From an uncultured Mesonia sp. (GTDB lineage Bacteria > Bacteroidota > Bacteroidia > Flavobacteriales > Flavobacteriaceae), in the NCBI GenBank assembly GCA_947499595.1, contig CANMOY010000002.1, positions 124,001-188,000 on the forward strand: a stretch of 64,000 nucleotides of DNA. Reading direction: 5' to 3'. The translations under genes and the position numbers were made by a program. Below the pieces are notes generated by a model. That model searched no databases and was not told the origin of the DNA. It saw nothing but the letters and a program-made list of their open reading frames with translations. Position 1 is the stretch's first letter. Each line of letters begins with the position of its first letter. Below are positions 1-64,000 of this stretch, in pieces.

Positions 1-1036
1 CTTCGGGATACCCACCTGAAACCAGCATAACCGTAGCTGCTGTATCTGGGTTCACCTCTAATTCAATATCTTTTAATTCTTGCTTAGCGGCAGCTTGCAG
101 CAACTCAACAAGATCTGTGTTTATTCGGGGGAGTACCACTTCGGTTTCGGGGTCACCCATACGTACATTATATTCAATTACATAAGGCTCATCTCCTACT
201 TTTATTAGTCCTATAAAAATAAAACCTGTATAGGCTATGTTTTCTTTCTTAATACCTTCTACGGTTGGTTTAACAATACGCTCTTCTATTTTTTGCATAA
301 AAGCATCATCGGCAAAAGGAACAGGAGAAATAGCTCCCATGCCCCCGGTATTAAGACCAGTATCTCCTTCTCCAATACGCTTATAATCTTTTGCAGTAGG
401 CAATATTTTATAATCTTTACCATCTGTCAAAACAAACACACTTAACTCTATTCCCGACAGAAATTCTTCGATAACCACGGTTTCACTAGCTTGCCCAAAC
501 TTACCACTTAACATATTCTCTAGTTCATCTTGAGCGTCTTGCAAATCGTCTAAAATCAACACTCCCTTACCAGCCGCTAATCCATCTGCTTTTAAAACAT
601 AGGGCGCATCTAATTCGGTTAAAAACTGCTTCCCTGCTTCCAGGCTTTCACTTGTAAAGCTTTGGTAAGCTGCGGTGGGTATATTATGCATAGCCATAAA
701 CTCTTTGGCTCGTTCTTTACTCCCCTCCAATAGAGCTCCTTTTTTTGACGGCCCCACAAAAAGAATATCGCGCAAAGCCGTATCTTCTTTAAAGAAGTCA
801 TAAATACCATTCACCAACGGGTCTTCTGGTCCAACAACGACCAACTGAATGTCTTTACTTAAAACCAAATCTTTAACCGCCTCAAAATCATTTACATTTA
901 AGGCAACATTGGTAGCAATTTCGGCTGTTCCGGCGTTTCCTGGTGCCACGTATAGTTTATCGCATAATTTGCTTTTTGCTATTTGATATGCAAACGCGTG
1001 CTCTCTTCCTCCAGAACCAATTATTAAAATATTCAT
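1..1036 (-). CDS. purD: Phosphoribosylamine-glycine ligase (PurD), 3' end cut by window edge
   Basis: ATP-grasp enzyme of de novo purine synthesis that joins glycine to 5-phosphoribosylamine to give GAR. About 345 N-terminal residues are present of a usual length near 425; the C-terminal end lies outside the window. The protein opens with MNILIIGSGGREHA, the typical PurD nucleotide-fold start, followed by a VVGPEDPLV stretch, the ATP-grasp segment KADGLAAGKGV, and near the cut GMGAISPVP and EYNVRMGDPETE. It starts with ATG at 1036, about 25 nt downstream of a TAnnTTTG box on the same strand. It is divergent from the polysaccharide locus and probably marks its left border. I am sure of the family and see no defect in the part present. 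Confidence 0.96.
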   Translation of the reverse strand, partial: MNILIIGSGGREHAFAYQIAKSKLCDKLYVAPGNAGTAEIATNVALNVNDFEAVKDLVLSKDIQLVVVGPEDPLVNGIYDFFKEDTALRDILFVGPSKKGALLEGSKERAKEFMAMHNIPTAAYQSFTSESLEAGKQFLTELDAPYVLKADGLAAGKGVLILDDLQDAQDELENMLSGKFGQASETVVIEEFLSGIELSVFVLTDGKDYKILPTAKDYKRIGEGDTGLNTGGMGAISPVPFADDAFMQKIEERIVKPTVEGIKKENIAYTGFIFIGLIKVGDEPYVIEYNVRMGDPETEVVLPRINTDLVELLQAAAKQELKDIELEVNPDTAATVMLVSGGYPE

Positions 1037-1060
1037 TTTGTTTGTTTTTGTGTGTGGCAT

Positions 1061-1068
1061 CAAAAATA
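1061..1068 (-). promoter_or_regulatory. -7 box (TATTTTTG) for purD
   Basis: Read on the minus strand the bases are TATTTTTG, a match to the Bacteroidota -7 element TAnnTTTG, 24 nt before the purD ATG. I do not see a clear TTTG -33 element at the usual 17-21 nt spacing, so the call rests on the -7 match and its position. Confidence 0.5.
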
Positions 1069-1115
1069 ATTGTTTGTAAATTGACGCCCTAATGTTTTTC
1101 TAAAAAATAAGTAGT

Positions 1116-2423
1116 TTGAACTGGTTTGACGCCATATTAAAAGTTAAAGGATTTCCAATTGAGCAGGCTCAAAAACACTTAAATTATATTCAGTCTATAC
1201 CAGAAGAAAATTACGAATCATTTCTTGAAAAGCAAAAACAAGCTATTTTAAAGTATCATCTACAACATACTCCTTTTTATCAAGAACACACTGCTCAGCA
1301 CAAAATAAATCAATGGGAAGACATACCTATTTTAACCAAAGCCGATTTACAGCGCCCACTAAAAGAGCGACTTAGTACAGCTTATACCACTAAAAACGTG
1401 TATATCAATAAAACCTCAGGATCTAGTGGTCATCCCTTTGTTTTTGCTAAAGATAAATTTTGTCATGCTATGACATGGGCAGTGATTTTTAATCGTTTTG
1501 GTTGGTTTGGCCTAGATTTTAATACATCGTTACAAGCCCGTTTTTACGGCATTCCTTTGGAGAAAATGGGATATTATAAAGAACGGATTAAAGACAAGTT
1601 CGCCAATCGCTACCGCTTTCCTATTTTCGATTTAAACGATGAAAAGCTTGCTGAATTTCTTGCAAAGTTTTATAGCAAAGCATTTGATTATATTAACGGT
1701 TATACCAGCTCTATCGAGCTTTTTGCAAAATACCTAGCAAAAAAAAATATCGTATTAAAAAAGGTTTGTCCCAGTTTAAAAGTGTGCATTGTTACCAGTG
1801 AAATGCTTTTTCCCGAAACCAAGCAATTACTGGAGAATCAATTTGGTGTACCCGTAGTGAACGAATATGGTGCTAGCGAACTCGATTTAATAGCTTTTCA
1901 AAACCAGGAGACACAATGGGTGTTAAACACCGAAACCCTGTATGTTGAAATTGTAGATGAAAATGGTGCCATTTTACCTCCAGGCCAAGAAGGTCGCATT
2001 ATCGTAAGTTCATTATTCAATAAGGCCCATCCGTTCATCAGGTACGATTTAGGCGATATTGGTGTGCTTTCACCAAATAGCAATGCTAAAAAAGCTTATT
2101 TAGAACGTCTTGTAGGACGAACAAATGATATTGCCCGTTTGCCAAGTGGTAAAGTGGTACCCGGACTCACATTTTATTATGTAACCAAAAGTATAATTGA
2201 AGACGATACCAATGTAAAGGAATTTGTTATACAGCAAACCCAGCCCGATACCTTTGAAATTACCTATGCCGCTGTTGCGGATATTTCTATTGAGAAACAA
2301 AATCAAATCAAGCAAGCCGTCGAAAAATACTTGGAAAAAGGACTCCGCCTTAATTTAAAACGCGTAAAATTCTTAAAACGAAAAAAAAGCGGCAAATTAA
2401 AGCAATTTGAATCTTTGGTATGA
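1116..2423 (+). CDS. CapK/PaaK-like adenylate-forming enzyme
   Basis: A 435-residue member of the phenylacetate-CoA-ligase-like (CapK) branch of AMP-forming enzymes, often found in capsule and O-antigen loci. The phosphate-binding motif TSGSSG is at residues 100-105, a YGASE motif typical of the adenylation core near residue 250, and a FIRYDLGD segment near residue 307. The reading frame opens with TTG at 1116; an in-frame stop lies just upstream (1101-1103), no ATG fits, and the N-terminus MNWFDAILKVKGFPI looks complete for the family, so TTG is probably the real start. Its stop overlaps the ATG of the next glycosyltransferase (ATGA), so the two are translationally coupled. The substrate cannot be read from sequence; activation of an acyl group for sugar decoration is an inference. 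Confidence 0.85.
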   Translation: MNWFDAILKVKGFPIEQAQKHLNYIQSIPEENYESFLEKQKQAILKYHLQHTPFYQEHTAQHKINQWEDIPILTKADLQRPLKERLSTAYTTKNVYINKTSGSSGHPFVFAKDKFCHAMTWAVIFNRFGWFGLDFNTSLQARFYGIPLEKMGYYKERIKDKFANRYRFPIFDLNDEKLAEFLAKFYSKAFDYINGYTSSIELFAKYLAKKNIVLKKVCPSLKVCIVTSEMLFPETKQLLENQFGVPVVNEYGASELDLIAFQNQETQWVLNTETLYVEIVDENGAILPPGQEGRIIVSSLFNKAHPFIRYDLGDIGVLSPNSNAKKAYLERLVGRTNDIARLPSGKVVPGLTFYYVTKSIIEDDTNVKEFVIQQTQPDTFEITYAAVADISIEKQNQIKQAVEKYLEKGLRLNLKRVKFLKRKKSGKLKQFESLV

Positions 2424-3586
2424 AAGCAATAACCCTTATCACCAATTATTTTCCGCCAGAAACTGGTGCGGCTTCCAATCGGATAGCTCAACTGGCTCTC
2501 GGGCTTCAGCAAAGGGGCTATTCTGTACGAGTTATTTGTCCGCTTCCTAATTATCCAAAAGGTAGAATCTTTGCAGGTTATAGAGGAAAATTAATGCACA
2601 CCGAGCATTATGAAGGTATACACGTTACCCGATTGTATATTTTCCCGAGCAATTCCAATCAAAAGTTTAAACGGCTTTTCGCTATGCTTTCTTTTTCATT
2701 TAGCTTAGGAGTTTATAGGTTTCTACATTCAGGAAAGTTTGCTCAAAAAATTATTATTCAAAGTCCGCCGCTGATTCTATCGGCATCGGCATTGTTTTTC
2801 TTTAACCGGAACAAACGCAAATTGATTTTAAATGTTTCTGATCTCTGGCCTAGTGCAGGTCTAGAATTGGATGCTCTACAAAAAGGCCGAATGTATACAT
2901 TACTAGAGCGTTTAGAGCGCTATATTTACAAGAAAGCGCACCTGGTTTTAGGGCAATCGAAAGAAATTATTGCGCGAGTGCTTGAGGTAAACCCCAAACA
3001 GCAAACCTTTTTATACCGCAATTTACCACAAGCTAGTCGGTTGAATTTTGATAGCGATGAATCAGATGTCGAACAACCCATAAAACTTGTTTACGCAGGA
3101 TTGCTGGGGATTGCACAAGGGATTGTAAAACTTTGCAAAAATATTGAGCTGGGTAATCACGAATTGCATATTTATGGTGCCGGTGCAGAGCAGCAGGCTT
3201 TGCAAGATTATTTAATAAATAGCGACAAACCTATCTTTTATCACGGTGAGGTATCTCGCCAGCTTTTGTTAGAAAAACTTGGCACTTTTGATTTAGCTAT
3301 TGTACCGCTTACCCGTGCCATTTATGGTTCTACACCTAGCAAAATTTATGAAATGGCCTTAGGCGGTCTACCTATGCTTTATTTTGCAGGTGGCGAAGGA
3401 GAGCAAGTAGTGCAGGACTATCAATTGGGATATGTGGTTGAGCCAGGAAACTTTGAAACTTTAAATCGTTTGCTTGTAGATTTAAAAAAAGATGAGCTTA
3501 AACAAATGAGTGAAAAAATCCGCGAAAGCGCCGCTCAACATTTTAACCTAGACCTTCAACTGGATGCGCTAGTTCAACTATTATAA
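2420..3586 (+). CDS. Glycosyltransferase family 4 (WbuB-like)
   Basis: A 388-residue GT-B glycosyltransferase, predicted cytoplasmic or peripheral at the inner membrane. The N-terminal domain carries the WbuB-type pattern TNYFPPETGAASNRIAQLA and a PLPNYPKGRIF segment. The C-terminal donor-binding domain has the GT4-like run GSTPSKIYEMALGGLPMLYF around residues 295-315, where the glutamate normally contacts the nucleotide sugar. It starts with ATG inside the last codons of the CapK-like gene. It runs convergent with the sugar-phosphate transferase at 3593, with 6 bases between the stops. Donor and acceptor are unknown; a sugar for the polysaccharide repeat unit is inferred from context. Confidence 0.9.
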   Translation: MKAITLITNYFPPETGAASNRIAQLALGLQQRGYSVRVICPLPNYPKGRIFAGYRGKLMHTEHYEGIHVTRLYIFPSNSNQKFKRLFAMLSFSFSLGVYRFLHSGKFAQKIIIQSPPLILSASALFFFNRNKRKLILNVSDLWPSAGLELDALQKGRMYTLLERLERYIYKKAHLVLGQSKEIIARVLEVNPKQQTFLYRNLPQASRLNFDSDESDVEQPIKLVYAGLLGIAQGIVKLCKNIELGNHELHIYGAGAEQQALQDYLINSDKPIFYHGEVSRQLLLEKLGTFDLAIVPLTRAIYGSTPSKIYEMALGGLPMLYFAGGEGEQVVQDYQLGYVVEPGNFETLNRLLVDLKKDELKQMSEKIRESAAQHFNLDLQLDALVQLL

Positions 3587-3592
3587 GCTTAT

Positions 3593-4945
3593 TTAGTAGG
3601 CTTTATCTTCCCCCCGAATAGCGTTATATACCGTTTGAAAAATGATTTTAAGATCTAATAAAAGCGACCAATTTTCTAGATAAAAAATATCATATCGCAC
3701 ACGGTTAATGATATCGTTCTCGGTTTCTACTTCACCTCTAAAACCACTGGTTTGGGCCAAGCCCGTTATTCCTGGCTTTATAAAGTGTCTCACCATAAAC
3801 TTGTCTATTCGTTCTGCATACATATGCGTATGGCTCACCATGTGAGGACGTGGTCCCACTACAGACATATCGCCTAAAAGCACATTGTAAAACTGAGGCA
3901 ATTCATCCATACTGGTTTTTCGTAAAAACTTACCCATTTTCGTAATGCGTTTATCACCGCGTTTTACCTGATGTAAATCGGCTTGCGGATTTTCACGCAT
4001 CGACCTGAATTTATAACAGTTAAACTCTTTATAGTTAAGTCCGTTACGTTTTTGCCTAAAAAACACTGGCCCTTTTGAGCCTAACTTGATAAAAATGGCT
4101 AAAATAGGGGTTAACCAAGACAGTAAAAAAACGATTACGAAAAGAGAAAAAACAATATCGAAAATACGTTTTAAAAGCTGGTTAAAGGGTTCTTGTAATG
4201 GAATGTCCCGTAATGACAGGATGGGCAAATACCCATAATAATCCATTTTTAATTGACGGGTATAAACGTCTTTATTATCGGGTAAAAATTTTAGCTGTTT
4301 TAAATTGTTATCGGCAAAATCTATCAACTCATTGATTTGTTGATTACTTAAAGAGGTTACCGAACAGTAAATCTCATCGATCTTATTGTCGATAATAAAT
4401 TTTAAACATTCTTCAAACGAGTTGTCTTTTTCTTGAATAGCTAGCAGCCCTTTACAATGGTAGCCATAAGAAGGATTGGATGTAAAGAATTTCTTTAAGG
4501 CTTGTGTATGCTTATTTTTACCAAGAATTACAGTGGTTCTATAATTGCCACCTAAAAATTTTCGGTAACGTTTAAGCAAGTAAAAAACCAGTAATTTTAC
4601 GCTTATGATACTTATATATAAGCAAGCTAGATACTCAAAAATTATCATTCTTGGTCTGGAAAGGTCTTCAAAAAAACCAAAAAAGGAAAAAACAATTAGA
4701 GAAAATAAACCAATTTGCACCAATGATTTGGAGAGTATTCGAAAACCCTTTGTAAAACGGTAGACTTCATAAAAACCTGTATTTACAGATAATAGCAGCC
4801 ACCCCACCGAAACAAAAAGCGTAAAGTTTAAAAAATCAATCGCTTGAAATTTAAAAATCAAGGCAAAGACCAAAATAAGCCCTATATCGATAATATAGGT
4901 TAGCGGCCTTAAATAAGGTGAATATCTGCCTTGCTTTTTATGCAT
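3593..4945 (-). CDS. Polyprenyl-phosphate sugar phosphotransferase (WbaP/WcaJ type)
   Basis: Probable initiating enzyme of the polysaccharide: it would transfer a sugar-1-phosphate from a nucleotide sugar to undecaprenyl phosphate at the inner membrane. The 450 residues show an N-terminal membrane block (about 17-125), a CoA-binding/Rossmann-like cytosolic domain (about 135-235), one more hydrophobic segment (262-287) and a bacterial sugar transferase catalytic domain to the end. Visible signatures are KFRSM (312-316), DELPQ (347-351) and VVGPRP (362-367), all classic for this family. Length and layout match full-size WcaJ-like proteins rather than the short PglC form. It is the last gene of a leftward run with UXS, ugd and the WecG-like transferase upstream. 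The sugar moved cannot be decided. Confidence 0.93.
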   Translation of the reverse strand: MHKKQGRYSPYLRPLTYIIDIGLILVFALIFKFQAIDFLNFTLFVSVGWLLLSVNTGFYEVYRFTKGFRILSKSLVQIGLFSLIVFSFFGFFEDLSRPRMIIFEYLACLYISIISVKLLVFYLLKRYRKFLGGNYRTTVILGKNKHTQALKKFFTSNPSYGYHCKGLLAIQEKDNSFEECLKFIIDNKIDEIYCSVTSLSNQQINELIDFADNNLKQLKFLPDNKDVYTRQLKMDYYGYLPILSLRDIPLQEPFNQLLKRIFDIVFSLFVIVFLLSWLTPILAIFIKLGSKGPVFFRQKRNGLNYKEFNCYKFRSMRENPQADLHQVKRGDKRITKMGKFLRKTSMDELPQFYNVLLGDMSVVGPRPHMVSHTHMYAERIDKFMVRHFIKPGITGLAQTSGFRGEVETENDIINRVRYDIFYLENWSLLLDLKIIFQTVYNAIRGEDKAY

Positions 4946-4956
4946 TTTCTATGCTT

Positions 4957-5949
4957 TTATTTACGAATATGTTTAGCAAAATCTTTGTGTTCTTTTTTAG
5001 TGAGTTCATCTTGAGACAAGCCTTTAAAGAAATCATAGGTAATCTTCATTCCTTCGGCTCGGTTTACCTGTGGTTCCCAACCTAATATTTTCTTCGCACA
5101 GCTTATATCGGGTTGGCGTTGCATGGGATCATCTTGAGGTAATTCTTTATAAATTACCTTTTGTTTAGTGCCTGTGAGTTTTATAATCTCTTCGGCAAAA
5201 TCTTTAATGCTTATTTCGTGCGGGTTACCAATATTAACCGGATACACATAATCGCTTAGCAACAACCTATAAATTCCTTCTATTTGATCGCTTACATAGC
5301 AAAAAGAACGCGTTTGCGAACCATCGCCAAAAACAGTGAGATCTTCTCCTCGTAGGGCTTGACCAATAAAAGCAGGAATTACTCTACCATCGTTGAGTCG
5401 CATTCGCGGACCATAGGTATTAAATATTCTTACAATACGCGTTTCTAATCCGTGAAAACGGTGATAAGCCATTGTGATTGACTCTTGAAAACGCTTGGCT
5501 TCATCATACACCCCGCGCGGACCAATGGTGCTAACATTACCATAATATGACTCGTTTTGCGGATGTACCAACGGGTCGCCATAAACTTCTGAGGTACTGG
5601 CAATTAATATTCTTGCTTTTTTCTCTTTGGCTAAGCCTAATAAATTATGCGTACCCAAAGAACCTACTTTAAGGGTTTGTATGGGAATTTTAAGGTAATC
5701 TATGGGGCTAGCCGGACTAGCAAAGTGTAAAATATAATCTAAGTTTCCTGGAACGTGCACAAACTTGGTAACATCGTGATGATAAAACTCAAATTGCTCT
5801 AAATGAAACAGGTGTTCTATATTCTTTAGATCGCCAGTAATCAAGTTATCCATTGCTATGACGTGAAAGTCTTCTTGGATAAATTTATCGCATAAATGCG
5901 AACCTAAAAATCCAGCTGCACCGGTAATTAATACTCTTTGCTTTGGCAT
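4957..5949 (-). CDS. uxs: UDP-glucuronate decarboxylase (UDP-xylose synthase type)
   Basis: An NAD-dependent short-chain dehydrogenase/reductase (extended SDR) of 330 residues. It has the dinucleotide motif [10 protein letters not shown] at 10-19, the substrate-site TSEVYG at 119-124 and the catalytic pair of YDEAK (Tyr148, Lys152). The run [15 protein letters not shown] near residues 180-195 and the R-S-F-C-Y-V-S-D segment are typical of UDP-glucuronate decarboxylases rather than of rfbB-type dehydratases. It would convert UDP-glucuronate to UDP-xylose. The UDP-glucuronate-making ugd gene lies 23 bases upstream on the same strand, which fits a two-step pathway. A related SDR epimerase or dehydratase activity is the main alternative. 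Confidence 0.88.
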
Positions 5950-5972
5950 AATTGTTTGCTTAAAAGTCTATT

Positions 5973-7388
5973 TTATAATTGTTTCGCGCTACTCCCTATC
6001 TGGTAGCATACAAAACCAATTTTTTCTAATTCTTCAAGGTTTAAAATTCCTCTACCGTCAAATACAAAAGCAGGTTTTTGCATTTGGTCATAAATTTTTT
6101 GCCAATCGTATGTTTTAAATTCGTCCCACTCGGTTAAAATAGCAATAGCATGGGCGTCTTTACAAGCCTCATACGGATTTTGATGAACTGTTAAACCGGC
6201 TTGATTAGCGGCACTAGGTCTTGTATTTAAGTAATCTAAATCGGTATACATTTGCTGGGCTTGCACCTTGGGGTCGTACACTGCTATTTGTGCTTGCTCA
6301 TTAAGAAGCTCATCGGCTACATAGATGGCGGCAGACTCTCTAGTATCGTTGGTATCTTTTTTAAACGCCCAGCCCAAAAAAGCTATCTTTTTACCTGATA
6401 CCGTATTGAATAATGTACTGATGATATTGTGGGCAAACCTTCTTTTTTGATGATCGTTCATAAGAATTACTTGCTCCCAGTAATCGGCTACTTCGTTTAA
6501 GCCGTAGGTTTTTGCAATATAAACCAAGTTTAAAATATCTTTTTGAAAGCAAGACCCGCCAAAACCTACTGAGGCTTTTAAGAATTTTGCACCAATACGA
6601 GAATCCATACCAATGGCACGTGCCACTTCATTAACATCGGCTTCGGTCTTTTCGCAAAGCTCAGACATGGCATTGATAGAAGAAACGCGTTGCGCCAAGA
6701 ATGCATTGGCGGTAAGTTTAGAAAGCTCAGACGACCATACGTTGGTGGTTAAGATGCGCTCTTGAGGCACCCACTGCCCGTAAACGCCAACCAAAGCTTC
6801 GATGGCTTCTTTACCCGCATCGGTGGTATTGTCTCCCCCAATGAGCACACGATCTGGGTTTAATAAATCGCTTACAGCGGTACCTTCGGCTAAAAATTCT
6901 GGGTTGGATAAAATTTGAAACTTAACCGAGCTACCGTTACCTGTATTATCTAAGATACTTTTTATAGCCGATGCTGTTCTCACCGGTAAGGTTGATTTTT
7001 CTACCACAATTTTATCTGATGTAGCTACGCGAGCAATTTGGCGTGCACAAAGCTCGATATACTTTAAATCGGCTGCCATACCTTTACCTTTACCATAAGT
7101 TTTGGTAGGGGTATTTACCGAAATAAAAATCATATCCGCGGCAGCGATGGCCTCATCTACCTGAGTAGAAAAAAAGAGGTTTTTGCCTCTAGCTTGGGCT
7201 ACAATTTCATCTAATCCTGGCTCGTATACCGGCAATTTGCTCAAGTCTTCATCATTCCAAGCGGCTATTCTTTGTTCATTAATATCTACTACGGTAACCT
7301 TTATAGCTGGACATTTTTGTGCGATTACGGCCATAGTTGGACCTCCTACATAACCCGCACCTATACAGCAAATATTTTTGATCTTCAT
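5973..7388 (-). CDS. ugd: UDP-glucose 6-dehydrogenase (eukaryote-like form)
   Basis: Oxidises UDP-glucose twice to UDP-glucuronate with NAD+. The 471 residues begin with a Rossmann motif GAGYVGGPT (10-18), followed by the VNTPTKTYG loop (91-99) and the catalytic-cysteine motif [10 protein letters not shown] with Cys280. The insert [12 protein letters not shown] and the long N-terminal domain match the animal/plant-like branch of the family, which is common in Bacteroidota, rather than the shorter E. coli type. It lies between the WecG-like gene (3 bases away) and the UXS gene, so it probably feeds the decarboxylase and may also supply glucuronate directly to the polymer. No residues look missing. 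Confidence 0.96.
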
Positions 7389-7391
7389 ATC

Positions 7392-8147
7392 TTAAGAATT
7401 CTTTTTATTAAAGTTAAATTTAGCCTTTACCACCAGGCCAATAAATTTAGAATTGCCAATTAAATAGCGTTTCCACATACGTTTAGGTTCTTGCAAAAAC
7501 CTGTAAAACCACTCTAAACCGCTTTTTTGCATCCATTTAGGAGCTCTTTTGGTTTTACCGGCCAATACATCAAAACTACCGCCTACCCCCATAATAAAGG
7601 GAATTTGTTTTAAAGCCTCACGATGGGTATGCAAAAATATCTCTTTTTTGGGAGAGCTAATGGCAACAAACAGCATTTTTGCTTTAGTGCTAACGATATC
7701 TTCTACAATTTGTTTTTCTTGCTCTTGAGAAAAATAGCCATTTCTATATCCCGCAATCACGTTTGCATTGTAGGTTTGTTTAAATTTTTCGCTTAAAGCG
7801 GATACCACCTCTTCTTGAGCGCCCAATAAGTAAACACTATAATTCTTTTGGTGTGCCATTTTAACCAAATTATCAAACAAATCTATGCCAGCCACCCGTT
7901 CTTTTAACGGCTGGTTTAAAAGTTTTGCTGCCCAGATAACCGCTTGACCATCGGCATTGATGAGATCGGCTTCGTTTACGCTTTTTCGCAGCTGCTCATT
8001 CTTTTGCATGGCCACAATTTTCCCTGCATTTACCACCGTGTGATGCAGGGGATTATTATGTGCGATAGCCAACTCTATACGTTGCAAGGTTTCTGCCATG
8101 CTTAAGTTGTCTATCTTGGTGTTGAGTATTTGAATGCGTTGGGCCAT
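7392..8147 (-). CDS. WecG/TagA/CpsF family glycosyltransferase (GT26)
   Basis: A 251-residue GT26 transferase that typically adds the second sugar onto a lipid-linked first sugar at the inner membrane. The family hallmarks are visible: a VVNAGK start of the core near residue 38, the DLINADG motif at 61-67 with the presumed catalytic Asp66, RVAGIDL at 84-90, and a C-terminal membrane-association region rich in Trp, Arg and Lys (GLEWFYRFLQEPKRMWKR). It lies 3 bases upstream of ugd on the same strand, in the run that ends with the initiating phosphotransferase. A GlcA, ManNAc-uronate or ManNAc transfer are all known in the family; the substrate here is unknown. Confidence 0.9.
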   Translation of the reverse strand: MAQRIQILNTKIDNLSMAETLQRIELAIAHNNPLHHTVVNAGKIVAMQKNEQLRKSVNEADLINADGQAVIWAAKLLNQPLKERVAGIDLFDNLVKMAHQKNYSVYLLGAQEEVVSALSEKFKQTYNANVIAGYRNGYFSQEQEKQIVEDIVSTKAKMLFVAISSPKKEIFLHTHREALKQIPFIMGVGGSFDVLAGKTKRAPKWMQKSGLEWFYRFLQEPKRMWKRYLIGNSKFIGLVVKAKFNFNKKNS

Positions 8148-8175
8148 AGGGTATATGCAAATAAAAGCGTCAAAA

Positions 8176-9336
8176 TTAGGGCTTATCTCCAGTAATCGAA
8201 AATTTATCGGGTGTTTTTAAATAAGCTAATTTGATTAACAACAAATATATAGGTACAGAGGCATTATAGAAAAAATTACCTGTTATTAAAGGAACCGCTA
8301 AAAGCACCGCAAACCATAATTTATCTTGGTGGGCTAGTTTAAAATTGAAGTAATACCTTAAAAAGAGATACAAATACAAGGGCGCTCCTAGAATACCAAA
8401 ATACAGCCATAAGTCTATCAATTCTAATTGTGGTCGCAGCAACGGATTAGAAAGTCCGCCAATAAAATAATGAAGGCTTCGCCAGTTTTCTTGAATGTAC
8501 GGAATGGTTTCTGTAAGTAATAAATCATCTCTATAAGAAAGTACTGCCGTTAACCAGCCCTCTTCTTTGCTGATTTCGGCAAACAGACTATAATTGAATA
8601 AAACGTATACTCCAACCAAAAAAAGCAAACTGATAAGACTTAAACTCCCCAAAACCCATTTTTTGCTAATCTTTGCGTTTATCAATAGCACCAAACTGAA
8701 TAAAAATACGGCCAAGTAAACCGATTTGGTGCCAATTAACAAAGAAGCGATCAAAGTAAACCAAAACAGAGGTTGGTAATAAAAATTCTTTTTATAGTAA
8801 AACACAAAGTAAAGCAAAGCGCTTAAATACAGGTAGGTTGAATTTGCCGAAGCCCAAACCAAACCATTGTAGCCCCAGCGCTCGCCTTCATAAGATTTAA
8901 ACCATTCTAATTGAAAAAGAGCCCCTAGTACTATAAGACTGTTGTTCAGCCATAAAAAGAACTCCCAGAAGCTTGTTATTTTTCGGGTTTTATGTTTATC
9001 AAAAGACCTTAAATCTTTAAAATAGAGCAATAAAATCAAGAAAAACAAATAGCGAGCAAAACCAATTATAGCCATTGTAGTGAAAGCTTGAGGTAAAAAA
9101 TATTGCCCCAAAACAAACCATAGCACCAGTAAAAATATACCCAAAAGTTGTTGGGTACGGGTAAATAATAAACTCGTAAACATAAAAGCAAAAGCCAATA
9201 ACTTGACCAGCTTCTGAAGATAAAACTCAGCCTCGATAATATGATAATACAATTTGTTTAGTGCCTCAATTCCTAAAAAAAGTAAGAGGAACCAAAAAAA
9301 GACTTGGCTTTTATCTGGGTTAAGCCACTTTTTCAT
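8176..9336 (-). CDS. Multi-pass membrane protein, possible polysaccharide polymerase/ligase
   Basis: A hydrophobic protein of 386 residues with about ten predicted membrane segments and no enzymatic motif I can name. The frame is open up to 9402, but a start at 9336 (MKKWLNPDKSQVFFWFLLLF) is preferred: it puts only 17 bases of overlap on the gene upstream, has a purine-rich stretch just before it, and removes an uncharged, non-hydrophobic extension. A large loop around residues 255-300, rich in charged residues, resembles the periplasmic loop of O-antigen polymerase/ligase-like proteins. It follows directly on the O-antigen-ligase-like gene, and the two are probably translationally coupled. 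A Wzy-like or accessory role is inferred from topology and position only. Confidence 0.65.
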   Translation of the reverse strand: MKKWLNPDKSQVFFWFLLLFLGIEALNKLYYHIIEAEFYLQKLVKLLAFAFMFTSLLFTRTQQLLGIFLLVLWFVLGQYFLPQAFTTMAIIGFARYLFFLILLLYFKDLRSFDKHKTRKITSFWEFFLWLNNSLIVLGALFQLEWFKSYEGERWGYNGLVWASANSTYLYLSALLYFVFYYKKNFYYQPLFWFTLIASLLIGTKSVYLAVFLFSLVLLINAKISKKWVLGSLSLISLLFLVGVYVLFNYSLFAEISKEEGWLTAVLSYRDDLLLTETIPYIQENWRSLHYFIGGLSNPLLRPQLELIDLWLYFGILGAPLYLYLFLRYYFNFKLAHQDKLWFAVLLAVPLITGNFFYNASVPIYLLLIKLAYLKTPDKFSITGDKP

Positions 9337-10591
9337 GCGTTTCTTTTTTATCGGCTTTAGCCAAAAATTCTGCATAGAAGAGTGTCCCGAAAAGGGCGAC
9401 AAAATTAATACCCATATTTCTATCTAAAATATTTTCGACCATAAAGCACCAAAATAGTATGGTGAGAAAGCATAAAAATAAAAGGTTTTGGTGTTTAAAA
9501 GCAGATACACCGTTTTTAAAGAAATATAAAAGCAATAAAAGCACACTAAAAATTCCAAAACGCAATACATAGCCTATGTATTGATTGTGAGCGTTGTAAC
9601 CTCGCTCTAAAGAATTACTCATATTGTATTGGGTGTATTGCTCTATTAAAACTTCATTTTCTGTACCCCCACCATATCCCAAAATTGGTTTATCTTGTAT
9701 AAGCTCTAGGGCGACCTTCCATCTAGAAAAACGAGAATCTACCTTGTAAGTGTTATCCGTATTGTAGGTGCCAATATTATCTTGAAGTTCCCAGAAAGTT
9801 CCGTCAACTGTTTTATGATAGATGTAGGTTTTTTGCAGTAAGCTAAAGCTAAAAGCTAACAAAATAACAGCTGCTGTAATAAGCGCAGCAAAGGTTTTAA
9901 AAGAAAGATTATGAATAAGATACAAAAGAATTAGCAGGGCATATACACCATAAATAATACGCGAAGCCAAAAAAACTATACACAAACTAAAAACCAAAAA
10001 GCCTAAAAATTTGAGTAAGCGCGGTATTTTGATTTTAGAAAAAAGTAAGATACTTAGGGCCATAGCCATATACATACCCATATAAATAGGATGCATATCA
10101 GGAAGAGGTTTGGTAAAATTGAAGTTGGTAAATGTATGGTTGAGCAACCAGTGTAAAGGGTAATCTGACTGACTGTAATGATATATATTAATCGCTATTA
10201 AAGCTAAAGCTGATATAAATGCACCGGCAAGTAAACCATAAGCCGCAAAATTTCGGAATAATTTTGGGGGTATATCTTTTCTAAACAAAAACAATGGCGT
10301 TAGGCCTAAGAATATATATTTGCTTATTTCCTGAAAAGCTTCTTGTTTTAACGGACTATAAGTTACTCCCCATAAAAGCGGTATAAAAAATACCATAGGA
10401 GAAAACAAGAAGAAATAGATCAACTTGCCCTTTAACTGAAAGCCATGCAATACAAACGACAATAAGGTGGTGACCACCAAACCAATTAAACCAATATTAC
10501 TTATAGAGGTTTTAATAGGTAGAAAAAATGTGGCTACGACGATACAGATTAATGTTAAGTCTTTTAATATTTTATTTTTGTCTTGCTTCAT
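9320..10591 (-). CDS. O-antigen ligase family protein (Wzy_C/WaaL-like)
   Basis: A 423-residue inner-membrane protein with about 10-12 hydrophobic segments and one long periplasmic loop (about residues 255-335). The loop carries the family pattern: an Arg-rich part (SRFSRWKVALELIQDKPILG), GYGGGTENE, and the HNQYIG motif near residue 328, where the His is the functionally important residue of WaaL-type ligases. Such proteins either ligate polymer to a lipid anchor or polymerise repeat units on the periplasmic side; sequence does not separate the two. It starts with ATG 7 bases downstream of the stop of the esterase-like gene and overlaps the next membrane protein by 17 bases. Confidence 0.85.
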   Translation of the reverse strand: MKQDKNKILKDLTLICIVVATFFLPIKTSISNIGLIGLVVTTLLSFVLHGFQLKGKLIYFFLFSPMVFFIPLLWGVTYSPLKQEAFQEISKYIFLGLTPLFLFRKDIPPKLFRNFAAYGLLAGAFISALALIAINIYHYSQSDYPLHWLLNHTFTNFNFTKPLPDMHPIYMGMYMAMALSILLFSKIKIPRLLKFLGFLVFSLCIVFLASRIIYGVYALLILLYLIHNLSFKTFAALITAAVILLAFSFSLLQKTYIYHKTVDGTFWELQDNIGTYNTDNTYKVDSRFSRWKVALELIQDKPILGYGGGTENEVLIEQYTQYNMSNSLERGYNAHNQYIGYVLRFGIFSVLLLLLYFFKNGVSAFKHQNLLFLCFLTILFWCFMVENILDRNMGINFVALFGTLFYAEFLAKADKKETHEKVA

Positions 10592-10598
10592 TATTATT

Positions 10599-11444
10599 TT
10601 AGTCTTCGAGAGCGGTGTAAAAGTAAGCTAATTTTTTACCGATATCATTTAAAGCTTCTTGGTTGTAATGCACCATATCTTTTAACCAGCCCCTTTCTGG
10701 AAAAAATTCGGTTTCATTATAACCAATATAGACGTGTTCCATTTCTAACGCAACTTCTCTCTGTGCTTCTCTTACTTTTTTATATCCTTCATCTTTGGCA
10801 TTATTCCCATTAAATCTACCCGTTTCTATAAATACAAAGGGTATCTCTCCAAATTGATTGTGGTATCTATTAATTAACTCAATTAAAGCTTTCTTATAAT
10901 ATTTTTTAGTAATGCTATTTTGGTAGACAGCTTGAGCATCATTCTCTCCCTGACACCAAAAAATAGCATGAATATTACTCTGCTTTAACACCTGTAAAGC
11001 TTTTTGAGTTTTATAAATGCTAGAAGAAAATAATTTACCACTTTCACTCCAATTGCCCCAATTGTTCACCTCTGCTTCAACGGTTAAAGAAGAACCACCT
11101 TTTGCCGCTTGAACAACACATACTTTTTGATTGCTTATTTCATTATACGTATAGGCTAGGGCTGGAATAAAACTTCCTGTTTGAGCCGCTTGAAAATTAA
11201 GGTGATATTGGCCTACAGGATCTTTCAGTATTTTGATGGTATCTTTTACCGAATCATATTCATATACCTCTTTATTAGGTTGAAAAATAGAGATATCTTT
11301 ATCTCCGACACCAGCTGCGTTACTTTGCCCTGCGACAAGAAATATCTTCTGATTTTCATCGTAGAATGGTTTATCATTATTACTAGAACAAGCTGTAAAT
11401 AAACAAATTGCAAAAAGAAAAATTATACAAAAGTGGCTTTTCAT
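10599..11444 (-). CDS. Sialate O-acetylesterase-like (SGNH) lipoprotein
   Basis: A predicted secreted carbohydrate esterase of the SASA/CE6 type. The N-terminus is a lipoprotein signal peptide ending in the lipobox LFTAC (Cys19). The SGNH motifs are visible: FLVAGQSNAAG with the nucleophile Ser41, the WCQGENDA block near residue 165, and a C-terminal MVHYNQEAL that supplies the catalytic His. It has 281 residues, a normal size for a single-domain enzyme. It sits between an O-acetyltransferase and the ligase/polymerase pair, which suggests trimming of O-acetyl groups on the finished polymer at the cell surface or in the periplasm; that role is inferred. A xylan acetylesterase-like specificity is equally possible. 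Confidence 0.85.
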   Translation of the reverse strand: MKSHFCIIFLFAICLFTACSSNNDKPFYDENQKIFLVAGQSNAAGVGDKDISIFQPNKEVYEYDSVKDTIKILKDPVGQYHLNFQAAQTGSFIPALAYTYNEISNQKVCVVQAAKGGSSLTVEAEVNNWGNWSESGKLFSSSIYKTQKALQVLKQSNIHAIFWCQGENDAQAVYQNSITKKYYKKALIELINRYHNQFGEIPFVFIETGRFNGNNAKDEGYKKVREAQREVALEMEHVYIGYNETEFFPERGWLKDMVHYNQEALNDIGKKLAYFYTALED

Positions 11445-11470
11445 GAAAAATAATTTTCTAGTTTAAAAGT

Positions 11471-11989
11471 TTATTGTTTTCTCGTTTTAATCAATTTTGC
11501 TGGTACACCACCTACCACCGTAAAAGCTTTCACATCTTTGGTTACTACCGCTCCTGCACCTACTATGGCGCCCTCTCCAACCTCAACACCAGGCATAATA
11601 ACTACATTTCGGCCTAACCAAGCTCCCTTTCTTATAGTTGGTGGTTGAGGCTTGGTATCTCCTTGATTTACAATACTTATATCGATTCTTTGGTGTTGAT
11701 GTGAAGTACTTAGTATAGCCACATGTGGAGCAATTAAGACCTCATCTTCAATAATCGCTTGCTGTATGAAAACATGTTCGTTAATTCTGCAATTCACCCC
11801 TATTCGAGTACCTAAGGTGTTTGAAAGATAAACATTGGGCTCTAATTTAGTTCTGCTATCGTATGGCATAAGCTTTAGTATTTTGGCAACGTAAGCTACC
11901 CTAATTTTATTACACAAGCCTATCAACCTAGAATGAGGTAAATGCTGTATAAAAGCGTAATAAAAAAATAGCTTTAATTTATGAAGCAT
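11471..11989 (-). CDS. Hexapeptide-repeat acyltransferase (WcaF/CatB-like)
   Basis: A 172-residue left-handed beta-helix transferase that probably O-acetylates a sugar with acetyl-CoA. Hexapeptide turns are visible from about residue 60 to the end: TRIGVNCRINEHVFI, IEDEVLIAPHVAI, then GAWLGRNVVIMPGVEVGEGAIVGAGAVV near the C-terminus. The STSHQH histidine segment (about 95-100) is where the catalytic His lies in maltose/galactoside acetyltransferase relatives. It starts with ATG at 11989 and is divergent from the GT4 gene at 12099. The neighbouring acetylesterase-like lipoprotein, 26 bases downstream, supports a polysaccharide acetylation role. Confidence 0.88.
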   Translation of the reverse strand: MLHKLKLFFYYAFIQHLPHSRLIGLCNKIRVAYVAKILKLMPYDSRTKLEPNVYLSNTLGTRIGVNCRINEHVFIQQAIIEDEVLIAPHVAILSTSHQHQRIDISIVNQGDTKPQPPTIRKGAWLGRNVVIMPGVEVGEGAIVGAGAVVTKDVKAFTVVGGVPAKLIKTRKQ

Positions 11990-12050
11990 ACGTAAATAAT
12001 AGTAAACTTAATTGTTTAAATAAACTTAGATTGTAAATTAGCATTTTGCA

Positions 12051-12058
12051 CAAAATTA
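12051..12058 (-). promoter_or_regulatory. Possible -7 box (TAATTTTG) upstream of the acyltransferase
   Basis: On the minus strand the bases read TAATTTTG, matching TAnnTTTG, 61 nt upstream of the acyltransferase ATG in the 109-bp divergent gap (11990-12098). A CAAA run at 12083-12086 could supply the -33 element, but the 24-nt spacing is long. The call is weak because the gap is very A+T-rich. Confidence 0.3.
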
Positions 12059-12098
12059 CTAATATAGTTTAGTTTAAAATATCAAAATACAGCCTTAT

Positions 12099-13172
12099 AT
12101 GAAAATCTTTTTAATTTCAAATATGTATCCTTCCTCTAAGGATCCATTATTTGGTGTCTTTGTGAAAAATTTTAAAGATGAATTAGAAAAAAATAGTGTT
12201 ATATTTCAACCTATTTCTCTTATTCAGGGCTTGACGAGAAACCCTATTAAGAAAGTTCTCAATTATGGTATTCACTATTTTAATATTCTTATCGGGATCT
12301 TTAAAAAGTTTGATTTGGTATATGTACACTATGTGAGTCACCATATTCCAATTCTTTTTTTCCTTTTACCTTTTAAAAGAAAACCCTGGGTATTGAACGT
12401 TCACGGAACGGATATAATAGATTTACAAAAGAATGAATATCTTAATTTTTTTGCTAAAAAAGTTTTAAAAAAAATCGATTTACTTGTTGTACCTACCAAC
12501 TATTTTAAAACAAAAGTTCTTCAAGGCTACCCTTTTTTAAAAGAGCAAGATGTTTTTGTATCGCCTTCTGGCGGAATTGATTCTACTAAATTTTTCATTA
12601 AAGATAAAGATGAAAAAAAATCCAAATTGCATTTAGGTTTTGTTTCTCGTTTTATTGAAGAAAAAGGCTGGAAAACATTTCTAGATGCTCTTTTAAAACT
12701 TAAAGAAAAACGAATTCCTTTTGTAGCTTCCATAGCTGGGAAAGGTCCTGATGAGGGAAAAATTCTAAATACCATAAAGCAGAATGGTTTAGAAGAAGAT
12801 GTGCAATTTTTGGGACTAATACCACAAGAGAAATTAGTTGACATCTATAATAAAATAGATTTATATATATTCCCGACCTATCGAGAAGCAGAAAGTTTAG
12901 GTCTAACAGGTTTAGAGGCTATGGCGTGTGGCACACCTGTCATCGCTTGTAATATTGCTGGACCTGCTACATATGTTGAATCACATAAAAATGGATTTTT
13001 ATTTGAACCAAAAAATTCAGAAGCTTTAACTGATTATATCCTACAATATCATCTTCTTCAACCCGAACAAAAAAATAAATTTAAGTTGGAAGCATTTAAC
13101 ACTTCAAAAAACTTTAGAAAAGATATTGTAGCTCAAAAGCTTTTAAAGCGCTTAAAAGCTTTATTTGATTAA
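12099..13172 (+). CDS. Glycosyltransferase family 4
   Basis: A 357-residue GT-B glycosyltransferase. The N-terminal domain begins MKIFLISNMYPSSKDPLFG, a common GT4 opening; a LNVHGTDI segment lies near residue 110. The C-terminal domain has GFVSRFIEEKGW (about 190-200), the SIAGKGPDEGKI loop, and the E-x7-E type motif in TYREAESLGLTGLEAMACG near residues 255-275, whose glutamates bind the donor. It is the only rightward gene in this part of the locus, convergent with the polymerase at 13174 and ending one base before it. Its codons are strongly A+T-biased compared with the genes at 1-11 kb, in line with a transferred cassette. Sugar specificity is unknown. Confidence 0.9.
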   Translation: MKIFLISNMYPSSKDPLFGVFVKNFKDELEKNSVIFQPISLIQGLTRNPIKKVLNYGIHYFNILIGIFKKFDLVYVHYVSHHIPILFFLLPFKRKPWVLNVHGTDIIDLQKNEYLNFFAKKVLKKIDLLVVPTNYFKTKVLQGYPFLKEQDVFVSPSGGIDSTKFFIKDKDEKKSKLHLGFVSRFIEEKGWKTFLDALLKLKEKRIPFVASIAGKGPDEGKILNTIKQNGLEEDVQFLGLIPQEKLVDIYNKIDLYIFPTYREAESLGLTGLEAMACGTPVIACNIAGPATYVESHKNGFLFEPKNSEALTDYILQYHLLQPEQKNKFKLEAFNTSKNFRKDIVAQKLLKRLKALFD

Positions 13173-13173
13173 A

Positions 13174-14394
13174 TTATTCTGGTATTTTATAGTTAATATT
13201 ATATACTATAAATTTCAAAAAGAAAAGTGAAGCAATAATCAAAAAGAAAGGAACATCTACATAACCTGTATGAATACATTTCAATAAAGCAACTGCTACG
13301 ATTCCGTAAAGAGTGATTATAAAGGGATTTTTTCGCTTAATAATTAACTTTCTTAAAGTTTCCATTAATAATGCAGCTAATAAAAACCCAATTCCAACAA
13401 AAATATAACCTCCATCTACAAATAATGCACCTTGTAATGTAGGTGTTATACTCCAGGGTACTCCATCTGGTCTTTTTCTAGCGCCAGTAATATCTCCTAT
13501 AATATTTCTCGCTGCCCACTGGGTTCCTGGTAACAGGGTTAATACATTTGCAGCAGCCAAACCTAAGTACATGGGATCTCCTTCTTTTTCCTCAATCAAA
13601 ATTTTAACAACTTGTTGATCATACCTAAAAAGAGCCATGGTGGGAGCTATTGGGGTTAGATAACTATGTTTATCTAATACATCTTTATTTATATTTTTGT
13701 AATATTGACCGACATCATATTTTCTACTCACTCTAAAGGTAGCAATAGATGACATTAATGCTAAAAAAAGGAATACTGCGAGAAAAATTTTAAAAGAAAA
13801 TATTCTCTTAAAGCTATTTTGATAATCATTTCTAACGGTGTAAAAAACTATAAAAAAACCTCCCAATAAACTTACTAAAGGAGATCTAAATCCTAATGAT
13901 AAAAATAGAATTGCTTGAAAACCTAAAAAAAGAAAATATCTTTTTTTTAATTTTTTATTTTCTAATAGAATACTAGCATAATAAGCAAGGGTAATTACAA
14001 TGGATAGATAAACGAATAACCCAGTAATAACAGTCGGATTAAAACGAGCATCTTCAGAAAAAATTATGATTTGACCATTTCGGATATTAGTAATGATGAT
14101 AGAAAAGACAGTGATAATATTAATGATAATAAATAAAAACTTTATGATTTTATGTTTACCAAAATTTAAGTCTTTTTCTGAAATTTTAAATTTTAGAACT
14201 CTAAAAAATATAGCTGATAAAACAAAGGACACTAAACCTATTAAAAATAAATATGTTACCTTAACTTCATCTAAATCATCGTTATAAAGGGGTAAATTAA
14301 TAATCCCTACTAAATTGATAAATAAAAAAACAGCCAAGAAAACCCGAACAATTGGGAATGGTGATATGGAGATTTTATTGTTTTTGAGAATCAT
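13174..14394 (-). CDS. Oligosaccharide repeat-unit polymerase (Wzy-like)
   Basis: A 406-residue inner-membrane protein with about 11-12 hydrophobic segments. The central soluble stretch (about residues 215-305) contains ATFRVSRKYDVGQYY, TPIAPTMALFRYDQQVV and a FVDGGYIFVGIGF segment near 330, a layout seen in oligosaccharide repeat-unit polymerases of the O-antigen polymerase superfamily. It is very A+T-rich. It is the best Wzy candidate in the locus because it neighbours the flippase and lies in the variable core. It ends one base from the stop of the convergent GT4 gene and lies 6 bases downstream of the asparagine-synthase-like gene. Confidence 0.75.
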   Translation of the reverse strand: MILKNNKISISPFPIVRVFLAVFLFINLVGIINLPLYNDDLDEVKVTYLFLIGLVSFVLSAIFFRVLKFKISEKDLNFGKHKIIKFLFIIINIITVFSIIITNIRNGQIIIFSEDARFNPTVITGLFVYLSIVITLAYYASILLENKKLKKRYFLFLGFQAILFLSLGFRSPLVSLLGGFFIVFYTVRNDYQNSFKRIFSFKIFLAVFLFLALMSSIATFRVSRKYDVGQYYKNINKDVLDKHSYLTPIAPTMALFRYDQQVVKILIEEKEGDPMYLGLAAANVLTLLPGTQWAARNIIGDITGARKRPDGVPWSITPTLQGALFVDGGYIFVGIGFLLAALLMETLRKLIIKRKNPFIITLYGIVAVALLKCIHTGYVDVPFFLIIASLFFLKFIVYNINYKIPE

Positions 14395-14400
14395 TATCTT

Positions 14401-16128
14401 TTATTTATGGAAATGTAATTTTATAGCTAGTAAAACAGTAATTACAGCAAACTTATTACGATATTCAAAAATATCATCATTATAAATCTCATTTAAATCT
14501 GCTTTAAGCTCCTTGTTATCAATAATTACAATATTCTCTTCAAAGATGCGGTTAAATTGTTTTAGAAGATTAGGGTTAGTTTTAAACCAATTGGTAATAG
14601 GGTTCATACTATCGTAATTAAGCCCAAAATATTTTTTCCCTCCATTCACATATTTCTTAATTAACCTACCGTAATTAATGTTAAAATCTGAATTAGGTTT
14701 TAATCCTATTTTTTCCCATTTATAATCAAGCGTTTTAGGATGCTTTGCCTTTAACCAATCAAAATAAATCTTTTGATTAAATTTAAATTTGTTGGGAATA
14801 CTGGAGCAGTAATCTAATAACTGAGTATTGTAGAATGGTGAAGCTTGATCTATAAAGTTATTAAAGACCTTATCCCCCATTAAAGTACCGTGTACCTGTC
14901 GTTGCTCAAAGGTATATACTTCGTAGTCAGATTGGTCATAATAGGTCGTTAGATCATCTAAAAAGTCCATTTTCTCAAGCATTGTCTTGTTCTTCACAAA
15001 ACCTGTTAATCCGATAGAAGCTTTATTTGTTTTAAAATCATAATTAGGCTTTAAAAAAGAGCCGAATAAAACATCTCCTATCTGTCCTGAATGAATCAAT
15101 CCAAAATTACGTCTTTCTATTTTACTCAACGCATTGTAAATAATTGCGTTCGCGGTAAAGTGGGTTAAACCATCGGTAGCTTTTACGTAATTATCTAGTA
15201 CGTTTTCAACTAAAAAATCTCCTTTATGAATATTAAATTGTAAATGAGAATAAAAGTTTTTTTCGGCGATATGATTGGCGTATTTAACGTCGCTGGAGTT
15301 GGGATTCCCGTAGGTATATGTATTGATTTTATTAAACCCAAGTTCTTGAGCAATCATAGCATTAATCCTAGAGTCCATTCCTCCACTCAATAAACTTAAA
15401 TGTTGTTGGTAATTATTACTTCTATCTTTTTGCCATTCTTCTTCAATGGCATTTACCATAAACTTCTCTATAGATTCTATTACATCATTTAAAGATTGAG
15501 GGGTTTCTTTTTTTGAGATTTTGTAATATTGCTGGGTCTTTATCGAACTTTCAGAAATATTGAAAGTTAAAGTGGAGCCATAATTTAATTTTTTTATCTC
15601 TTTAACTAAGGTAAAGTCATTGAACATTTGTCCGTAAAGAGCTAAAGAATATATTCCATCATAATCGTAACTAATTGAAATGTGGTTCTCACGAAGCAAT
15701 TTAGATAATACGTGCATTTCAGAAGAGAAAGCAAAACCTAATTCTTTATCGTAAAAATAAAATAGGCTCTTTGTAGATAAAGGATCATTGAACATGATTA
15801 ATTTTTCTTCTTTTTTTGAAAAAATAAATCCAGAAAAAGTTCCTTTTAATAACGAGATAAAATCGCTTCCCTTCTCTACATAGGCTTTAATTATTTTTTG
15901 TGGAGTATTAATCGTAGAATAATTGATTCCTTCAAAACAAATGATATAGTTATCATCTTCAAATAGAAAACGATCATCTTTAAATTTATCTAATACAGAT
16001 CTACCAAAACAAAAATCATTGCTAACAATTTCTTCCTGAATAGAGTTTTCAAATTTACTGTTGTAAAAATTGTTATATATTTTTCTTTGCTGATTTTTCT
16101 TTAATAAAACCCCGTAAATCCCTGCCAT
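14401..16128 (-). CDS. Asparagine-synthase-related protein lacking the glutaminase cysteine
   Basis: A 575-residue protein with the two-domain layout of glutamine-dependent asparagine synthetases: an N-terminal class II amidotransferase-like domain (1-190) and a C-terminal synthetase domain with the pyrophosphate-binding loop SGGMDSR (248-254). The N-terminus reads MAGIYG where active enzymes have MCGI, so the catalytic Cys2 is Ala; the usual NGEIYN glutaminase site is replaced by FEGINYS (65-71). Glutamine hydrolysis is therefore unlikely. The synthetase half may use free ammonia or another nucleophile to amidate or otherwise modify an acid, as proposed for similar proteins in capsule loci. 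It lies between Wzy-like and Wzx genes in the A+T-rich core. Its substrate is not known to me. Confidence 0.8.
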   Translation of the reverse strand: MAGIYGVLLKKNQQRKIYNNFYNSKFENSIQEEIVSNDFCFGRSVLDKFKDDRFLFEDDNYIICFEGINYSTINTPQKIIKAYVEKGSDFISLLKGTFSGFIFSKKEEKLIMFNDPLSTKSLFYFYDKELGFAFSSEMHVLSKLLRENHISISYDYDGIYSLALYGQMFNDFTLVKEIKKLNYGSTLTFNISESSIKTQQYYKISKKETPQSLNDVIESIEKFMVNAIEEEWQKDRSNNYQQHLSLLSGGMDSRINAMIAQELGFNKINTYTYGNPNSSDVKYANHIAEKNFYSHLQFNIHKGDFLVENVLDNYVKATDGLTHFTANAIIYNALSKIERRNFGLIHSGQIGDVLFGSFLKPNYDFKTNKASIGLTGFVKNKTMLEKMDFLDDLTTYYDQSDYEVYTFEQRQVHGTLMGDKVFNNFIDQASPFYNTQLLDYCSSIPNKFKFNQKIYFDWLKAKHPKTLDYKWEKIGLKPNSDFNINYGRLIKKYVNGGKKYFGLNYDSMNPITNWFKTNPNLLKQFNRIFEENIVIIDNKELKADLNEIYNDDIFEYRNKFAVITVLLAIKLHFHK

Positions 16129-16137
16129 AGATTAAAA

Positions 16138-17469
16138 TTATAAGTAAGTTCTAATGTTTTCTTTACGCTTAAGGTATACCGTTCCGGCAATATTCCAGAA
16201 AGATAGACTTATTGCGGTTGCTGCTGCTGCCCCTTCAATGCCGTATAACGGAATTAAAGCAAAATTTAATATTAGATTTAGGCCTAAGGCAATGAGCGCT
16301 ATATTTTGGTATTGCTTTTGTCTGCCAATCATTTGCATTATAATGCCTACCGAGCCTGTGGTACTATTTAATAAATGAATACTACATAATATAATTAGTA
16401 CATATTTTCCTACTAGAAACTCTTCGCCAAATATGCCTAAAAAAAACTGATTAAAGATCAGCAAAACAGCTACTATCCCAGCAGTAGCTACAAAATTGAT
16501 TCGGGTAGAAAATTTCACTAAACTCTTAAATTTTTCGTGTGCCTGTTCGGCAAAGGCATTCGCTATTTTTGGTGCTAGGCTAGAGTTGATGGCTTCAATA
16601 GAAAAATTGGTAACCAGCGCCAATTTTAATGCTGCATTGTAAATACCAATATTTTCATCGGTTTCATAAATACCTAATATAAAAGTATCTAACCAACCCA
16701 AAAATACCATAATGGTTGAGGAGAGTAACATAGGGAAAGATTCCCGTAAAAAACGCCATGAGTTGGTTCCCGATTTTAATGTTAATTGCTTTAACTCCTT
16801 ACTTACTACATAAAATGCAATGAGTGACAATAGCACTAGTGCCCAAAAATGAATTTGAATAAGCATAACGGGAGCTACGGTACTAAAAAGATAAACCACA
16901 GCTAAAAGTAGAATAGTAAGTAAAAAACGGCCTGTATTATTGAAAAATGCAAACCAGTTATTTAATCCTTTGGCTCGCAAAGCTCCTGCACAAAGCATGG
17001 TGATGGTCCAAAAAGGGATTCCTAAAACACTCCAAAAATAATAGGGTGCTAATTGGTCCTTTTTAAAAATATGCAAAATAAAAAAGTCTTGTGCCCACAG
17101 AAGCAACCCCATAAGTACCAAGCTTACTAAAAAAGACTTGCTTACCACGCGGTAAAATAATCCAGGGTCTTCTTTCCAGTTTTCTGGCTTGGCATAAAAG
17201 CGCAAAAAATTAACGTCAATACCCAACCTGCCTATAATACTAGCAAACATAAAAACACTAAAGCTCAAGCTTATGAGTCCGTTTATTTTAGCTCCAAAAA
17301 CATTGGTAATATAGAGCGTAAAAAGATAACCGGCTATGATACCCACGCCTCTAAATATCAAAAAATAGAAACCTTTCTTAAGTACATCTTTTTGATCGGG
17401 ATTGGTGTTTTTAAGCTTTTTGATGAGTTGCTTTTTCAAAATACTATTGTAGATGTTTTTACCCAGCAA
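16138..17469 (-). CDS. Wzx-type polysaccharide flippase (MOP superfamily)
   Basis: A 443-residue MOP/MATE-fold membrane protein with about 12-14 hydrophobic segments, expected to flip undecaprenyl-linked repeat units to the periplasm. Family features include GFYFLIFRGVGIIAGYLFT near residue 32, and a second half repeating the pattern (LLSSTIMVFLGWLDTFILG near 250). The open frame begins with TTG at 17469, which overlaps a TACATTTG -7-like box; a second TTG at residue 11 (17439, MKKQLIKKL) is an alternative start. It is directly upstream of the asparagine-synthase-like and Wzy-like genes on the same strand, probably in one transcript. Confidence 0.9.
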   Translation of the reverse strand: MLGKNIYNSILKKQLIKKLKNTNPDQKDVLKKGFYFLIFRGVGIIAGYLFTLYITNVFGAKINGLISLSFSVFMFASIIGRLGIDVNFLRFYAKPENWKEDPGLFYRVVSKSFLVSLVLMGLLLWAQDFFILHIFKKDQLAPYYFWSVLGIPFWTITMLCAGALRAKGLNNWFAFFNNTGRFLLTILLLAVVYLFSTVAPVMLIQIHFWALVLLSLIAFYVVSKELKQLTLKSGTNSWRFLRESFPMLLSSTIMVFLGWLDTFILGIYETDENIGIYNAALKLALVTNFSIEAINSSLAPKIANAFAEQAHEKFKSLVKFSTRINFVATAGIVAVLLIFNQFFLGIFGEEFLVGKYVLIILCSIHLLNSTTGSVGIIMQMIGRQKQYQNIALIALGLNLILNFALIPLYGIEGAAAATAISLSFWNIAGTVYLKRKENIRTYL

Positions 17470-17494
17470 ATGTACTTAAAGTTAGCCAAATGTA
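17467..17494 (-). promoter_or_regulatory. Two tandem -7 boxes (TACATTTG) upstream of the flippase operon
   Basis: On the minus strand TACATTTG occurs twice, at 17494-17487 and 17474-17467, with starts 20 nt apart. Both match TAnnTTTG exactly. The downstream copy overlaps the TTG that opens the long flippase frame. If that copy is used, translation must start further in; if the upstream copy is used, TTG at 17469 remains possible. No clear -33 TTTG is seen. Confidence 0.4.
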
Positions 17495-17557
17495 GGACCA
17501 ACTAGTTTTTTATATTCGGTATTAACGGTTTTGGAAAATAGTTTTAATGGAGCTTTT

Positions 17558-18316
17558 TTATCGCTCTACCAAAAAATTAGGGTTGCACAAATTTTCTTTG
17601 TTATAGCGTAGGGGTTGTTTATCTTCTAAACTTATCACCTCTAGATCTAAACCTCTTAAAATTGCATGTGCAGCCGCGGTATCCCACTCCATTGTTGGTG
17701 AAAACCTCGGATAAATATCAGCTTTACTTTCGGCAATCAACATAAACTTTAAAGAACTTCCCATACTCAGGATTTCGACATCTTTATATTCAGCTATAAA
17801 ATCTTTAGTCTCTTGGTTGGTATGCGAACGTGAAGCCACAATTTTAATAGTTCCGCTCTCATTGGTAATCAATTCCAATTCGGTTTCGGGGTCTGTGTTT
17901 TCAGATTTATAGGCTCCTATATGCTCCCCACCAAAGTACAATTGGTCTGATACTGGTGCATATACCACGCCCAGCACAGGTTTCTGCCGATGTATGAGTG
18001 CAATATTGACTGTAAATTCACCGTTTTTTTTGATGAATTCTTTGGTACCGTCTAACGGATCTACCATCCAGAAATATTCCCAATTTTTTCTGGTTTCATA
18101 AGGAATTTCGGCACCTTCTTCAGACAAAATAGGAAAATCAGTTGTTTCTAACGCCGTTACAATTGCTTTATGCGCTCTTTGGTCTGCCAAGGTTATCGGA
18201 CTTAAATCTTCTTTTTCTTGGATCTGAAAATCTTTTCCGTTGTAAACTTCTAATATCTGTATCCCGGCATCTCGCGCCGCATCGATCATTAAGGGGAGGT
18301 ATTCTTTTAATTCCAT
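17558..18316 (-). CDS. cysQ: 3'(2'),5'-bisphosphate nucleotidase (CysQ)
   Basis: An inositol-monophosphatase-fold phosphatase that recycles adenosine 3',5'-bisphosphate (PAP). From the preferred start (MELKEYLPLMIDAARDAG, 252 residues) the metal-binding motifs are in place: LSEEGAEI near 64-71, DPLDGTKEF at 86-94, and EWDTAAAHAIL near 213, with the Asp that completes the site. The frame is open to 18364, but the extra 16 residues do not resemble family N-termini. It lies alone between wzx and rfbD, with 204 bases before it and 88 bases after it, so it may have its own promoter. No sulfotransferase or sulfate-assimilation gene is seen nearby. Confidence 0.9.
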   Translation of the reverse strand: MELKEYLPLMIDAARDAGIQILEVYNGKDFQIQEKEDLSPITLADQRAHKAIVTALETTDFPILSEEGAEIPYETRKNWEYFWMVDPLDGTKEFIKKNGEFTVNIALIHRQKPVLGVVYAPVSDQLYFGGEHIGAYKSENTDPETELELITNESGTIKIVASRSHTNQETKDFIAEYKDVEILSMGSSLKFMLIAESKADIYPRFSPTMEWDTAAAHAILRGLDLEVISLEDKQPLRYNKENLCNPNFLVER

Positions 18317-18520
18317 TTTAAAATTGTAAGTAAGGGTTAATCCATAAACAAAAGACTTTTGCACACCTTTTTACTTATGTTTTGTCTAAAATAGCAGAAA
18401 AAGACCTTCTCTAGCGTTACATTCTTGTTAATACCTAGCCAAGAAAACCTTAAGGTAGAGCGCAAAAATTAGTTTAAGGTAAGAATACACTTTTATTTTT
18501 AGTGAATTCTACTTGCAATT

Positions 18521-19366
18521 TTAATCCTCGTTATTTATTAAATTTGTAAGACTCGCTTCCCATTGAGGTATTGTTAAATCAAAAGTTTTAATGATTTTAC
18601 CTTTATCTAAACAACTATTTACTGGTCTTTTTGCTTTTGTTTTATAGGCATTTGAAGCTTGCACTATTATCTTTTTATCTTGCCTATCTACAATAGCTTT
18701 TGCAAAATCATACCAAGTGGCCTCGCCCAAGTTACTGTAATGATAAATACCATAGTTTTTCTTTTGCGATAGGATTATTTGAAGGACCGCTGCCGCCAAA
18801 TCATTAGCATTGGTAGGATTTCCTTTTTGCTGAGTGGTAATTTTTAGGCTTTCGCCTGATGCTGCTTTTTGTGAAATGGTTTTAAAAAAATTATGTCCAA
18901 ATTGTGAGTACAACCAAGAGGTTCTCACAATATAATATTCTTTTAATATTTCTTGAATGTACTGCTCTCCCTTTAATTTAGAAGCGCCATAAACGTTTAT
19001 TGGATATACCTGATCTTCTTCGGTGTAAGCCGATTTTTTTTCACCGTCAAAAACATAATCTGTAGAAATATGAATCAGTTTAGTTTGGTGCTTTTGGCAG
19101 GCTTCGGCCAAGTGCTTTACCCCTTCTGCATTGATTAAAAAGGCTTTATTTTGATCGGTTTCTGCTTGCTCAACATTGGTATAAGCCGCTGCGTTTATGC
19201 AGTAATCAAAGTTGTGCTTTTCAAAATAGCTTTGAATCGCTTCCGCGGAAGCGATATTCAATTCATTTGAGTCGGTAAAACAAAAATTTAGAGCCGTATA
19301 TTTTTTGGCTGCAACCTGAAGACATTGCCCCAATTGCCCAGCTGACCCGGTAACTAAAATTTTCAT
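18521..19366 (-). CDS. rfbD: dTDP-4-dehydrorhamnose reductase (RfbD)
   Basis: Last step of dTDP-L-rhamnose synthesis: NAD(P)H-dependent reduction of dTDP-4-keto-L-rhamnose. The 281 residues start with the dinucleotide motif GSAGQLG (7-13). They continue with INAAAYTNVEQAE, the ISTDYVFDG segment near residue 104, the catalytic YGASKLKGE (Tyr and Lys four apart) and RTSWLYS. Length is normal. It overlaps rfbC by 4 bases (ATGA) and closes the rhamnose run rfbB-rfbA-rfbC-rfbD. Confidence 0.96.
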   Translation of the reverse strand: MKILVTGSAGQLGQCLQVAAKKYTALNFCFTDSNELNIASAEAIQSYFEKHNFDYCINAAAYTNVEQAETDQNKAFLINAEGVKHLAEACQKHQTKLIHISTDYVFDGEKKSAYTEEDQVYPINVYGASKLKGEQYIQEILKEYYIVRTSWLYSQFGHNFFKTISQKAASGESLKITTQQKGNPTNANDLAAAVLQIILSQKKNYGIYHYSNLGEATWYDFAKAIVDRQDKKIIVQASNAYKTKAKRPVNSCLDKGKIIKTFDLTIPQWEASLTNLINNED

Positions 19367-19911
19367 AACCAGTTGGCTTTTTTAAGTGTAGGTAATATTT
19401 GATCTTTAGAAGAAAGTAAAAGCTTTTCTGCAGGTAATTGCCAATTTATATTTAAAGTGGGGTCATTATAAATAATACCGGCTTCTGATGCTTTATGGTA
19501 GTAGGCATCACATTTATAGGCAAAAATAGCTTGCTTAGATAAGGTTACAAATCCGTGGCCAAATCCTTTAGGGATGAATAACTGATAATTGTTTTTGTGG
19601 TTGAGCTTTACTTGATAGGATTTTCCAAAGCTTGGCGAGTCTTTTCTTAGGTCTACTGCCACATCGAGTACTTCGCCTTGAATAACCCGTACGAGTTTTG
19701 CTTGACTATGGTCTCCTGTTTGCAAATGAATTCCGCGTAAAGCGCCATATTTAGAAATAGATTGATTGTCTTGTACAAAATTGACGTTTAAGCCAGTGGT
19801 TTGCTCAAAAACCTGTTGATTAAAGGTTTCAAAAAAACTACCACGTTCATCTTCAAAAACACGGGGTTTTAAAAGAAAGCATCCGTCTAAATTGGTTTTT
19901 TCTATCTGCAT
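19363..19911 (-). CDS. rfbC: dTDP-4-dehydrorhamnose 3,5-epimerase (RfbC)
   Basis: Cupin-fold epimerase of the rhamnose pathway, 182 residues. Signatures include the opening LKPRVFEDERGSFFETF, the active-site stretch LRGIHLQTGDHSQAKLVRV with the catalytic His, the DVAVDLRKDSPSFGK segment, and GFGHGFVTLS. It abuts rfbA (next base) and overlaps rfbD by 4 bases, so expression is coupled across the run. No unusual features are seen. Confidence 0.97.
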   Translation of the reverse strand: MQIEKTNLDGCFLLKPRVFEDERGSFFETFNQQVFEQTTGLNVNFVQDNQSISKYGALRGIHLQTGDHSQAKLVRVIQGEVLDVAVDLRKDSPSFGKSYQVKLNHKNNYQLFIPKGFGHGFVTLSKQAIFAYKCDAYYHKASEAGIIYNDPTLNINWQLPAEKLLLSSKDQILPTLKKANWL

Positions 19912-20760
19912 TTATTGTAAATTTTTGCTGTAACCGCTTTTTGTTAAAGGCTGGAGTAACTTTTTATATTGCGATTGGGTGATATATCCCATATTATAGG
20001 CCGCTTCTTCTAGTGCTCCCACTTTTAATCCTTGTCGTTCTTCTATTGCCTCTACAAAATTAGAAGCCTGCATGAGTGACTTAAAGGTGCCGGTGTCTAA
20101 CCAGGCGGTGCCTTTGTCTAAAATACCCACTTGTAATTTACCCTTTTTAAGGTAGGCGTTGTTTACATCGGTAATTTCTAATTCGCCACGTGCGCTGGGT
20201 TGAATAGATTTGGCGATTTGCACTACTTCGTTATCGTAAAAATAAATTCCTGGTACGGCATATTTAGACTTGGGTTGACTGGGTTTTTCCTCTATAGAAA
20301 TCACTTTGCCATTTTCATCAAACTCTACCACTCCATAGCGTTCAGGGTCATGTACATGGTAGGCATATACCACCCCACCATCTGGATTGTTATTTTGTTT
20401 GAGTAAATTTTCTAGTCCAGAGCCATAAAAAATATTGTCCCCTAGTATTAAAGCTACTTTATCTTTACCTATAAACTCTTCACCAATGATAAAAGCTTCT
20501 GCCAAGCCATTGGGTTGCTCTTGTACTTTGTACTCAAATCGGCAGCCCAACTGTTTGCCATCGCCTAAAAGCTTTTTAAACAAAGGCAAATCGTGTGGTG
20601 TACTTATAATCAAGATTTCTCGGATACCCGCTAACATCAAAGTAGAAAGCGGATAATAAATCATGGGTTTATCGTACACCGGCAACAATTGCTTGCTTAC
20701 GGCAAGGGTTAAGGGGTGCAAACGCGTTCCTGAACCTCCGGCTAGAATAATTCCTTTCAT
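19912..20760 (-). CDS. rfbA: Glucose-1-phosphate thymidylyltransferase (RfbA)
   Basis: Makes dTDP-glucose from dTTP and glucose-1-phosphate, the entry step to dTDP-rhamnose. The 282 residues carry the nucleotidyltransferase opening [18 protein letters not shown], then KPMIYYPLS and [10 protein letters not shown] near residue 105-115 with the metal-binding Asp. [19 protein letters not shown] and [10 protein letters not shown] follow. It overlaps rfbB by 4 bases upstream and abuts rfbC downstream. Confidence 0.97.
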
Positions 20761-21770
20761 TGTAAATATTTTTTTAAGTACCAGTTTATGGTTTTCTCTA
20801 TTCCTGTTTCAAAATTTTCTTGGGCTTGCCAACCTAGTTCTTTTTCTATTTTTTGAGCATCTATGGCATATCTAAAATCGTGTCCAGGTCTGTCTTTAAC
20901 AAAGGTGATAAGTTCTAGATAGGAATCTTTAGCGACCCGTGGGTGCTGCTGATCTAGGATTTTACAGATGTATTGAGCGATATATAAATTTTGTCGTTCA
21001 TTTTTACCACCAATGTTATAGGTTTCGCCTAATTTTCCGCTTTCTAAGGCTTTCTGAATCCCTTTACAGTGATCTTCTACATATAACCAATCTCTGATAT
21101 TGGTTCCTTGACCATAAATAGGAATCGGCTCTCCTTTTAAAGCTTTACGAATTATAGTTGGAATTAATTTTTCATCGTGTTGATAAGGGCCATAATTATT
21201 GGAGCAATTGGTGGTTACCACAGGCATACCATAGGTATGAAAGTAACTTCTTACCAACATATCTGAAGCTGCTTTTGAAGCGCTGTAAGGGCTGTTGGGT
21301 GCGTAAGGCGTCTCTTCTGTAAATAAACCTTCTTCTCCCAAAGTGCCGTAAACCTCATCGGTAGAAACGTGCAAAAATCGGGCTTTTGCAAAAGTAGTTT
21401 TATGCTCGAAGGGAGCAGTCATCCATAATTTATAAGCAGCTTGTAAGAGGTTAAAGGTTCCGTTTACATTGGTTTCTACAAATACAGCAGGATTGGCAAT
21501 TGAATTATCTACGTGAGATTCGGCGGCAAAGTGAACCACTTCTTGAAATTGATATTCCTCAAAAAGATTATTCACCAATTGCGCATCGCAAATATCACCT
21601 TTAACGAATTGATAATTGGGATGATTTGGCTGTTCAATATTATCTAAATTGGCCGCATAGGTGAGCTTATCTAAATTTACAACCCGAATTTCTTTCTTGG
21701 CTCTAAGAATATAATTGATATAATTAGACCCAATAAACCCAGCTCCTCCTGTTACTAATATTGTTTTCAT
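20757..21770 (-). CDS. rfbB: dTDP-glucose 4,6-dehydratase (RfbB)
   Basis: Second step of dTDP-rhamnose synthesis, an NAD-dependent extended SDR of 337 residues. It shows [11 protein letters not shown] at 8-18, [12 protein letters not shown] near 80-92, [10 protein letters not shown] near 134 with the Asp-Glu acid/base pair, [10 protein letters not shown] with catalytic Tyr and Lys, and [27 protein letters not shown] near residue 235 is typical of the dTDP-glucose enzyme. Its start overlaps the stop of the Wzz-like gene by 4 bases, so the length regulator and rhamnose synthesis share a transcript. Confidence 0.97.
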
Positions 21771-22747
21771 GATTTAGGTTTCAAAGATTTAGCTTGCGCA
21801 ATAATTTTGAAGAAAAGATAGCCTAAAAACAAGATTACCAGCAAAATTATAGGGGTAAGCAGCATTTTGTTTTTTTGTAAGATTGACTTCTGCTTTAATG
21901 GTTGAGGCAAGCTCAAATCAATAATTCTTAAAAACTCTTCTTGTTGTATTTTCTCTTTAATTAAGTTTTGAGTTTCTAATTGTAGCTCCGTTCGCTGCGA
22001 AATAAGTCCGTTAAAGTCAAAATTCGCGCCATTTACTACTATCTTGGCATCGTTAGACGCTTCTTTAGATTTAGCGTAATTGGCTATTAAACGATCTAGA
22101 GAAGCGATAAACTCTTTATTGGCTTGCACTTGATCGGCTAAAAAGCTAGACTTTTCTTGGTATAACTTTTTGAAGTAAGCATTATCTTTTAGCTGATTTA
22201 TTATTTTCTCTAAAAGCAAACTACCTTCTTTATCTGCCGGATGTTTTAAGATTACTTTATGCACACGTATTTTATTCTGCAAAAGTTCTTTTTTCTGTTC
22301 CTCTTCTAGTAATTTAGATTCCTCTATATAATCTAAATAATTTTCTTCTTCGTTAGATAGCAATTGGGTAAGGTACACCGGTTTAACTTCAAGAGATAGG
22401 CCTTTTAATTCTTCATCTCCTAGAAGCGCTGCCCATTTGGTATTGCCTTTTTGTAATAAAAAATTAACCTCATCAATTTTATTATACAAATAATCGGTTC
22501 CTTCTTCATTAACGCTAAGTGTAGCTTGAGTTTGGTGGTATTCTTGACTAGAGGTTTTCCAAAAGTACCCCAAAACGATACCAATAACGACCACTGCCAG
22601 TATAAGCAGGGCGTTACTTAGTAAAAAGCGAACCAAAAGCAAAAAACGATGATAAATGTTTTTAAAAGCATTTTTTATTAAGCGAAATAAATCAAAAATA
22701 TCTATTTCCTCATTTTGCTTTTGGCTGTCTAAATTATCTTTATTCAT
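21767..22747 (-). CDS. Wzz-like chain-length determinant protein
   Basis: A 326-residue inner-membrane protein with the Wzz/PCP layout: a cytosolic N-terminus rich in Asp and Glu, TM1 at about 40-63, a long periplasmic, coiled-coil-prone domain (about 75-285), and TM2 at about 296-316 (LLTPIILLVILFLGYLFFKI) with a short basic tail. No tyrosine-kinase domain is attached and no separate Wzc or Wza gene is seen in the window, so it resembles the O-antigen-type regulator more than a capsule exporter. Its start overlaps the stop of the upstream gene by one base. The proline-rich motif after TM2 usual for Wzz is not clear. Confidence 0.75.
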   Translation of the reverse strand: MNKDNLDSQKQNEEIDIFDLFRLIKNAFKNIYHRFLLLVRFLLSNALLILAVVVIGIVLGYFWKTSSQEYHQTQATLSVNEEGTDYLYNKIDEVNFLLQKGNTKWAALLGDEELKGLSLEVKPVYLTQLLSNEEENYLDYIEESKLLEEEQKKELLQNKIRVHKVILKHPADKEGSLLLEKIINQLKDNAYFKKLYQEKSSFLADQVQANKEFIASLDRLIANYAKSKEASNDAKIVVNGANFDFNGLISQRTELQLETQNLIKEKIQQEEFLRIIDLSLPQPLKQKSILQKNKMLLTPIILLVILFLGYLFFKIIAQAKSLKPKS

Positions 22748-24423
22748 TATTTAAAAATTTGTTCAATAATTTTCTCGGTGATTAAATAAGTAGGCTTAAC
22801 TCCAGTAGTGCCTAATCCGCCAGAAGCTAAAGTACTTCCTGTTTCTAAGGGGTTATCGCTGGCATAATAAGCATACCGCACTTTTACCTCTTCACTAATA
22901 TTACCCCTCAACTTAGAAGCGGCTTGAATGGCTTTTTGGTAATGTGCTCCTTCCATTTCTAGTCCTACCACATTCCAAGTAGAATCATAAAAGAACTTTA
23001 AGATATCTTTATTCTGTAAAGAAGTACCTAGAACGGTGATCATAGCTCCATCTACTATAGCAATATCATTTCCTTCTAAATCGGAGCGGGTTAGCTCATT
23101 TTGAAATGGATAGTTATCGGCTGTGCCCTCAAATAAATGAGCTTTAGGAATCATTATATCGCCTTTACCCCCTTCAAGTATACCAGCCTTACCCATAATG
23201 GATATAGATTTCACAGGCATATATTGCAAAGAATCTTCCTTTTTAAAGGGCTTTAAAAGCTCATCCATAGTTTCATAAGCCTGTTCACCAAAGGCGTAAT
23301 CCATAACGATAATCACTGGTGCATGGTCTTTATTTGCCGATATTTTACTGTTGATGTCTTGTATTTTTGCCGTATCAAAAATCTGAACATCAATATTGGT
23401 TCCGCTTTCATCGGGTAAAAATAGCATGCCATTTTCCAAGGCGGTTTGCTCTACTTTTGCTCGAAGGGCTTTATTTTTGGTATCACTAAGCTCTTCATAC
23501 ACTTTAAACATCCTTTTCTCTTTGCAAGCATCGGCTAAAGCTACAGGAGCATATAAGGTATTCATAACGCTATGCATATTTGCACTTATTATATGCAAGT
23601 CTCTGTGGTATAGATTATGTTCAATCAGACAAGTTTTAATGCGATTGGCCCAAATTTCACCGTGGATGTGATGTCCTAAACGCTCGCGTAAAACCGGACT
23701 AAAAGTTACTATACGCTTGTTATTGTTTACTGCCTCATCTATGGCTAGTTTACCTAAGAAGTAAATAATTTGAAAAAAGCGGTTAGGGTGAGATGCGGTA
23801 CTAAATAATGGATGAACCCGGCGAACCTCATCAAAAGTACGTCCTAAAATATTGGCGGTATGACTTAAGGCTACTTCGATTTCTGTTTGGTCTAAATCTG
23901 ATTTTTTGATGGCGGCTTCTAGCTTTTTCCAATCGCGATTTACACTCCCGTCTTCATTGATAACCACCCGTTTCATAATCTTATGCGACTCGATAAATAA
24001 GAAAGTAAGGTGCGTAAGAATATCATAAATTTCAGACCTCCCGCGAGTTACCTCTATATTCATTTGCTCTTCGTCTATGCGGTAACAATTTCTTCTTCGC
24101 TTAGGTGGAACAATAGGTTTGAAATGAGAATTGGCATAACCTTCATCGCTGGTAAGGTTTATAAAACGGCACTCCTCTATACCAACTGGCAAACGATCCA
24201 TCACATACATAAGTCCGTTTAACTCTACCTTTTCTGAAGCTATAGTACCATAAATCTCAGGTCTAAGAGTTAGCAATGCCTCTCGTAGCGTTTCTCCCGA
24301 GACCCCCATAGGTTTATAAAAACCTCGGTTAAACAAATGCCGCATGGTAATATATAGCCTTTCAATTGCATTAGAGCTTTCTTGAGCTCTAGACCTTCCT
24401 TGCGATTTGATTTTATTCATCAT
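22747..24423 (-). CDS. Uncharacterised 558-residue protein with phosphorylase-like C-terminal half
   Basis: I recognise this as a Bacteroidota-conserved family without a known function (it resembles proteins labelled DUF6909, from memory). No signal peptide or membrane segment is visible. The N-terminal third is helical and rich in Arg and Glu. The C-terminal half has sequence that recalls the nucleoside-phosphorylase/AMP-nucleosidase superfamily: MGKAGILEGGKGDIMIPKA near residue 405-425 (compare the G-x-A-G ... GD segment) and GLEMEGAHY near 490, like the EME nucleoside-contact motif. YYASDNPLETGS follows near residue 523. It starts ATGATG 11 bases inside the end of the GH3 gene and ends on the first base of wzz, so it is co-expressed with both. 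Nucleotide or nucleoside binding is an inference. Confidence 0.7.
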   Translation of the reverse strand: MMNKIKSQGRSRAQESSNAIERLYITMRHLFNRGFYKPMGVSGETLREALLTLRPEIYGTIASEKVELNGLMYVMDRLPVGIEECRFINLTSDEGYANSHFKPIVPPKRRRNCYRIDEEQMNIEVTRGRSEIYDILTHLTFLFIESHKIMKRVVINEDGSVNRDWKKLEAAIKKSDLDQTEIEVALSHTANILGRTFDEVRRVHPLFSTASHPNRFFQIIYFLGKLAIDEAVNNNKRIVTFSPVLRERLGHHIHGEIWANRIKTCLIEHNLYHRDLHIISANMHSVMNTLYAPVALADACKEKRMFKVYEELSDTKNKALRAKVEQTALENGMLFLPDESGTNIDVQIFDTAKIQDINSKISANKDHAPVIIVMDYAFGEQAYETMDELLKPFKKEDSLQYMPVKSISIMGKAGILEGGKGDIMIPKAHLFEGTADNYPFQNELTRSDLEGNDIAIVDGAMITVLGTSLQNKDILKFFYDSTWNVVGLEMEGAHYQKAIQAASKLRGNISEEVKVRYAYYASDNPLETGSTLASGGLGTTGVKPTYLITEKIIEQIFK

Positions 24424-25924
24424 TTGATTCTACTAGTTTTAATTCATATAATTTATCTGCCAATTGACGATCATTGGTAAGTCTGGGGAGTTTATTTTGT
24501 CCTCCTAATTTACCTATGGCTTTCATATACCTTTGAAATCCGTTCTCGACTATTGGGCTAATGACCAATGTTTTCAAAATCTTACCTTGAATTAAATCTT
24601 GGTAATAGCTGTTTTGATTTTGCAATGCCTCATCAATGCTTTGCGCAAAGGTAGTCAAATTATCAGGTTGTTTGTTAAACTCAATAAACCATTCGTGATA
24701 GGGTAAGCCCGTTTCCGGATTTGTTTGCGGCGCCACACTAAACTCGCTTACCTCCACTCTATGCTTTGCTACCGCTTGCTGCAGTGCCTCTTCAACCTCT
24801 TTGGCAATTACGTGTTCACCAAAAGCCGAAGTAAAGTGTTTAATTCTTCCTGAAACCAAAACGCGGTAGGGTTTTAAACTGGTAAAAATCACTGTATCGC
24901 CCAGATTATATGCCCATAATCCAGCATTGGTCGATATTATCATAACATAATTAACGCCTAAAGCAACATCTGCAATACCAATACGCTCGGGATTTTCTTC
25001 AAAAAAAGAATCGGCGTCAATAAACTCATAGTAAATTCCCGCGTCTAAACGCAATAACATCCCTTTTTCTTTTTGACTGTCTTGGTAGGCAAAAAAACCT
25101 TCTGATGCAGGGAAAAGTTCTATGCTGTTTATAGGTTTACCAATAAGCGACTCAAATTTGGGTCGGTAGGGTTCAAAATTTACGCCACCATAAATCAGTA
25201 AATTAAAATTAGGGAAAATCTCAGTTATGGTTTTACCAGTACGTTCTTGCAAGCGTTCAAAGTACATTTGTAACCAAGACGGTATTCCGCTAAAGACGCG
25301 CATATCTGCGCTAATGGTTTCATTGATGATAGCTTCTACTTTGGTTTCCCAATCTTCAATACAATTTACCTCCCAACTGGGCATTCGGTTTTTTTGCAGG
25401 TAGCGGGGTACAAAATGAGCAACTATACCCGATAGTCTACCTACTTTTATACCGTTTTCTTCATGGAGCACCGGGCTACCTTGTAGAAAGATCATTTTAC
25501 CATTTACAAAATCGCTGTTGCCAGTTTCATTGATGTAGCTTAATATAGCATTACGCGCTCCCTTGATGTGACTGGGCATAGATTCTTTAGTAATGGGAAT
25601 ATATTTTGCACCACTGGTGGTACCCGATGTTTTAGCAAAATAAATGGGCCTGCCTGGCCATAGGATATCCTGCTCACCTTGTTTTACGCGTTCTATGTAA
25701 GGTTTTAAGGCTTCGTAGTCTTTTACGGGAACCAAATTGGAAAAATCTTGCTGATTTTTAATTTTTGAAAACTGATGATCTTGACCAAATTGAGTATGCT
25801 GAGCTTGTTTAATCAATTGATTAAACACTTTTTCTTGAGCTTTCACCGGATTGTTGGCCCAGCTATCAATCTGTGCCTTCACCACTTTAGCAAATATTTT
25901 AGCTGCAAATGATTTAATGGACAT
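24413..25924 (-). CDS. GH3 auxin-responsive-promoter family acyl adenylase
   Basis: A 503-residue member of the GH3 family of acyl-acid-amido synthetases, best known from plants, where it conjugates amino acids to hormones; bacterial members are common in Bacteroidota and uncharacterised. ATP-site motifs are visible: YFAKTSGTTSGAKYIPIT near residue 110 (phosphate loop), FPASEGFFAYQD near 290, and the NLGDTVIFTS segment with YRVLVSGR near 350-365. There is no signal peptide. It follows the M23 peptidase gene by 9 bases and overlaps the next gene by 11. The substrates are unknown; a peptidoglycan or envelope acyl acceptor is only a guess from the neighbours. Confidence 0.9.
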   Translation of the reverse strand: MSIKSFAAKIFAKVVKAQIDSWANNPVKAQEKVFNQLIKQAQHTQFGQDHQFSKIKNQQDFSNLVPVKDYEALKPYIERVKQGEQDILWPGRPIYFAKTSGTTSGAKYIPITKESMPSHIKGARNAILSYINETGNSDFVNGKMIFLQGSPVLHEENGIKVGRLSGIVAHFVPRYLQKNRMPSWEVNCIEDWETKVEAIINETISADMRVFSGIPSWLQMYFERLQERTGKTITEIFPNFNLLIYGGVNFEPYRPKFESLIGKPINSIELFPASEGFFAYQDSQKEKGMLLRLDAGIYYEFIDADSFFEENPERIGIADVALGVNYVMIISTNAGLWAYNLGDTVIFTSLKPYRVLVSGRIKHFTSAFGEHVIAKEVEEALQQAVAKHRVEVSEFSVAPQTNPETGLPYHEWFIEFNKQPDNLTTFAQSIDEALQNQNSYYQDLIQGKILKTLVISPIVENGFQRYMKAIGKLGGQNKLPRLTNDRQLADKLYELKLVESNDE

Positions 25925-25933
25925 AGCTTAGGT

Positions 25934-26797
25934 TTAAAATTCTATAAATTCTTGTGGATTTACCGGGTAACCGTTACTCCAAAGTTCAAAATGCAAGTGG
26001 GGTCCTGTGGTTAATTCACCTGTATTACCCACCTTAGCAATGACCTCTCCTGCCACCACCATTTCGCCTTGTGCCTTGGTTAAAGATTTATTGTGTTTAT
26101 AAACCGATAACAGACCGTGGTTATGTTCTAAAATAATCACATAACCAGTAGCAGCACTCCATTCTGCAAAAATCACCGTACCGTCTGCAATGCTCTTTAC
26201 AGGCGTATTCTCTTGAGCTACCACATCAACTGCATAATGTTTTGTTTGCGGATTAAAGCTTTCTGAAATTTCACCTTTGAGCGGTGAAAACAATGAAAAT
26301 TCTACTTTAGAATCCAATTGTTTTTGAATATTAAAGCGTTCCTCTTCGGCCACCTCTTTACGCAATAGCGAGTCGGTTTCTGAGGCATTGAAATTTACTG
26401 TATCTGCAACAATTTGATTGACGGTGTCTAAATTTTCTTCTTCAAAATCTAACGGACTCGCCTCTCCCGCCAACACACGCCGAATGCTTTCTAAATACCT
26501 GTTTTTTTGATCGAGTGCAATTTGTAATGAATCGGTTTTGTATGCCAGGCTTGTTGCTTGTTTACGCAATTTTGTACTGGCATAACCGGGTATGTATTCC
26601 CGCAAGGGTGTAAAAGCGATTAAAACCGTAGTAAAGGCTATGATTAAAATAGTAGAAATACCAACGCCTACAAAGATGTTTAACCTGTTTAATCGCAGAG
26701 CAAATTGCTCTTCAAAGGTATCTTCGTTGAGAACAACTAGCCGGTACTTATAAAGTAATTTTTTTTTTATTCTTTTACTCTTCTTGGGTTTACTCAT
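25934..26797 (-). CDS. M23 family metallopeptidase (membrane-anchored LytM type)
   Basis: A 287-residue predicted inner-membrane protein with its enzyme domain in the periplasm. A Lys/Arg-rich N-terminus precedes one TM segment (about 35-55), then a coiled-coil stretch (about 75-105). The LytM/M23 domain runs from about 185 to the end and contains the zinc-site patterns HYAVD and HLHFELW, with GHSG-like spacing kept as TGPHLHFE. Such proteins cleave peptidoglycan cross-links or activate amidases. It is the first gene of the leftward chain to rfbD and has a TATATTTG box 20 nt upstream of its ATG. Confidence 0.92.
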   Translation of the reverse strand: MSKPKKSKRIKKKLLYKYRLVVLNEDTFEEQFALRLNRLNIFVGVGISTILIIAFTTVLIAFTPLREYIPGYASTKLRKQATSLAYKTDSLQIALDQKNRYLESIRRVLAGEASPLDFEEENLDTVNQIVADTVNFNASETDSLLRKEVAEEERFNIQKQLDSKVEFSLFSPLKGEISESFNPQTKHYAVDVVAQENTPVKSIADGTVIFAEWSAATGYVIILEHNHGLLSVYKHNKSLTKAQGEMVVAGEVIAKVGNTGELTTGPHLHFELWSNGYPVNPQEFIEF

Positions 26798-26816
26798 AGG
26801 GCGCCAATTTACTATA

Positions 26817-26824
26817 CAAATATA
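26817..26824 (-). promoter_or_regulatory. -7 box (TATATTTG) for the M23-GH3-wzz-rfb chain
   Basis: On the minus strand the bases read TATATTTG, an exact TAnnTTTG match ending 19 nt before the ATG of the M23 gene. It is the only box I see upstream of this chain of overlapping genes. No good -33 TTTG lies at the normal distance. Confidence 0.45.
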
Positions 26825-26867
26825 AAATATTATTACAGGTTTATCTTGAATAAATCAAGCTATCGAT

Positions 26868-26896
26868 TTTGAATTCAATTTTAATTCGTATTTTTG
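26868..26896 (+). promoter_or_regulatory. Canonical Bacteroidota promoter for tatA
   Basis: TTTG at 26868-26871 (-33 element) and TATTTTTG at 26889-26896 (-7 element) are 17 nt apart, close to the known consensus of the Bacteroidota primary sigma factor. The tatA ATG follows 23 nt after the -7 box. It is one of the three cleanest two-element promoters in the window. Confidence 0.75.
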
Positions 26897-26919
26897 TATT
26901 ATCTTAAAAAATTAAAGTT

Positions 26920-27108
26920 ATGTTGGCAAACCATTTTTTAGCCATAGGTACACCGCAAATCATCTTAATTGTCGTGGTTGTATTATTGATATTCGGCGGT
27001 AAGAAAATACCCGAATTAATGAAAGGATTGGGCAGTGGTATAAAAGAATTCAAAGATGCTTCAAAAGAAGAGAATTCAAAAACTGACACTCAGCAAACAG
27101 AAAAGTAA
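26920..27108 (+). CDS. tatA: Twin-arginine translocase subunit TatA/E
   Basis: A 62-residue inner-membrane protein of the Tat pathway, which exports folded proteins. It has one N-terminal TM helix (about 8-24), the hinge FGGKKIPEL with the conserved Phe-Gly, an amphipathic helix [18 protein letters not shown], and a short polar tail. This is the standard TatA plan at normal length. It stands alone with its own promoter and terminator between two leftward genes; no tatC is in the window. Confidence 0.95.
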
Positions 27109-27134
27109 AGTTTATTTTACTTAAAACTTATATT

Positions 27135-27167
27135 AAATGCGCATTCTTTGCTAGAATGCGCATTTTT
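27135..27167. terminator. Bidirectional hairpin terminator between tatA and the DUF4837 gene
   Basis: Perfect 13-bp inverted repeat (arms 27135-27147 and 27153-27165) with a 5-nt loop and A/T-rich flanks, ending in a T run on the plus strand. The two genes it separates are convergent (stops at 27108 and 27171), so it can serve both. Confidence 0.8.
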
Positions 27168-27170
27168 AGT

Positions 27171-28151
27171 TTAATTTATTTTTGCCGATCTTAAAATTGC
27201 TTCTAGTTCAAAAACATGATCCCGCTTATTGGTTGAGGGCCTAAATACAAAACCTTCTAAAATAACATAGCGTTTGTTTTTTTCATCTCTTACCGCAAAA
27301 TTGATAAATGGGCCAGCCATAAAAGCATTTTTTACTTCCCAAACCCCTCTACTTTCGTAGGCAAACTTACCGTCTATTTGTGTATCGAATAAATACGGAG
27401 CATAGGCATCTTCGGTAACAAGATAACTTCCTTCTCTGGGGCCTGGTATATGTTTCTTACCTATACTATCACGCATTTTAATAATATTGCCTACTATATT
27501 GGTATCTTTTTCGATAGTATGAAAAGGAACCTCGTAAAGCAAAATCTCCATAGTGCCTTTTGGAATGTCTTTACGGATCCAGAAAAAATTGTCTTCCTGT
27601 TTAGCATAACGATAGGCCGTAGGGAAATTTAAGGAAACCCCTAACTTTTCACGAATCACTTGGTCTGGTTTTAAAGATTTAGCAATTCGGTTTTGCTGTT
27701 CCTTTAGCTCGGTTTTTTTAAACGAAGAAACAATAGCATCTTTGTTATTATCTAACAATTCAATTAACTCCTCTTGTGTAGGCGCATAAACAAATACTCC
27801 AGTTTGTGGCCTAGCAAAAGTATCTTGCACTATTTCTAAATACGCTTGTGCCGATTTACCTATTTTTAAAAAAGTACGGTTACTACGTACAAAGCCATCA
27901 AAAGCGCTTGGCGGTATTTGATTCATGGTAAAAAGAGGCTCTTGGTGGGTTAAGCCATCTACAGTTGCTGCCAAAACAGAGCGTATTTCCTCTCCTATTT
28001 TGCCTTCCCATAGCGCGTGATCTATTACTACCGATACATTATTAATGCGACCATTTGAATCGGGTAAATTAGCTTTAGCATCTTTGGGTTGCTCCTCACA
28101 ACCTAAAACTAAAAAACTAGCTAACAATAGCCCGAAAATCTTATTTATCAT
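27171..28151 (-). CDS. DUF4837 family lipoprotein
   Basis: A 326-residue predicted lipoprotein: hydrophobic N-terminus MINKIFGLLLASFLVLGC with lipobox Cys18, followed by an acidic and polar segment. The rest is a soluble domain of the family labelled DUF4837, conserved in Bacteroidota; its function is unknown to me. The arrangement with pgk and mltD (13 bases after the mltD stop) suggests a cell-envelope role, but nothing in the sequence names one. Confidence 0.8.
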   Translation of the reverse strand: MINKIFGLLLASFLVLGCEEQPKDAKANLPDSNGRINNVSVVIDHALWEGKIGEEIRSVLAATVDGLTHQEPLFTMNQIPPSAFDGFVRSNRTFLKIGKSAQAYLEIVQDTFARPQTGVFVYAPTQEELIELLDNNKDAIVSSFKKTELKEQQNRIAKSLKPDQVIREKLGVSLNFPTAYRYAKQEDNFFWIRKDIPKGTMEILLYEVPFHTIEKDTNIVGNIIKMRDSIGKKHIPGPREGSYLVTEDAYAPYLFDTQIDGKFAYESRGVWEVKNAFMAGPFINFAVRDEKNKRYVILEGFVFRPSTNKRDHVFELEAILRSAKIN

Positions 28152-28164
28152 AATCTACAAGAGT

Positions 28165-29670
28165 TTAGCCATTTGAAATTTTTAATTTCATTCCTGGTTT
28201 TAAACGACTACCGCTAATATCGTTCCATTTTTGAATTTCTTGTACGCTAACTCCAGGAAACTTACGCGATATACTCCATAAAGAATCTCCTTGTCTTACA
28301 ATATAATGTTTGGTTGTGTTTGATTTTGAACGACTTGCATAAGAACTTTTAGGGAAAATACTTAAGTATTGCCCTATGCGTAAATTATTGCTGCGTAAAT
28401 TATTCCATTGTTTAATTTGACTAACACGCACCCCATATCGAGCTGCTATTTTACCCAAAAAATCTCCACTTCTTACTCTATACCGAACGGGTTCAAGAAG
28501 TTCTTCTTTTGTGGGCATATTCGCTTCTTTGTGTTTTTGCGCTACATATTTATAAATTAGATCTTCATTTGCCACAAACAAACCAGCCTCTTTTCTAGGT
28601 AATCTTAAATGGTATTGCTTACCCTCTATTTGCGGTATAACCCCTAATTTAAAACTTGGATTTAAAAATTCAAGCAAATCTTGATCAACTCCAGTTATAT
28701 CTTCAATCATCTCAAAGTTAAGCGCTTGTTTAACTTGAATAGTATCGGTTTCAAAATAAGTGATTTGTGGTTTAGCAGAATTAAATCCGTGCTCAGACGC
28801 ATATTCAAACAAGTACATGGTAGCGATAAAAGAAGGCACATAGCCAGCTGTTTCTCTAGGGAGATAGTTGCGTAATTTCCAATAGTCGGTTTGACCGCCA
28901 CTTCTTCTTATTGCCTTAGCAACATTTCCTGGGCCCGAATTATAAGCTGCAAGAGCTAAATCCCAATCATTAAACATACCGTATAAGGTAGATAAGTATT
29001 GAGCTGCAGCCTCTGTTGAGCGTTCTGGACTCATTCTAGCATCTACGTAACTCGTCACTTCTAAACCGTGCATTTTACCTGTTGGGTACATAAATTGCCA
29101 TAATCCTGTTGCGCCCACTCGAGATTTTGCACGCGGATTTAATGCCGATTCTACAATAGCCAAGTATTTCATCTCAAGCGGTATATTGTACTGATCTAAT
29201 TTCTCTTCAAATAAAGGAAAATAGTAATGACTTAAACTCATTAAGCGTTGCACACTTTCTTTACGCCATTTTAAATAGTAATTAATTACTTTTTCTAATG
29301 AGGTATTATAACTTATTTTAAATGGAGTTTTGGCATTTAACCGATCAAGACGTGCAATTAAAGTATCCCGATTTATTTGCCTAGGCACATTTTCTAATGA
29401 TTCGCCTTCTTGAATGGCTTGATTCATTTCTGCATACAAGTCTGAGTTCATTAATTCCTGTTGCCAGATCGAATCGACTTGCTTGAGCTCTTTATAATCT
29501 TTTAAATAAGTTAAAACAGCTTTTTCAAGCATGTTGTGCAACTCTTTTGCACTGGCTTCTTTGCTTAAACTATCTGTTACCGGTTGATCGGCTATGTTTG
29601 CACTATCTTGAGCTACACCAAAGAAGCTCACACTACAAAAACAGAATAATGCAATAAGTTTAAATTTCAT
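28165..29670 (-). CDS. mltD: Membrane-bound lytic murein transglycosylase D with two LysM domains
   Basis: A 501-residue secreted enzyme that cleaves peptidoglycan glycan strands with 1,6-anhydro product formation. A Sec signal peptide (1-20, ending VAQ) is followed by a helical lead. The SLT family 1E catalytic domain has the Glu in VESALNPRAKS near residue 178, GATGLWQFMYPTG, and AALAYNSGPGNV near 240. Two C-terminal LysM modules start near 397 (YRVRSGDFLGKIAARYG) and 457 (YIVRQGDSLWSISRKF) and bind peptidoglycan. It lies 14 bases after pgk and 13 before the DUF4837 gene on the same strand. Confidence 0.94.
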   Translation of the reverse strand: MKFKLIALFCFCSVSFFGVAQDSANIADQPVTDSLSKEASAKELHNMLEKAVLTYLKDYKELKQVDSIWQQELMNSDLYAEMNQAIQEGESLENVPRQINRDTLIARLDRLNAKTPFKISYNTSLEKVINYYLKWRKESVQRLMSLSHYYFPLFEEKLDQYNIPLEMKYLAIVESALNPRAKSRVGATGLWQFMYPTGKMHGLEVTSYVDARMSPERSTEAAAQYLSTLYGMFNDWDLALAAYNSGPGNVAKAIRRSGGQTDYWKLRNYLPRETAGYVPSFIATMYLFEYASEHGFNSAKPQITYFETDTIQVKQALNFEMIEDITGVDQDLLEFLNPSFKLGVIPQIEGKQYHLRLPRKEAGLFVANEDLIYKYVAQKHKEANMPTKEELLEPVRYRVRSGDFLGKIAARYGVRVSQIKQWNNLRSNNLRIGQYLSIFPKSSYASRSKSNTTKHYIVRQGDSLWSISRKFPGVSVQEIQKWNDISGSRLKPGMKLKISNG

Positions 29671-29684
29671 GTGATAGGTTTAAA

Positions 29685-30872
29685 TTAATCTTTGTTTATG
29701 GCTGCTATTCCTGGCAATTCTTTGCCTTCTAACATTTCGAGCATTGCACCACCTCCAGTGGAAACATAGCTAACTTGGTCGGCTAAACCAAATTGTTTCA
29801 CGGCGGCTACGCTATCTCCTCCTCCTACTAACGAGAAAGCTCCTTCTTTTGTTGCTTTTGCAATTGCGTTTCCTAAATTTAAAGTTCCTTTAGCGAAAGA
29901 AGACATTTCAAAAACCCCTACAGGTCCATTCCATAAAATAATCTGGCTTTGTTGAATTATTTGCTCAAAAAGCTTGCTGGTCTCTGGCCCTACGTCTAAC
30001 CCCATCCAATTTTCAGGTATATTATCAATCGCACTCAGTTTAATTTTTGCATCATCTTTAAAAGCATCGGCTATGACCGCATCTACCGGTAAATGTACTT
30101 GTACTTTTTTAGCTTTAGCTTCTTCTAAAATCTGTAAGGCTAAAGCTAATTTATCATCTTCTACTAAAGAACTACCTACCTCACCACCTAATGCTTTTAT
30201 AAAAGTGAAGGTCATTCCCCCACCAATTATTAAATGATCTATTTTATCTAAAATATGACTGATTACAGTTATTTTTGAAGACACTTTTGCTCCGCCTAAT
30301 ATAGCAGTCACCGGTTTTTCTTTGGCTTGAAAAACCTTATTGATACTCTCAATTTCTTTGGCTAGAAGATATCCGAAGCATTTATGCTCAAAAAATTGAG
30401 CCACTACCGTTGTTGATGCGTGTGCACGGTGAGCCGTACCAAAAGCATCATTCACATAAATATCTCCCAAACTAGCTAATGCTTTTGCGAACTCAGAATC
30501 ACCTTGTTTTTCTTCTTTATGATAGCGTAAGTTCTCGAGTAATAATACTTCACCGGCTTTAAGCTGATTTGCAGCTTCTTCGGCTTTACTGCCTACACAA
30601 TTTTCTACAAACTTAACTTCAACTCCCAAAATTTCAGATAATGTTGGTACAATATGCTTTAAAGAATATTTTTGTTCTTGGTTTTCGGGTCTACCTAGGT
30701 GAGACATTAGAATGGCAGCTCCTCCTTGGTTGAGTATTTTATCTATACTTGGTTTTGCTGCTAATATTCGAGTGGTATCGGTAACCTCAAAATCCTCGTT
30801 TAAGGGTACATTAAAATCAACTCTAATAAGTGCCTTTTTATCTTTAAAGTTAAACTGATCTATAGTCTTCAT
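29685..30872 (-). CDS. pgk: Phosphoglycerate kinase
   Basis: Glycolytic/gluconeogenic kinase, 395 residues, the normal length. The N-terminal domain shows VDFNVPLNE with the substrate-binding Asp and Asn, MSHLGRP and LLENLRYH; FGTAHRAHAST is near residue 142. The C-terminal nucleotide domain has ILGGAKVSSK, ILWNGPVGVFE and GGGDSVAAV. All catalytic landmarks are intact. It heads the leftward run pgk-mltD-DUF4837 and is divergent from holB. Confidence 0.98.
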   Translation of the reverse strand: MKTIDQFNFKDKKALIRVDFNVPLNEDFEVTDTTRILAAKPSIDKILNQGGAAILMSHLGRPENQEQKYSLKHIVPTLSEILGVEVKFVENCVGSKAEEAANQLKAGEVLLLENLRYHKEEKQGDSEFAKALASLGDIYVNDAFGTAHRAHASTTVVAQFFEHKCFGYLLAKEIESINKVFQAKEKPVTAILGGAKVSSKITVISHILDKIDHLIIGGGMTFTFIKALGGEVGSSLVEDDKLALALQILEEAKAKKVQVHLPVDAVIADAFKDDAKIKLSAIDNIPENWMGLDVGPETSKLFEQIIQQSQIILWNGPVGVFEMSSFAKGTLNLGNAIAKATKEGAFSLVGGGDSVAAVKQFGLADQVSYVSTGGGAMLEMLEGKELPGIAAINKD

Positions 30873-30979
30873 CGCATTCTATTTTAGCATTAATTTAAGT
30901 TCGTAAAAATATAAAAACAGCCCAAAGTCTTAACACTTGTGGCAATTTTTAAATCGGGATGAAATTACAAAAATTTATG

Positions 30980-30987
30980 TACTTTCG
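30980..30987 (+). promoter_or_regulatory. -7-like box (TACTTTCG) next to the holB start
   Basis: TACTTTCG differs from TAnnTTTG at one base and ends 4 nt before the ATG at 30992. This supports the shorter holB start, and would place the transcript start at or very near the ATG, giving a leaderless or nearly leaderless mRNA. Confidence 0.4.
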
Positions 30988-30991
30988 CTTT

Positions 30992-32152
30992 ATGGATTTT
31001 TCTTCTATAATCGGCTTAGATCATATTAAAAATCACTTGCAAAAAACCGCAAGTAAGCATGTTATTCCCCACGCTCAACTCTTTGTGGGTTCAACAGGAT
31101 TTGGTACCCTACCAATGGCTTTAGCTTATGCACAGTACATTTTAAGCGAATGTGGTCCCGAGAAGAACAAATCACAAGCCAAACAATATGTAAATGATTT
31201 ATCGCACCCCGATTTACATTTTGTTTTTCCTTCTGTTTTAAGAAAAGCCAATAAAAAGCAATCTAGCAAGGATTACCAAAGCGAATGGAAAAATTTCATA
31301 CAGGAAAATCTTTATGCAGACGAATATGCGTGGAACCAATACCTTGATGAGGAGAAAAAGCAAGGGATTATCAACGTTAGGGATGCCGAAAATATCTTAA
31401 AAGACGCGTCGTTAAAATCTTTTTCTGGCGGATATAAAGTCTTTATTATTTGGGGAGCAGACAAAATGAATAACGATTGTGCGAACAAGCTATTAAAATT
31501 GGTAGAAGAGCCGCCTTCAAAAACCGTATTGCTTTTACTTACTGCTCACGAAGACCGAATTATATCAACCATCAAATCTAGGTGTCAAGTTTTGCATTTT
31601 CCTCCTTTAGGAGAAGCGGTTTTAAGTGAGGCTTTAATTGAAAAGCAAATCGAGCCCAATTTAGCATTGCAAATTGCACAACAAGCCGAGGGTGATTTTC
31701 AAAAGGCATTAAAATTAATCAACCAATCTGAAACCGAAGAACTATTTGAAAAATGGTTTATCACCTGGGTACGTGCTGCCTTTAGAGCTAAAGGTAATAA
31801 AACGGCTATAAAAGATCTCATTAATTGGAGTACAGAGGTCGCTCAAACCGGTCGAGAAACCCAAAAGCAATTTTTATTATATTGTTTAAACTTTTTTAGA
31901 CAAGCCTTATTGCTTAATTATTCGGCAAACGATTTGGTACATCTTCAACCCAAAACTGCTGGTTTTAAATTAAAAAATTTCGCCCCTTTTATTCACGGGG
32001 GTAACATAATACCTATTCAAATAGAAATAGAAAAAGCGCTTTACCATATTGAGCGTAATGGAAATGATAAATTAATTTTGACCGATTTATCCATTCAACT
32101 TACGCGACTAATTCACAAGAAAGAACAAGAACTAAAAAAGGCTGCCGATTAG
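30992..32152 (+). CDS. holB: DNA polymerase III delta' subunit (HolB)
   Basis: Clamp-loader subunit of the replicative polymerase, 386 residues from ATG 30992 (MDFSSIIGLDHIKNHLQ). The frame is open 11 codons further upstream, but a -7-like box lies inside that extension. The AAA+ region opens with a degenerate Walker A (VGSTGFGTLPMA instead of GKT), as expected for a delta' subunit that does not hydrolyse ATP. NNDCANKLLKLVEEPPSKT matches the conserved NA-x-N-LLK-x-LEEPP block, and STIKSRCQVLHF follows. It stands alone and ends inside its own terminator hairpin. Confidence 0.92.
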   Translation: MDFSSIIGLDHIKNHLQKTASKHVIPHAQLFVGSTGFGTLPMALAYAQYILSECGPEKNKSQAKQYVNDLSHPDLHFVFPSVLRKANKKQSSKDYQSEWKNFIQENLYADEYAWNQYLDEEKKQGIINVRDAENILKDASLKSFSGGYKVFIIWGADKMNNDCANKLLKLVEEPPSKTVLLLLTAHEDRIISTIKSRCQVLHFPPLGEAVLSEALIEKQIEPNLALQIAQQAEGDFQKALKLINQSETEELFEKWFITWVRAAFRAKGNKTAIKDLINWSTEVAQTGRETQKQFLLYCLNFFRQALLLNYSANDLVHLQPKTAGFKLKNFAPFIHGGNIIPIQIEIEKALYHIERNGNDKLILTDLSIQLTRLIHKKEQELKKAAD

Positions 32153-32163
32153 GCAACCTTTTT
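32134..32163 (+). terminator. Terminator overlapping the holB stop codon
   Basis: AAAAAGG-C-TGCC and GGCA-A-CCTTTTT form a hairpin of 12-bp arms with one C/A mismatch and a 5-nt loop. The holB TAG stop lies in the loop and right arm. It is followed by a T run. Confidence 0.6.
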
Positions 32164-32185
32164 ATAAAATTATGCAATAATAGGT

Positions 32186-32692
32186 TTATTTTACTGACTC
32201 ATTCAGGGCCTTTAAAACTTCTTGCGTAATATCTTTACCCTCTTTGGCATACATAATATTTGCCGATTCATTAGACCCGAAGATATAGGTATAATTATTT
32301 TTCTCTCCGTAGGTAGCTACAAAGTCTTTTACCTTGGTGATGAGAGAATCAATTACTTCATCGCTTTCTTGTCTTAAAGCTTGGCTTTGCATTTGCTGAC
32401 TCTGTTGCAATTGCTGTTGTTTTTGCATCAAAGCCGCCTCTTGTTCTTGTCTAGCTTGCGCGGATAGTGATTGCATTTTGTTTTGATAAGATTCAACTTC
32501 TTGTCTAAAAGCCATCGCGGTAGAATCTAGCGTACGTTTTAGTTTTTCAGATTTTTTATTGAAACGTTTTTCGGTTTCTTTCATCTGTGAAAAATCTTGA
32601 ATTAGCACAGTGTTATCTACATAAGCTGTTTTTTCTTGATTACAAGATACCAGTGCGAAAACCCCAATGACAGCAAAAACTATTTTCTTCAT
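32186..32692 (-). CDS. OmpH/Skp-like periplasmic chaperone lipoprotein
   Basis: A 168-residue envelope protein of the OmpH (Skp) family from the preferred start MKKIVFAVIGVFALVSC, which is a lipoprotein signal with lipobox Cys17. The frame is open to 32755, but a TACATTTG promoter box lies inside that extension. The middle (about 35-120) is a long Gln/Glu/Lys-rich coiled coil (MQKQQQLQQSQQMQSQAL), matching the helical tentacles of Skp. The end (YGEKNNYTYIFGSNESANIMYA) is the usual C-terminal core element. It probably holds unfolded outer-membrane proteins. It stands apart from the neighbouring operon by 220 bases. Confidence 0.85.
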   Translation of the reverse strand: MKKIVFAVIGVFALVSCNQEKTAYVDNTVLIQDFSQMKETEKRFNKKSEKLKRTLDSTAMAFRQEVESYQNKMQSLSAQARQEQEAALMQKQQQLQQSQQMQSQALRQESDEVIDSLITKVKDFVATYGEKNNYTYIFGSNESANIMYAKEGKDITQEVLKALNESVK

Positions 32693-32710
32693 ATTTAATT
32701 TTATTTTTAG

Positions 32711-32718
32711 CAAATGTA
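32711..32718 (-). promoter_or_regulatory. -7 box (TACATTTG) for the OmpH-like gene
   Basis: Minus-strand TACATTTG is an exact TAnnTTTG match 18 nt upstream of the ATG at 32692. Its position inside the longer open frame argues for the shorter start. Confidence 0.5.
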
Positions 32719-32912
32719 ATAAGTATTTACTTGTCATAATAAAAAAATTGAACAATAATAAAATCTTATTTATAAACTTTCTCCTATAATATATCTCTAT
32801 AAAAATAAGCTTAATTTAAAGCGATTTAAGCGGATTAAATTCAAAATATAAGGTAGTAGATGTATTTAACAAAAAGTACTCTTAAATTAGCTTATATAGG
32901 TTAATTATAAAT

Positions 32913-33758
32913 TTATATACTTTCGAAGATATATACCAGACTTGAATAGGCGTTAGTTCGTTTTGCCTGATAATTACTTTTAGTAGCTACCCAAAATGCT
33001 TTAAAAGGATTCTTGGTCGTTCTATTTTTTTCAGAAAGCCAACTTACATAATAAGCGTCAAATTTCAAAGGATGAGTTTTTACCAACTTTAGATCAAATT
33101 GTTTTAGAAGGGAAATTAATCCCTCTGGCGAGAAATGCCACAAGTGTCTTGGTACGTCATAAGCCGCCCAAAAAGATTGGTAGTATTGGGCATCATAACT
33201 GGTATAATTAGGTACAGCAATTATCAGTTTTCCATCTTGACGTAACAAATTTTTCATCTGCTCAATTTGAGCGGGTAATTTTGGTAAATGCTCCAATACG
33301 TGCCATAAACTTATTACGTCAAATTGCCCTTTTACTGCCGACAAATCTTTCTGTAACTTTATGCCTTTATCTTTTGACAAGACTCTTGCTTTATGATTCG
33401 GTTCTACCCCATTGGTATCCCAACCACGAGTACTCATAAATTGTAAAAAAGATCCTGTACCTGCGCCAATATCTAATATCCGGTTTCCCGATAGATTTAG
33501 ATTTTCAATCCACTTAGCTTTCTTTTTGAGCATATGACGTTTTACCATCTGGTAAATTTTATCAAAAACACTAAAAGATGCATCGGTGTGAGAAATATAG
33601 TCTTCGCTACTATAATAGTTGGGTAATTTATCTAAAGCAGGTTGGGGTTGGGTAACTAAGATATTCTCGGTGGAATTAGCATACAATTCAAATGTTTCAT
33701 TAGAAACGGTAAAATCTTTGGTTTCAAAAATTTTTCTTTGAGGCTCTAACAAGTTCAT
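32913..33758 (-). CDS. Class I SAM-dependent methyltransferase
   Basis: A 281-residue methyltransferase of the UbiE/Coq3-like (Methyltransf_23) type. Motif I, ILDIGAGTGSFLQFM, is near residue 110, the ribose-contact Glu is in NGVEPNHKA, and FDVISLWHVLEHLPK near residue 155-168 is the motif IV region. The N-terminal lead (ALDKLPNYYSSEDYISHT) is typical of the Bacteroidota branch. The substrate is unknown. It lies 4 bases downstream of the small lipoprotein gene, as the last gene of the run that starts at DUF4175. Confidence 0.88.
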   Translation of the reverse strand: MNLLEPQRKIFETKDFTVSNETFELYANSTENILVTQPQPALDKLPNYYSSEDYISHTDASFSVFDKIYQMVKRHMLKKKAKWIENLNLSGNRILDIGAGTGSFLQFMSTRGWDTNGVEPNHKARVLSKDKGIKLQKDLSAVKGQFDVISLWHVLEHLPKLPAQIEQMKNLLRQDGKLIIAVPNYTSYDAQYYQSFWAAYDVPRHLWHFSPEGLISLLKQFDLKLVKTHPLKFDAYYVSWLSEKNRTTKNPFKAFWVATKSNYQAKRTNAYSSLVYIFESI

Positions 33759-33762
33759 AATT

Positions 33763-34305
33763 TTATCGGCTTAATTTTTTCCGCAATCGATCTAAATTTT
33801 TGATTGCTATTTCTTTAGTTAGATCCTCTTGACCTAAAACATCATTCCCATTGGCATCCATCAAATAAATGCTCATATAATAATGGGTATTGTTTGCTCG
33901 AGCCCGTTTTCTTCTTCTGTCTACTTGCCTTTGATAATCTTGTTCTTTTTCCCATGTATCTCTATTATCATCATACAATAATTTATCTACCACTGGATTT
34001 AATAAATTAACCCTGGCATCATAGTCTGTTGTATAATGTAAGTATACGTTTATCGATTGATCTGGAACAATCCTGTTAGTTGTAAAATAATTTAAATTAT
34101 CGGTTGCACTTTTTCCGAAATGATTGGCAATTTGCTGTCTTTGATTTTGAAGATTGCTATTGGTTTCAAAAACGTATCCGGTTAAATTAAAAACGCTTTT
34201 CTCTGGAGATTCTAACTCATAAAATTCTATTTCCCGAGCTTTTTTTAGATTAAAACAAGCACTTAAATTTAGCGATAAAAACAGTAAAATTATTAGTCTT
34301 TTCAT
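33763..34305 (-). CDS. Small lipoprotein of unknown function
   Basis: A 180-residue protein with a lipoprotein signal (MKRLIILLFLSLNLSAC, lipobox Cys17). The remainder is a soluble, charged domain with a basic stretch RRKRARAN near residue 132, and a C-terminus rich in Lys and Arg. I do not recognise the family with confidence. It starts 37 bases after the mnmG stop, and that gap holds a parS site. It is followed by the methyltransferase gene 4 bases later. Confidence 0.75.
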   Translation of the reverse strand: MKRLIILLFLSLNLSACFNLKKAREIEFYELESPEKSVFNLTGYVFETNSNLQNQRQQIANHFGKSATDNLNYFTTNRIVPDQSINVYLHYTTDYDARVNLLNPVVDKLLYDDNRDTWEKEQDYQRQVDRRRKRARANNTHYYMSIYLMDANGNDVLGQEDLTKEIAIKNLDRLRKKLSR

Positions 34306-34319
34306 AACATTGCCTTAAT

Positions 34320-34335
34320 TGTTCCACGTGAAACA
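34320..34335. promoter_or_regulatory. parS centromere site 1 (ParB binding)
   Basis: TGTTCCACGTGAAACA matches the 16-bp parS consensus TGTTNCACGTGAAACA at every defined position. It lies in the 37-bp gap between mnmG and the small lipoprotein gene. ParB bound here would load onto the chromosome for segregation; such sites cluster near replication origins in most bacteria. No parAB genes are in the window. Confidence 0.85.
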
Positions 34336-34342
34336 ATAGAGT

Positions 34343-36214
34343 TTATCTTCCCATATAAACCAATAAAACCGAAATATCTGCGGGACTAACGCCACTCACC
34401 CTAGAAGCTTGAGAAACCGTTGTAGGTTTGATCTCCGATAGTTTCTGCCTTGCCTCCATCGACATGGATTGCAACTTAAAGTAATCAAAATTTTCTGGAA
34501 TTTTTAAGTTTTCTAGCCGATTCAATTTATCTGCATTGTTTTTTTCTTTCTCGATGTAACCCGAATATTTAACCTGTATCTCTACTTGCTCTAAAATTTC
34601 GTCATCAAGTTGGTGCGCCTCTATGTAATCTTCAACTACTTTTACCGAACGCATAGTCTCTAAAGTCATTTTAGGTCTTGCGAAGATTTTAAACATCTTA
34701 CCGGCTTGCTTCACAGGTGCAGAATTGTGCGCTTCTAAAATAGGATTCATCTCTTTTGGTGCAACGCTAGTATCTTTAAAAAACTGAACCATTTTATCAG
34801 CTTCTTCCTGCTTGTAATTCATCCGCTTTAAGCGAGCTTCACTAGCCAATCCTATGTCAAAACTTTTTTGAGTAAGCCTAAAATCGGCATTATCTTGACG
34901 TAGAAGCGTTCTATATTCGGCTCTACTGGTGAACATTCTATAAGGCTCTTCTGTACCTTTAGTTATTAAATCATCTATTAAAACACCAATATAAGCTTCA
35001 TCTCTCTTTAAAATAAACTCTTCTCTTTCTTGGATTTTAAGCGCTGCATTAATTCCTGCCATTAATCCTTGACTCGCAGCTTCTTCATAACCTGTAGTAC
35101 CATTTATTTGCCCAGCGAAATACAGGTGATCAACCAACTTGGTTTCCAGAGTATGCTTTAGTTGTGTTGGCGGAAAATAATCATATTCAATTGCGTATCC
35201 GGGTCTGAAAAATTTTACGTTTTCAAATCCTTTTACTGATTTAAGTGCGTTGTATTGTACCTCTTCTGGCAAGGAAGTAGAGAAGCCATTTACATAATAT
35301 TCAACAGTTTTCCAGCCCTCTGGTTCTACAAAAAGTTGGTGCCGATCCTTATCTGCAAAACGGTTTATTTTATCCTCGATACTTGGACAATAACGTGGAC
35401 CGACACTTTCAATACGTCCGTTAAACATAGGCGAACGATCAAAACCTTCGCGTAGCAGATCGTGAACCAAATTAGAAGTATAAGTCATATGACAACTACG
35501 CTGGTTTTTTAAAGGTTGTGTTACATCTAAATAAGAGAATTTAGCCGGATTCTCATCACCAGGTTGTTCAACCATTTTAGAAAAATCTAAAGAACGTCCA
35601 TCCACTCTCGGAGGTGTACCGGTTTTCATTCTACCGGCTTCGAACCCCAATTCAATTAAGTCTGAAGTAATGCCAGTAGCAGCTCTTTCTCCTGCTCTTC
35701 CTCCCCCAAAGTTTTTTTCCCCGATATGAATAAGACCGTTTAGGAAAGTTCCGTTGGTTAAGATAACCGATTTGGCTTTTATTTTTAATCCTAATCCTGT
35801 TTTAACTCCTTTTAATTTATCTTTTTCTAACCAAATCCCTTCTACCATATCTTGATAAAAATCTAGATTTGGTGTTTGTTCTAGCATAAGCCGCCAATCT
35901 TCTGCAAAACGCATTCTATCACTTTGCACTCGGGGACTCCACATCGCTGGACCCTTGCTTTTATTAAGCATTTTAAATTGTATTGCACTGGTATCACTTA
36001 CAATACCACTATAACCCCCCATTGCATCAATTTCACGTACAATTTGACCTTTAGCTATACCCCCCATTGCCGGATTACACGACATTTGAGCGATATTTTG
36101 TAAATTCATGGTAATTAAAAGTGTTTTACATCCCATGTTAGCCGATGCCGCAGCAGCTTCGCTACCTGCATGACCTCCACCTACAACAATAACATCATAT
36201 TCTTTATCAAACAT
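34343..36214 (-). CDS. mnmG: tRNA uridine-5-carboxymethylaminomethyl modification enzyme MnmG (GidA)
   Basis: FAD-dependent enzyme that, with MnmE, modifies the wobble uridine of several tRNAs. The 623 residues are full length. The FAD-binding motif VVGGGHAGSEAA is at 10-21, followed by MSCNPAMGGIAKGQIV, RVDGRSLDFS near residue 205 and GPRYCPSIEDKI near 272. QINGTTGYEEAASQGLMAG is near 374, and the C-terminal MnmE-contact helices end in QASRVSGVSPADIS. It is flanked by two parS sites. Historically gidA lies next to oriC in many genomes, which is relevant to the candidate origin at 51.3-51.9 kb. Confidence 0.98.
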   Translation of the reverse strand: MFDKEYDVIVVGGGHAGSEAAAASANMGCKTLLITMNLQNIAQMSCNPAMGGIAKGQIVREIDAMGGYSGIVSDTSAIQFKMLNKSKGPAMWSPRVQSDRMRFAEDWRLMLEQTPNLDFYQDMVEGIWLEKDKLKGVKTGLGLKIKAKSVILTNGTFLNGLIHIGEKNFGGGRAGERAATGITSDLIELGFEAGRMKTGTPPRVDGRSLDFSKMVEQPGDENPAKFSYLDVTQPLKNQRSCHMTYTSNLVHDLLREGFDRSPMFNGRIESVGPRYCPSIEDKINRFADKDRHQLFVEPEGWKTVEYYVNGFSTSLPEEVQYNALKSVKGFENVKFFRPGYAIEYDYFPPTQLKHTLETKLVDHLYFAGQINGTTGYEEAASQGLMAGINAALKIQEREEFILKRDEAYIGVLIDDLITKGTEEPYRMFTSRAEYRTLLRQDNADFRLTQKSFDIGLASEARLKRMNYKQEEADKMVQFFKDTSVAPKEMNPILEAHNSAPVKQAGKMFKIFARPKMTLETMRSVKVVEDYIEAHQLDDEILEQVEIQVKYSGYIEKEKNNADKLNRLENLKIPENFDYFKLQSMSMEARQKLSEIKPTTVSQASRVSGVSPADISVLLVYMGR

Positions 36215-36225
36215 TCTTAACGCTT

Positions 36226-36645
36226 TTAATGTTCCACGTGGAACATATCAATTTTTTCATTCTCTTTTTCACGCATTATTCTCTTTTCAGCATCGGTCGC
36301 ATCACCGTATCCGCATAAATGCAAAATCCCATGTGCCATAACCCGTTTAAGTTCATTTTCAAAACTAACCCCAAATTTTTCGGCATTCTCTTTTACTTGA
36401 TCGGTAGAAATGTATATATCTGAAAACAACTCCCTACCTACCCTATAATCAAAAGTAATGATATCGGTATAGGTATCATGATTAAGATAGTCCTGATTAA
36501 TTTTAAGCAAAAAATCATCATCGCAAAAAACATAATTAATTTCGCCTAGACGATGCTTTTCAGATAAGATAATTTGGTTAATCCAGCGTTCATATTTCTG
36601 TGGAAAAGGAAGCTGAAAATCGTTTTCGTTATTAAAATGAATCAT
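36226..36645 (-). CDS. ybeY: Endoribonuclease YbeY
   Basis: A metal-dependent RNase involved in rRNA maturation, 139 residues. The zinc motif is HGILHLCGYGDATDAEK near residue 105: the first two His ligands are present, and the third position reads Asp in a GYGD context instead of the proteobacterial GYDH. That substitution is, from memory, common in this phylum. The last residues MFHVEH are encoded by a parS site that lies inside the coding region. It overlaps the DUF4175 gene by 14 bases and is 11 bases upstream of mnmG. Confidence 0.93.
   Translation of the reverse strand: MIHFNNENDFQLPFPQKYERWINQIILSEKHRLGEINYVFCDDDFLLKINQDYLNHDTYTDIITFDYRVGRELFSDIYISTDQVKENAEKFGVSFENELKRVMAHGILHLCGYGDATDAEKRIMREKENEKIDMFHVEH
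36230..36245. promoter_or_regulatory. parS centromere site 2 (fully palindromic)
   Basis: TGTTCCACGTGGAACA is a perfect 16-bp palindrome that differs from the parS consensus TGTTNCACGTGAAACA at one base. It is embedded in the last six codons of ybeY, 1.9 kb from the first site, with mnmG between them. Confidence 0.75.
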
Positions 36646-39600
36646 TGGTATTCTTAAAATAATTACGTACTTTTTCTTCGTATTTTGGTTGCAAAGGTAA
36701 GCTTTGTCGATTTAAAATATCATCCATTTGGAAATATTCTTTAGCCTTTAAGGGAAGCCTATCTAGCTCATTCCTAAACTCCTTTTCATTAGTTGTTGCG
36801 GTACGTCTATTTTCTTGTTCCTGTTCTAACAAAGCTCCTTTAATTTGTATTAATTGATGTTGAATATCGCGCATTCTCCTTCCCGTCTCTTCGGTATAGC
36901 CTTGGGTTAAAATCTTCTTCTCAACTTCTTGCATTTTCCTTAGTAATCGATTCGCCTCTTTATCCATATTAAAGGACTCTAAAACATCTTCTAATTGAAA
37001 ACGCAGTGCTTGTTGTTGTTTGTAAATTTCGAATATCTCTTTACTCATTTTTTCCGAATCGCCCAATATTCCAGACTTTCCGTCTTTTCCCTGCTCAGAA
37101 TTAGAGTGTCCAGACTCGCCCTGTGCGCCTGCTCCTTCTTGTTCACCTTTTTGACCCTCTTGTCCTTTCTGCCCCTGCTTACCTTCTTGTTTTGAACCAG
37201 GTTTGTTTCCTTCCTTTTTACCCAGTTCTCCCTGTTTTTTAATAATAGTTTCTAATTGAAATTCTCCGTCTTGACCCTTGCCTTGTCCAGGTTTCGGTTT
37301 ACCTTGACCCGATTTACCCTGACCCATCATTTGCATAGCTGATTGCATTTGATCTAAGCTTTGCGCAAGCATATTAGCCAAATCATTTGCCCCTTTAAAA
37401 ACATACTGCATATTAGAGCTAGCATAGTTCACCTCATTTTCGGCTAAACGAGATAAAGCTTTATCTACCTTAGAATTTATACTCGTTATAACTTCATCTA
37501 TTTTAGGTGAAATCATGGGGTTTCTGCTTGCCAATGCAAATAAACTATCGTCTATATGTTTAAAATTTTCCTTTAGCTTTTGTTGAGTTCTAATGCCTTT
37601 TAATAAAGCGTTTTGCACTTTAAATTCTTCTGATTGCTGTATTAGATCCTCTTGACTAAAGCTAAACCGTAATAAATTATGCAATAGCCTTTCTAACATT
37701 GCCGCATCTTCTTGCATTTGTTCTTGCTCCCCACTCTGCATCATTTGTTGCATTTTCTGGCTCATTTGCTGCATTTTTTGAGCCGCCTGACGTTGCTTCT
37801 TTTCGGCTTTACTCTGATTACTATTCTGTTGGGATTGCTCTTGATTTTCTGTATTCTCCTTCTGCTCTTCTAAAATATTCTCTGCCTGTTCTTGATCTTT
37901 TTTAATAGATCGTTCTAACACTTCAGAACGTTCTAATTTTAATGGCTTAATCAAGGCATCATTCTCTTTATGCAATTGATCAATGTTTTTCTGCCATTCT
38001 TCAAATTCATCATTTAACTCCTTTTGTTCCTCGGCCGTATTCTCCTCTTTTTTATAGCTTAATTCATTTTGTTTATCGGCTAATTCCTTCAAATCGGCAG
38101 CTAATTGTTCGGCTTTTTGCTCCACGTAAAACCGCTTGGTTAATTCCAATAACTCCGCTAGCTTTTTTTGTTGAGTCAGGTTGTTTTGACCCAATTTTTC
38201 CATCTTTTCATCTAAACGGTCTTTACGGATTTTATCTTGGTATTTTTCTAATTCTTTCAATAAATTATCATCCTTCTCACGGTCTTTATTCACTTCGTTT
38301 AAGCGCTCTTTTAAGGCTTCTTTTAGCAAGGAATTTTTTTCATTTTTATTCAATTCTTTTTCAAGTGATTTAGCAAACTTCTCCATCATTTCATTTTGTT
38401 GTTTTTCCCTTTCCGCTAAATTCTTTAATCTTTGCTTATCTTGATAGCTTAACTGAGCTTTTTCTCTTTGATCATCTTTTAGATTATTCAAATTAACTTG
38501 CTGTTTTTGCATTTCGTCTAAAGACTCACTCATTCCCGATATGGCTTGCTTTTGTTCGGTTAATGACTGTTCTTCCTTCTCTTTCTCAGATTGTACCCTA
38601 TAGTTATAGACTTCACTCCTTGCTCTTTTAAAACCGTTTACTTCATCGTTATCTTTAACTTCAAAATAAAATTGATAAGCCTTTCCAGGTGCTAAGTCCA
38701 GTCCTTTTGGGAAGTCATAATAGAACTCGGCAAAGTTCTCTCCGCTAAAGGCAATAGAAATAGCTTTTTTCTTTTCTCTTTGATTTAAAGGATAAATAAC
38801 CAACGCCAAATGGGCCAAACCATGATCATCTTGTATACTGCCTTTAAAATACCAATTATCAGTTTCTAAACTGTCTATTTGCCGTTGCATCTTAATCCGC
38901 GGAAGCTCATCTTTGACAACCTCAATCTTATAATTCATTCTTTCATATGAATCTATATAGGCATTACTGGTATATACTTCGTAGGATAAGTGCTCTTTAA
39001 TATTATTCTTGTTAAAATAAAAAAGTCCCGCATCCTTAGTCATTGCTATTAAAGTGTCATTGGTGTTAAGACTAACAGCATCTGTATTCTCAGTGTTTAG
39101 CAACCATTTTACATTAGTACCTTCTGGTATTTTAGCATTACCCGTTCCCTTAACCGTTTTGTCCGATCTATTTAAATATGCAGGGTATTGCAATTGCATT
39201 TTAAAATCGATTAACTTGGGTACGGGACGTACCAGCAAGTCATAAGTATTTGAATAAAAACCATTGGCACCGAGTTTAAACGATAAATTCTCGGTAAGAT
39301 TATCAAAATAAAATGTAAAGGTATTTTGATCTATTTTCTTAAGTAATTGTTTACGATCCTTGGTCAATAAGTGAACCGATTCTGGTAAAAGTTTACCATG
39401 CACTTTAACCTCTAGAGTAAAACTCTGCTTTTCAAAATGTTGTAACTGATTTTTATCTATGCTAAATTCAAAAGGTGCTGGTGGCGTAAATTCTTGGTTA
39501 TACTGCACTACCCTGGCATAGCTTTGATTGAATGAATCTAGAGAATCTGTAACATAGATTATTGTAAAAATAAGGGCGGGCAAAATAGCCCACTTAGCGT

Positions 39601-40060
39601 AACTTAAACTACTTTTAAAACTAATAGCCTGTTGAAAGGGTATTGGCTTGAGTTCAATTGCTTTTTGCTCTATACTAGCAATCAATAACTTAGAGTCCTC
39701 TTTGCTTAATTTATTTTGTAACTGCAAAAGATTGAGCAGTTTATCATCTACTTCGGTAAAGTGTTTTCCTATTAATCGAGAAGCCTCTTCGTAGCTAATT
39801 CCTTGACGAATCCTAAAGAGTTGAAGTAAAGGAATACCTACTAATTTAAACAATAAAATAGCCTCTACACCTATAAAAATCCAAAATAAAAACTTCCGAA
39901 CAAAAGGATTTAACCAAAGTGTATATTCTAAAAAAACAACACCCAAAAAATAAAGGATTCCAATACTAAAGAACAATAAAATTCCCTTTATCAATTCATT
40001 GGTATAATACCGCCTAATAAATTGAGTAAGTTTCTTTTCAATTACACTGAAGTGCTCCAT
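36632..40060 (-). CDS. DUF4175 family large membrane-anchored coiled-coil protein
   Basis: A 1142-residue protein. Two TM segments near the N-terminus (about 20-42 and 50-75) and a third near 155-175 are followed by a beta-rich, probably periplasmic part (about 190-500). A long Glu/Lys/Gln coiled-coil region follows (about 500-800). The C-terminal part has a low-complexity Gly-Gln-Lys segment (about 920-1000, for example GQGKSGQGKPKPGQGKGQ) and a final helical domain. Family DUF4175 is conserved next to ybeY and mnmG in Bacteroidota, and I know of no established function. The size and the coiled coil suggest an envelope scaffold role, which is inference. It heads the run to the methyltransferase. 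Confidence 0.85.
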   Translation of the reverse strand: MEHFSVIEKKLTQFIRRYYTNELIKGILLFFSIGILYFLGVVFLEYTLWLNPFVRKFLFWIFIGVEAILLFKLVGIPLLQLFRIRQGISYEEASRLIGKHFTEVDDKLLNLLQLQNKLSKEDSKLLIASIEQKAIELKPIPFQQAISFKSSLSYAKWAILPALIFTIIYVTDSLDSFNQSYARVVQYNQEFTPPAPFEFSIDKNQLQHFEKQSFTLEVKVHGKLLPESVHLLTKDRKQLLKKIDQNTFTFYFDNLTENLSFKLGANGFYSNTYDLLVRPVPKLIDFKMQLQYPAYLNRSDKTVKGTGNAKIPEGTNVKWLLNTENTDAVSLNTNDTLIAMTKDAGLFYFNKNNIKEHLSYEVYTSNAYIDSYERMNYKIEVVKDELPRIKMQRQIDSLETDNWYFKGSIQDDHGLAHLALVIYPLNQREKKKAISIAFSGENFAEFYYDFPKGLDLAPGKAYQFYFEVKDNDEVNGFKRARSEVYNYRVQSEKEKEEQSLTEQKQAISGMSESLDEMQKQQVNLNNLKDDQREKAQLSYQDKQRLKNLAEREKQQNEMMEKFAKSLEKELNKNEKNSLLKEALKERLNEVNKDREKDDNLLKELEKYQDKIRKDRLDEKMEKLGQNNLTQQKKLAELLELTKRFYVEQKAEQLAADLKELADKQNELSYKKEENTAEEQKELNDEFEEWQKNIDQLHKENDALIKPLKLERSEVLERSIKKDQEQAENILEEQKENTENQEQSQQNSNQSKAEKKQRQAAQKMQQMSQKMQQMMQSGEQEQMQEDAAMLERLLHNLLRFSFSQEDLIQQSEEFKVQNALLKGIRTQQKLKENFKHIDDSLFALASRNPMISPKIDEVITSINSKVDKALSRLAENEVNYASSNMQYVFKGANDLANMLAQSLDQMQSAMQMMGQGKSGQGKPKPGQGKGQDGEFQLETIIKKQGELGKKEGNKPGSKQEGKQGQKGQEGQKGEQEGAGAQGESGHSNSEQGKDGKSGILGDSEKMSKEIFEIYKQQQALRFQLEDVLESFNMDKEANRLLRKMQEVEKKILTQGYTEETGRRMRDIQHQLIQIKGALLEQEQENRRTATTNEKEFRNELDRLPLKAKEYFQMDDILNRQSLPLQPKYEEKVRNYFKNTNDSF

Positions 40061-40165
40061 TGTTACCTATACTTATAACTTATAAAAATATATTTTTTTC
40101 ATGACATGCACTAGGCTTTTAACGCACAAGTATGCTCGAGCATTTCTTAAAATCAATATAGGTTG

Positions 40166-40173
40166 TATCTTTG
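40166..40173 (+). promoter_or_regulatory. -7 box (TATCTTTG) for gltX
   Basis: Exact TAnnTTTG match ending 16 nt before the gltX ATG at 40190. It lies inside the longer frame that opens with TTG at 40163, so that extension is not expected to be translated. Confidence 0.6.
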
Positions 40174-40189
40174 CCAAAAAATAAAAGCT

Positions 40190-41713
40190 ATGTCAAACCA
40201 CGTAAGAGTAAGATTTGCACCCAGCCCAACAGGCCCTTTACATATTGGCGGCGTGCGAACGGCACTATATAACTATTTATTTGCTAAAAAACACCAAGGT
40301 GAATTCATATTACGCATAGAAGATACCGATCAAAATAGATTTGTACCTGGCGCAGAAGACTATATTATTGAGGCATTGAATTGGCTCAACATTCCTTATG
40401 ACGAAGGGCCTAATAAAGAAAAAAATGTTGGTCCCTACCGACAAAGCGAACGCAAATCGATGTACAAGGAATATGCCGAGATTTTAATACAACAAAATAG
40501 GGCGTATTATGCTTTTGATACTGCCGAAGAATTAACAGAAGCGAGAGCTATAGCCGAGTCAAAAAAAGAAACCTTCATTTATAATTGGAGCAATAGACAA
40601 TCGCTCAAAAATTCGCTTTCTATGCCAGCCGACGAAGTTCAGCAAAAATTAGAAGCGGGCGATCCTTATGTAATTCGATTTAAAACACCAGAGAATGAAA
40701 CCTTACAGCTAACCGATGAAATTCGCGGAGAGATACAAGTAAATACAAAAGTATTAGACGATAAAGTACTTTTTAAAAGTGATGGCATGCCCACCTACCA
40801 TCTCGCAAATATTGTAGATGATTATTTAATGCAAATTACCCATGTAATTCGTGGCGAAGAATGGTTACCGTCTTTAGCGCTTCACGTTTTATTATACCGA
40901 TCTTTTGGTTGGAAAGCTCCTAAATTTGCTCATTTACCTTTAATTTTAAAACCTACAGGTAAGGGGAAATTGAGTAAACGCGATGGAGACAAAATGGGAT
41001 TCCCCGTATTTCCGTTACGTTGGAAAGACCCTAAAACCGGTGAATATTTTAATGGCTATCGTGAAGATGGGTATTTACCAGAAGCGGTAATCAATATGCT
41101 GGCCTTTTTAGGTTGGAATGAAGGTGAAGGTTCTGAAAAAGAATTATACCAATTAGAAGAATTGGTTGAAGCCTTTAGTTTATCTCACGTATCTAAGTCT
41201 GGTGCCAAATTTGATCCGGATAAAGCCAAATGGTTTCAGCATCATTACTTACAAACACAAACTACTGAAAAATTAACTGAAGATTTTCAAAGAATACTCT
41301 TGCAAAAGGGAATTGAAGCCGATTTATCAGCGATTGAAAATGTAGTCAATGAAATAAAAGAACGCGCTACTTTTGTTCAAGATTTTTGGGACTTAAGTCA
41401 TTATTATTTTCAGGCTCCAGCCGAATTTAACGCAAAAGCTTCTAAAAAGGCTTGGAAACAAGATACACCAGTTTTGATGCAAGAGCTTATTGAGTTATTA
41501 AGAAGTACAGAGGCAGAAAAACAAGAAGAATTGCAGACTGAAATAAAGGCATTTATTACGAATAAAGGTATTGGCTTTGGAAAGATTATGCAACCTTTAC
41601 GCTTAAGCCTAGTGGGAGATATGATGGGTCCAGATGTATTCCATATTTTGGCTTTTATAGGGAAAAAAGAAGCCATTAATCGCATTCAATTTGCTATTCA
41701 ACAACTAAAATAA
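40190..41713 (+). CDS. gltX: Glutamyl-tRNA synthetase
   Basis: Class I aminoacyl-tRNA synthetase charging tRNA-Glu, 507 residues from ATG 40190 (MSNHVRVRFAPSPTG). The HIGH motif is in TGPLHIGGVRTAL, RIEDTDQNR follows, and the KMSKS motif appears as GKLSKRDGDKM near residue 260. The anticodon-binding helical domain completes a normal length. An upstream TTG opens a 9-codon extension that is rejected because the promoter box lies in it. It is transcribed opposite to its neighbours and has its own promoter. Confidence 0.97.
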   Translation: MSNHVRVRFAPSPTGPLHIGGVRTALYNYLFAKKHQGEFILRIEDTDQNRFVPGAEDYIIEALNWLNIPYDEGPNKEKNVGPYRQSERKSMYKEYAEILIQQNRAYYAFDTAEELTEARAIAESKKETFIYNWSNRQSLKNSLSMPADEVQQKLEAGDPYVIRFKTPENETLQLTDEIRGEIQVNTKVLDDKVLFKSDGMPTYHLANIVDDYLMQITHVIRGEEWLPSLALHVLLYRSFGWKAPKFAHLPLILKPTGKGKLSKRDGDKMGFPVFPLRWKDPKTGEYFNGYREDGYLPEAVINMLAFLGWNEGEGSEKELYQLEELVEAFSLSHVSKSGAKFDPDKAKWFQHHYLQTQTTEKLTEDFQRILLQKGIEADLSAIENVVNEIKERATFVQDFWDLSHYYFQAPAEFNAKASKKAWKQDTPVLMQELIELLRSTEAEKQEELQTEIKAFITNKGIGFGKIMQPLRLSLVGDMMGPDVFHILAFIGKKEAINRIQFAIQQLK

Positions 41714-41732
41714 ATTCCTCCTACTCTATTCT

Positions 41733-41778
41733 AATAGCTCTTTTAAAAGACTGAATCAAGTTTTTTAAAGGAGCTATT
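41733..41778. terminator. Hairpin between gltX and the convergent outer-membrane gene
   Basis: Arms 41733-41748 and 41763-41778 pair over 16 bp with one T/G mismatch and a 14-nt loop. It sits 20 bases after the gltX stop and touches the stop of the leftward gene, so it may end transcripts from both sides. The flanks are A/T-rich, but the plus-strand T run is short. Confidence 0.55.
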
Positions 41779-42449
41779 TAATTAAGGAAAAATACTAAGC
41801 CTGCAGTAATAGTACTAGCGTTGGCTTTAAATTCCTTATCGGGGTTTTGTTGGTCTTTGCTTGGAGCCATAAAGTTAGAGAGACCATATTGGTAATTGAG
41901 AAACACTTGTATATTTTTTAATCCCATCATAATTCCGCCTTGAGCGATAAAATTAAAACGGTTTACTTCTTTAAATTCTGTAATACTTAAGCTGGGTTGA
42001 GCAACCAATTGATGATTTTTGTAACGGTTGTCATAATCTAATTTTGAGTTAAACTGTACTGCTGGACCTGCAAAAATACTTAAGTGGTTGGGTATCAAAC
42101 TGTAGTTAAAAGAAAAATGTATTTGACCTGCTAAAAATTCATTTTTAACGTTTTCTTTTCTTCCTAAAAGATCAATAGCTTCTACAGAAAAATATTGTTT
42201 GAAAATATCAATTCCATAAAGAAATCCTGCATGTTTACTTAGATCAGTTTTAAAAATAAGTCCTACATTAAAGCCGAGCTCGTCTTGGGTTTCAAATTGA
42301 TTTCCCTGTAAACCAAAGTAATTTAAACCAATTTTAAGTCCTAATTTATCGGTAGATTGGGAGATTGAATCTATTGGTTTTTCTATGTTTTCTTGACTAT
42401 AAAACACTGCTGAAGAAAACAAGAAAAAGGCAAATAAAAATTTTTTCAT
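41778..42449 (-). CDS. Predicted outer-membrane beta-barrel protein
   Basis: A 223-residue protein with a Sec signal peptide (MKKFLFAFFLFSSAVFYSQ) and alternating hydrophobic/polar strands through the rest, ending in STITAGLVFFLN with a terminal aromatic-containing strand, as in outer-membrane barrels. It resembles the PorT-like/OmpW-like small barrels common in Flavobacteriaceae, but I cannot assign a named family. It is divergent from the SPFH gene. Function is unknown. Confidence 0.75.
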   Translation of the reverse strand: MKKFLFAFFLFSSAVFYSQENIEKPIDSISQSTDKLGLKIGLNYFGLQGNQFETQDELGFNVGLIFKTDLSKHAGFLYGIDIFKQYFSVEAIDLLGRKENVKNEFLAGQIHFSFNYSLIPNHLSIFAGPAVQFNSKLDYDNRYKNHQLVAQPSLSITEFKEVNRFNFIAQGGIMMGLKNIQVFLNYQYGLSNFMAPSKDQQNPDKEFKANASTITAGLVFFLN

Positions 42450-42504
42450 AGGTCAAAGTAAAGGAAAATAAACTTATATTTAACTAAATTAAAAAATTAT
42501 TACA

Positions 42505-43470
42505 ATGGGAACATTTTTACTGGGCTTTTTATTCTTTTTCGGATTAATAATTCTTATTTCCGGAATATTCACCGTAAAACAACAAAGCGCTGCAATTGTT
42601 GAGCGTTTTGGTAAATTTTTGAGCGTAAGAAACTCTGGTTTACAAATTAAAATACCTTTAATTGATCGAATTGCAGGAAGAATTAATCTAAAAATACAGC
42701 AGCTAGATGTAATTGTAGAAACCAAAACGAAAGATGATGTTTTTGTATTATTAAAAATATCGGTACAATTTCAAGTTATACGCGATAGAGTTTATGATGC
42801 CTTCTATAAGTTAGAAAATCCGCAAAATCAAATCACTTCTTATGTTTTTGATGTAGTGCGTGCAGAGGTACCAAAGATGAAGTTAGACGATGTTTTTGAA
42901 AGAAAAGATGATATTGCCATTGCTGTAAAAGGTGAATTAAATGATGCTATGGTAGAATATGGTTATGATATCATTAAAACCTTAGTAACCGATATTGATC
43001 CTGATGTTAAAGTAAAAGAAGCTATGAACCGTATTAACGCTTCTGAACGCGAAAAGGTAGCAGCTGAGTATGAAGCTGAAGCAGATCGAATTAAAATTGT
43101 TGCTAAGGCACGCGCAGAGGCCGAAAGTAAACGTTTACAAGGTCAAGGTATAGCCGATCAAAGAAGAGAGATAGCACGTGGATTAGAGGAGTCTGTAGAC
43201 GTACTAAATAACGTAGGAATAAATTCGCAAGAAGCTTCGGCTTTGATTGTGGTTACTCAACATTATGACACCTTACAATCAATAGGTGGTGAAACCAATA
43301 CCAACTTGATTTTATTACCTAATTCACCACAAGCAGGAAGCGATATGCTAAATAATATGATTGCTTCTTTTGTAGCCTCGAACCAAATTGGTGAAAAAAT
43401 GAAGGAACAGAATAAAGCCAAAGGGATTACCAATAAAAAACGAGATAATAATCAAGCCAACGAAAATTAA
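42505..43470 (+). CDS. SPFH/Band 7 (stomatin-like) membrane protein
   Basis: A 321-residue protein of the stomatin/prohibitin superfamily, membrane-anchored by one N-terminal helix (about 3-26) and forming large oligomers. The SPFH domain begins with VKQQSAAIVERFGKF (about 30-44), includes RSGLQIKIPLIDR-like text and TDIDPDVKVKEAMNRINASE near residue 170. It then has the Ala/Glu/Arg-rich helix of the family (EYEAEADRIKIVAKARAEAE) near 195. The C-terminus is polar and Asn/Lys-rich. No NfeD partner is next to it. A role in membrane microdomain or protease regulation is known for relatives; here it is inference. Confidence 0.92.
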   Translation: MGTFLLGFLFFFGLIILISGIFTVKQQSAAIVERFGKFLSVRNSGLQIKIPLIDRIAGRINLKIQQLDVIVETKTKDDVFVLLKISVQFQVIRDRVYDAFYKLENPQNQITSYVFDVVRAEVPKMKLDDVFERKDDIAIAVKGELNDAMVEYGYDIIKTLVTDIDPDVKVKEAMNRINASEREKVAAEYEAEADRIKIVAKARAEAESKRLQGQGIADQRREIARGLEESVDVLNNVGINSQEASALIVVTQHYDTLQSIGGETNTNLILLPNSPQAGSDMLNNMIASFVASNQIGEKMKEQNKAKGITNKKRDNNQANEN

Positions 43471-43475
43471 ATCTC

Positions 43476-43517
43476 AAAAAAAAAACCGATTGAAAATTTT
43501 CAATCGGTTTTTTTTTT
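43476..43517. terminator. Strong bidirectional terminator after the SPFH gene
   Basis: Perfect inverted repeat centred between 43496 and 43497, with the core CCGATTGAAAA and its complement. It is flanked by ten A on the left and ten T on the right, so it can end transcription from both directions (SPFH gene on plus, small gene on minus). Confidence 0.9.
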
Positions 43518-43533
43518 ACTTTAAAGTCTCAGC

Positions 43534-43740
43534 CTATCTACCTAAAAGTTTACTAGCCGCCTTTATGATAAAAGCTCTTTTAACTACCGCAGAGAATAAA
43601 GAAGTAACCAAGGATACGGGTGAAAGATCTTCTTTAATTTCGTTGACACTGAGCTTAACTTTTTCTTTATCAATTTGTGTCTGTAATTTTAAAATTTTAA
43701 GATCTTCGTCTATTTGATTATAATCAGTATAAATTCTCAT
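43534..43740 (-). CDS. Small conserved protein, 68 residues (DUF6327-like)
   Basis: A short protein with an amphipathic, charged N-terminal half (DEDLKILKLQTQIDKEKVKLS) and a C-terminal hydrophobic-basic part (VVKRAFIIKAASKLLG). It resembles a small family that follows the YtxH and holin-like genes in Flavobacteriaceae (DUF6327, from memory). Its start overlaps the stop of the holin-like gene by 4 bases, so it is translated together with it. Function is unknown; association with the membrane protein upstream is inferred. Confidence 0.65.
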   Translation of the reverse strand: MRIYTDYNQIDEDLKILKLQTQIDKEKVKLSVNEIKEDLSPVSLVTSLFSAVVKRAFIIKAASKLLGR

Positions 43741-44156
43741 AGCTCTTTTTCGTTAGTTTGACTCAATTCCTTTTCTAATGCCTGATCAACAGTTTGTTTT
43801 AAATTATCGTCATTAAAAAACTCTTTAGATAATTTTTTTAGAATCAATTTATCAAAGAAATTTTTTCCTATGGTTAGAAAATAAAGTACCACTAGGGCAT
43901 AAAAAGCCGCAACAATAAAATAACCAAGACTAAGAGCACCAATACTTTCTCCAATAAGTATAGCCATAGCCACAGAGAAAAAAGATAAAAAAAGCAGTCC
44001 AATACCACCTACCACCAGCAATTTAACCAGCATAGCAGATGTTCTACTCATTTTTTTGAAAATATCTAATTTATAGTAAGCAATCTGGCTCTCTATATAA
44101 TTCTTAATATTTTCGTTGAGTTCATTAATATGATCAGATAAATGGTTTACCCCCAT
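43737..44156 (-). CDS. Putative holin-like (Holin-X/DUF1469) membrane protein
   Basis: A 139-residue protein with two central TM helices (about 43-68 and 78-100). An N-terminal amphipathic stretch (LNENIKNYIESQIAYYKLDIFKKM would be the lead) and a charged C-terminal helix flank them. This is the plan of the phage-holin-like/DUF1469 proteins found with YtxH proteins in many bacteria; the phage name is historical and there is no prophage here. It lies 2 bases after the YtxH gene and overlaps the 68-residue gene by 4. A general envelope-stress role is inferred. Confidence 0.8.
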   Translation of the reverse strand: MGVNHLSDHINELNENIKNYIESQIAYYKLDIFKKMSRTSAMLVKLLVVGGIGLLFLSFFSVAMAILIGESIGALSLGYFIVAAFYALVVLYFLTIGKNFFDKLILKKLSKEFFNDDNLKQTVDQALEKELSQTNEKEL

Positions 44157-44158
44157 AA

Positions 44159-44512
44159 TTAGGCGTTAGCTTTTTTACCTCCTGCTTCTTTTTGAAGTTG
44201 AGCATTTTTTTTGCGCAATTCTTCTAATTTAGCTTCCATAGCAACCAAAATATCGTCGGCTTTATAACTAGCAGAAGACAATGTTTCTTCTAGGCGGGTT
44301 TCAAAATTAGTTTTAGCTTTTTGAGCAGATTCACTTAAATTCTTTGAGGTTTCTTCTAATTGCTTGTCTAGTTTTGCCTTAGCTTTTTTGGCCTCTTTAT
44401 TAATTTTTTTACGGGTGTTTACACCTTTATCGGGCGCGTAAAGTAAACCTAAGCCTGCTCCTATCGCTGCTCCTGTAATTAATGCTAAAATGGTATTTCC
44501 TGTATTTGCCAT
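44159..44512 (-). CDS. YtxH domain-containing protein
   Basis: A 117-residue protein with a glycine-rich TM helix near the N-terminus (LALITGAAIGAGLGLLYAPDKG at about 9-30), which is the YtxH signature ending in the conserved APDKG turn. The rest is a long charged helix (KKINKEAKKAKAKLDKQLEE). YtxH proteins are general-stress proteins in Bacillus. It is the first gene of the trio ending at 43534. Confidence 0.88.
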   Translation of the reverse strand: MANTGNTILALITGAAIGAGLGLLYAPDKGVNTRKKINKEAKKAKAKLDKQLEETSKNLSESAQKAKTNFETRLEETLSSASYKADDILVAMEAKLEELRKKNAQLQKEAGGKKANA

Positions 44513-44555
44513 GATGATTAGATTTAAAATTTATAATTGCTCAAATTTAACAGAA

Positions 44556-44585
44556 AACCCATCATTTATGTGTTAATGATGGGTT
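44556..44585 (-). terminator. Terminator of glnS
   Basis: Perfect 11-bp inverted repeat (44556-44566 and 44575-44585) with an 8-nt loop between the glnS stop (44613) and the YtxH start (44512). On the minus strand it is followed by a T-rich tract. Confidence 0.6.
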
Positions 44586-44612
44586 AATAGTTTAAAATTT
44601 ATTATAAATTAT

Positions 44613-46292
44613 TTATTTATCAATCTTAGCCCAAGAGTCTCGTAAACCTACCGTTTTATTAAAAATCAATTGGTTTTCTGAACTATCTTGATCAACACAA
44701 AAATAACCTATACGTTGAAATTGATAATGCTCCAGCTCTTTTGCTTTTTGAAGCGCCGGCTCCACATATCCCGTAATCTTTTCTAAAGATTTAGGATTTA
44801 TAAATTCTAAAAAGTCTTTTTCTTTATGAGCATCTGGAGTCGCATCGGTAAAAAGTCTATCATACAAACGAATTTCGGCCGGTACTGCATGTTTTATAGA
44901 AACCCAGTGCAAGGTACCTTTAACCTTTCGTTTTGATTCTGGAGTACCGCTACCGCTTCTACTTTTTGGATCATACGTACAATGCACCTCTACAATTTCT
45001 CCATTCTCGTCTTTAATTGCTTCGTTGGCCTGAATGATGTAAGCACTTTTTAAACGCACTTCTTTACCCAATTTTAACCTAAAGAATTTACGGTTAGCTT
45101 CTTCTCTAAAATCTTCTTTTTCGATGTAAATTTCACGAGAAAAAGGTATAGTACGTGTTCCTGCCTGTTCATCTTCTGGGTTATTCTCTGTTTCTAACCA
45201 TTCTTCTTTCGCTTCATCATAGTTAGTAATAACTAATTTTAAAGGATCTAAAACACCCATTACACGGGTTGCGGTTTTGTTAAGATCTTCTCGAGCGCAA
45301 AATTCTAAATGACTCATATCAATTACATTTTCGCGTTTACCTACTCCAATAGTTTCGGAAAATTTTCGAATAGAGTTAGGTGTGTATCCGCGACGACGCA
45401 AACCAGAAATAGTAGGCATACGAGGATCATCCCAGGCCGTAACAATACCCTTTTCTACCAATTGGGCTAATTTACGCTTACTTACTACCGTATGACTTAA
45501 GTTTCTACGAGCAAATTCTCTTTGCTTTGGAACAAAATCATTGGTTGTACTGATTTGTTGTAAGAACCAATTGTATAATTCTCTGTGCGGAAGAAACTCA
45601 AGCGTACAAAAAGAATGCGAAATTTCTTCTATAAAATCGCTTTCACCGTGTGCCCAATCGTACATCGGATAAATCTTCCAAGCATCTCCAGTACGGTGGT
45701 GTGGTTTATGTAGTGTTCTATACATAACAGGATCGCGCATAAGCATATTAGGACTAGCCATATCTATTTTGGCGCGTAATACGTGCTCGCCCTCTTTGGT
45801 TTCACCATTTTTCATGGCTTCAAAAAGCTCTAAATTCTCTTCTACACTACGCTCTCTGTATGGACTAGAAGTACCCGCTTGGGTTGGGGTTCCTTTTTGT
45901 TGCGCCATAGCTTCAGATGTTTGACTATCTACATAAGCTTTACCGGTCTTAATAAGCATTACCGCCCAATCATACAATTGCTGAAAATAGTCTGAGGCAT
46001 AGCATTCTTTTTCCCATTTAAAACCTAACCACTCTACATCTTTTCTAATGGCATCTACATAAGCGCTTTCTTCTTTAATGGGATTGGTATCATCAAAACG
46101 TAGATTTACGGGCGCATTGTAACGTAAACCTAATCCAAAATTTAGATTGATGGATGAGGCATGACCTATGTGAAGATAACCATTTGGCTCAGGTGGAAAA
46201 CGAAATTTTAACTCCTCCTTTTTATATCCGTTTTGAAGATCTTCTTCTATGATTTGCTCTATGAAATTCAATGATTTTTTTTCTTCTGTCAT
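44613..46292 (-). CDS. glnS: Glutaminyl-tRNA synthetase
   Basis: Class I synthetase charging tRNA-Gln, 559 residues from ATG 46292 (MTEEKKSLNFIEQII). The HIGH motif is in RFPPEPNGYLHIGHASS near residue 35, NLRFDDTNP follows near 65, and the KMSKS equivalent is VVSKRKL near 262. YDWAHGESDFIEEISHS and the two C-terminal beta-barrels complete it. The frame is open 11 codons further, but a TAACTTTG promoter box at 46314-46321 lies in that part. With gltX in the same window, the organism charges Glu and Gln directly. Confidence 0.96.
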   Translation of the reverse strand: MTEEKKSLNFIEQIIEEDLQNGYKKEELKFRFPPEPNGYLHIGHASSINLNFGLGLRYNAPVNLRFDDTNPIKEESAYVDAIRKDVEWLGFKWEKECYASDYFQQLYDWAVMLIKTGKAYVDSQTSEAMAQQKGTPTQAGTSSPYRERSVEENLELFEAMKNGETKEGEHVLRAKIDMASPNMLMRDPVMYRTLHKPHHRTGDAWKIYPMYDWAHGESDFIEEISHSFCTLEFLPHRELYNWFLQQISTTNDFVPKQREFARRNLSHTVVSKRKLAQLVEKGIVTAWDDPRMPTISGLRRRGYTPNSIRKFSETIGVGKRENVIDMSHLEFCAREDLNKTATRVMGVLDPLKLVITNYDEAKEEWLETENNPEDEQAGTRTIPFSREIYIEKEDFREEANRKFFRLKLGKEVRLKSAYIIQANEAIKDENGEIVEVHCTYDPKSRSGSGTPESKRKVKGTLHWVSIKHAVPAEIRLYDRLFTDATPDAHKEKDFLEFINPKSLEKITGYVEPALQKAKELEHYQFQRIGYFCVDQDSSENQLIFNKTVGLRDSWAKIDK

Positions 46293-46313
46293 AATCTTTA
46301 AAATGATAAGTAG

Positions 46314-46321
46314 CAAAGTTA
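46314..46321 (-). promoter_or_regulatory. -7 box (TAACTTTG) for glnS
   Basis: On the minus strand TAACTTTG matches TAnnTTTG exactly, 21 nt before the ATG at 46292. It decides against the longer start at 46325. No -33 match is seen at normal spacing. Confidence 0.5.
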
Positions 46322-46352
46322 TCAAAAATTAAAATGTACTAGATTGTTCTCA

Positions 46353-46389
46353 TGAAAGTATTTTAAAAATTTAGTCTCAAATACTTTCA
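46353..46389. repeat. 11-bp inverted repeat in the glnS-folB gap
   Basis: TGAAAGTATTT at 46353-46363 and its exact complement at 46379-46389 are separated by 15 nt. It lies upstream of the glnS promoter box and downstream of the broken small gene. Neither side has a long T run, so a terminator is possible for the broken gene but not convincing; a regulator-binding site is an alternative. Confidence 0.4.
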
Positions 46390-46486
46390 CTTGTTTTAGA
46401 GAGATTATATTTTGGAACTAAATTACCTATAGATTACCTATTAGTAGTTAATAGTTTAATTAAACCCTCAAGGATATTGAGGTAAG

Positions 46487-46708
46487 CTATTCGATTGTTT
46501 TAGATCTTTTGTAATAGGCTATTGGATATAGTATTAGTATAAGCATTACAATTGTAAATATTATCCAATCAATGATAAAGAAATTACTTTATTCTTCATC
46601 TTTTATAAAAACATATAATCCATTTAAATTAAATGGTGTTATAATTAAATAAAATATAAATGTGAATTTATTAAAAAGTAATTTATCTAACACCTCATTA
46701 ATTTTCAT
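46487..46708 (-). pseudogene. Small two-TM membrane protein gene broken by one TAA (candidate)
   Basis: From ATG 46708 the frame encodes 39 residues (MKINEVLDKLLFNKF...) up to a TAA at 46591-46589. It then stays open in the same frame for 33 more codons to TAG at 46489-46487. Both parts look like protein: the first has a hydrophobic segment FTFIFYLIITPF, the second a longer one, IIFTIVMLILILYPIAYY, followed by a basic tail. Read through, it would be a 72-residue double-TM protein. A single substitution could explain the break, although a genuine 39-residue peptide or chance in A+T-rich DNA is possible. I do not recognise the family. It occupies most of the otherwise empty 569-bp glnS-folB gap. 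Confidence 0.4.
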
Positions 46709-46821
46709 AAAATGGCTTCTAATTTATTATCCAAAATAATTTAAAATACAAATATTCTAAAAAAAACATCATCCTAGCTGGAAGAACATTCTTTAAAAGA
46801 ATAAATTCATTTAAAATTAAG

Positions 46822-46848
46822 TTGAAAAAATAAATGCTTGTATCTTCG
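46822..46848 (+). promoter_or_regulatory. Promoter for folB (TTG-16-TATCTTCG)
   Basis: TATCTTCG at 46841-46848 differs from TAnnTTTG at one base, and a TTG at 46822-46824 lies 16 nt upstream. The box sits inside the longer frame that opens with TTG at 46838, so the GTG at 46862 is the likely start. Confidence 0.5.
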
Positions 46849-46861
46849 TAAAAAAAATATT

Positions 46862-47218
46862 GTGGGGATTATAAAATTAAATAACATTCGCGTTTACGCA
46901 CATCACGGGTGTTTAACAGAAGAAGGTAAAATAGGGAGCGATTATAGAGTAGATTTAAAAGTGAAAGCAGATTTAGCTCCATCCGCTTTAAGCGATGAAC
47001 TTAGCGATACCGTAGATTATGTTCATTTAAACAAAATTGTAAAAGAAGAAATGGCCATTCGTTCTAAATTATTAGAACACGTGGCTCAACGTATTTTAGA
47101 CCGTATATTTACTGATTTAAAACAAGTTACTAAAGCAGAAGTAAGTGTAGCTAAAGTAAATCCGCCACTCGATGGTGATGTAGCATCGGTAAGTATCACT
47201 TTAAAGGCTAAACGATAA
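46862..47218 (+). CDS. folB: Dihydroneopterin aldolase (FolB)
   Basis: Folate pathway enzyme that splits 7,8-dihydroneopterin, 118 residues from GTG 46862 (read MGIIKLNNIRVYAHHG). An 8-codon TTG-initiated extension is rejected because the promoter lies in it. Family motifs are visible: YAHHGCLTEEGKIG with the active-site Glu, DYRVDL, DTVDYVHL near residue 60, LLEHVAQRI near 80 and KVNPPLDGDVASVSI at the end, with the conserved Lys. Length is normal. It stands alone and is followed 47 bases later by tRNA-Cys on the same strand. Confidence 0.94.
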   Translation: MGIIKLNNIRVYAHHGCLTEEGKIGSDYRVDLKVKADLAPSALSDELSDTVDYVHLNKIVKEEMAIRSKLLEHVAQRILDRIFTDLKQVTKAEVSVAKVNPPLDGDVASVSITLKAKR

Positions 47219-47251
47219 TTTGTTTTTATAGATTTTTTTTCATTACATTTG
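47219..47251 (+). promoter_or_regulatory. Promoter of tRNA-Cys (TTTG-21-TACATTTG)
   Basis: TTTG at 47219-47222, immediately after the folB stop, and TACATTTG at 47244-47251 are 21 nt apart, both exact matches to the two-element consensus. The tRNA begins 14 nt after the -7 box. Confidence 0.7.
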
Positions 47252-47265
47252 CACTGCAATGATAA

Positions 47266-47336
47266 GGTGCCGTGGCCGAGTGGCTAGGCAGTGGTCTGCA
47301 ACACCATCTACAGCGGTTCGAATCCGCTCGGCACCT
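47266..47336 (+). tRNA. tRNA-Cys (anticodon GCA)
   Basis: The 71-nt sequence folds into a full cloverleaf. The acceptor arm pairs GGTGCCG with CGGCACC, the D-arm pairs GCC with GGC, and the anticodon stem GTGGT pairs with ACCAT (one G-T pair). The loop CTGCAAC gives anticodon GCA at 47298-47300. The T-arm pairs AGCGG with CCGCT around TTCGAAT. The discriminator base is T, as expected for tRNA-Cys. The 3' CCA is not encoded. Confidence 0.97.
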
Positions 47337-47341
47337 CAAAT

Positions 47342-47370
47342 AAAGCAACAATTTAAATTGTTGCTTTTTT
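47342..47370. terminator. Bidirectional terminator between tRNA-Cys and the LysE gene
   Basis: A perfect 26-bp palindrome (47342-47367, centred between 47354 and 47355) with the core AGCAACAATTT and its complement, flanked by A on the left and T on the right. It lies between the 3' end of the tRNA and the stop of the convergent LysE gene (47383). Confidence 0.75.
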
Positions 47371-47382
47371 ATTTTCATTTAA

Positions 47383-48066
47383 TTATTCTTGCGGTAAAGT
47401 ATATTCAACATCCTTTTCTAAGCTATTGAGCTCTTCGGGGAAAATACCTCTGCCCACCAGAACCAGCCCAAAAACGATAATGAGTAAACTTATTATTTTT
47501 TTAATAGAAATAATTCTTTTTGGGGTTAATTTATGATTCAGTCTTTTGGCTAATAGAATCTTTAACAAATCCACCACAAAATAACTCAATAATACACTGG
47601 CAAAGAAAACCAATAATTTATCGGGTTGCATATCTAATTGGGGACCAAAAATTATGATTAATCCCAGCCAAAATCCCAACACGCCAATATTCACAAAGTT
47701 GAGTAGAAATCCTTTTGCAAAAAGCCCAGCAATATCACTTTTTTTTAATTGGCGTACCTCATTATCATTATGTGTATTTACTGCTTTTTTGCCTTTTATA
47801 TAAGTAATTAATCCATAGGTAATAAGAATACCTCCGCCAAAAATAAAAAGAGCAGGATCATCTTTAATACTGTTTAAAAGCTTACTGGTACTAAAGTAGG
47901 CAATGCATAAAAAGACAATATCGGCTACAATTACGCCTATATCAAAAGATATAGCCGCTTTAAATCCTTTTAGGGCTGCTGTTTCGAGTAAAACAAAAAA
48001 AACGGGACCCAATAAAAAAGCTAAAAAAAAGCCTAAGGGTATCGCTTTTAAAATAATATCTATCAT
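47383..48066 (-). CDS. LysE-family translocator
   Basis: An inner-membrane amino-acid exporter family protein of about 227 residues with six TM helices. The opening IILKAIPLGFFLAFLLGPVFFVLLETAA carries the family PLG...GPVFF pattern in TM1. LLNFVNIGVLGFWLG is near residue 130, and a basic loop (KKAVNTHNDNEVRQLKKS) lies between TM3 and TM4. The start is MIDIILK (48066), or an ATG 4 codons further up. It is the last gene after rnr and the head-GIN gene on the same strand. The exported substrate is unknown. Confidence 0.85.
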   Translation of the reverse strand: MIDIILKAIPLGFFLAFLLGPVFFVLLETAALKGFKAAISFDIGVIVADIVFLCIAYFSTSKLLNSIKDDPALFIFGGGILITYGLITYIKGKKAVNTHNDNEVRQLKKSDIAGLFAKGFLLNFVNIGVLGFWLGLIIIFGPQLDMQPDKLLVFFASVLLSYFVVDLLKILLAKRLNHKLTPKRIISIKKIISLLIIVFGLVLVGRGIFPEELNSLEKDVEYTLPQE

Positions 48067-48106
48067 ACTTGCAAGCATCTATCTTATACAAAGGTAAGCA
48101 ACTGAT

Positions 48107-48787
48107 TTATTTTAAGGAGATGCTTCCGCCAAAGCTTGCCTTTTTATTCAGGCTTTTGGGTTTACCATAAATTAAGATATTACCCCCAGTACTGGCTTTT
48201 GCATCACAAGCTTCTGTGGCATGCACGTGCGCCAATCCCCCGGCATTAATTTCTACAGTAGTTTTTTTGCTTATTAAACCCTGGCCATCATACTCTCCAC
48301 CTGTTCTTACTTTAACCATCTGGTCTTCTGCTAAACCCTTGGCAGTTAAAATTCCGCCGGTTACCGCTTTCAACCTTAAGGTTTTTACATCAACATCTAC
48401 TACTTTGATTTCACTACCTTCTTGTACTTTTAGATGCAGTTCTGACTGATTTATTTTCTCTGTATAGATATAAGCACCTTCATTAGCATCTAAAGTAACA
48501 GGATTTTTAGCATAAACCTCTATTTGAATATCTTCATCTTCCCAAAGATTTTTTAAGGTCGATCTAATTTTTAGAACTCCTTCTTCTACAAATATTGAAA
48601 TATCATCTGGACTTCCAGTTTTTATTTCAACTCGATTGGTTTCTGCTATTTTTACTTGTACGTGAATTTTACTAAAGACCTTTATCTCCTTGAATTCATC
48701 TACTTCAAAATTTCTTTGTGCATTTAAAATTTGTGGTTGCAAAATTGCCAACCATAAAATACTAAATATTCCTATTACATTTTTCAT
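48107..48787 (-). CDS. Head-GIN domain (DUF2807) surface-adhesin-like protein
   Basis: A 226-residue exported protein of the putative auto-transporter adhesin, head-GIN family. From ATG 48787 it has a Sec signal peptide (MKNVIGIFSILWLAILQPQILNA). The rest is a right-handed beta-helix-like repeat: FKEIKVFSKIHVQVK, VEIKTGSPDDISIFVEEG, LHLKVQEGSEIKVVDVDVKTL, then GGEYDGQGLIS and ASTGGNILIYGKPKSLNKK. The frame extends 8 codons further into rnr, but the signal peptide sets the start. It lies 10 bases after the rnr stop. Its role is unknown; surface exposure is inferred. Confidence 0.88.
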   Translation of the reverse strand: MKNVIGIFSILWLAILQPQILNAQRNFEVDEFKEIKVFSKIHVQVKIAETNRVEIKTGSPDDISIFVEEGVLKIRSTLKNLWEDEDIQIEVYAKNPVTLDANEGAYIYTEKINQSELHLKVQEGSEIKVVDVDVKTLRLKAVTGGILTAKGLAEDQMVKVRTGGEYDGQGLISKKTTVEINAGGLAHVHATEACDAKASTGGNILIYGKPKSLNKKASFGGSISLK

Positions 48788-48797
48788 ACTTATAAAA

Positions 48798-50990
48798 TTA
48801 AGATTCGGCATGACCTAATAAGTGAAAATCAAGATGCCTTTTAATTACATCGGCTTCTTTAACTTTTACCAACACATCATCTCCTAATTGATACACCTTT
48901 TTAGAATTTCTTCCGACTACAGCAAAATTTTCTGGGTCATAATCGTAGTGGTCATCATTTAAATCGCGTAAACGTACCATACCCTCACATTTATTTTCTT
49001 GTACTTCAATATAAATTCCCCACTCGGTTACACCAGAAATAACGCCTAAAAAGGTTTCGTCTTGATGATTCTTCATAAATTTTACTTGCATATACTTGAT
49101 CGAGTCGCGTTCTGCTTGTGTGGCAAAATTCTCCATGTCGCTACAATGATTGCATCGATCTTCATAAACTTCATCGTCTGGACTTGATTTCTGATCTAAA
49201 TAATGCTGCAATAAACGATGCGCCATAATATCTGGGTAACGTCTAATAGGGGAGGTAAAGTGACTATATGCGTCAAAAGCTAAGCCGTAGTGACCGATGT
49301 TTTTTGTACTATAATAAGCCTTACTCATACTTCGAATGGTAAGCGTATCAACCAGATTTTGTTCTTTTTTACCTTGTACTTCTTCTAGCAATCCGTTTAA
49401 GGAATTTGAAATAGCTTTAGGACTACTCAAATTAAGTTTGTAACCAAATTTAGCGACTAAAGTCTCTAAAGAAGTTAATTTTTCATCGTTAGGTTCATCG
49501 TGACAGCGGTATATAAAAGTTTTCTTTGGTTCTTGTTTAGCGATAAATTCGGCTACTTTTTTATTTGCCAACAACATGAATTCTTCGATTAATTTATTGG
49601 CGTCTTTGGCAGTTTTGAAAAATACACCTAAAGGTTCATTATCTTCATCTAAATTGAATTTAACTTCAACTTTATCAAATGAAATCGCCCCCGATTGCAT
49701 ACGTTTTTTACGTAAAATTTTAGCTAATTTGTCTAGACTCAATATCGCTTCAACGACCTTGGAATCGGCTTCATAGCTTTCGCCTTCAATTGCAATCTCT
49801 GCCGGTATCTTACCCTGCTTGGTTTCAATAATATGCTGCGCCTCTTCATAAGCAAAACGGGCGTCGCTATAGGTGACGGTTCTCCCAAACCATTGATTTA
49901 TAACTTTGGATTGTGCATTGAGTTCAAAAATAGCCGAAAAAGTAAATTTTTCTTCGTGAGGTCGCAAAGAACAAGCTTTATTTGATAAAATTTCTGGTAA
50001 CATAGGAATTACACGGTCAACTAAATAAATAGAAGTAGCCCTTTCGTATGCTTCATCATCTAAAGGGGTATTGGGTTGTACATAATGCGAAACATCGGCA
50101 ATATGAATCCCTATTTCTACATTTCCATTATCAAGAGTTCTAAAACTCAAAGCATCATCAAAGTCTTTGGCATCTTTAGGATCTATAGTAAAGGTTAGCA
50201 CCTCACGTAAATCTCTTCTTTTATTAATTTCTTGCTGGGTGATACTTGTATCTAGCTGTTGCGCAAATGTTTCTACTTCTTCTGGAAATTCGGCCGCAAT
50301 ATCATTGGTTGCCAGAATTCCTTTCATTTCTGTTTCGTGTTCTCCTGGTTTACCCAAAACTTCTATGATTTTCCCTAGTGGTGAATCTCCTTTCTTCTTC
50401 CATTCTTGAAGTTCAACCAAAACCAACATTCCATTTTCTGCTTTATCCAGTTGATCTTTCCCTATAAAAATATCGGTATACATTTTCGTATCATTCACCA
50501 CAACAAAACCAAAATTCTCTTGTTTGGCCAAGGTTCCTACAAATTTTGTTTTATTGCGTTTAACAATTTCAACCACTTCACCTTCGCTTCTTCTATTTCT
50601 TCTTTTGTTATAGATATAAATTTTTACCAAATCTCCATCTAAAGCTTTGTTAAGCTGATTATTGGGCACAAAAACATCATTGTCTTCATTTTCGAGCACA
50701 ATATAAGCATCACCCTTTGAAGTCATGTCAACTACGCCTTGGTAATAATTATGCTGTAAATTGATTTGAAATTTTCCTCGATCAACAGCTAAAATATCTT
50801 TTTTACCAGCCAATTGATTGAGTTTCTTTATTATTTGATTTCGGCCTGAAGCATCGTTAACCTTTAATTTGGCAGCTATTTGTTTGTAGTTAAAGCTTTT
50901 TTCTTGATGCTCACGCAATATGCTTAAAATCTTTTGAGATAGATTATTTATTTTATTTTGAGAGGATTTTTTCTTTTTTCTTTTTGTCAT
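48798..50990 (-). CDS. rnr: Ribonuclease R
   Basis: Processive 3'-5' exoribonuclease of RNA quality control, 730 residues. An N-terminal helix-turn-helix-like region (about 15-75, Lys-rich) is followed by two cold-shock domains (about 80-230). The RNB catalytic domain (about 260-590) has TFTIDPKDAKDFDDALSF with the metal-binding Asp cluster, IGIHIADVSHYV and FAFDAYSHFTSPIRRYPD-like text near 580. A C-terminal S1 domain lies at about 640-725. The length and order are normal. It is transcribed leftward, away from the candidate origin at 51.3-51.9 kb. Confidence 0.96.
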   Translation of the reverse strand: MTKRKKKKSSQNKINNLSQKILSILREHQEKSFNYKQIAAKLKVNDASGRNQIIKKLNQLAGKKDILAVDRGKFQINLQHNYYQGVVDMTSKGDAYIVLENEDNDVFVPNNQLNKALDGDLVKIYIYNKRRNRRSEGEVVEIVKRNKTKFVGTLAKQENFGFVVVNDTKMYTDIFIGKDQLDKAENGMLVLVELQEWKKKGDSPLGKIIEVLGKPGEHETEMKGILATNDIAAEFPEEVETFAQQLDTSITQQEINKRRDLREVLTFTIDPKDAKDFDDALSFRTLDNGNVEIGIHIADVSHYVQPNTPLDDEAYERATSIYLVDRVIPMLPEILSNKACSLRPHEEKFTFSAIFELNAQSKVINQWFGRTVTYSDARFAYEEAQHIIETKQGKIPAEIAIEGESYEADSKVVEAILSLDKLAKILRKKRMQSGAISFDKVEVKFNLDEDNEPLGVFFKTAKDANKLIEEFMLLANKKVAEFIAKQEPKKTFIYRCHDEPNDEKLTSLETLVAKFGYKLNLSSPKAISNSLNGLLEEVQGKKEQNLVDTLTIRSMSKAYYSTKNIGHYGLAFDAYSHFTSPIRRYPDIMAHRLLQHYLDQKSSPDDEVYEDRCNHCSDMENFATQAERDSIKYMQVKFMKNHQDETFLGVISGVTEWGIYIEVQENKCEGMVRLRDLNDDHYDYDPENFAVVGRNSKKVYQLGDDVLVKVKEADVIKRHLDFHLLGHAES

Positions 50991-51155
50991 AGTATCTATT
51001 TACTTGGATAAAAGTAAAGTATATAAACGAATGCTAAGAGTATTTTATATAAACTTTTGTATTTAAAATATAAAAAATAGCACAACTTTACTACTTTACA
51101 TAAAGCTAACCATTAAATAACATTACAATAATGTTAAATAAATGCAAAAATATTG

Positions 51156-51163
51156 TATTTTTG
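51156..51163 (+). promoter_or_regulatory. -7 box (TATTTTTG) before the 30-codon ORF
   Basis: An exact TAnnTTTG match that ends 29 nt before the ATG at 51193. No clean -33 TTTG is seen, and the surrounding DNA is A/T-rich, so chance is possible. Together with the ORF it forms a plausible small transcription unit. Confidence 0.4.
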
Positions 51164-51192
51164 AGGTATACATTACTAACAATCCATTTTTG

Positions 51193-51285
51193 ATGTCTAA
51201 AAGTAAAAAATATCTTTTCTTATTTATTCTCATTTTTATTTTGGGATATCTAAGTATTTTCTTTTCGATTAATGCCATTTTCTAA
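51193..51285 (+). CDS. Putative 30-residue membrane peptide
   Basis: ATG 51193 to TAA 51283-51285 encodes MSKSKKYLFLFILIFILGYL followed by SIFFSINAIF. Four basic residues and then one hydrophobic helix of about 22 residues give a clear single-TM, N-in prediction. A TATTTTTG box lies 29 nt upstream. Such basic-then-hydrophobic peptides are a common class of real small membrane proteins, but the A+T-rich context can also produce them by chance. I do not recognise the sequence. It is transcribed toward rpiB, with about 590 bases of non-coding DNA between. Confidence 0.45.
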   Translation: MSKSKKYLFLFILIFILGYLSIFFSINAIF

Positions 51286-51535
51286 ATAGGTAGTTTTAGT
51301 CTATCTATTTTTTTAAGTTTAATTCGGGTTCTTTTTCGCTTTAGCCAACTTATCAACATTCTATAGTATTATTATTTTCTTCTTATTTAAATTAAAAAAA
51401 AAATGATGATTATTATTGTTTGTGAATAGCGGTATAATTTTACATATCATTTTTTTGATTTATCATTAAACACAAAACTTAAACTAAATTTCTTGCATTT
51501 GTTAATAGTAAAATATTGATTTATATAGTTTTCGA

Positions 51536-51565
51536 TTCACTTATTAACAACTGTTAATAAGTGAA
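51536..51565. repeat. 30-bp palindrome in the candidate origin
   Basis: Arms of 14 bp (51536-51549, TTCACTTATTAACA, and 51552-51565, its exact complement) with a 2-nt spacer. Each arm contains a TTATTAACA 9-mer, so the palindrome is two head-to-head boxes. It is not followed by a T run and no gene ends near it, so a terminator is unlikely; a dimeric protein-binding site is more likely. Confidence 0.7.
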
Positions 51566-51837
51566 TTCACAATAGAATGTTTATTAAAGATTTTGAAAAA
51601 ACATGTTGATAAGTGTGAGATTACAGCATAAAACTTTTTTTAAAAAATAAATAACTTTACTTGACTTTGATAATTAAACGTTCATATTGAAATAAAAATG
51701 GAATAACCAAAAATAAGTTTTAAGAAAATATTAGCACTTATCAACAAAATGAGTGAATTATTAATTGCTTTAAGCTGAAGTGTTTATCATTTTTAATTAA
51801 CACACCTGTAAATAGTCATTCTGGCTGAAAAACTTCA

Positions 51838-51845
51838 TACCTTTG
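51838..51845 (+). promoter_or_regulatory. -7 box (TACCTTTG) for rpiB-CDF-GNAT
   Basis: Exact TAnnTTTG match 27 nt before the ATG at 51873. It overlaps the upstream end of the longer open frame (51843), supporting the shorter start. A -33 TTTG is not evident. Confidence 0.55.
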
Positions 51846-51872
51846 TCTCTATCAACAACACAAAATTTTATT

Positions 51873-52304
51873 ATGACCATCGCAATTGGAAACGATCATG
51901 CCGGTACGGCATACAAAAAAGCCATTATTAATCATCTAGAGAATAAAGGAGTAAAAGTAATTAATCATGGTACAGACCACGAAGAGAGTGTAGATTACCC
52001 AGATTTTATTCACCCTGTTGCTCAATCGGTAAGTGAGCAAAAGGTAGATTTAGGAATAATTATTTGCGGAAGCGGTAATGGTGCTGCTATGACCGCTAAT
52101 AAACATGCAGACGTGAGATGCGCTTTATGTTGGACCAAAGAGATAGTAGCACTAGCACGAGCACATAACGATGCAAATATATTAAGTATTCCTGCTCGTT
52201 TTACCAGTCTACCGCAAGCAATTGAAATGGTAGACACTTATTTAAGTACTCAATTTGAAGGGGGAAGACATCAAAACCGGGTAAATAAAATCGCTTGCCA
52301 ATAA
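51873..52304 (+). CDS. rpiB: Ribose-5-phosphate isomerase B
   Basis: Pentose-phosphate enzyme interconverting ribose-5-P and ribulose-5-P, 143 residues from ATG 51873. Motifs: AIGNDHAGTAYK at the start, DYPDFIHPVAQSV near residue 47, LGIIICGSGNGAAMTANK with the catalytic Cys near 66-82, and RAHNDANILSIPARF near 100-114. An extension to 51843 is rejected because the promoter box overlaps it. It is the first gene of a tight rightward run: CDF follows after 1 base and GNAT 2 bases after that. Confidence 0.94.
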   Translation: MTIAIGNDHAGTAYKKAIINHLENKGVKVINHGTDHEESVDYPDFIHPVAQSVSEQKVDLGIIICGSGNGAAMTANKHADVRCALCWTKEIVALARAHNDANILSIPARFTSLPQAIEMVDTYLSTQFEGGRHQNRVNKIACQ

Positions 52305-52305
52305 T

Positions 52306-53211
52306 ATGAGTCACCACCACGATCATAAACATCCTGTACTTTCAGGTAAGAATTTAAAAATATCTATTTTTTTAAATATACTCATAACCATTTCACAGGT
52401 TATAGGAGGCCTTATTAGCGGTAGCCTCGCTTTATTATCTGATGCTTTACATAATTTTACAGACGTGGTGAGTCTTATTATAAGTTTTTGGGCCAACAAA
52501 ATGGCTTCAAAAAGTGCCTCTTTTAGTAAAACATTCGGGTATAAAAGGGCAGAAATTATTGCAGCATTTGTTAATGCCGCAAGCCTTATGGTTATTTCTG
52601 TCCTTTTAATAAAAGAATCCATAGATCGATTTATAAATCCACAAAGCATAGATTCTACTATAGTAATCGTGTTGGCCGCAGTGGCCATTTTAGGTAATGG
52701 GTTTAGTGTTTTACTGATGAAAAAAGACAGTAAAGCAAATATGAATATGAAATCGGCATATCTTCATTTATTAACCGATATGTTAGCTTCCGTAGCGGTA
52801 TTATTAGGAGGTTTATTAATGCGTTTTTACGGATTTTATTGGATAGATAGTTTGCTTACTGCCGGTATTGCTGTTTACTTAATTGTAATGGGTTATGATT
52901 TATTAAAATCCTCTTTTAATATTTTGATGCTCTTTACTCCAGAATCTATTCGAACAGAAGAATTAGTAAAAACAGCTTGTAGTTTTCCCGAAATAAAAAA
53001 TATGCATCACGTGCATATTTGGTCACTCAATGAAACCGAAATTCATCTCGAAGCTCATCTTGATTTTCATCACGATATTTCGCTTTCAAGTTTTAATGAA
53101 ATATTAGAAGAACTAAAAGTATTACTGAACCAAAAATACGGTATTAATCATTTTAATCTTCAACCAGAATTTAATAAGAAGGATACCAAAGAAATAATTG
53201 TACAAGACTAA
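52306..53211 (+). CDS. Cation diffusion facilitator (zinc/cobalt/cadmium exporter)
   Basis: A 301-residue inner-membrane metal/proton antiporter of the CDF family. A His-rich N-terminus (MSHHHDHKH) precedes six TM helices. The transport-site pattern is present: DALHNFTDVVSLI in TM2 near residue 46-58 and HLLTDMLASVAVL in TM5 near 153-165. The cytosolic C-terminal domain (about 215-290) has the metal-sensing VHIWSLNETEIHLEAHLDF segment. It is sandwiched between rpiB and the GNAT gene with only 1-2 base gaps. Zn2+ is the usual substrate of this clade. Confidence 0.93.
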   Translation: MSHHHDHKHPVLSGKNLKISIFLNILITISQVIGGLISGSLALLSDALHNFTDVVSLIISFWANKMASKSASFSKTFGYKRAEIIAAFVNAASLMVISVLLIKESIDRFINPQSIDSTIVIVLAAVAILGNGFSVLLMKKDSKANMNMKSAYLHLLTDMLASVAVLLGGLLMRFYGFYWIDSLLTAGIAVYLIVMGYDLLKSSFNILMLFTPESIRTEELVKTACSFPEIKNMHHVHIWSLNETEIHLEAHLDFHHDISLSSFNEILEELKVLLNQKYGINHFNLQPEFNKKDTKEIIVQD

Positions 53212-53213
53212 AT

Positions 53214-53663
53214 ATGCCTATTACTTTTTATCAAAAAACTTTCAGTCAACTTTCTTTAAATCAGCTGTATGCGCTTGCAAAACTTCGAGCTGATGTTTTT
53301 GTTCTCGAACAAAATTGTTTGTATCCAGATCTAGATAATAAAGATCAACGGGCTTTGCATATACTAGGTTATAAAGATAATGAATTGGTAGCTTACGCTC
53401 GTTGTTTTAAACCCGGACTTTATTTTACTGAAGCTAGTATTGGCAGGGTTTTGGTTGCAAAAAATCAACGTAAAAAAGCTTTTGGCCAACAACTTATGCA
53501 CCAAGCCATAAAGGCAATAGCATCACACTACTCTACCTCTTCAATTCGAATCTCAGCACAGCTTTATTTGTTAGAATTTTATACCTCCTTAGGATTTGTA
53601 AAAACAGGAGACTCTTACTTAGAAGATGGGATACCGCATATCAATATGCTTTACTATAAATAG
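53214..53663 (+). CDS. GNAT family N-acetyltransferase (ElaA-like)
   Basis: A 149-residue acetyltransferase of the GNAT fold, similar to ElaA. The N-terminal part ALAKLRADVFVLEQNCLYPD (about 20-39) and DNKDQRALHILG are ElaA-typical. The acetyl-CoA motif A runs IGRVLVAKNQRKKAFGQQLM (about 77-96), with the Q/R-x-x-G/A-x-G/A site as QRKKAFG. Length matches ElaA. The acceptor is unknown. It is the last gene of the rpiB run. Confidence 0.88.
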   Translation: MPITFYQKTFSQLSLNQLYALAKLRADVFVLEQNCLYPDLDNKDQRALHILGYKDNELVAYARCFKPGLYFTEASIGRVLVAKNQRKKAFGQQLMHQAIKAIASHYSTSSIRISAQLYLLEFYTSLGFVKTGDSYLEDGIPHINMLYYK

Positions 53664-53701
53664 CTTAAGCTATATAGACCCATAAAGTCATCTATTTTTT
53701 T

Positions 53702-53709
53702 TACTTTTG
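53702..53709 (+). promoter_or_regulatory. -7 box (TACTTTTG) for the SulP transporter
   Basis: Exact TAnnTTTG match 60 nt before the ATG at 53770, in the gap after the GNAT gene. No -33 TTTG at normal distance. Confidence 0.45.
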
Positions 53710-53769
53710 CAAACTATTTTAAAAAACGAGCTTTCAGGTTGATTTTCAAGTGATAAAGCCCATTACCTT

Positions 53770-55314
53770 ATGAAAAAAGTACTCAATTTATTTGACTTTA
53801 AGCAAAAAGTAAATTATAGAACAGAAATATTAGCCGGTTTAACCGTAGCTATGACAATGATTCCAGAATCGCTGTCTTTCGCCATTTTAGCAGATTTCCC
53901 TCCGCTAGTGGGTTTATATGCGGCTTTTATAATGGGATTAATTACCGCCATTTTTGGAGGTAGACCAGGTATGGTTTCTGGCGGTGCTGGGGCTACCGTA
54001 GTGGTATTAATCGCATTAATGCAATCGCATGGTTTAGAATATGTTTTTGGAGCGGTAGCTATTGCAGGAATTATACAAATTTTGGTAGGGCTTTTTAAAC
54101 TAGGTAAATTCATTCGATTGGTTCCACAACCCGTTATGTTTGGATTTGTAAATGGTTTAGCGGTAATTATTTTTATGTCGCAGCTAGAGCAATTCAAAAT
54201 TAAAATGAATGGAGAATATACTTGGCTCACAGGAACACCATTTTTAATTATGGCGGGTCTTACCGCACTAACCATAGGTATTATCCTAATTTTACCAAAA
54301 ATAACAAAAGCTGTTCCTGCTTCTTTAGTAGCTATTTTGGTTGTTTTTATCTTGGTACTAGTCTTCAATATAGATACTAAACAGGTTGTAGATATTGCCT
54401 CAGTAAGCGGTAGTTTGCCTCCATTTCATATTCCTGACATTCCATTTACCTTAGAAACGCTTAAGATAATTTTGCCCTATGGTTTAATAATGGCGGCAGT
54501 AGGTTTAACCGAAGGACTTCTTACTTTAAACCTTGTAGATGAAATTACCAATACCAAAGGAAATAGCAATAGGGAGTGCTTAGCGCAGGGTGCTGCCAAT
54601 ATTACCAACGGTTTTTTCTTTGGAATGGGAGGTTGCCCTATGATTGCGCAAACTCTAGTAAATCTATCTTCTGGTTCTAGAGCAAGATTATCGGGTATTG
54701 TGGCGGCCTTAACCATATTAGTAATAATATTAGTTGGAGCTCCTGTAATAGAATTAATTCCAATGGCGGCTTTAACTGGCGTTATGATTATGGTAGCTTT
54801 TGGTACTTTTGAATGGGCAAGTTTTAAGGCACTTTCAAAAATGCCTAAACACGATATATTTGTTATGCTCGTGGTAACTTTTATAACCATTATTTTGCAT
54901 AATTTAGCCTTAGCTGTACTTATTGGTGTTATTATATCAGCCTTAGTGTTTGCCTGGGAAAGCGCTAAACGAATACGTGCTCGAAAATATGTAGATGAAA
55001 AGGGAGTGAAACATTATGAATTGTACGGACCTTTATTTTTTGGTTCGACCACGGCTTTTACGAGTAAATTTGATGTAGAAAATGATCCCGATGAAGTGAT
55101 TATTGATTTCGCCGAAAGTAGAATTGCAGATATGAGTGCGATCGATGCCGTAAACAAACTAACCGAACGCTATTTAAAACAAGGTAAAAAAATACACCTC
55201 AAGCATTTAAGTCCAGACTGTAGAAGACTTTTACATAATGCAGAGAAAATTATACAGGTGAATATTATTGAAGACCCCTCTTATACCGTAATGGGGAGTA
55301 GCGAAGTAAGCTAA
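53770..55314 (+). CDS. SulP family anion transporter with STAS domain
   Basis: A 514-residue inner-membrane anion transporter. About 12-14 TM segments fill residues 15-410: LAGLTVAMTMIPESLSFAIL near 22 is the SulP opening, GLYAAFIMG and FGGRPGMVSGGAGA follow, and a GGCPMIAQTLVNLSSG segment is near 298. A cytosolic STAS domain occupies about 420-510 (VIIDFAESRIADMSAIDAV). Members move sulfate, bicarbonate or other anions; no sulfate-assimilation gene is next to it, so the substrate is open. The gene has its own promoter and ends 3 bases from the convergent DUF1853 gene. Confidence 0.92.
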   Translation: MKKVLNLFDFKQKVNYRTEILAGLTVAMTMIPESLSFAILADFPPLVGLYAAFIMGLITAIFGGRPGMVSGGAGATVVVLIALMQSHGLEYVFGAVAIAGIIQILVGLFKLGKFIRLVPQPVMFGFVNGLAVIIFMSQLEQFKIKMNGEYTWLTGTPFLIMAGLTALTIGIILILPKITKAVPASLVAILVVFILVLVFNIDTKQVVDIASVSGSLPPFHIPDIPFTLETLKIILPYGLIMAAVGLTEGLLTLNLVDEITNTKGNSNRECLAQGAANITNGFFFGMGGCPMIAQTLVNLSSGSRARLSGIVAALTILVIILVGAPVIELIPMAALTGVMIMVAFGTFEWASFKALSKMPKHDIFVMLVVTFITIILHNLALAVLIGVIISALVFAWESAKRIRARKYVDEKGVKHYELYGPLFFGSTTAFTSKFDVENDPDEVIIDFAESRIADMSAIDAVNKLTERYLKQGKKIHLKHLSPDCRRLLHNAEKIIQVNIIEDPSYTVMGSSEVS

Positions 55315-55317
55315 TTT

Positions 55318-56163
55318 CTAGCCGATAGGCCACCAAACTACAAAAATAAGCTCGATTTGATCGAGCTTATTTTTTACCCATAAGTAAGATGATTTCTTAT
55401 TTTGAGCAAGAAATTCAACTTCTTCTAATTGTTTGTTGTAATCTACCCAATTCACATCTAAATGAGGAGATATACTCCAGTCTTTTTTAAAGGGAGAATA
55501 ATACAATTTATCTCTAAAATACGTATCACTTTTGAAGCTATTTAAATCTACGTAAGTACCCGAAATACAGTTAGGATTTAAATATGGTAAAATGGACTTA
55601 TTATATCCTTTTGGTAAGAAAAGATGCGCTTTAAAGTGAGCATATTGATTCTTAATTTGATTGGGGTTAATCCCCAATTTTTTTAAAAAATACTGAACGC
55701 TATGATTTTGTAAAAGCGGAAGCTGATGGTTTTTTAAGTGATCTAATTTCCGTAATAAGGAATCTTTTCGGTTAGCTCCCACCCAAGCTTCAAGCGGATT
55801 TTGAATACGGGTATCAAGTAAATAAAATTTATAAACTAGCTCCACGTGCAAAAAATCACCAGTACTTAAATCTTTCAGTAAAAAATCAATCTCGCCTAAG
55901 GTTATTTTATCCTCTATTATTTGTAGGTTGCTACCCAACATATCATAGCGGTTAGATAGATTTATTTCAGCCTCAAAAAAGGCTTCAGCGCGCTTACCTA
56001 AAACTAATTTATCGGGAAGTGCTGCTAATTCTTCAGCTTGTATAAGGTTTTCTTTAGTGGGAAGTTTAAAAAAATCTATTCCGTAAAAGGAATCTGGTAA
56101 AATTAAATGATGAGCTTTTTGATAACCCAAGAATTGTAATTGATTTTTATACCTCTCGCGCAT
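55318..56163 (-). CDS. DUF1853 family protein
   Basis: A 281-residue soluble protein of the DUF1853 family. The recognisable block is LHVELVYKFYLLD (near residue 105), followed by WVGANRKDSLLRKLDHLKNHQ with its conserved Arg and Asp. The family is predicted to have a restriction-endonuclease-like fold from conserved Glu and Lys residues; that is recalled and was not tested here. It lies 9 bases after the S41 peptidase on the same strand. A perfect terminator-like hairpin lies inside its last coding codons. Function is unknown. Confidence 0.8.
   Translation of the reverse strand: MRERYKNQLQFLGYQKAHHLILPDSFYGIDFFKLPTKENLIQAEELAALPDKLVLGKRAEAFFEAEINLSNRYDMLGSNLQIIEDKITLGEIDFLLKDLSTGDFLHVELVYKFYLLDTRIQNPLEAWVGANRKDSLLRKLDHLKNHQLPLLQNHSVQYFLKKLGINPNQIKNQYAHFKAHLFLPKGYNKSILPYLNPNCISGTYVDLNSFKSDTYFRDKLYYSPFKKDWSISPHLDVNWVDYNKQLEEVEFLAQNKKSSYLWVKNKLDQIELIFVVWWPIG
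55342..55374. terminator. SulP terminator embedded in the 3' end of the DUF1853 gene
   Basis: A perfect 15-bp inverted repeat (55342-55356 and 55360-55374, loop TTG) flanked by A on the left and T on the right, 28 bases after the SulP stop. It lies wholly inside the coding sequence of the opposite gene, encoding residues in the KNKLDQIELIF stretch. Confidence 0.65.
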
Positions 56164-56172
56164 ATTTATAAA

Positions 56173-57783
56173 TTAAGCTTTATTTAAAATATCGGCGTAA
56201 GCTTTAGTATCATTTAAAATGCGTTTGGCTTCTAAAATTTCGGAATTGTGTTTTGAAAAATATTCATAGGCTCCTTTTTCATAAAAATAATTCGATAATA
56301 ACTGCTTATTTATCCAGTATAGTATCTCTTCTTTTTGTCTTTCAATAGCTTCGGCTTTTGTGTTTTTAAGCTGAAGTTCTAAATTGCTTAGTGCTTCATT
56401 CAGTTTTGTAGCCATTCCTTCTTTTTCGGCTTGTTCTTTAAGCTTTTTTAAATCTTTTTCAGTGTTGGTCTCATAATTAAATTCGACCTTTTTAAGATAT
56501 TGGTTAAATGCTTTAAAAATAGTAGAGTTTTTAGGATAAGAATTCATATTTACCCCTTTGTTATTAAGGTAATATTGAGTGCTAAAATCAAATATCAAAT
56601 CTTGGTCTAGTAGCGCCTGGGTGATAGGACTTACTAAAGAAGAAGCTAAACTTACGTCTGGTGTTATACCTCCTGCATCATAAACTATTCTTCCTGCTTT
56701 GGTTTTAAATGCCTTGTGCTTCTTATTTTCTTTAGCCTGGCCGTTTTTGCTATAATCTAAGGCTTGAATACATCTTCCGCTAGGGGTGTAATACCGTGAA
56801 ATGGTTATTTTAACCTGAGAACCATAGCTTAAATTTTTAGGGCGTTGTACCAATCCTTTACCAAAACTTTTGCCTCCAATAATCACTGCCCGATCTAAAT
56901 CTTGTAAACTACCTGCAACAATTTCGCTCGCAGAGGCACTTTTTGCATTGATAAGTATGGCTAAGGGTATTTGTGTATCTAAAGCTTCATTTTTAGTTTT
57001 ATAACTCTGATTGTATTTATCAATATTAGACTGGGTATAGGTAATCAAAGTGTTTTTTGGTACAAATAAATTAGCAACATTTACCGCTTCACTTAACAAT
57101 CCGCCTGGGTTGTTTCGTAAATCTAAAATCAATCTTTTTGCGCCTTGATCTATTAAATCTTTTGCCGCCATTCCTACTTCAAAAGAAGCAGTTCTCGTAA
57201 ATTCTTTAAGTACAATATACCCGTTCGCTTCTTTATCTAAAATATAAAAAGGTACCGCCTTTTCTTTTCGAGCAGACCTTTTTATTTGAGCCTCATAAAT
57301 TTTGCCTTGGCGTTTATACGCAATATTCACACTGGTATTAGCCGCCCCATTGAGTAAGTTGATAGCATTATCTGCATACTCACTTATTGCAATATCATTT
57401 ATTCGTACTAATTCATCGCCGGGTTGTAATCCAGCTTGATCTGCTGGGGCATCTTGGGTTAAGGCTACAACAATTAATTTGTTCTTGTTACTTTTTATAC
57501 GTGCCCCAATACTGGCCACCTCACCCGATTGATTGATACGTGCTTGTTCAACCTCTTGTTGATTATAATACTGGGTGTAAGGATCTAATTCACGCAACAT
57601 AGCTGTTAAAGCTGTATCCATTAATTCTGCAGGATTGGTTTCATCTACATAATTCATGGTTATTTCTTTAAAAACAGAAGTAAAAAGTTCTATTTGCTTG
57701 GCTATAGCAAAAAAATCATTTTTAAATCCCGATGTAAGTATAAAAATACCTACCAGCGTTATTCCTATTATTCCTTTTTTCAT
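56173..57783 (-). CDS. S41 family C-terminal processing peptidase
   Basis: A 536-residue exported serine protease of the tail-specific (CtpA/Tsp) type. An N-terminal hydrophobic segment (IGITLVGIFILTSGF) acts as signal or anchor. The PDZ domain (about 85-165) has the QAGLQPGDELVRIND pattern. The S41 catalytic core (about 185-380) contains the Ser in INAKSASASEIVAGSLQD near residue 288 and the Lys in GGKSFGKGLVQ near 312. A long C-terminal helical region follows. It lies 101 bases downstream of rnpA and 9 upstream of DUF1853. Substrates are unknown. Confidence 0.93.
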   Translation of the reverse strand: MKKGIIGITLVGIFILTSGFKNDFFAIAKQIELFTSVFKEITMNYVDETNPAELMDTALTAMLRELDPYTQYYNQQEVEQARINQSGEVASIGARIKSNKNKLIVVALTQDAPADQAGLQPGDELVRINDIAISEYADNAINLLNGAANTSVNIAYKRQGKIYEAQIKRSARKEKAVPFYILDKEANGYIVLKEFTRTASFEVGMAAKDLIDQGAKRLILDLRNNPGGLLSEAVNVANLFVPKNTLITYTQSNIDKYNQSYKTKNEALDTQIPLAILINAKSASASEIVAGSLQDLDRAVIIGGKSFGKGLVQRPKNLSYGSQVKITISRYYTPSGRCIQALDYSKNGQAKENKKHKAFKTKAGRIVYDAGGITPDVSLASSLVSPITQALLDQDLIFDFSTQYYLNNKGVNMNSYPKNSTIFKAFNQYLKKVEFNYETNTEKDLKKLKEQAEKEGMATKLNEALSNLELQLKNTKAEAIERQKEEILYWINKQLLSNYFYEKGAYEYFSKHNSEILEAKRILNDTKAYADILNKA

Positions 57784-57884
57784 GAATATTTTGCTTTAAA
57801 AAGTTGATTGCAGGAGCAAACCTGTCGGGTAAATATAAGCAAATAAAATTCAAGTATAGATTAGATTTTTAGTAGCGCTTAAAG

Positions 57885-58247
57885 CTAAACTTTTTTATTA
57901 AATTCGATTAGAAGCTGCTGCATTGCTTTTGAAATAGTGGTAGAAGTCTGCTTTCTATTACCTAAAAAAATAAACAAGATATGATAGTTTTTATGCAGCT
58001 TAATCTGATCTTTTTGTAACCGGTAAGCTTCGCGTATTTGCCTTTTGATACGATTTCTGTCTACAGCAAGTTTAAAGTTGCGCTTAGGAACGCTAACCAT
58101 TATTTTTGGAGCATCTTGATCTTTTTTTAAAGCAGGCTTATATACCATTCTGAGCGGAAATTTTTTCTGCGTTTCTCCATTTTCAAACAGAGCTTTTATA
58201 GCTGTCTTACTTTTTAAACGTTGATCTTTTCCTAAGGTTTTTTTCAT
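57885..58247 (-). CDS. rnpA: Ribonuclease P protein component
   Basis: Protein subunit of RNase P, 120 residues from ATG 58247 (MKKTLGKDQRLKSKTAIKALF). An upstream ATG gives 15 extra residues that do not fit the family. The RNR signature is present as AVDRNRIKRQIREAYR near residue 65-80, with PKRNFKLAV before it. It lies between dinB and the S41 peptidase. rpmH and dnaA, frequent partners of rnpA near origins, are not in the window. Confidence 0.94.
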   Translation of the reverse strand: MKKTLGKDQRLKSKTAIKALFENGETQKKFPLRMVYKPALKKDQDAPKIMVSVPKRNFKLAVDRNRIKRQIREAYRLQKDQIKLHKNYHILFIFLGNRKQTSTTISKAMQQLLIEFNKKV

Positions 58248-58281
58248 ACTGTAAATATAACAAGTAAATAAGCTGCCTCGA

Positions 58282-59379
58282 TTAAAATTCAAATTTAAGT
58301 TGTTTACCCATAATTGTTGTTGGTTCTTGCTTTACGGATGCATGTCCGGGCTTTTTTAAATTAGTTATTGATATTCCTACTAAACGCACCGAATTTTGCA
58401 ATTTTTCTTGATACAAAAGTGTCTTTGCATTTTCGAGAATAAGTGCTTTATCTCGAATGTAAAAAGCTAGGGTTTTACTTCTAGTTTGTACACTAAAATC
58501 GCCATATTTTATTTTAAGAGTAATGGTTTTGCCTGAGAATTTATTTTTGTCTAGGCGCTGAGCTACTTCTGTAGCAATTTGGCTTAAGCGTTCTTCAAGA
58601 AAAATTTCAGAACTAATATTATTTGAAAAAGTGCGCTCGGCACCAACAGATTTACGTATTCGCTCTGGCTTCACTTCACTTAGGTGCACCCCTCTTACAA
58701 CTTGGTAATATAATTTACCGCTTTTCCCAAAATGATTTTCTAAAAATTCTAGTGATTTTAATTTTAAATCTGAACCCTTAAAAATTCCAAGCTGATACAT
58801 TTTTTGTGCGGTAACTTTACCAACACCAAAAAACTTTTTTATTTCTAAATCTTCTAAAAATTGTTCAACTTCCTCGGGAGGTACAGTTTTTTGCCCGTTA
58901 GGCTTGTTTATATCACTAGCAATTTTAGCTACAAATTTATTAATTGAAATGCCTGCAGAAGCATTAAGCCCAGTTTTCTCTTTTATTTCTGTTCGTATTA
59001 ACCGGGCAATTTGTGTTGCGCTACCTAAGTCTTTTAAGTTTTCAGTGACGTCTAAATAAGCTTCGTCAAGCGATAAAGGCTCGACTAAAGGCGTATAATT
59101 TAAAAAGATGCTGCGTATTTGCGCAGATATTTCTTTATAACGTTCAAATCGTGGTTTTACAAAAATTAAATCCGCGCAAAGCTTACTAGCTAATCTACCA
59201 CTCATCGCGCTTCGAACCCCAAATTTACGGGCCTCATAGCTGGCGGCGGCCACCACACCTCTTTTACCGCCACCGCCTACTGCAATGGGTTTATCTTGTA
59301 AATCTGGATGATCCAGTTGCTCAACAGAGGCGTAAAATGCATCCATATCTATATGTATTATTTTGCGCTCTTTTGTCAT
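58282..59379 (-). CDS. dinB: DNA polymerase IV (Y-family, DinB)
   Basis: Error-prone translesion polymerase, 365 residues. Catalytic motifs: HIDMDAFYASVEQ (residues 8-20) with two metal-binding Asp, YEARKFGVRSAM near 48, and PLSLDEAYLDVTE near 100-112 with the Asp-Glu pair. The thumb HhH region (KFFGVGKVTAQKMYQLG) is near 180, and a little-finger domain follows. The C-terminus ends QLKFEF, which resembles a beta-clamp-binding peptide (QL-x-L/F). Its -7 box TAACTTTG ends only 4 nt before the ATG, suggesting a leaderless mRNA. It is divergent from the CYTH gene. Confidence 0.95.
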   Translation of the reverse strand: MTKERKIIHIDMDAFYASVEQLDHPDLQDKPIAVGGGGKRGVVAAASYEARKFGVRSAMSGRLASKLCADLIFVKPRFERYKEISAQIRSIFLNYTPLVEPLSLDEAYLDVTENLKDLGSATQIARLIRTEIKEKTGLNASAGISINKFVAKIASDINKPNGQKTVPPEEVEQFLEDLEIKKFFGVGKVTAQKMYQLGIFKGSDLKLKSLEFLENHFGKSGKLYYQVVRGVHLSEVKPERIRKSVGAERTFSNNISSEIFLEERLSQIATEVAQRLDKNKFSGKTITLKIKYGDFSVQTRSKTLAFYIRDKALILENAKTLLYQEKLQNSVRLVGISITNLKKPGHASVKQEPTTIMGKQLKFEF

Positions 59380-59383
59380 GCTA

Positions 59384-59391
59384 CAAAGTTA
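59384..59391 (-). promoter_or_regulatory. -7 box (TAACTTTG) for dinB, 4 nt from the ATG
   Basis: Exact TAnnTTTG match on the minus strand, 4 nt upstream of the ATG at 59379. A possible -33 element is the CAAA at 59416-59419, at a long 24-nt spacing. No room remains for a ribosome-binding leader. Confidence 0.5.
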
Positions 59392-59407
59392 GAATAAGAA
59401 ATAATGA

Positions 59408-59438
59408 TTTGCTAACAAAGCATTTAGCAATACCTTTG
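59408..59438 (+). promoter_or_regulatory. Canonical promoter for the CYTH gene
   Basis: TTTG at 59408-59411 and TACCTTTG at 59431-59438 are separated by 19 nt, a perfect match to the Bacteroidota promoter. The ATG follows at 59474. The promoter overlaps the upstream region of divergent dinB within a 94-bp gap. Confidence 0.75.
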
Positions 59439-59473
59439 CTACTATACAATATTTTTTAAACCCGTTCAAACAA

Positions 59474-59941
59474 ATGCGCGAAATAGAACGTAAATTTTTA
59501 GTAAAAAACAACCGGTATAAAGCCTTGGCTTTTGAGAAGAAATATACCATTCAAGCCTATTTGAATACAAATCCCGAACGCAGTGTCCGTATTAGAATTC
59601 AAGAACAAAAAGCTTGGATAACCGTTAAAGGAAAATCTGATGAAAAAGGTTTGAGTCGGTTTGAATGGGAACAAACTATAGCTGTAGCTGATGCAGAAAA
59701 ACTTTTGAAAATTTGTGAGCCAGGTGGTATTGAAAAATATCGCTATTACGTGAAATTTGAAAATCAGTTATTTGAGGTAGATGAATTTCTAGGAGAAAAT
59801 AGCGGATTAGTGGTAGCTGAAGCTGAATTAGAAAATATAAATCAGCCACTTGCTTTACCCGATTGGATAGGAGAAGAAGTGACGGGTAATAAGGCTTATT
59901 ATAACGCCTCCTTAATGAAATTACCCTATACAAACTGGTAA
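59474..59941 (+). CDS. CYTH domain protein (triphosphatase-like)
   Basis: A 155-residue protein of the CYTH/TTM superfamily. It begins with the name-giving motif EIERKFLV (residues 3-10), has RIRIQEQKAWITVKGKS near 40-56 with alternating basic residues of the tunnel strands, KYRYYV near 95, and FEVDEFLGENSGLVVAEAELE near 105-125 with the metal-binding Glu residues. Single-domain bacterial members hydrolyse tripolyphosphate or related triphosphates, or make cAMP; the activity here is not decided by sequence. It has its own promoter and terminator. Confidence 0.93.
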   Translation: MREIERKFLVKNNRYKALAFEKKYTIQAYLNTNPERSVRIRIQEQKAWITVKGKSDEKGLSRFEWEQTIAVADAEKLLKICEPGGIEKYRYYVKFENQLFEVDEFLGENSGLVVAEAELENINQPLALPDWIGEEVTGNKAYYNASLMKLPYTNW

Positions 59942-59977
59942 AAAAAAAGCAAATCGATTTTTTCGATTTGCTTTTTT
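59941..59977. terminator. Bidirectional terminator between the CYTH gene and the efflux genes
   Basis: Perfect 9-bp stem GCAAATCGA (59949-59957) paired with 59963-59971, a 5-T loop, eight A before and six T after. The A and T tracts extend the pairing. It begins at the CYTH stop and precedes the stop of the convergent outer-membrane gene (59997). Confidence 0.85.
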
Positions 59978-59996
59978 GCTTGTAATACAATTCTCT

Positions 59997-61397
59997 CTAT
60001 TGCCATCCGCCTCCCAAGGCACGGTATAAATCTACAATTGCTTTTAAACGATTGTATTTTGCATCGATCATACCTAATTGAGAATTTAAGGCATTTTCTC
60101 TAGCGGTAAGCACTTCTAAATAGTTAGCAAACCCATTATTTAAGAGTTCTTCAGAATAATCTGTAGCCTTTTGGTTAGCGTTAAATTCTTTTTGTTTTAG
60201 AATTTGCTTTTTTTCAGCAGCCTGGTAGGCATACATGGCATCTGAAACTTCTTTACTCGCTTGCAAAATAGCTTCCTTAAAACGCAATCTTGCTTGTTCT
60301 TGTTGGGCTTGAGCTACTTCATATTGCGTTTTTATTTGGCGTTTATTGAATATAGGTTGGGCCAAGCCAGAAACTACATTTGCGAATAATGAGTTGGCAT
60401 CAAGCAACTCACTTAAATCTAAACTCTGAAAACCTGTATTGGCGGTTAAAGTTAAAGATGGGTAAAAGTTACTACGAGCAACATTACTAAGCTCAAAAGC
60501 ATTTCTAAATGCCATCTCGGCAGCAATTACATCGGGTCTATTGCTTAAAAGTTGTGCTGGCACTCCAGTTTTTAATTCGGTTATAATTTGTTGCTCGCTC
60601 AAAGCCGATCGAGGAATAAATTGAGGTGCCTCTCCTAAAAGAATAGACATACTGTTTTCTAATAAGCGTACTTGTTTTTGCAAATCTACCAATATGGCCT
60701 GAGCGGTATATAATTGCGCTTCGGTTTGTTGAACCCCAACTTCAGTTAAATTCCCAGCTTCTTTTAAGGCGTTGGTAGTTGATAAACTATTTTGCCTGTT
60801 TTCTATGGTTTGTTCGGTAATCTTAATCTGTTCATCTAAGGCAAGTAATTGGTAGTAAATATTCGCTACAGAGGCAATTAATCGGGTTTTTACAGCCTTA
60901 TGTGCGGCCACGCTTTGCAAATAAGAAGCTTCAAATGCTCTTTTTTGGCTCCTAATTTTTCCCCAGATATCGGCTTCCCAAGACAAGCCAGCACTCAGTT
61001 CATATTGATCTAAAGCTCCATTAAAAAAACTACCAAATTGACTGTTTCTAGCCAATTCTTGATGGGTCCATTGTGCATTGGCGTTCAAACTAGGTAAATA
61101 ACCTGCTTTACCCTGTTTTAAATAAGCTTCTGCAGCGATAATTTGCTGCAAGGCCACCCTAATATCGATATTGTTTTTAAGTGCCGTATTGATATGGTCT
61201 TGCAAAATACTATCAGTAAATAAATCTTGATAGGATAGCTGAGCCAAAGATGTAGAGTCTTTAGCTATTTGATCTGTTCTATAATGAGTTTCCTCAAGCA
61301 CTTCTGGCTTTTGATAATCTTTTGCTGCAAAACAGGAAACCAACAAAAAGGGCATACTGGCAATTAGCAAAAGATTGTATATTCTATTTTTTTTCAT
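59997..61397 (-). CDS. RND efflux outer-membrane factor (TolC/OprM family lipoprotein)
   Basis: A 466-residue outer-membrane channel of the OprM/NodT family. The signal peptide ends in a lipobox LLVSC (Cys22). Two outer-membrane-factor repeats form the coiled-coil barrel: the first half has SLNANAQWTHQELARN and the periplasmic helices, and the second starts near residue 260 with VPAQLLSNRPDVIAAEMAFR, the family hallmark. FYPSLTLTANTGFQSLDL follows near 305. Its ATG overlaps the stop of the pump permease by one base (TAATG). It would form the exit duct of a tripartite efflux system with the permease. Confidence 0.94.
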   Translation of the reverse strand: MKKNRIYNLLLIASMPFLLVSCFAAKDYQKPEVLEETHYRTDQIAKDSTSLAQLSYQDLFTDSILQDHINTALKNNIDIRVALQQIIAAEAYLKQGKAGYLPSLNANAQWTHQELARNSQFGSFFNGALDQYELSAGLSWEADIWGKIRSQKRAFEASYLQSVAAHKAVKTRLIASVANIYYQLLALDEQIKITEQTIENRQNSLSTTNALKEAGNLTEVGVQQTEAQLYTAQAILVDLQKQVRLLENSMSILLGEAPQFIPRSALSEQQIITELKTGVPAQLLSNRPDVIAAEMAFRNAFELSNVARSNFYPSLTLTANTGFQSLDLSELLDANSLFANVVSGLAQPIFNKRQIKTQYEVAQAQQEQARLRFKEAILQASKEVSDAMYAYQAAEKKQILKQKEFNANQKATDYSEELLNNGFANYLEVLTARENALNSQLGMIDAKYNRLKAIVDLYRALGGGWQ

Positions 61398-64000
61398 TAT
61401 GCATTTTTTTCGTTTAATTCTTGTGCTTCTTTTTCTTTTTCAAGCATGGTTTTACCCACAACTTTTTCTTGTAACCACTGAAAGAAAATATAAAGTATAG
61501 GAATAATAAACACCCCTAAAATAGTACCTATTAATAACCCGCCTACTGCACCTGTACCAATAGAACGGTTACCTTCTGCACCTGTACCAGAGGCAAAAAC
61601 CAAAGGCAATAAACCTATGATAAAAGCCAAGGAGGTCATTAAAATTGGTCTTAATCTTACTTTTGCACCTTCTAAAGCCGCTTCCACAATGGGCATACCA
61701 TGTTGCCTACGTTGCATAGCAAATTCTACAATCAAAATGGCATTCTTTGCTAATAAACCAACCAGCATAATCAATGCAATTTGAAAATAAATATTGGCTT
61801 GCAATCCTGCAAAATAGGTAACCATATAGGCTCCTAATACCCCCACTGGCAATGATAATAGAACCGCAAATGGTATAAAATAACTTTCGTATTGCGCTGC
61901 TAAAATAAAATACACAAAAACAATACTTAATAAGAAAATGAAGAAAGCCTGTGATCCTGCATTTACTTCTTCTCTGGTTAAACCAGAATATCCAATTCCA
62001 TATTTTGTTGAAAGTTGACTAGCTTCTTCTTGCAGGGCTGCAATAGCATCACCAGAAGAGAATCCTGGAGCCGAAGCTCCACTTACGCCCACAGAATTAA
62101 ATAGGTTAAATCGAGTTACTTGTTGCGGACCATAAACACGTTTTAAATCGATATAAGTAGTAATTGGTGACATTTCACCTGTATTATTTCGTACGTATAT
62201 AGAGTTTAAATCTTCAATACTGGCTCGATCTTCGGGAAGGCCCTGTAAGAAAACACGATATTGTTTACCGTAGCGCGAAAAATCGGCGGTATAAATACTA
62301 CCAATATAACCTTGTAGTGTATTAAATATGCTAGCAATTGAAACCCCTGCTTCTTTTGCCTTAGGTACATTTATATTGAGCTCATACTGCGGATAATTAG
62401 TGTTAAACGAACTCTGAACATACTGTATTTCTGGACGTTGATTTAGTTTGCTTAAGAAATTTTGAGCAGCTAAGTCTAAATCATTGAAGCTTCCCCCACT
62501 TTTATCAAGTAATTTAAACTCAAAACCAGAGGAAACGCCAAATCCAGGTATACTAGGAGGTGCAAAGAATATCATTTTTGCCCCTGGAATTTGAGCACCT
62601 ATACCAAATAGTTGTCCGGTAATTGCGTCAGATGATAAAGCATCATCTGTTCGCTCATCCCAGGGAGCTAGGCGTACAAAGGCAATTGCGAAGTTACTCC
62701 CTTGTCCGCTAATTAAACTAAAACCATTTACAACAGTTACTCCCGTTACTCCAGGAATTTGATTGGCCTTATCTTTTAATTGATTGGTAATCGCTACAGT
62801 ACGGTCTAAAGAAGCACCTGCTGGCAACTCTATATTAGCAAAAAGCACCCCTCTATCTTCATTAGGAACAAATCCTGTTGGTGTTTTTTCTACTGCAAAG
62901 TAAATTCCGGCTACAGCCAAAACCAATATAAATGGGGTAATCCATTTGTGTTTGTAGAGAAAAGATAAACTTTTAACGTAGCGCTGGGTAGTAGCTTCAA
63001 AAGCCGTATTGAATTTATGGTAAAAACGCTGTAACCAAGATTTATTTTGGTGCTCTTCGTGGTTGGTCTTTAAAAATAAAGCACACAGCGCCGGACTCAA
63101 TGTCAAGGCATTTACTGCCGAAATGGCGATAGCTACAATCAAGGTAATACCAAATTGCTCATAAAAAACACCTGTAGGACCCGTTATAAAGGTTACCGGA
63201 ATAAATACCGCGGCCATTACTAGGGTAATTGAAATAATTGCTCCTGTAATTTCATCCATTGCGGTACGTGTAGCCGATAAAGCTGACTTTGCCCCTTCTT
63301 CTAATTTGGCGTGTACAGCCTCAACTACCACAATCGCATCATCTACCACAATACCAATAGCTAAAACCAAAGCAAATAAGGTAAGTAGGTTAATAGAATA
63401 ACCAAATAAATTTAAAAAGAAGAAGGTACCAATAATAGAAACAGGAACTGCTATGGCAGGAATTAACGTTGATCTAAAGTCTTGTAAAAAGATAAAAACA
63501 ACGATAAAAACAAGAATAAAAGCTTCAATTAGCGTACTGATAACCTTACTTATGGAAGCTTCTAAAAATTCGTTTGAATCTAAGTTGATGTAAACCTCTA
63601 AACCTTCTGGGAAACTTTTCTCAAATTCATCTAATTTTTCGTGTACTTGCTTTATAATCTCTTGTGCATTTGAACCTGGCGTTTGGTAAACTGCCATATT
63701 AACTGCTGGGTAACCATTGGTGGTAGCTTGAACATTAAACCCTTCGGCATCTAGCTCAATTTCGGCTACATCGCCAAGTCTGAGATACTCTCCGTTGTCT
63801 AAGGCTTTTATTATGATTTCTTTGTATTGCTCTTCAGTTTTATATCTTCCGCTATATTTGATAACGTATTCAAAAGACTCGGCATTGTTTTGACCCAAAC
63901 TACCTGCAGCTGCTTCGGTGCTTTGCTCGTTAATTGCTGCACGTATGTCTGAAGGCATCAGGTTATAAGCAGCTAATTTTTCAGGTTTTAACCATACTCG
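61397..64000 (-). CDS. RND efflux permease (AcrB/HAE1 family), 5' end outside the window
   Basis: Inner-membrane proton-driven drug exporter. 867 C-terminal residues are present of about 1050; the true start lies beyond the right edge. The part at the edge (RVWLKPEKLAAYNL) is typical of the first porter domain. TM4 carries the proton-relay residues in LAIGIVVDDAIVVVEAVHAK, and TM segments follow at SLAFIIGLLPLVFASG. The periplasmic loops and the QAFFIFLLSIVFVYFIL region fit AcrB-like pumps. AMMS-type repeats and the GTGAEGNRSIGTGAVGG segment near the end are conserved. The last residues KEAQELNEKNA form a polar tail. The membrane-fusion partner should lie further right. Confidence 0.95.
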   Translation of the reverse strand, partial: RVWLKPEKLAAYNLMPSDIRAAINEQSTEAAAGSLGQNNAESFEYVIKYSGRYKTEEQYKEIIIKALDNGEYLRLGDVAEIELDAEGFNVQATTNGYPAVNMAVYQTPGSNAQEIIKQVHEKLDEFEKSFPEGLEVYINLDSNEFLEASISKVISTLIEAFILVFIVVFIFLQDFRSTLIPAIAVPVSIIGTFFFLNLFGYSINLLTLFALVLAIGIVVDDAIVVVEAVHAKLEEGAKSALSATRTAMDEITGAIISITLVMAAVFIPVTFITGPTGVFYEQFGITLIVAIAISAVNALTLSPALCALFLKTNHEEHQNKSWLQRFYHKFNTAFEATTQRYVKSLSFLYKHKWITPFILVLAVAGIYFAVEKTPTGFVPNEDRGVLFANIELPAGASLDRTVAITNQLKDKANQIPGVTGVTVVNGFSLISGQGSNFAIAFVRLAPWDERTDDALSSDAITGQLFGIGAQIPGAKMIFFAPPSIPGFGVSSGFEFKLLDKSGGSFNDLDLAAQNFLSKLNQRPEIQYVQSSFNTNYPQYELNINVPKAKEAGVSIASIFNTLQGYIGSIYTADFSRYGKQYRVFLQGLPEDRASIEDLNSIYVRNNTGEMSPITTYIDLKRVYGPQQVTRFNLFNSVGVSGASAPGFSSGDAIAALQEEASQLSTKYGIGYSGLTREEVNAGSQAFFIFLLSIVFVYFILAAQYESYFIPFAVLLSLPVGVLGAYMVTYFAGLQANIYFQIALIMLVGLLAKNAILIVEFAMQRRQHGMPIVEAALEGAKVRLRPILMTSLAFIIGLLPLVFASGTGAEGNRSIGTGAVGGLLIGTILGVFIIPILYIFFQWLQEKVVGKTMLEKEKEAQELNEKNA

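Follow-up and report, generated by a model that had tools for sequence, protein, structure and literature searches.

Does the long gap between rnr and rpiB in this Mesonia genome hold the chromosomal replication origin, or does it carry DnaA boxes for some other reason? The gap lies in a window of 64,000 nucleotides, positions 124001-188000 of contig C2 (408 kb), in a genome of 2.72 Mb and 70 contigs (G000). An earlier note on this DNA had proposed that the gap is oriC; its claims are taken up below together with the results that bear on them.

The box array in the rnr-rpiB gap

The gap measures 882 bp and is 78.6% A+T and, as previously described, is non-coding DNA between divergent genes (Table 1). 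It contains five exact copies of TTATYAACA (boxes A, D, D', E and F) versus 0.149 expected, which bears out the claim of at least five exact 9-mers in both orientations. The two one-mismatch copies also claimed are present, but the array in fact has three (boxes B, C and G); weaker one-mismatch copies lie to its left, at 51173 and 51224. The box had been noted to be one base off the classical consensus, a departure that fits the lineage, the Flavobacteriaceae consensus for box B being CTATTAACA.

One possibility is that A+T-rich 9-mers have built up by chance in a long non-coding gap. The composition of the gap would favour this, as would the background level of TTATYAACA genome-wide (122 copies versus 127 for the reversed control). 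However, none of 5000 dinucleotide shuffles of the gap contained five copies (the maximum was three), the sites align over 15 Mesonia genomes, and the module formed by boxes A and B is found family-wide (see below). Shuffling and conservation together rule out a chance cluster, whose probability I regard as negligible. Clustering, and not rarity of the 9-mer, is the exceptional feature of the array. The earlier note had envisaged that such clusters might occur at unrelated loci; when box-like 9-mers were scored per 500-bp span over 400 kb of the 408 kb of C2, the gap came out as the top cluster, with a score of 19 against 7 for the second place.

Two more triplets of TTATYAACA inside 500 bp were seen among the 100 of 122 places listed, at C2:399983-400449 and C4:145435-145798; they could be DnaA-titration sites or chance. 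The sequence TTATCCACA is absent from the array and from the 400 kb of C2, on which 2-3 copies are expected. Genome-wide it occurs 8 times versus 36 for the reversed pattern, and avoidance of strong DnaA sites is possible. The palindrome around D and D' consists of two facing TTATTAACA boxes, makes a strong DNA hairpin and is intact in this genome alone of the 15 aligned.

Table 1. Features of the predicted origin and its surroundings, in window coordinates
Feature	Position	Strand	Remarks
parS site	34320..34335		perfect-site search
parS site, perfect palindrome	36230..36245		perfect-site search
rnr, ribonuclease R	48798..50990	-	TIGR02063
Conserved module: box A, A+T-rich putative unwinding segment, box B, GCGG	51348..51441	+	model R1, alignment A1
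DnaA box A, TTATCAACA	51350..51358	+	exact TTATYAACA; position aligned in 15 Mesonia genomes
A+T-rich 62-bp segment between inward-facing A and B	51359..51420		putative DNA unwinding element
DnaA box B, CTATTCACA	51421..51429	-	one mismatch; followed by GCGG, invariant in 15 Mesonia genomes
Box C, CTATTAACA	51500..51508	-	one mismatch; TGTTAAT invariant in Mesonia alignment
Palindrome around boxes D and D', 15-nt arms	51535..51566		DNA fold z -6.8
DnaA box D, TTATTAACA	51541..51549	+	exact; Mesonia comparison
DnaA box D', TTATTAACA	51552..51560	-	exact; in alignment common only to closest relative, L023
DnaA box E, TTATCAACA	51604..51612	-	exact; Mesonia comparison
DnaA box F, TTATCAACA	51738..51746	+	exact; TTATTCACA or TTATCCACA in several relatives
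Box G, TAATTAACA	51794..51802	+	one mismatch; AATTAACA invariant in Mesonia alignment
TACCTTTG	51838..51845	+	invariant in 15 Mesonia genomes
rpiB, ribose 5-phosphate isomerase B	51873..52304	+	TIGR01120

The comparison within the genus covers 15 of 16 Mesonia genomes (L024, with only 260 bp upstream, was dropped), in which rpiB identity goes down to 68%; among named relatives, Mesonia sp. HuA40 has the rpiB closest to the one studied here (97%), followed by an uncultured Mesonia (92%). Upstream of rpiB, 11 of the 15 carry three or more exact boxes, at about -520, -327, -263 and -129 from the gene or with the same spacing shifted by 3-40 bp, and the other four have one exact box each plus aligned variants. 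The A+T-rich tract between A and B is conserved across Mesonia.

Strand asymmetry, parS and dnaA

The cumulative GC skew of C2 is V-shaped: it falls to 202,348 and then climbs, the array being located at 175.3-175.8 kb. A skew minimum is thus found on the same contig as the array, as the proposed origin would have it, but 27 kb to its right. To the left of the array, top-strand skew at third positions runs from -0.100 up to nearly zero (-0.001); between 175.8 and 205 kb it is positive for genes of either strand (0.020 and 0.065). In a change-point scan of third positions corrected for gene strand, a break gains 88.4 lnL units over no break; the optimum is at 192 kb, positions from 184 to 202 kb come within 5 lnL units of it, and a break at 175 kb costs 6.7 units. 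The offset between skew minimum and array is therefore 27 kb raw and 9-27 kb strand-corrected, along a curve that is nearly flat over C2 176-202 kb. Gene orientation had been invoked as a sign of co-directional replication. This holds on the left side, where 84% of coding length in C2 116-175 kb is on the minus strand, but not on the right, where the share of leftward coding length is also 84% (175.8-205 kb). Because of this leftward block, the raw minimum may be shifted rightward. I read the 27-kb offset, the main discordant result in the genome itself, as local rearrangement or noise. The interval C2:175.8-202 kb combines a near-zero plateau of corrected skew with a leftward gene block and may have undergone a recent inversion.

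An alternative explanation is that the array is a DnaA-regulated promoter, of rpiB or rnr, or a datA-like titration site, with the true origin at the skew minimum 9-27 kb farther right. The best-fitting skew break, at 184-202 kb, is in keeping with this, and so is the position of the array between divergent genes, one of which, rpiB, has a conserved TACCTTTG that is presumably the -7 element of its promoter (consensus TAnnTTTG). However, an exact box occurs in none of the gaps longer than 250 bp in C2 176-212 kb. One such gap in C2 176-202 kb carries two one-mismatch copies, and a single exact TTATTAACA lies beside the raw minimum, at C2:202,397. Together with the comparative evidence presented below, this makes the alternative improbable.

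Two parS sites had been reported 15-17 kb from the array. They are there, on its left side, and constitute the sole perfect pair of TGTTNCACGTGNAACA sites in the genome (C2:158,320 and C2:160,230; perfect matches only were sought genome-wide). The two sites flank mnmG, one on each side; mnmG (gidA) and rnpA had both been placed near the array, correctly. A DNA polymerase IV gene (58282-59379) and a DNA polymerase III delta-prime-like gene (30959-32152, below the curated cut-off) are likewise within about 20 kb of the predicted origin. The genome encodes DnaA (PF00308 at C1:138082-138567, E 7.4e-62, with solved DnaA structures among the relatives), and the location of dnaA, which the earlier note had left to be checked, is on a contig other than that of the array. 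As an origin marker dnaA was rejected, since it is on C1 and 20 sampled stretches of this contig gave no clear skew minimum beside the gene. The same separation is seen in all six one- or two-contig family genomes for which both are listed (G041, G048, G051, G052, G059 and G067), where 0.9 Mb or more of contig separates dnaA from the A-B module. Finished genomes are commonly numbered from dnaA, and the G041 sequence does begin there. Given the skew minimum on the same contig, the top box cluster, a dnaA located elsewhere and the sole perfect parS pair, the array should be oriC or its close neighbourhood.

Skew was also determined in complete relatives. Twelve genomes were picked by rpiB rank from 30 single-contig ones before their skew was known (G052, near a contig end, was skipped), and 40 kb per side, as two 20-kb stretches, was used at 40-110 kb from rpiB. 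In all 12, rnr is divergent upstream of rpiB and the A-B module is present (E<=3.1e-10), seven of them being training genomes of the module model (G216, G067, G113, G151, G180, G041 and G082). Skew rises from left to right across rpiB in 11 of the 12 (differences 0.041 to 0.281), going from negative to positive in 10; in G180 it rises and stays negative on the right, and in G113 it is flat (-0.009). A rise across the locus in so many genomes argues against a promoter or titration site with the origin elsewhere. In G041, sampled every 200 kb, skew is -0.112 at 0.8 Mb and +0.134 at 1.0 Mb, on either side of the module at 0.912 Mb; the sampled cumulative minimum, summed by hand, is at the module, and a further sign change occurs at 2.6-2.8 Mb. 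In G106, where sampling stops 0.55 Mb before the end, hand summation puts the cumulative minimum of the sampled stretches at 1.3-1.5 Mb, away from the module at 2.29 Mb; skew is positive for 1.2 Mb to the right of the module, at which the positive arm begins.

The A-B module in the Flavobacteriaceae

Box A on the plus strand, about 62 A+T-rich bp and box B on the minus strand make up a layout that can be searched for. A pattern in which the two boxes begin 69-73 bp apart was positive in 44 of 74 upstream regions, which include some second fetches of one genome. Alignment A1 and the 101-position model R1 comprise 34 loci, the 30 pattern-negative regions having been left out along with 10 of the 44 positive ones (eight close relatives or duplicates, plus L061 and L140). 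As a test for one origin per chromosome, R1 gave one strong match in the genome under study (E 4.3e-15, next best 0.032), whose own sequence is in the training set, and matched 149 of 199 Flavobacteriaceae genomes at E<=4.1e-7, including five that the pattern had missed (G104, G144, G059, G194 and G224). The 50 family genomes without a match at this threshold have best values of 4.5e-7 to 0.67.

Once the 18 training genomes are set aside, together with G005, which hardly differs from the genome under study, 130 of the 149 remain; a few training loci from named contigs could still belong to the species of some of these. Among the matches listed, rpiB is on the contig of the module in 104 of the 130: in 97 it follows the module in the same orientation by no more than 1.5 kb (median distance among these, 524 bp), in 103 it is within 5 kb and in one it is 18 kb away. 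Similarly, rnr is on the module's contig in 110 of the 130 (again among the matches listed), divergent within 1.5 kb in 95 and within 5 kb in 106. The exceptions are informative as to function. G106 and G170 have no rpiB match, yet a strong module near rnr; rnr is 5.5-8.3 kb from the module in G071, G086 and G171, and it is in G086 that rpiB is 18 kb away. In G156 a weaker match (1.2e-7) lies elsewhere in the genome. Since the module is kept where rpiB is not detected or the genes are distant, these genomes disfavour the reading that it is an rpiB or rnr regulatory element only; comparatively, the array is independent of rpiB and of the immediate neighbourhood of rnr. The same genomes count against the broader alternative of a DnaA-regulated promoter or titration site.

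In a sample of 198 genomes from the phylum, 22 match R1 at E<=0.001. They comprise 18 of the 19 same-family genomes listed (four of the 18 being training genomes, and some matches weak or partial) and 4 of the other 179 genomes, in which the matches are weak and cover part of the model; the listing, whose order seems to be by kinship, leaves out 156 genomes without a match. R1 locates the likely oriC even in draft assemblies.

The box cluster, the skew minimum on the same contig, the parS pair, the conserved module and the skew rise in 11 of 12 complete genomes all support the original proposal of oriC between rnr and rpiB. The array is very probably the chromosomal replication origin that these sequence features predict. 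Initiation could then proceed as follows. DnaA, made from its distant gene, would bind boxes A to G; the inward-facing A and B would bracket the 62-bp A+T-rich segment, which would be opened first; helicase would load there, and forks would depart both ways. ParB acting on the two parS sites 15-17 kb away would aid segregation of the new origins.

Relation to known origins and to DnaA

Boxes beside rpiB extend beyond the family. In the 700 bp upstream of rpiB at 65 other-family loci, assigned by kinship or by record title (two titles look misassigned), TTAT[CT][CA]ACA occurs 42 times versus 4.0 expected from shuffling. Over 66 loci, counted irrespective of relatedness, the stretch upstream of rpiB averages 0.636 boxes per 700 bp, versus 0.016-0.162 in ten other, largely coding bins of the same loci. 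At least one box is found at 22 of the 66 (including L124, L085, L114 and L129), in Bacteroidales and other Bacteroidota. Since 44 loci have none, the enrichment holds for part of the phylum, or another box consensus is needed. Judged by this ten-fold enrichment outside the family, an origin beside rpiB may be older than the Flavobacteriaceae.

Helix 5 of DnaA reads DHATV at 29 of 30 family loci and DHSTV at one. The best solved DnaA match, 8btg, which I take to be the B. subtilis protein, has DHTTV. In E. coli DnaA, residues 432-435 are listed among the base-contacting ones (PMC5043019). The alanine of the family helix would go with the A at box position 6. A joint reading is that a Bacteroidota origin beside rpiB, detached from dnaA, predates the split of the Flavobacteriaceae, and that the family evolved an opening module of two facing DnaA boxes over a nearly fixed A+T-rich tract of ~62 bp, read by a DHATV (not DHTTV) DnaA that accepts A at box position 6. 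I put this forward tentatively, with chances a little short of even.

The Mesonia locus would be an ordinary DnaA-type oriC, unlinked to dnaA, of a kind already known. E. coli oriC adjoins mnmG/gidA and, like it, the Mesonia locus combines a box array with an A+T-rich unwinding segment, mnmG being about 15 kb away; unlike it, the array lacks TTATCCACA. In Prevotella intermedia OMA14, oriC is unlinked to dnaA, a separation described, with reference to DoriC, as common in the phylum (PMC4755523). That origin, too, is intergenic, has several boxes, sits at a skew transition and is remote from dnaA; it was predicted by Ori-Finder with E. coli boxes, and the likeness is one of description, not of sequence. 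The passages of PMC4755523 on this origin say nothing of an rnr/rpiB setting or of an A-B module.

The basal unwinding system (BUS) in B. subtilis incC is described as DnaA boxes plus DnaA-trios (PMC6669920, PMC8287927). As in that system, a DnaA box of the Mesonia locus adjoins an A+T-rich tract in which NAN repeats lie on the strand that leaves the box as a 5' tail; in contrast to it, two boxes face each other across the tract, and the locus is not beside dnaA. Under the published rule, three or more NAN trinucleotides must occur no farther than 16 bp from a DnaA box (PMC8287927); the strand was chosen here from the "5'-tail" wording and known examples. Over the 34 loci of the alignment, NAN runs on the box A side average 5.29 versus 3.69 in single-base shuffles, with at least three in 32 of 34 (77% of shuffles); on the box B side they average 3.50 versus 2.70, with at least three in 25 of 34 (49% of shuffles). 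Runs modestly longer than shuffled are compatible with, and not proof of, BUS-type opening at the A-B segment. A strict DnaA-trio reading of this segment is possible, the published pattern being one that A+T-rich DNA readily satisfies.

Literature searches turned up no publication that places the Flavobacteriaceae origin at rnr-rpiB, or that describes the A-B module or the enrichment of boxes next to rpiB in other families; DoriC, which lay outside the search, may list the origin. In many relatives within the family the same small DNA layout marks the probable origin, which would make it findable in unfinished genomes. Locating oriC by the module would serve estimates of growth rate from read coverage, the design of minichromosomes and work on initiation in bacteria other than E. 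coli and B. subtilis. The A-B module also offers a defined substrate of ~100 bp for unwinding assays. If the origin beside rpiB is indeed older than the family, the position of the origin would have outlived much of the gene order in Bacteroidota.
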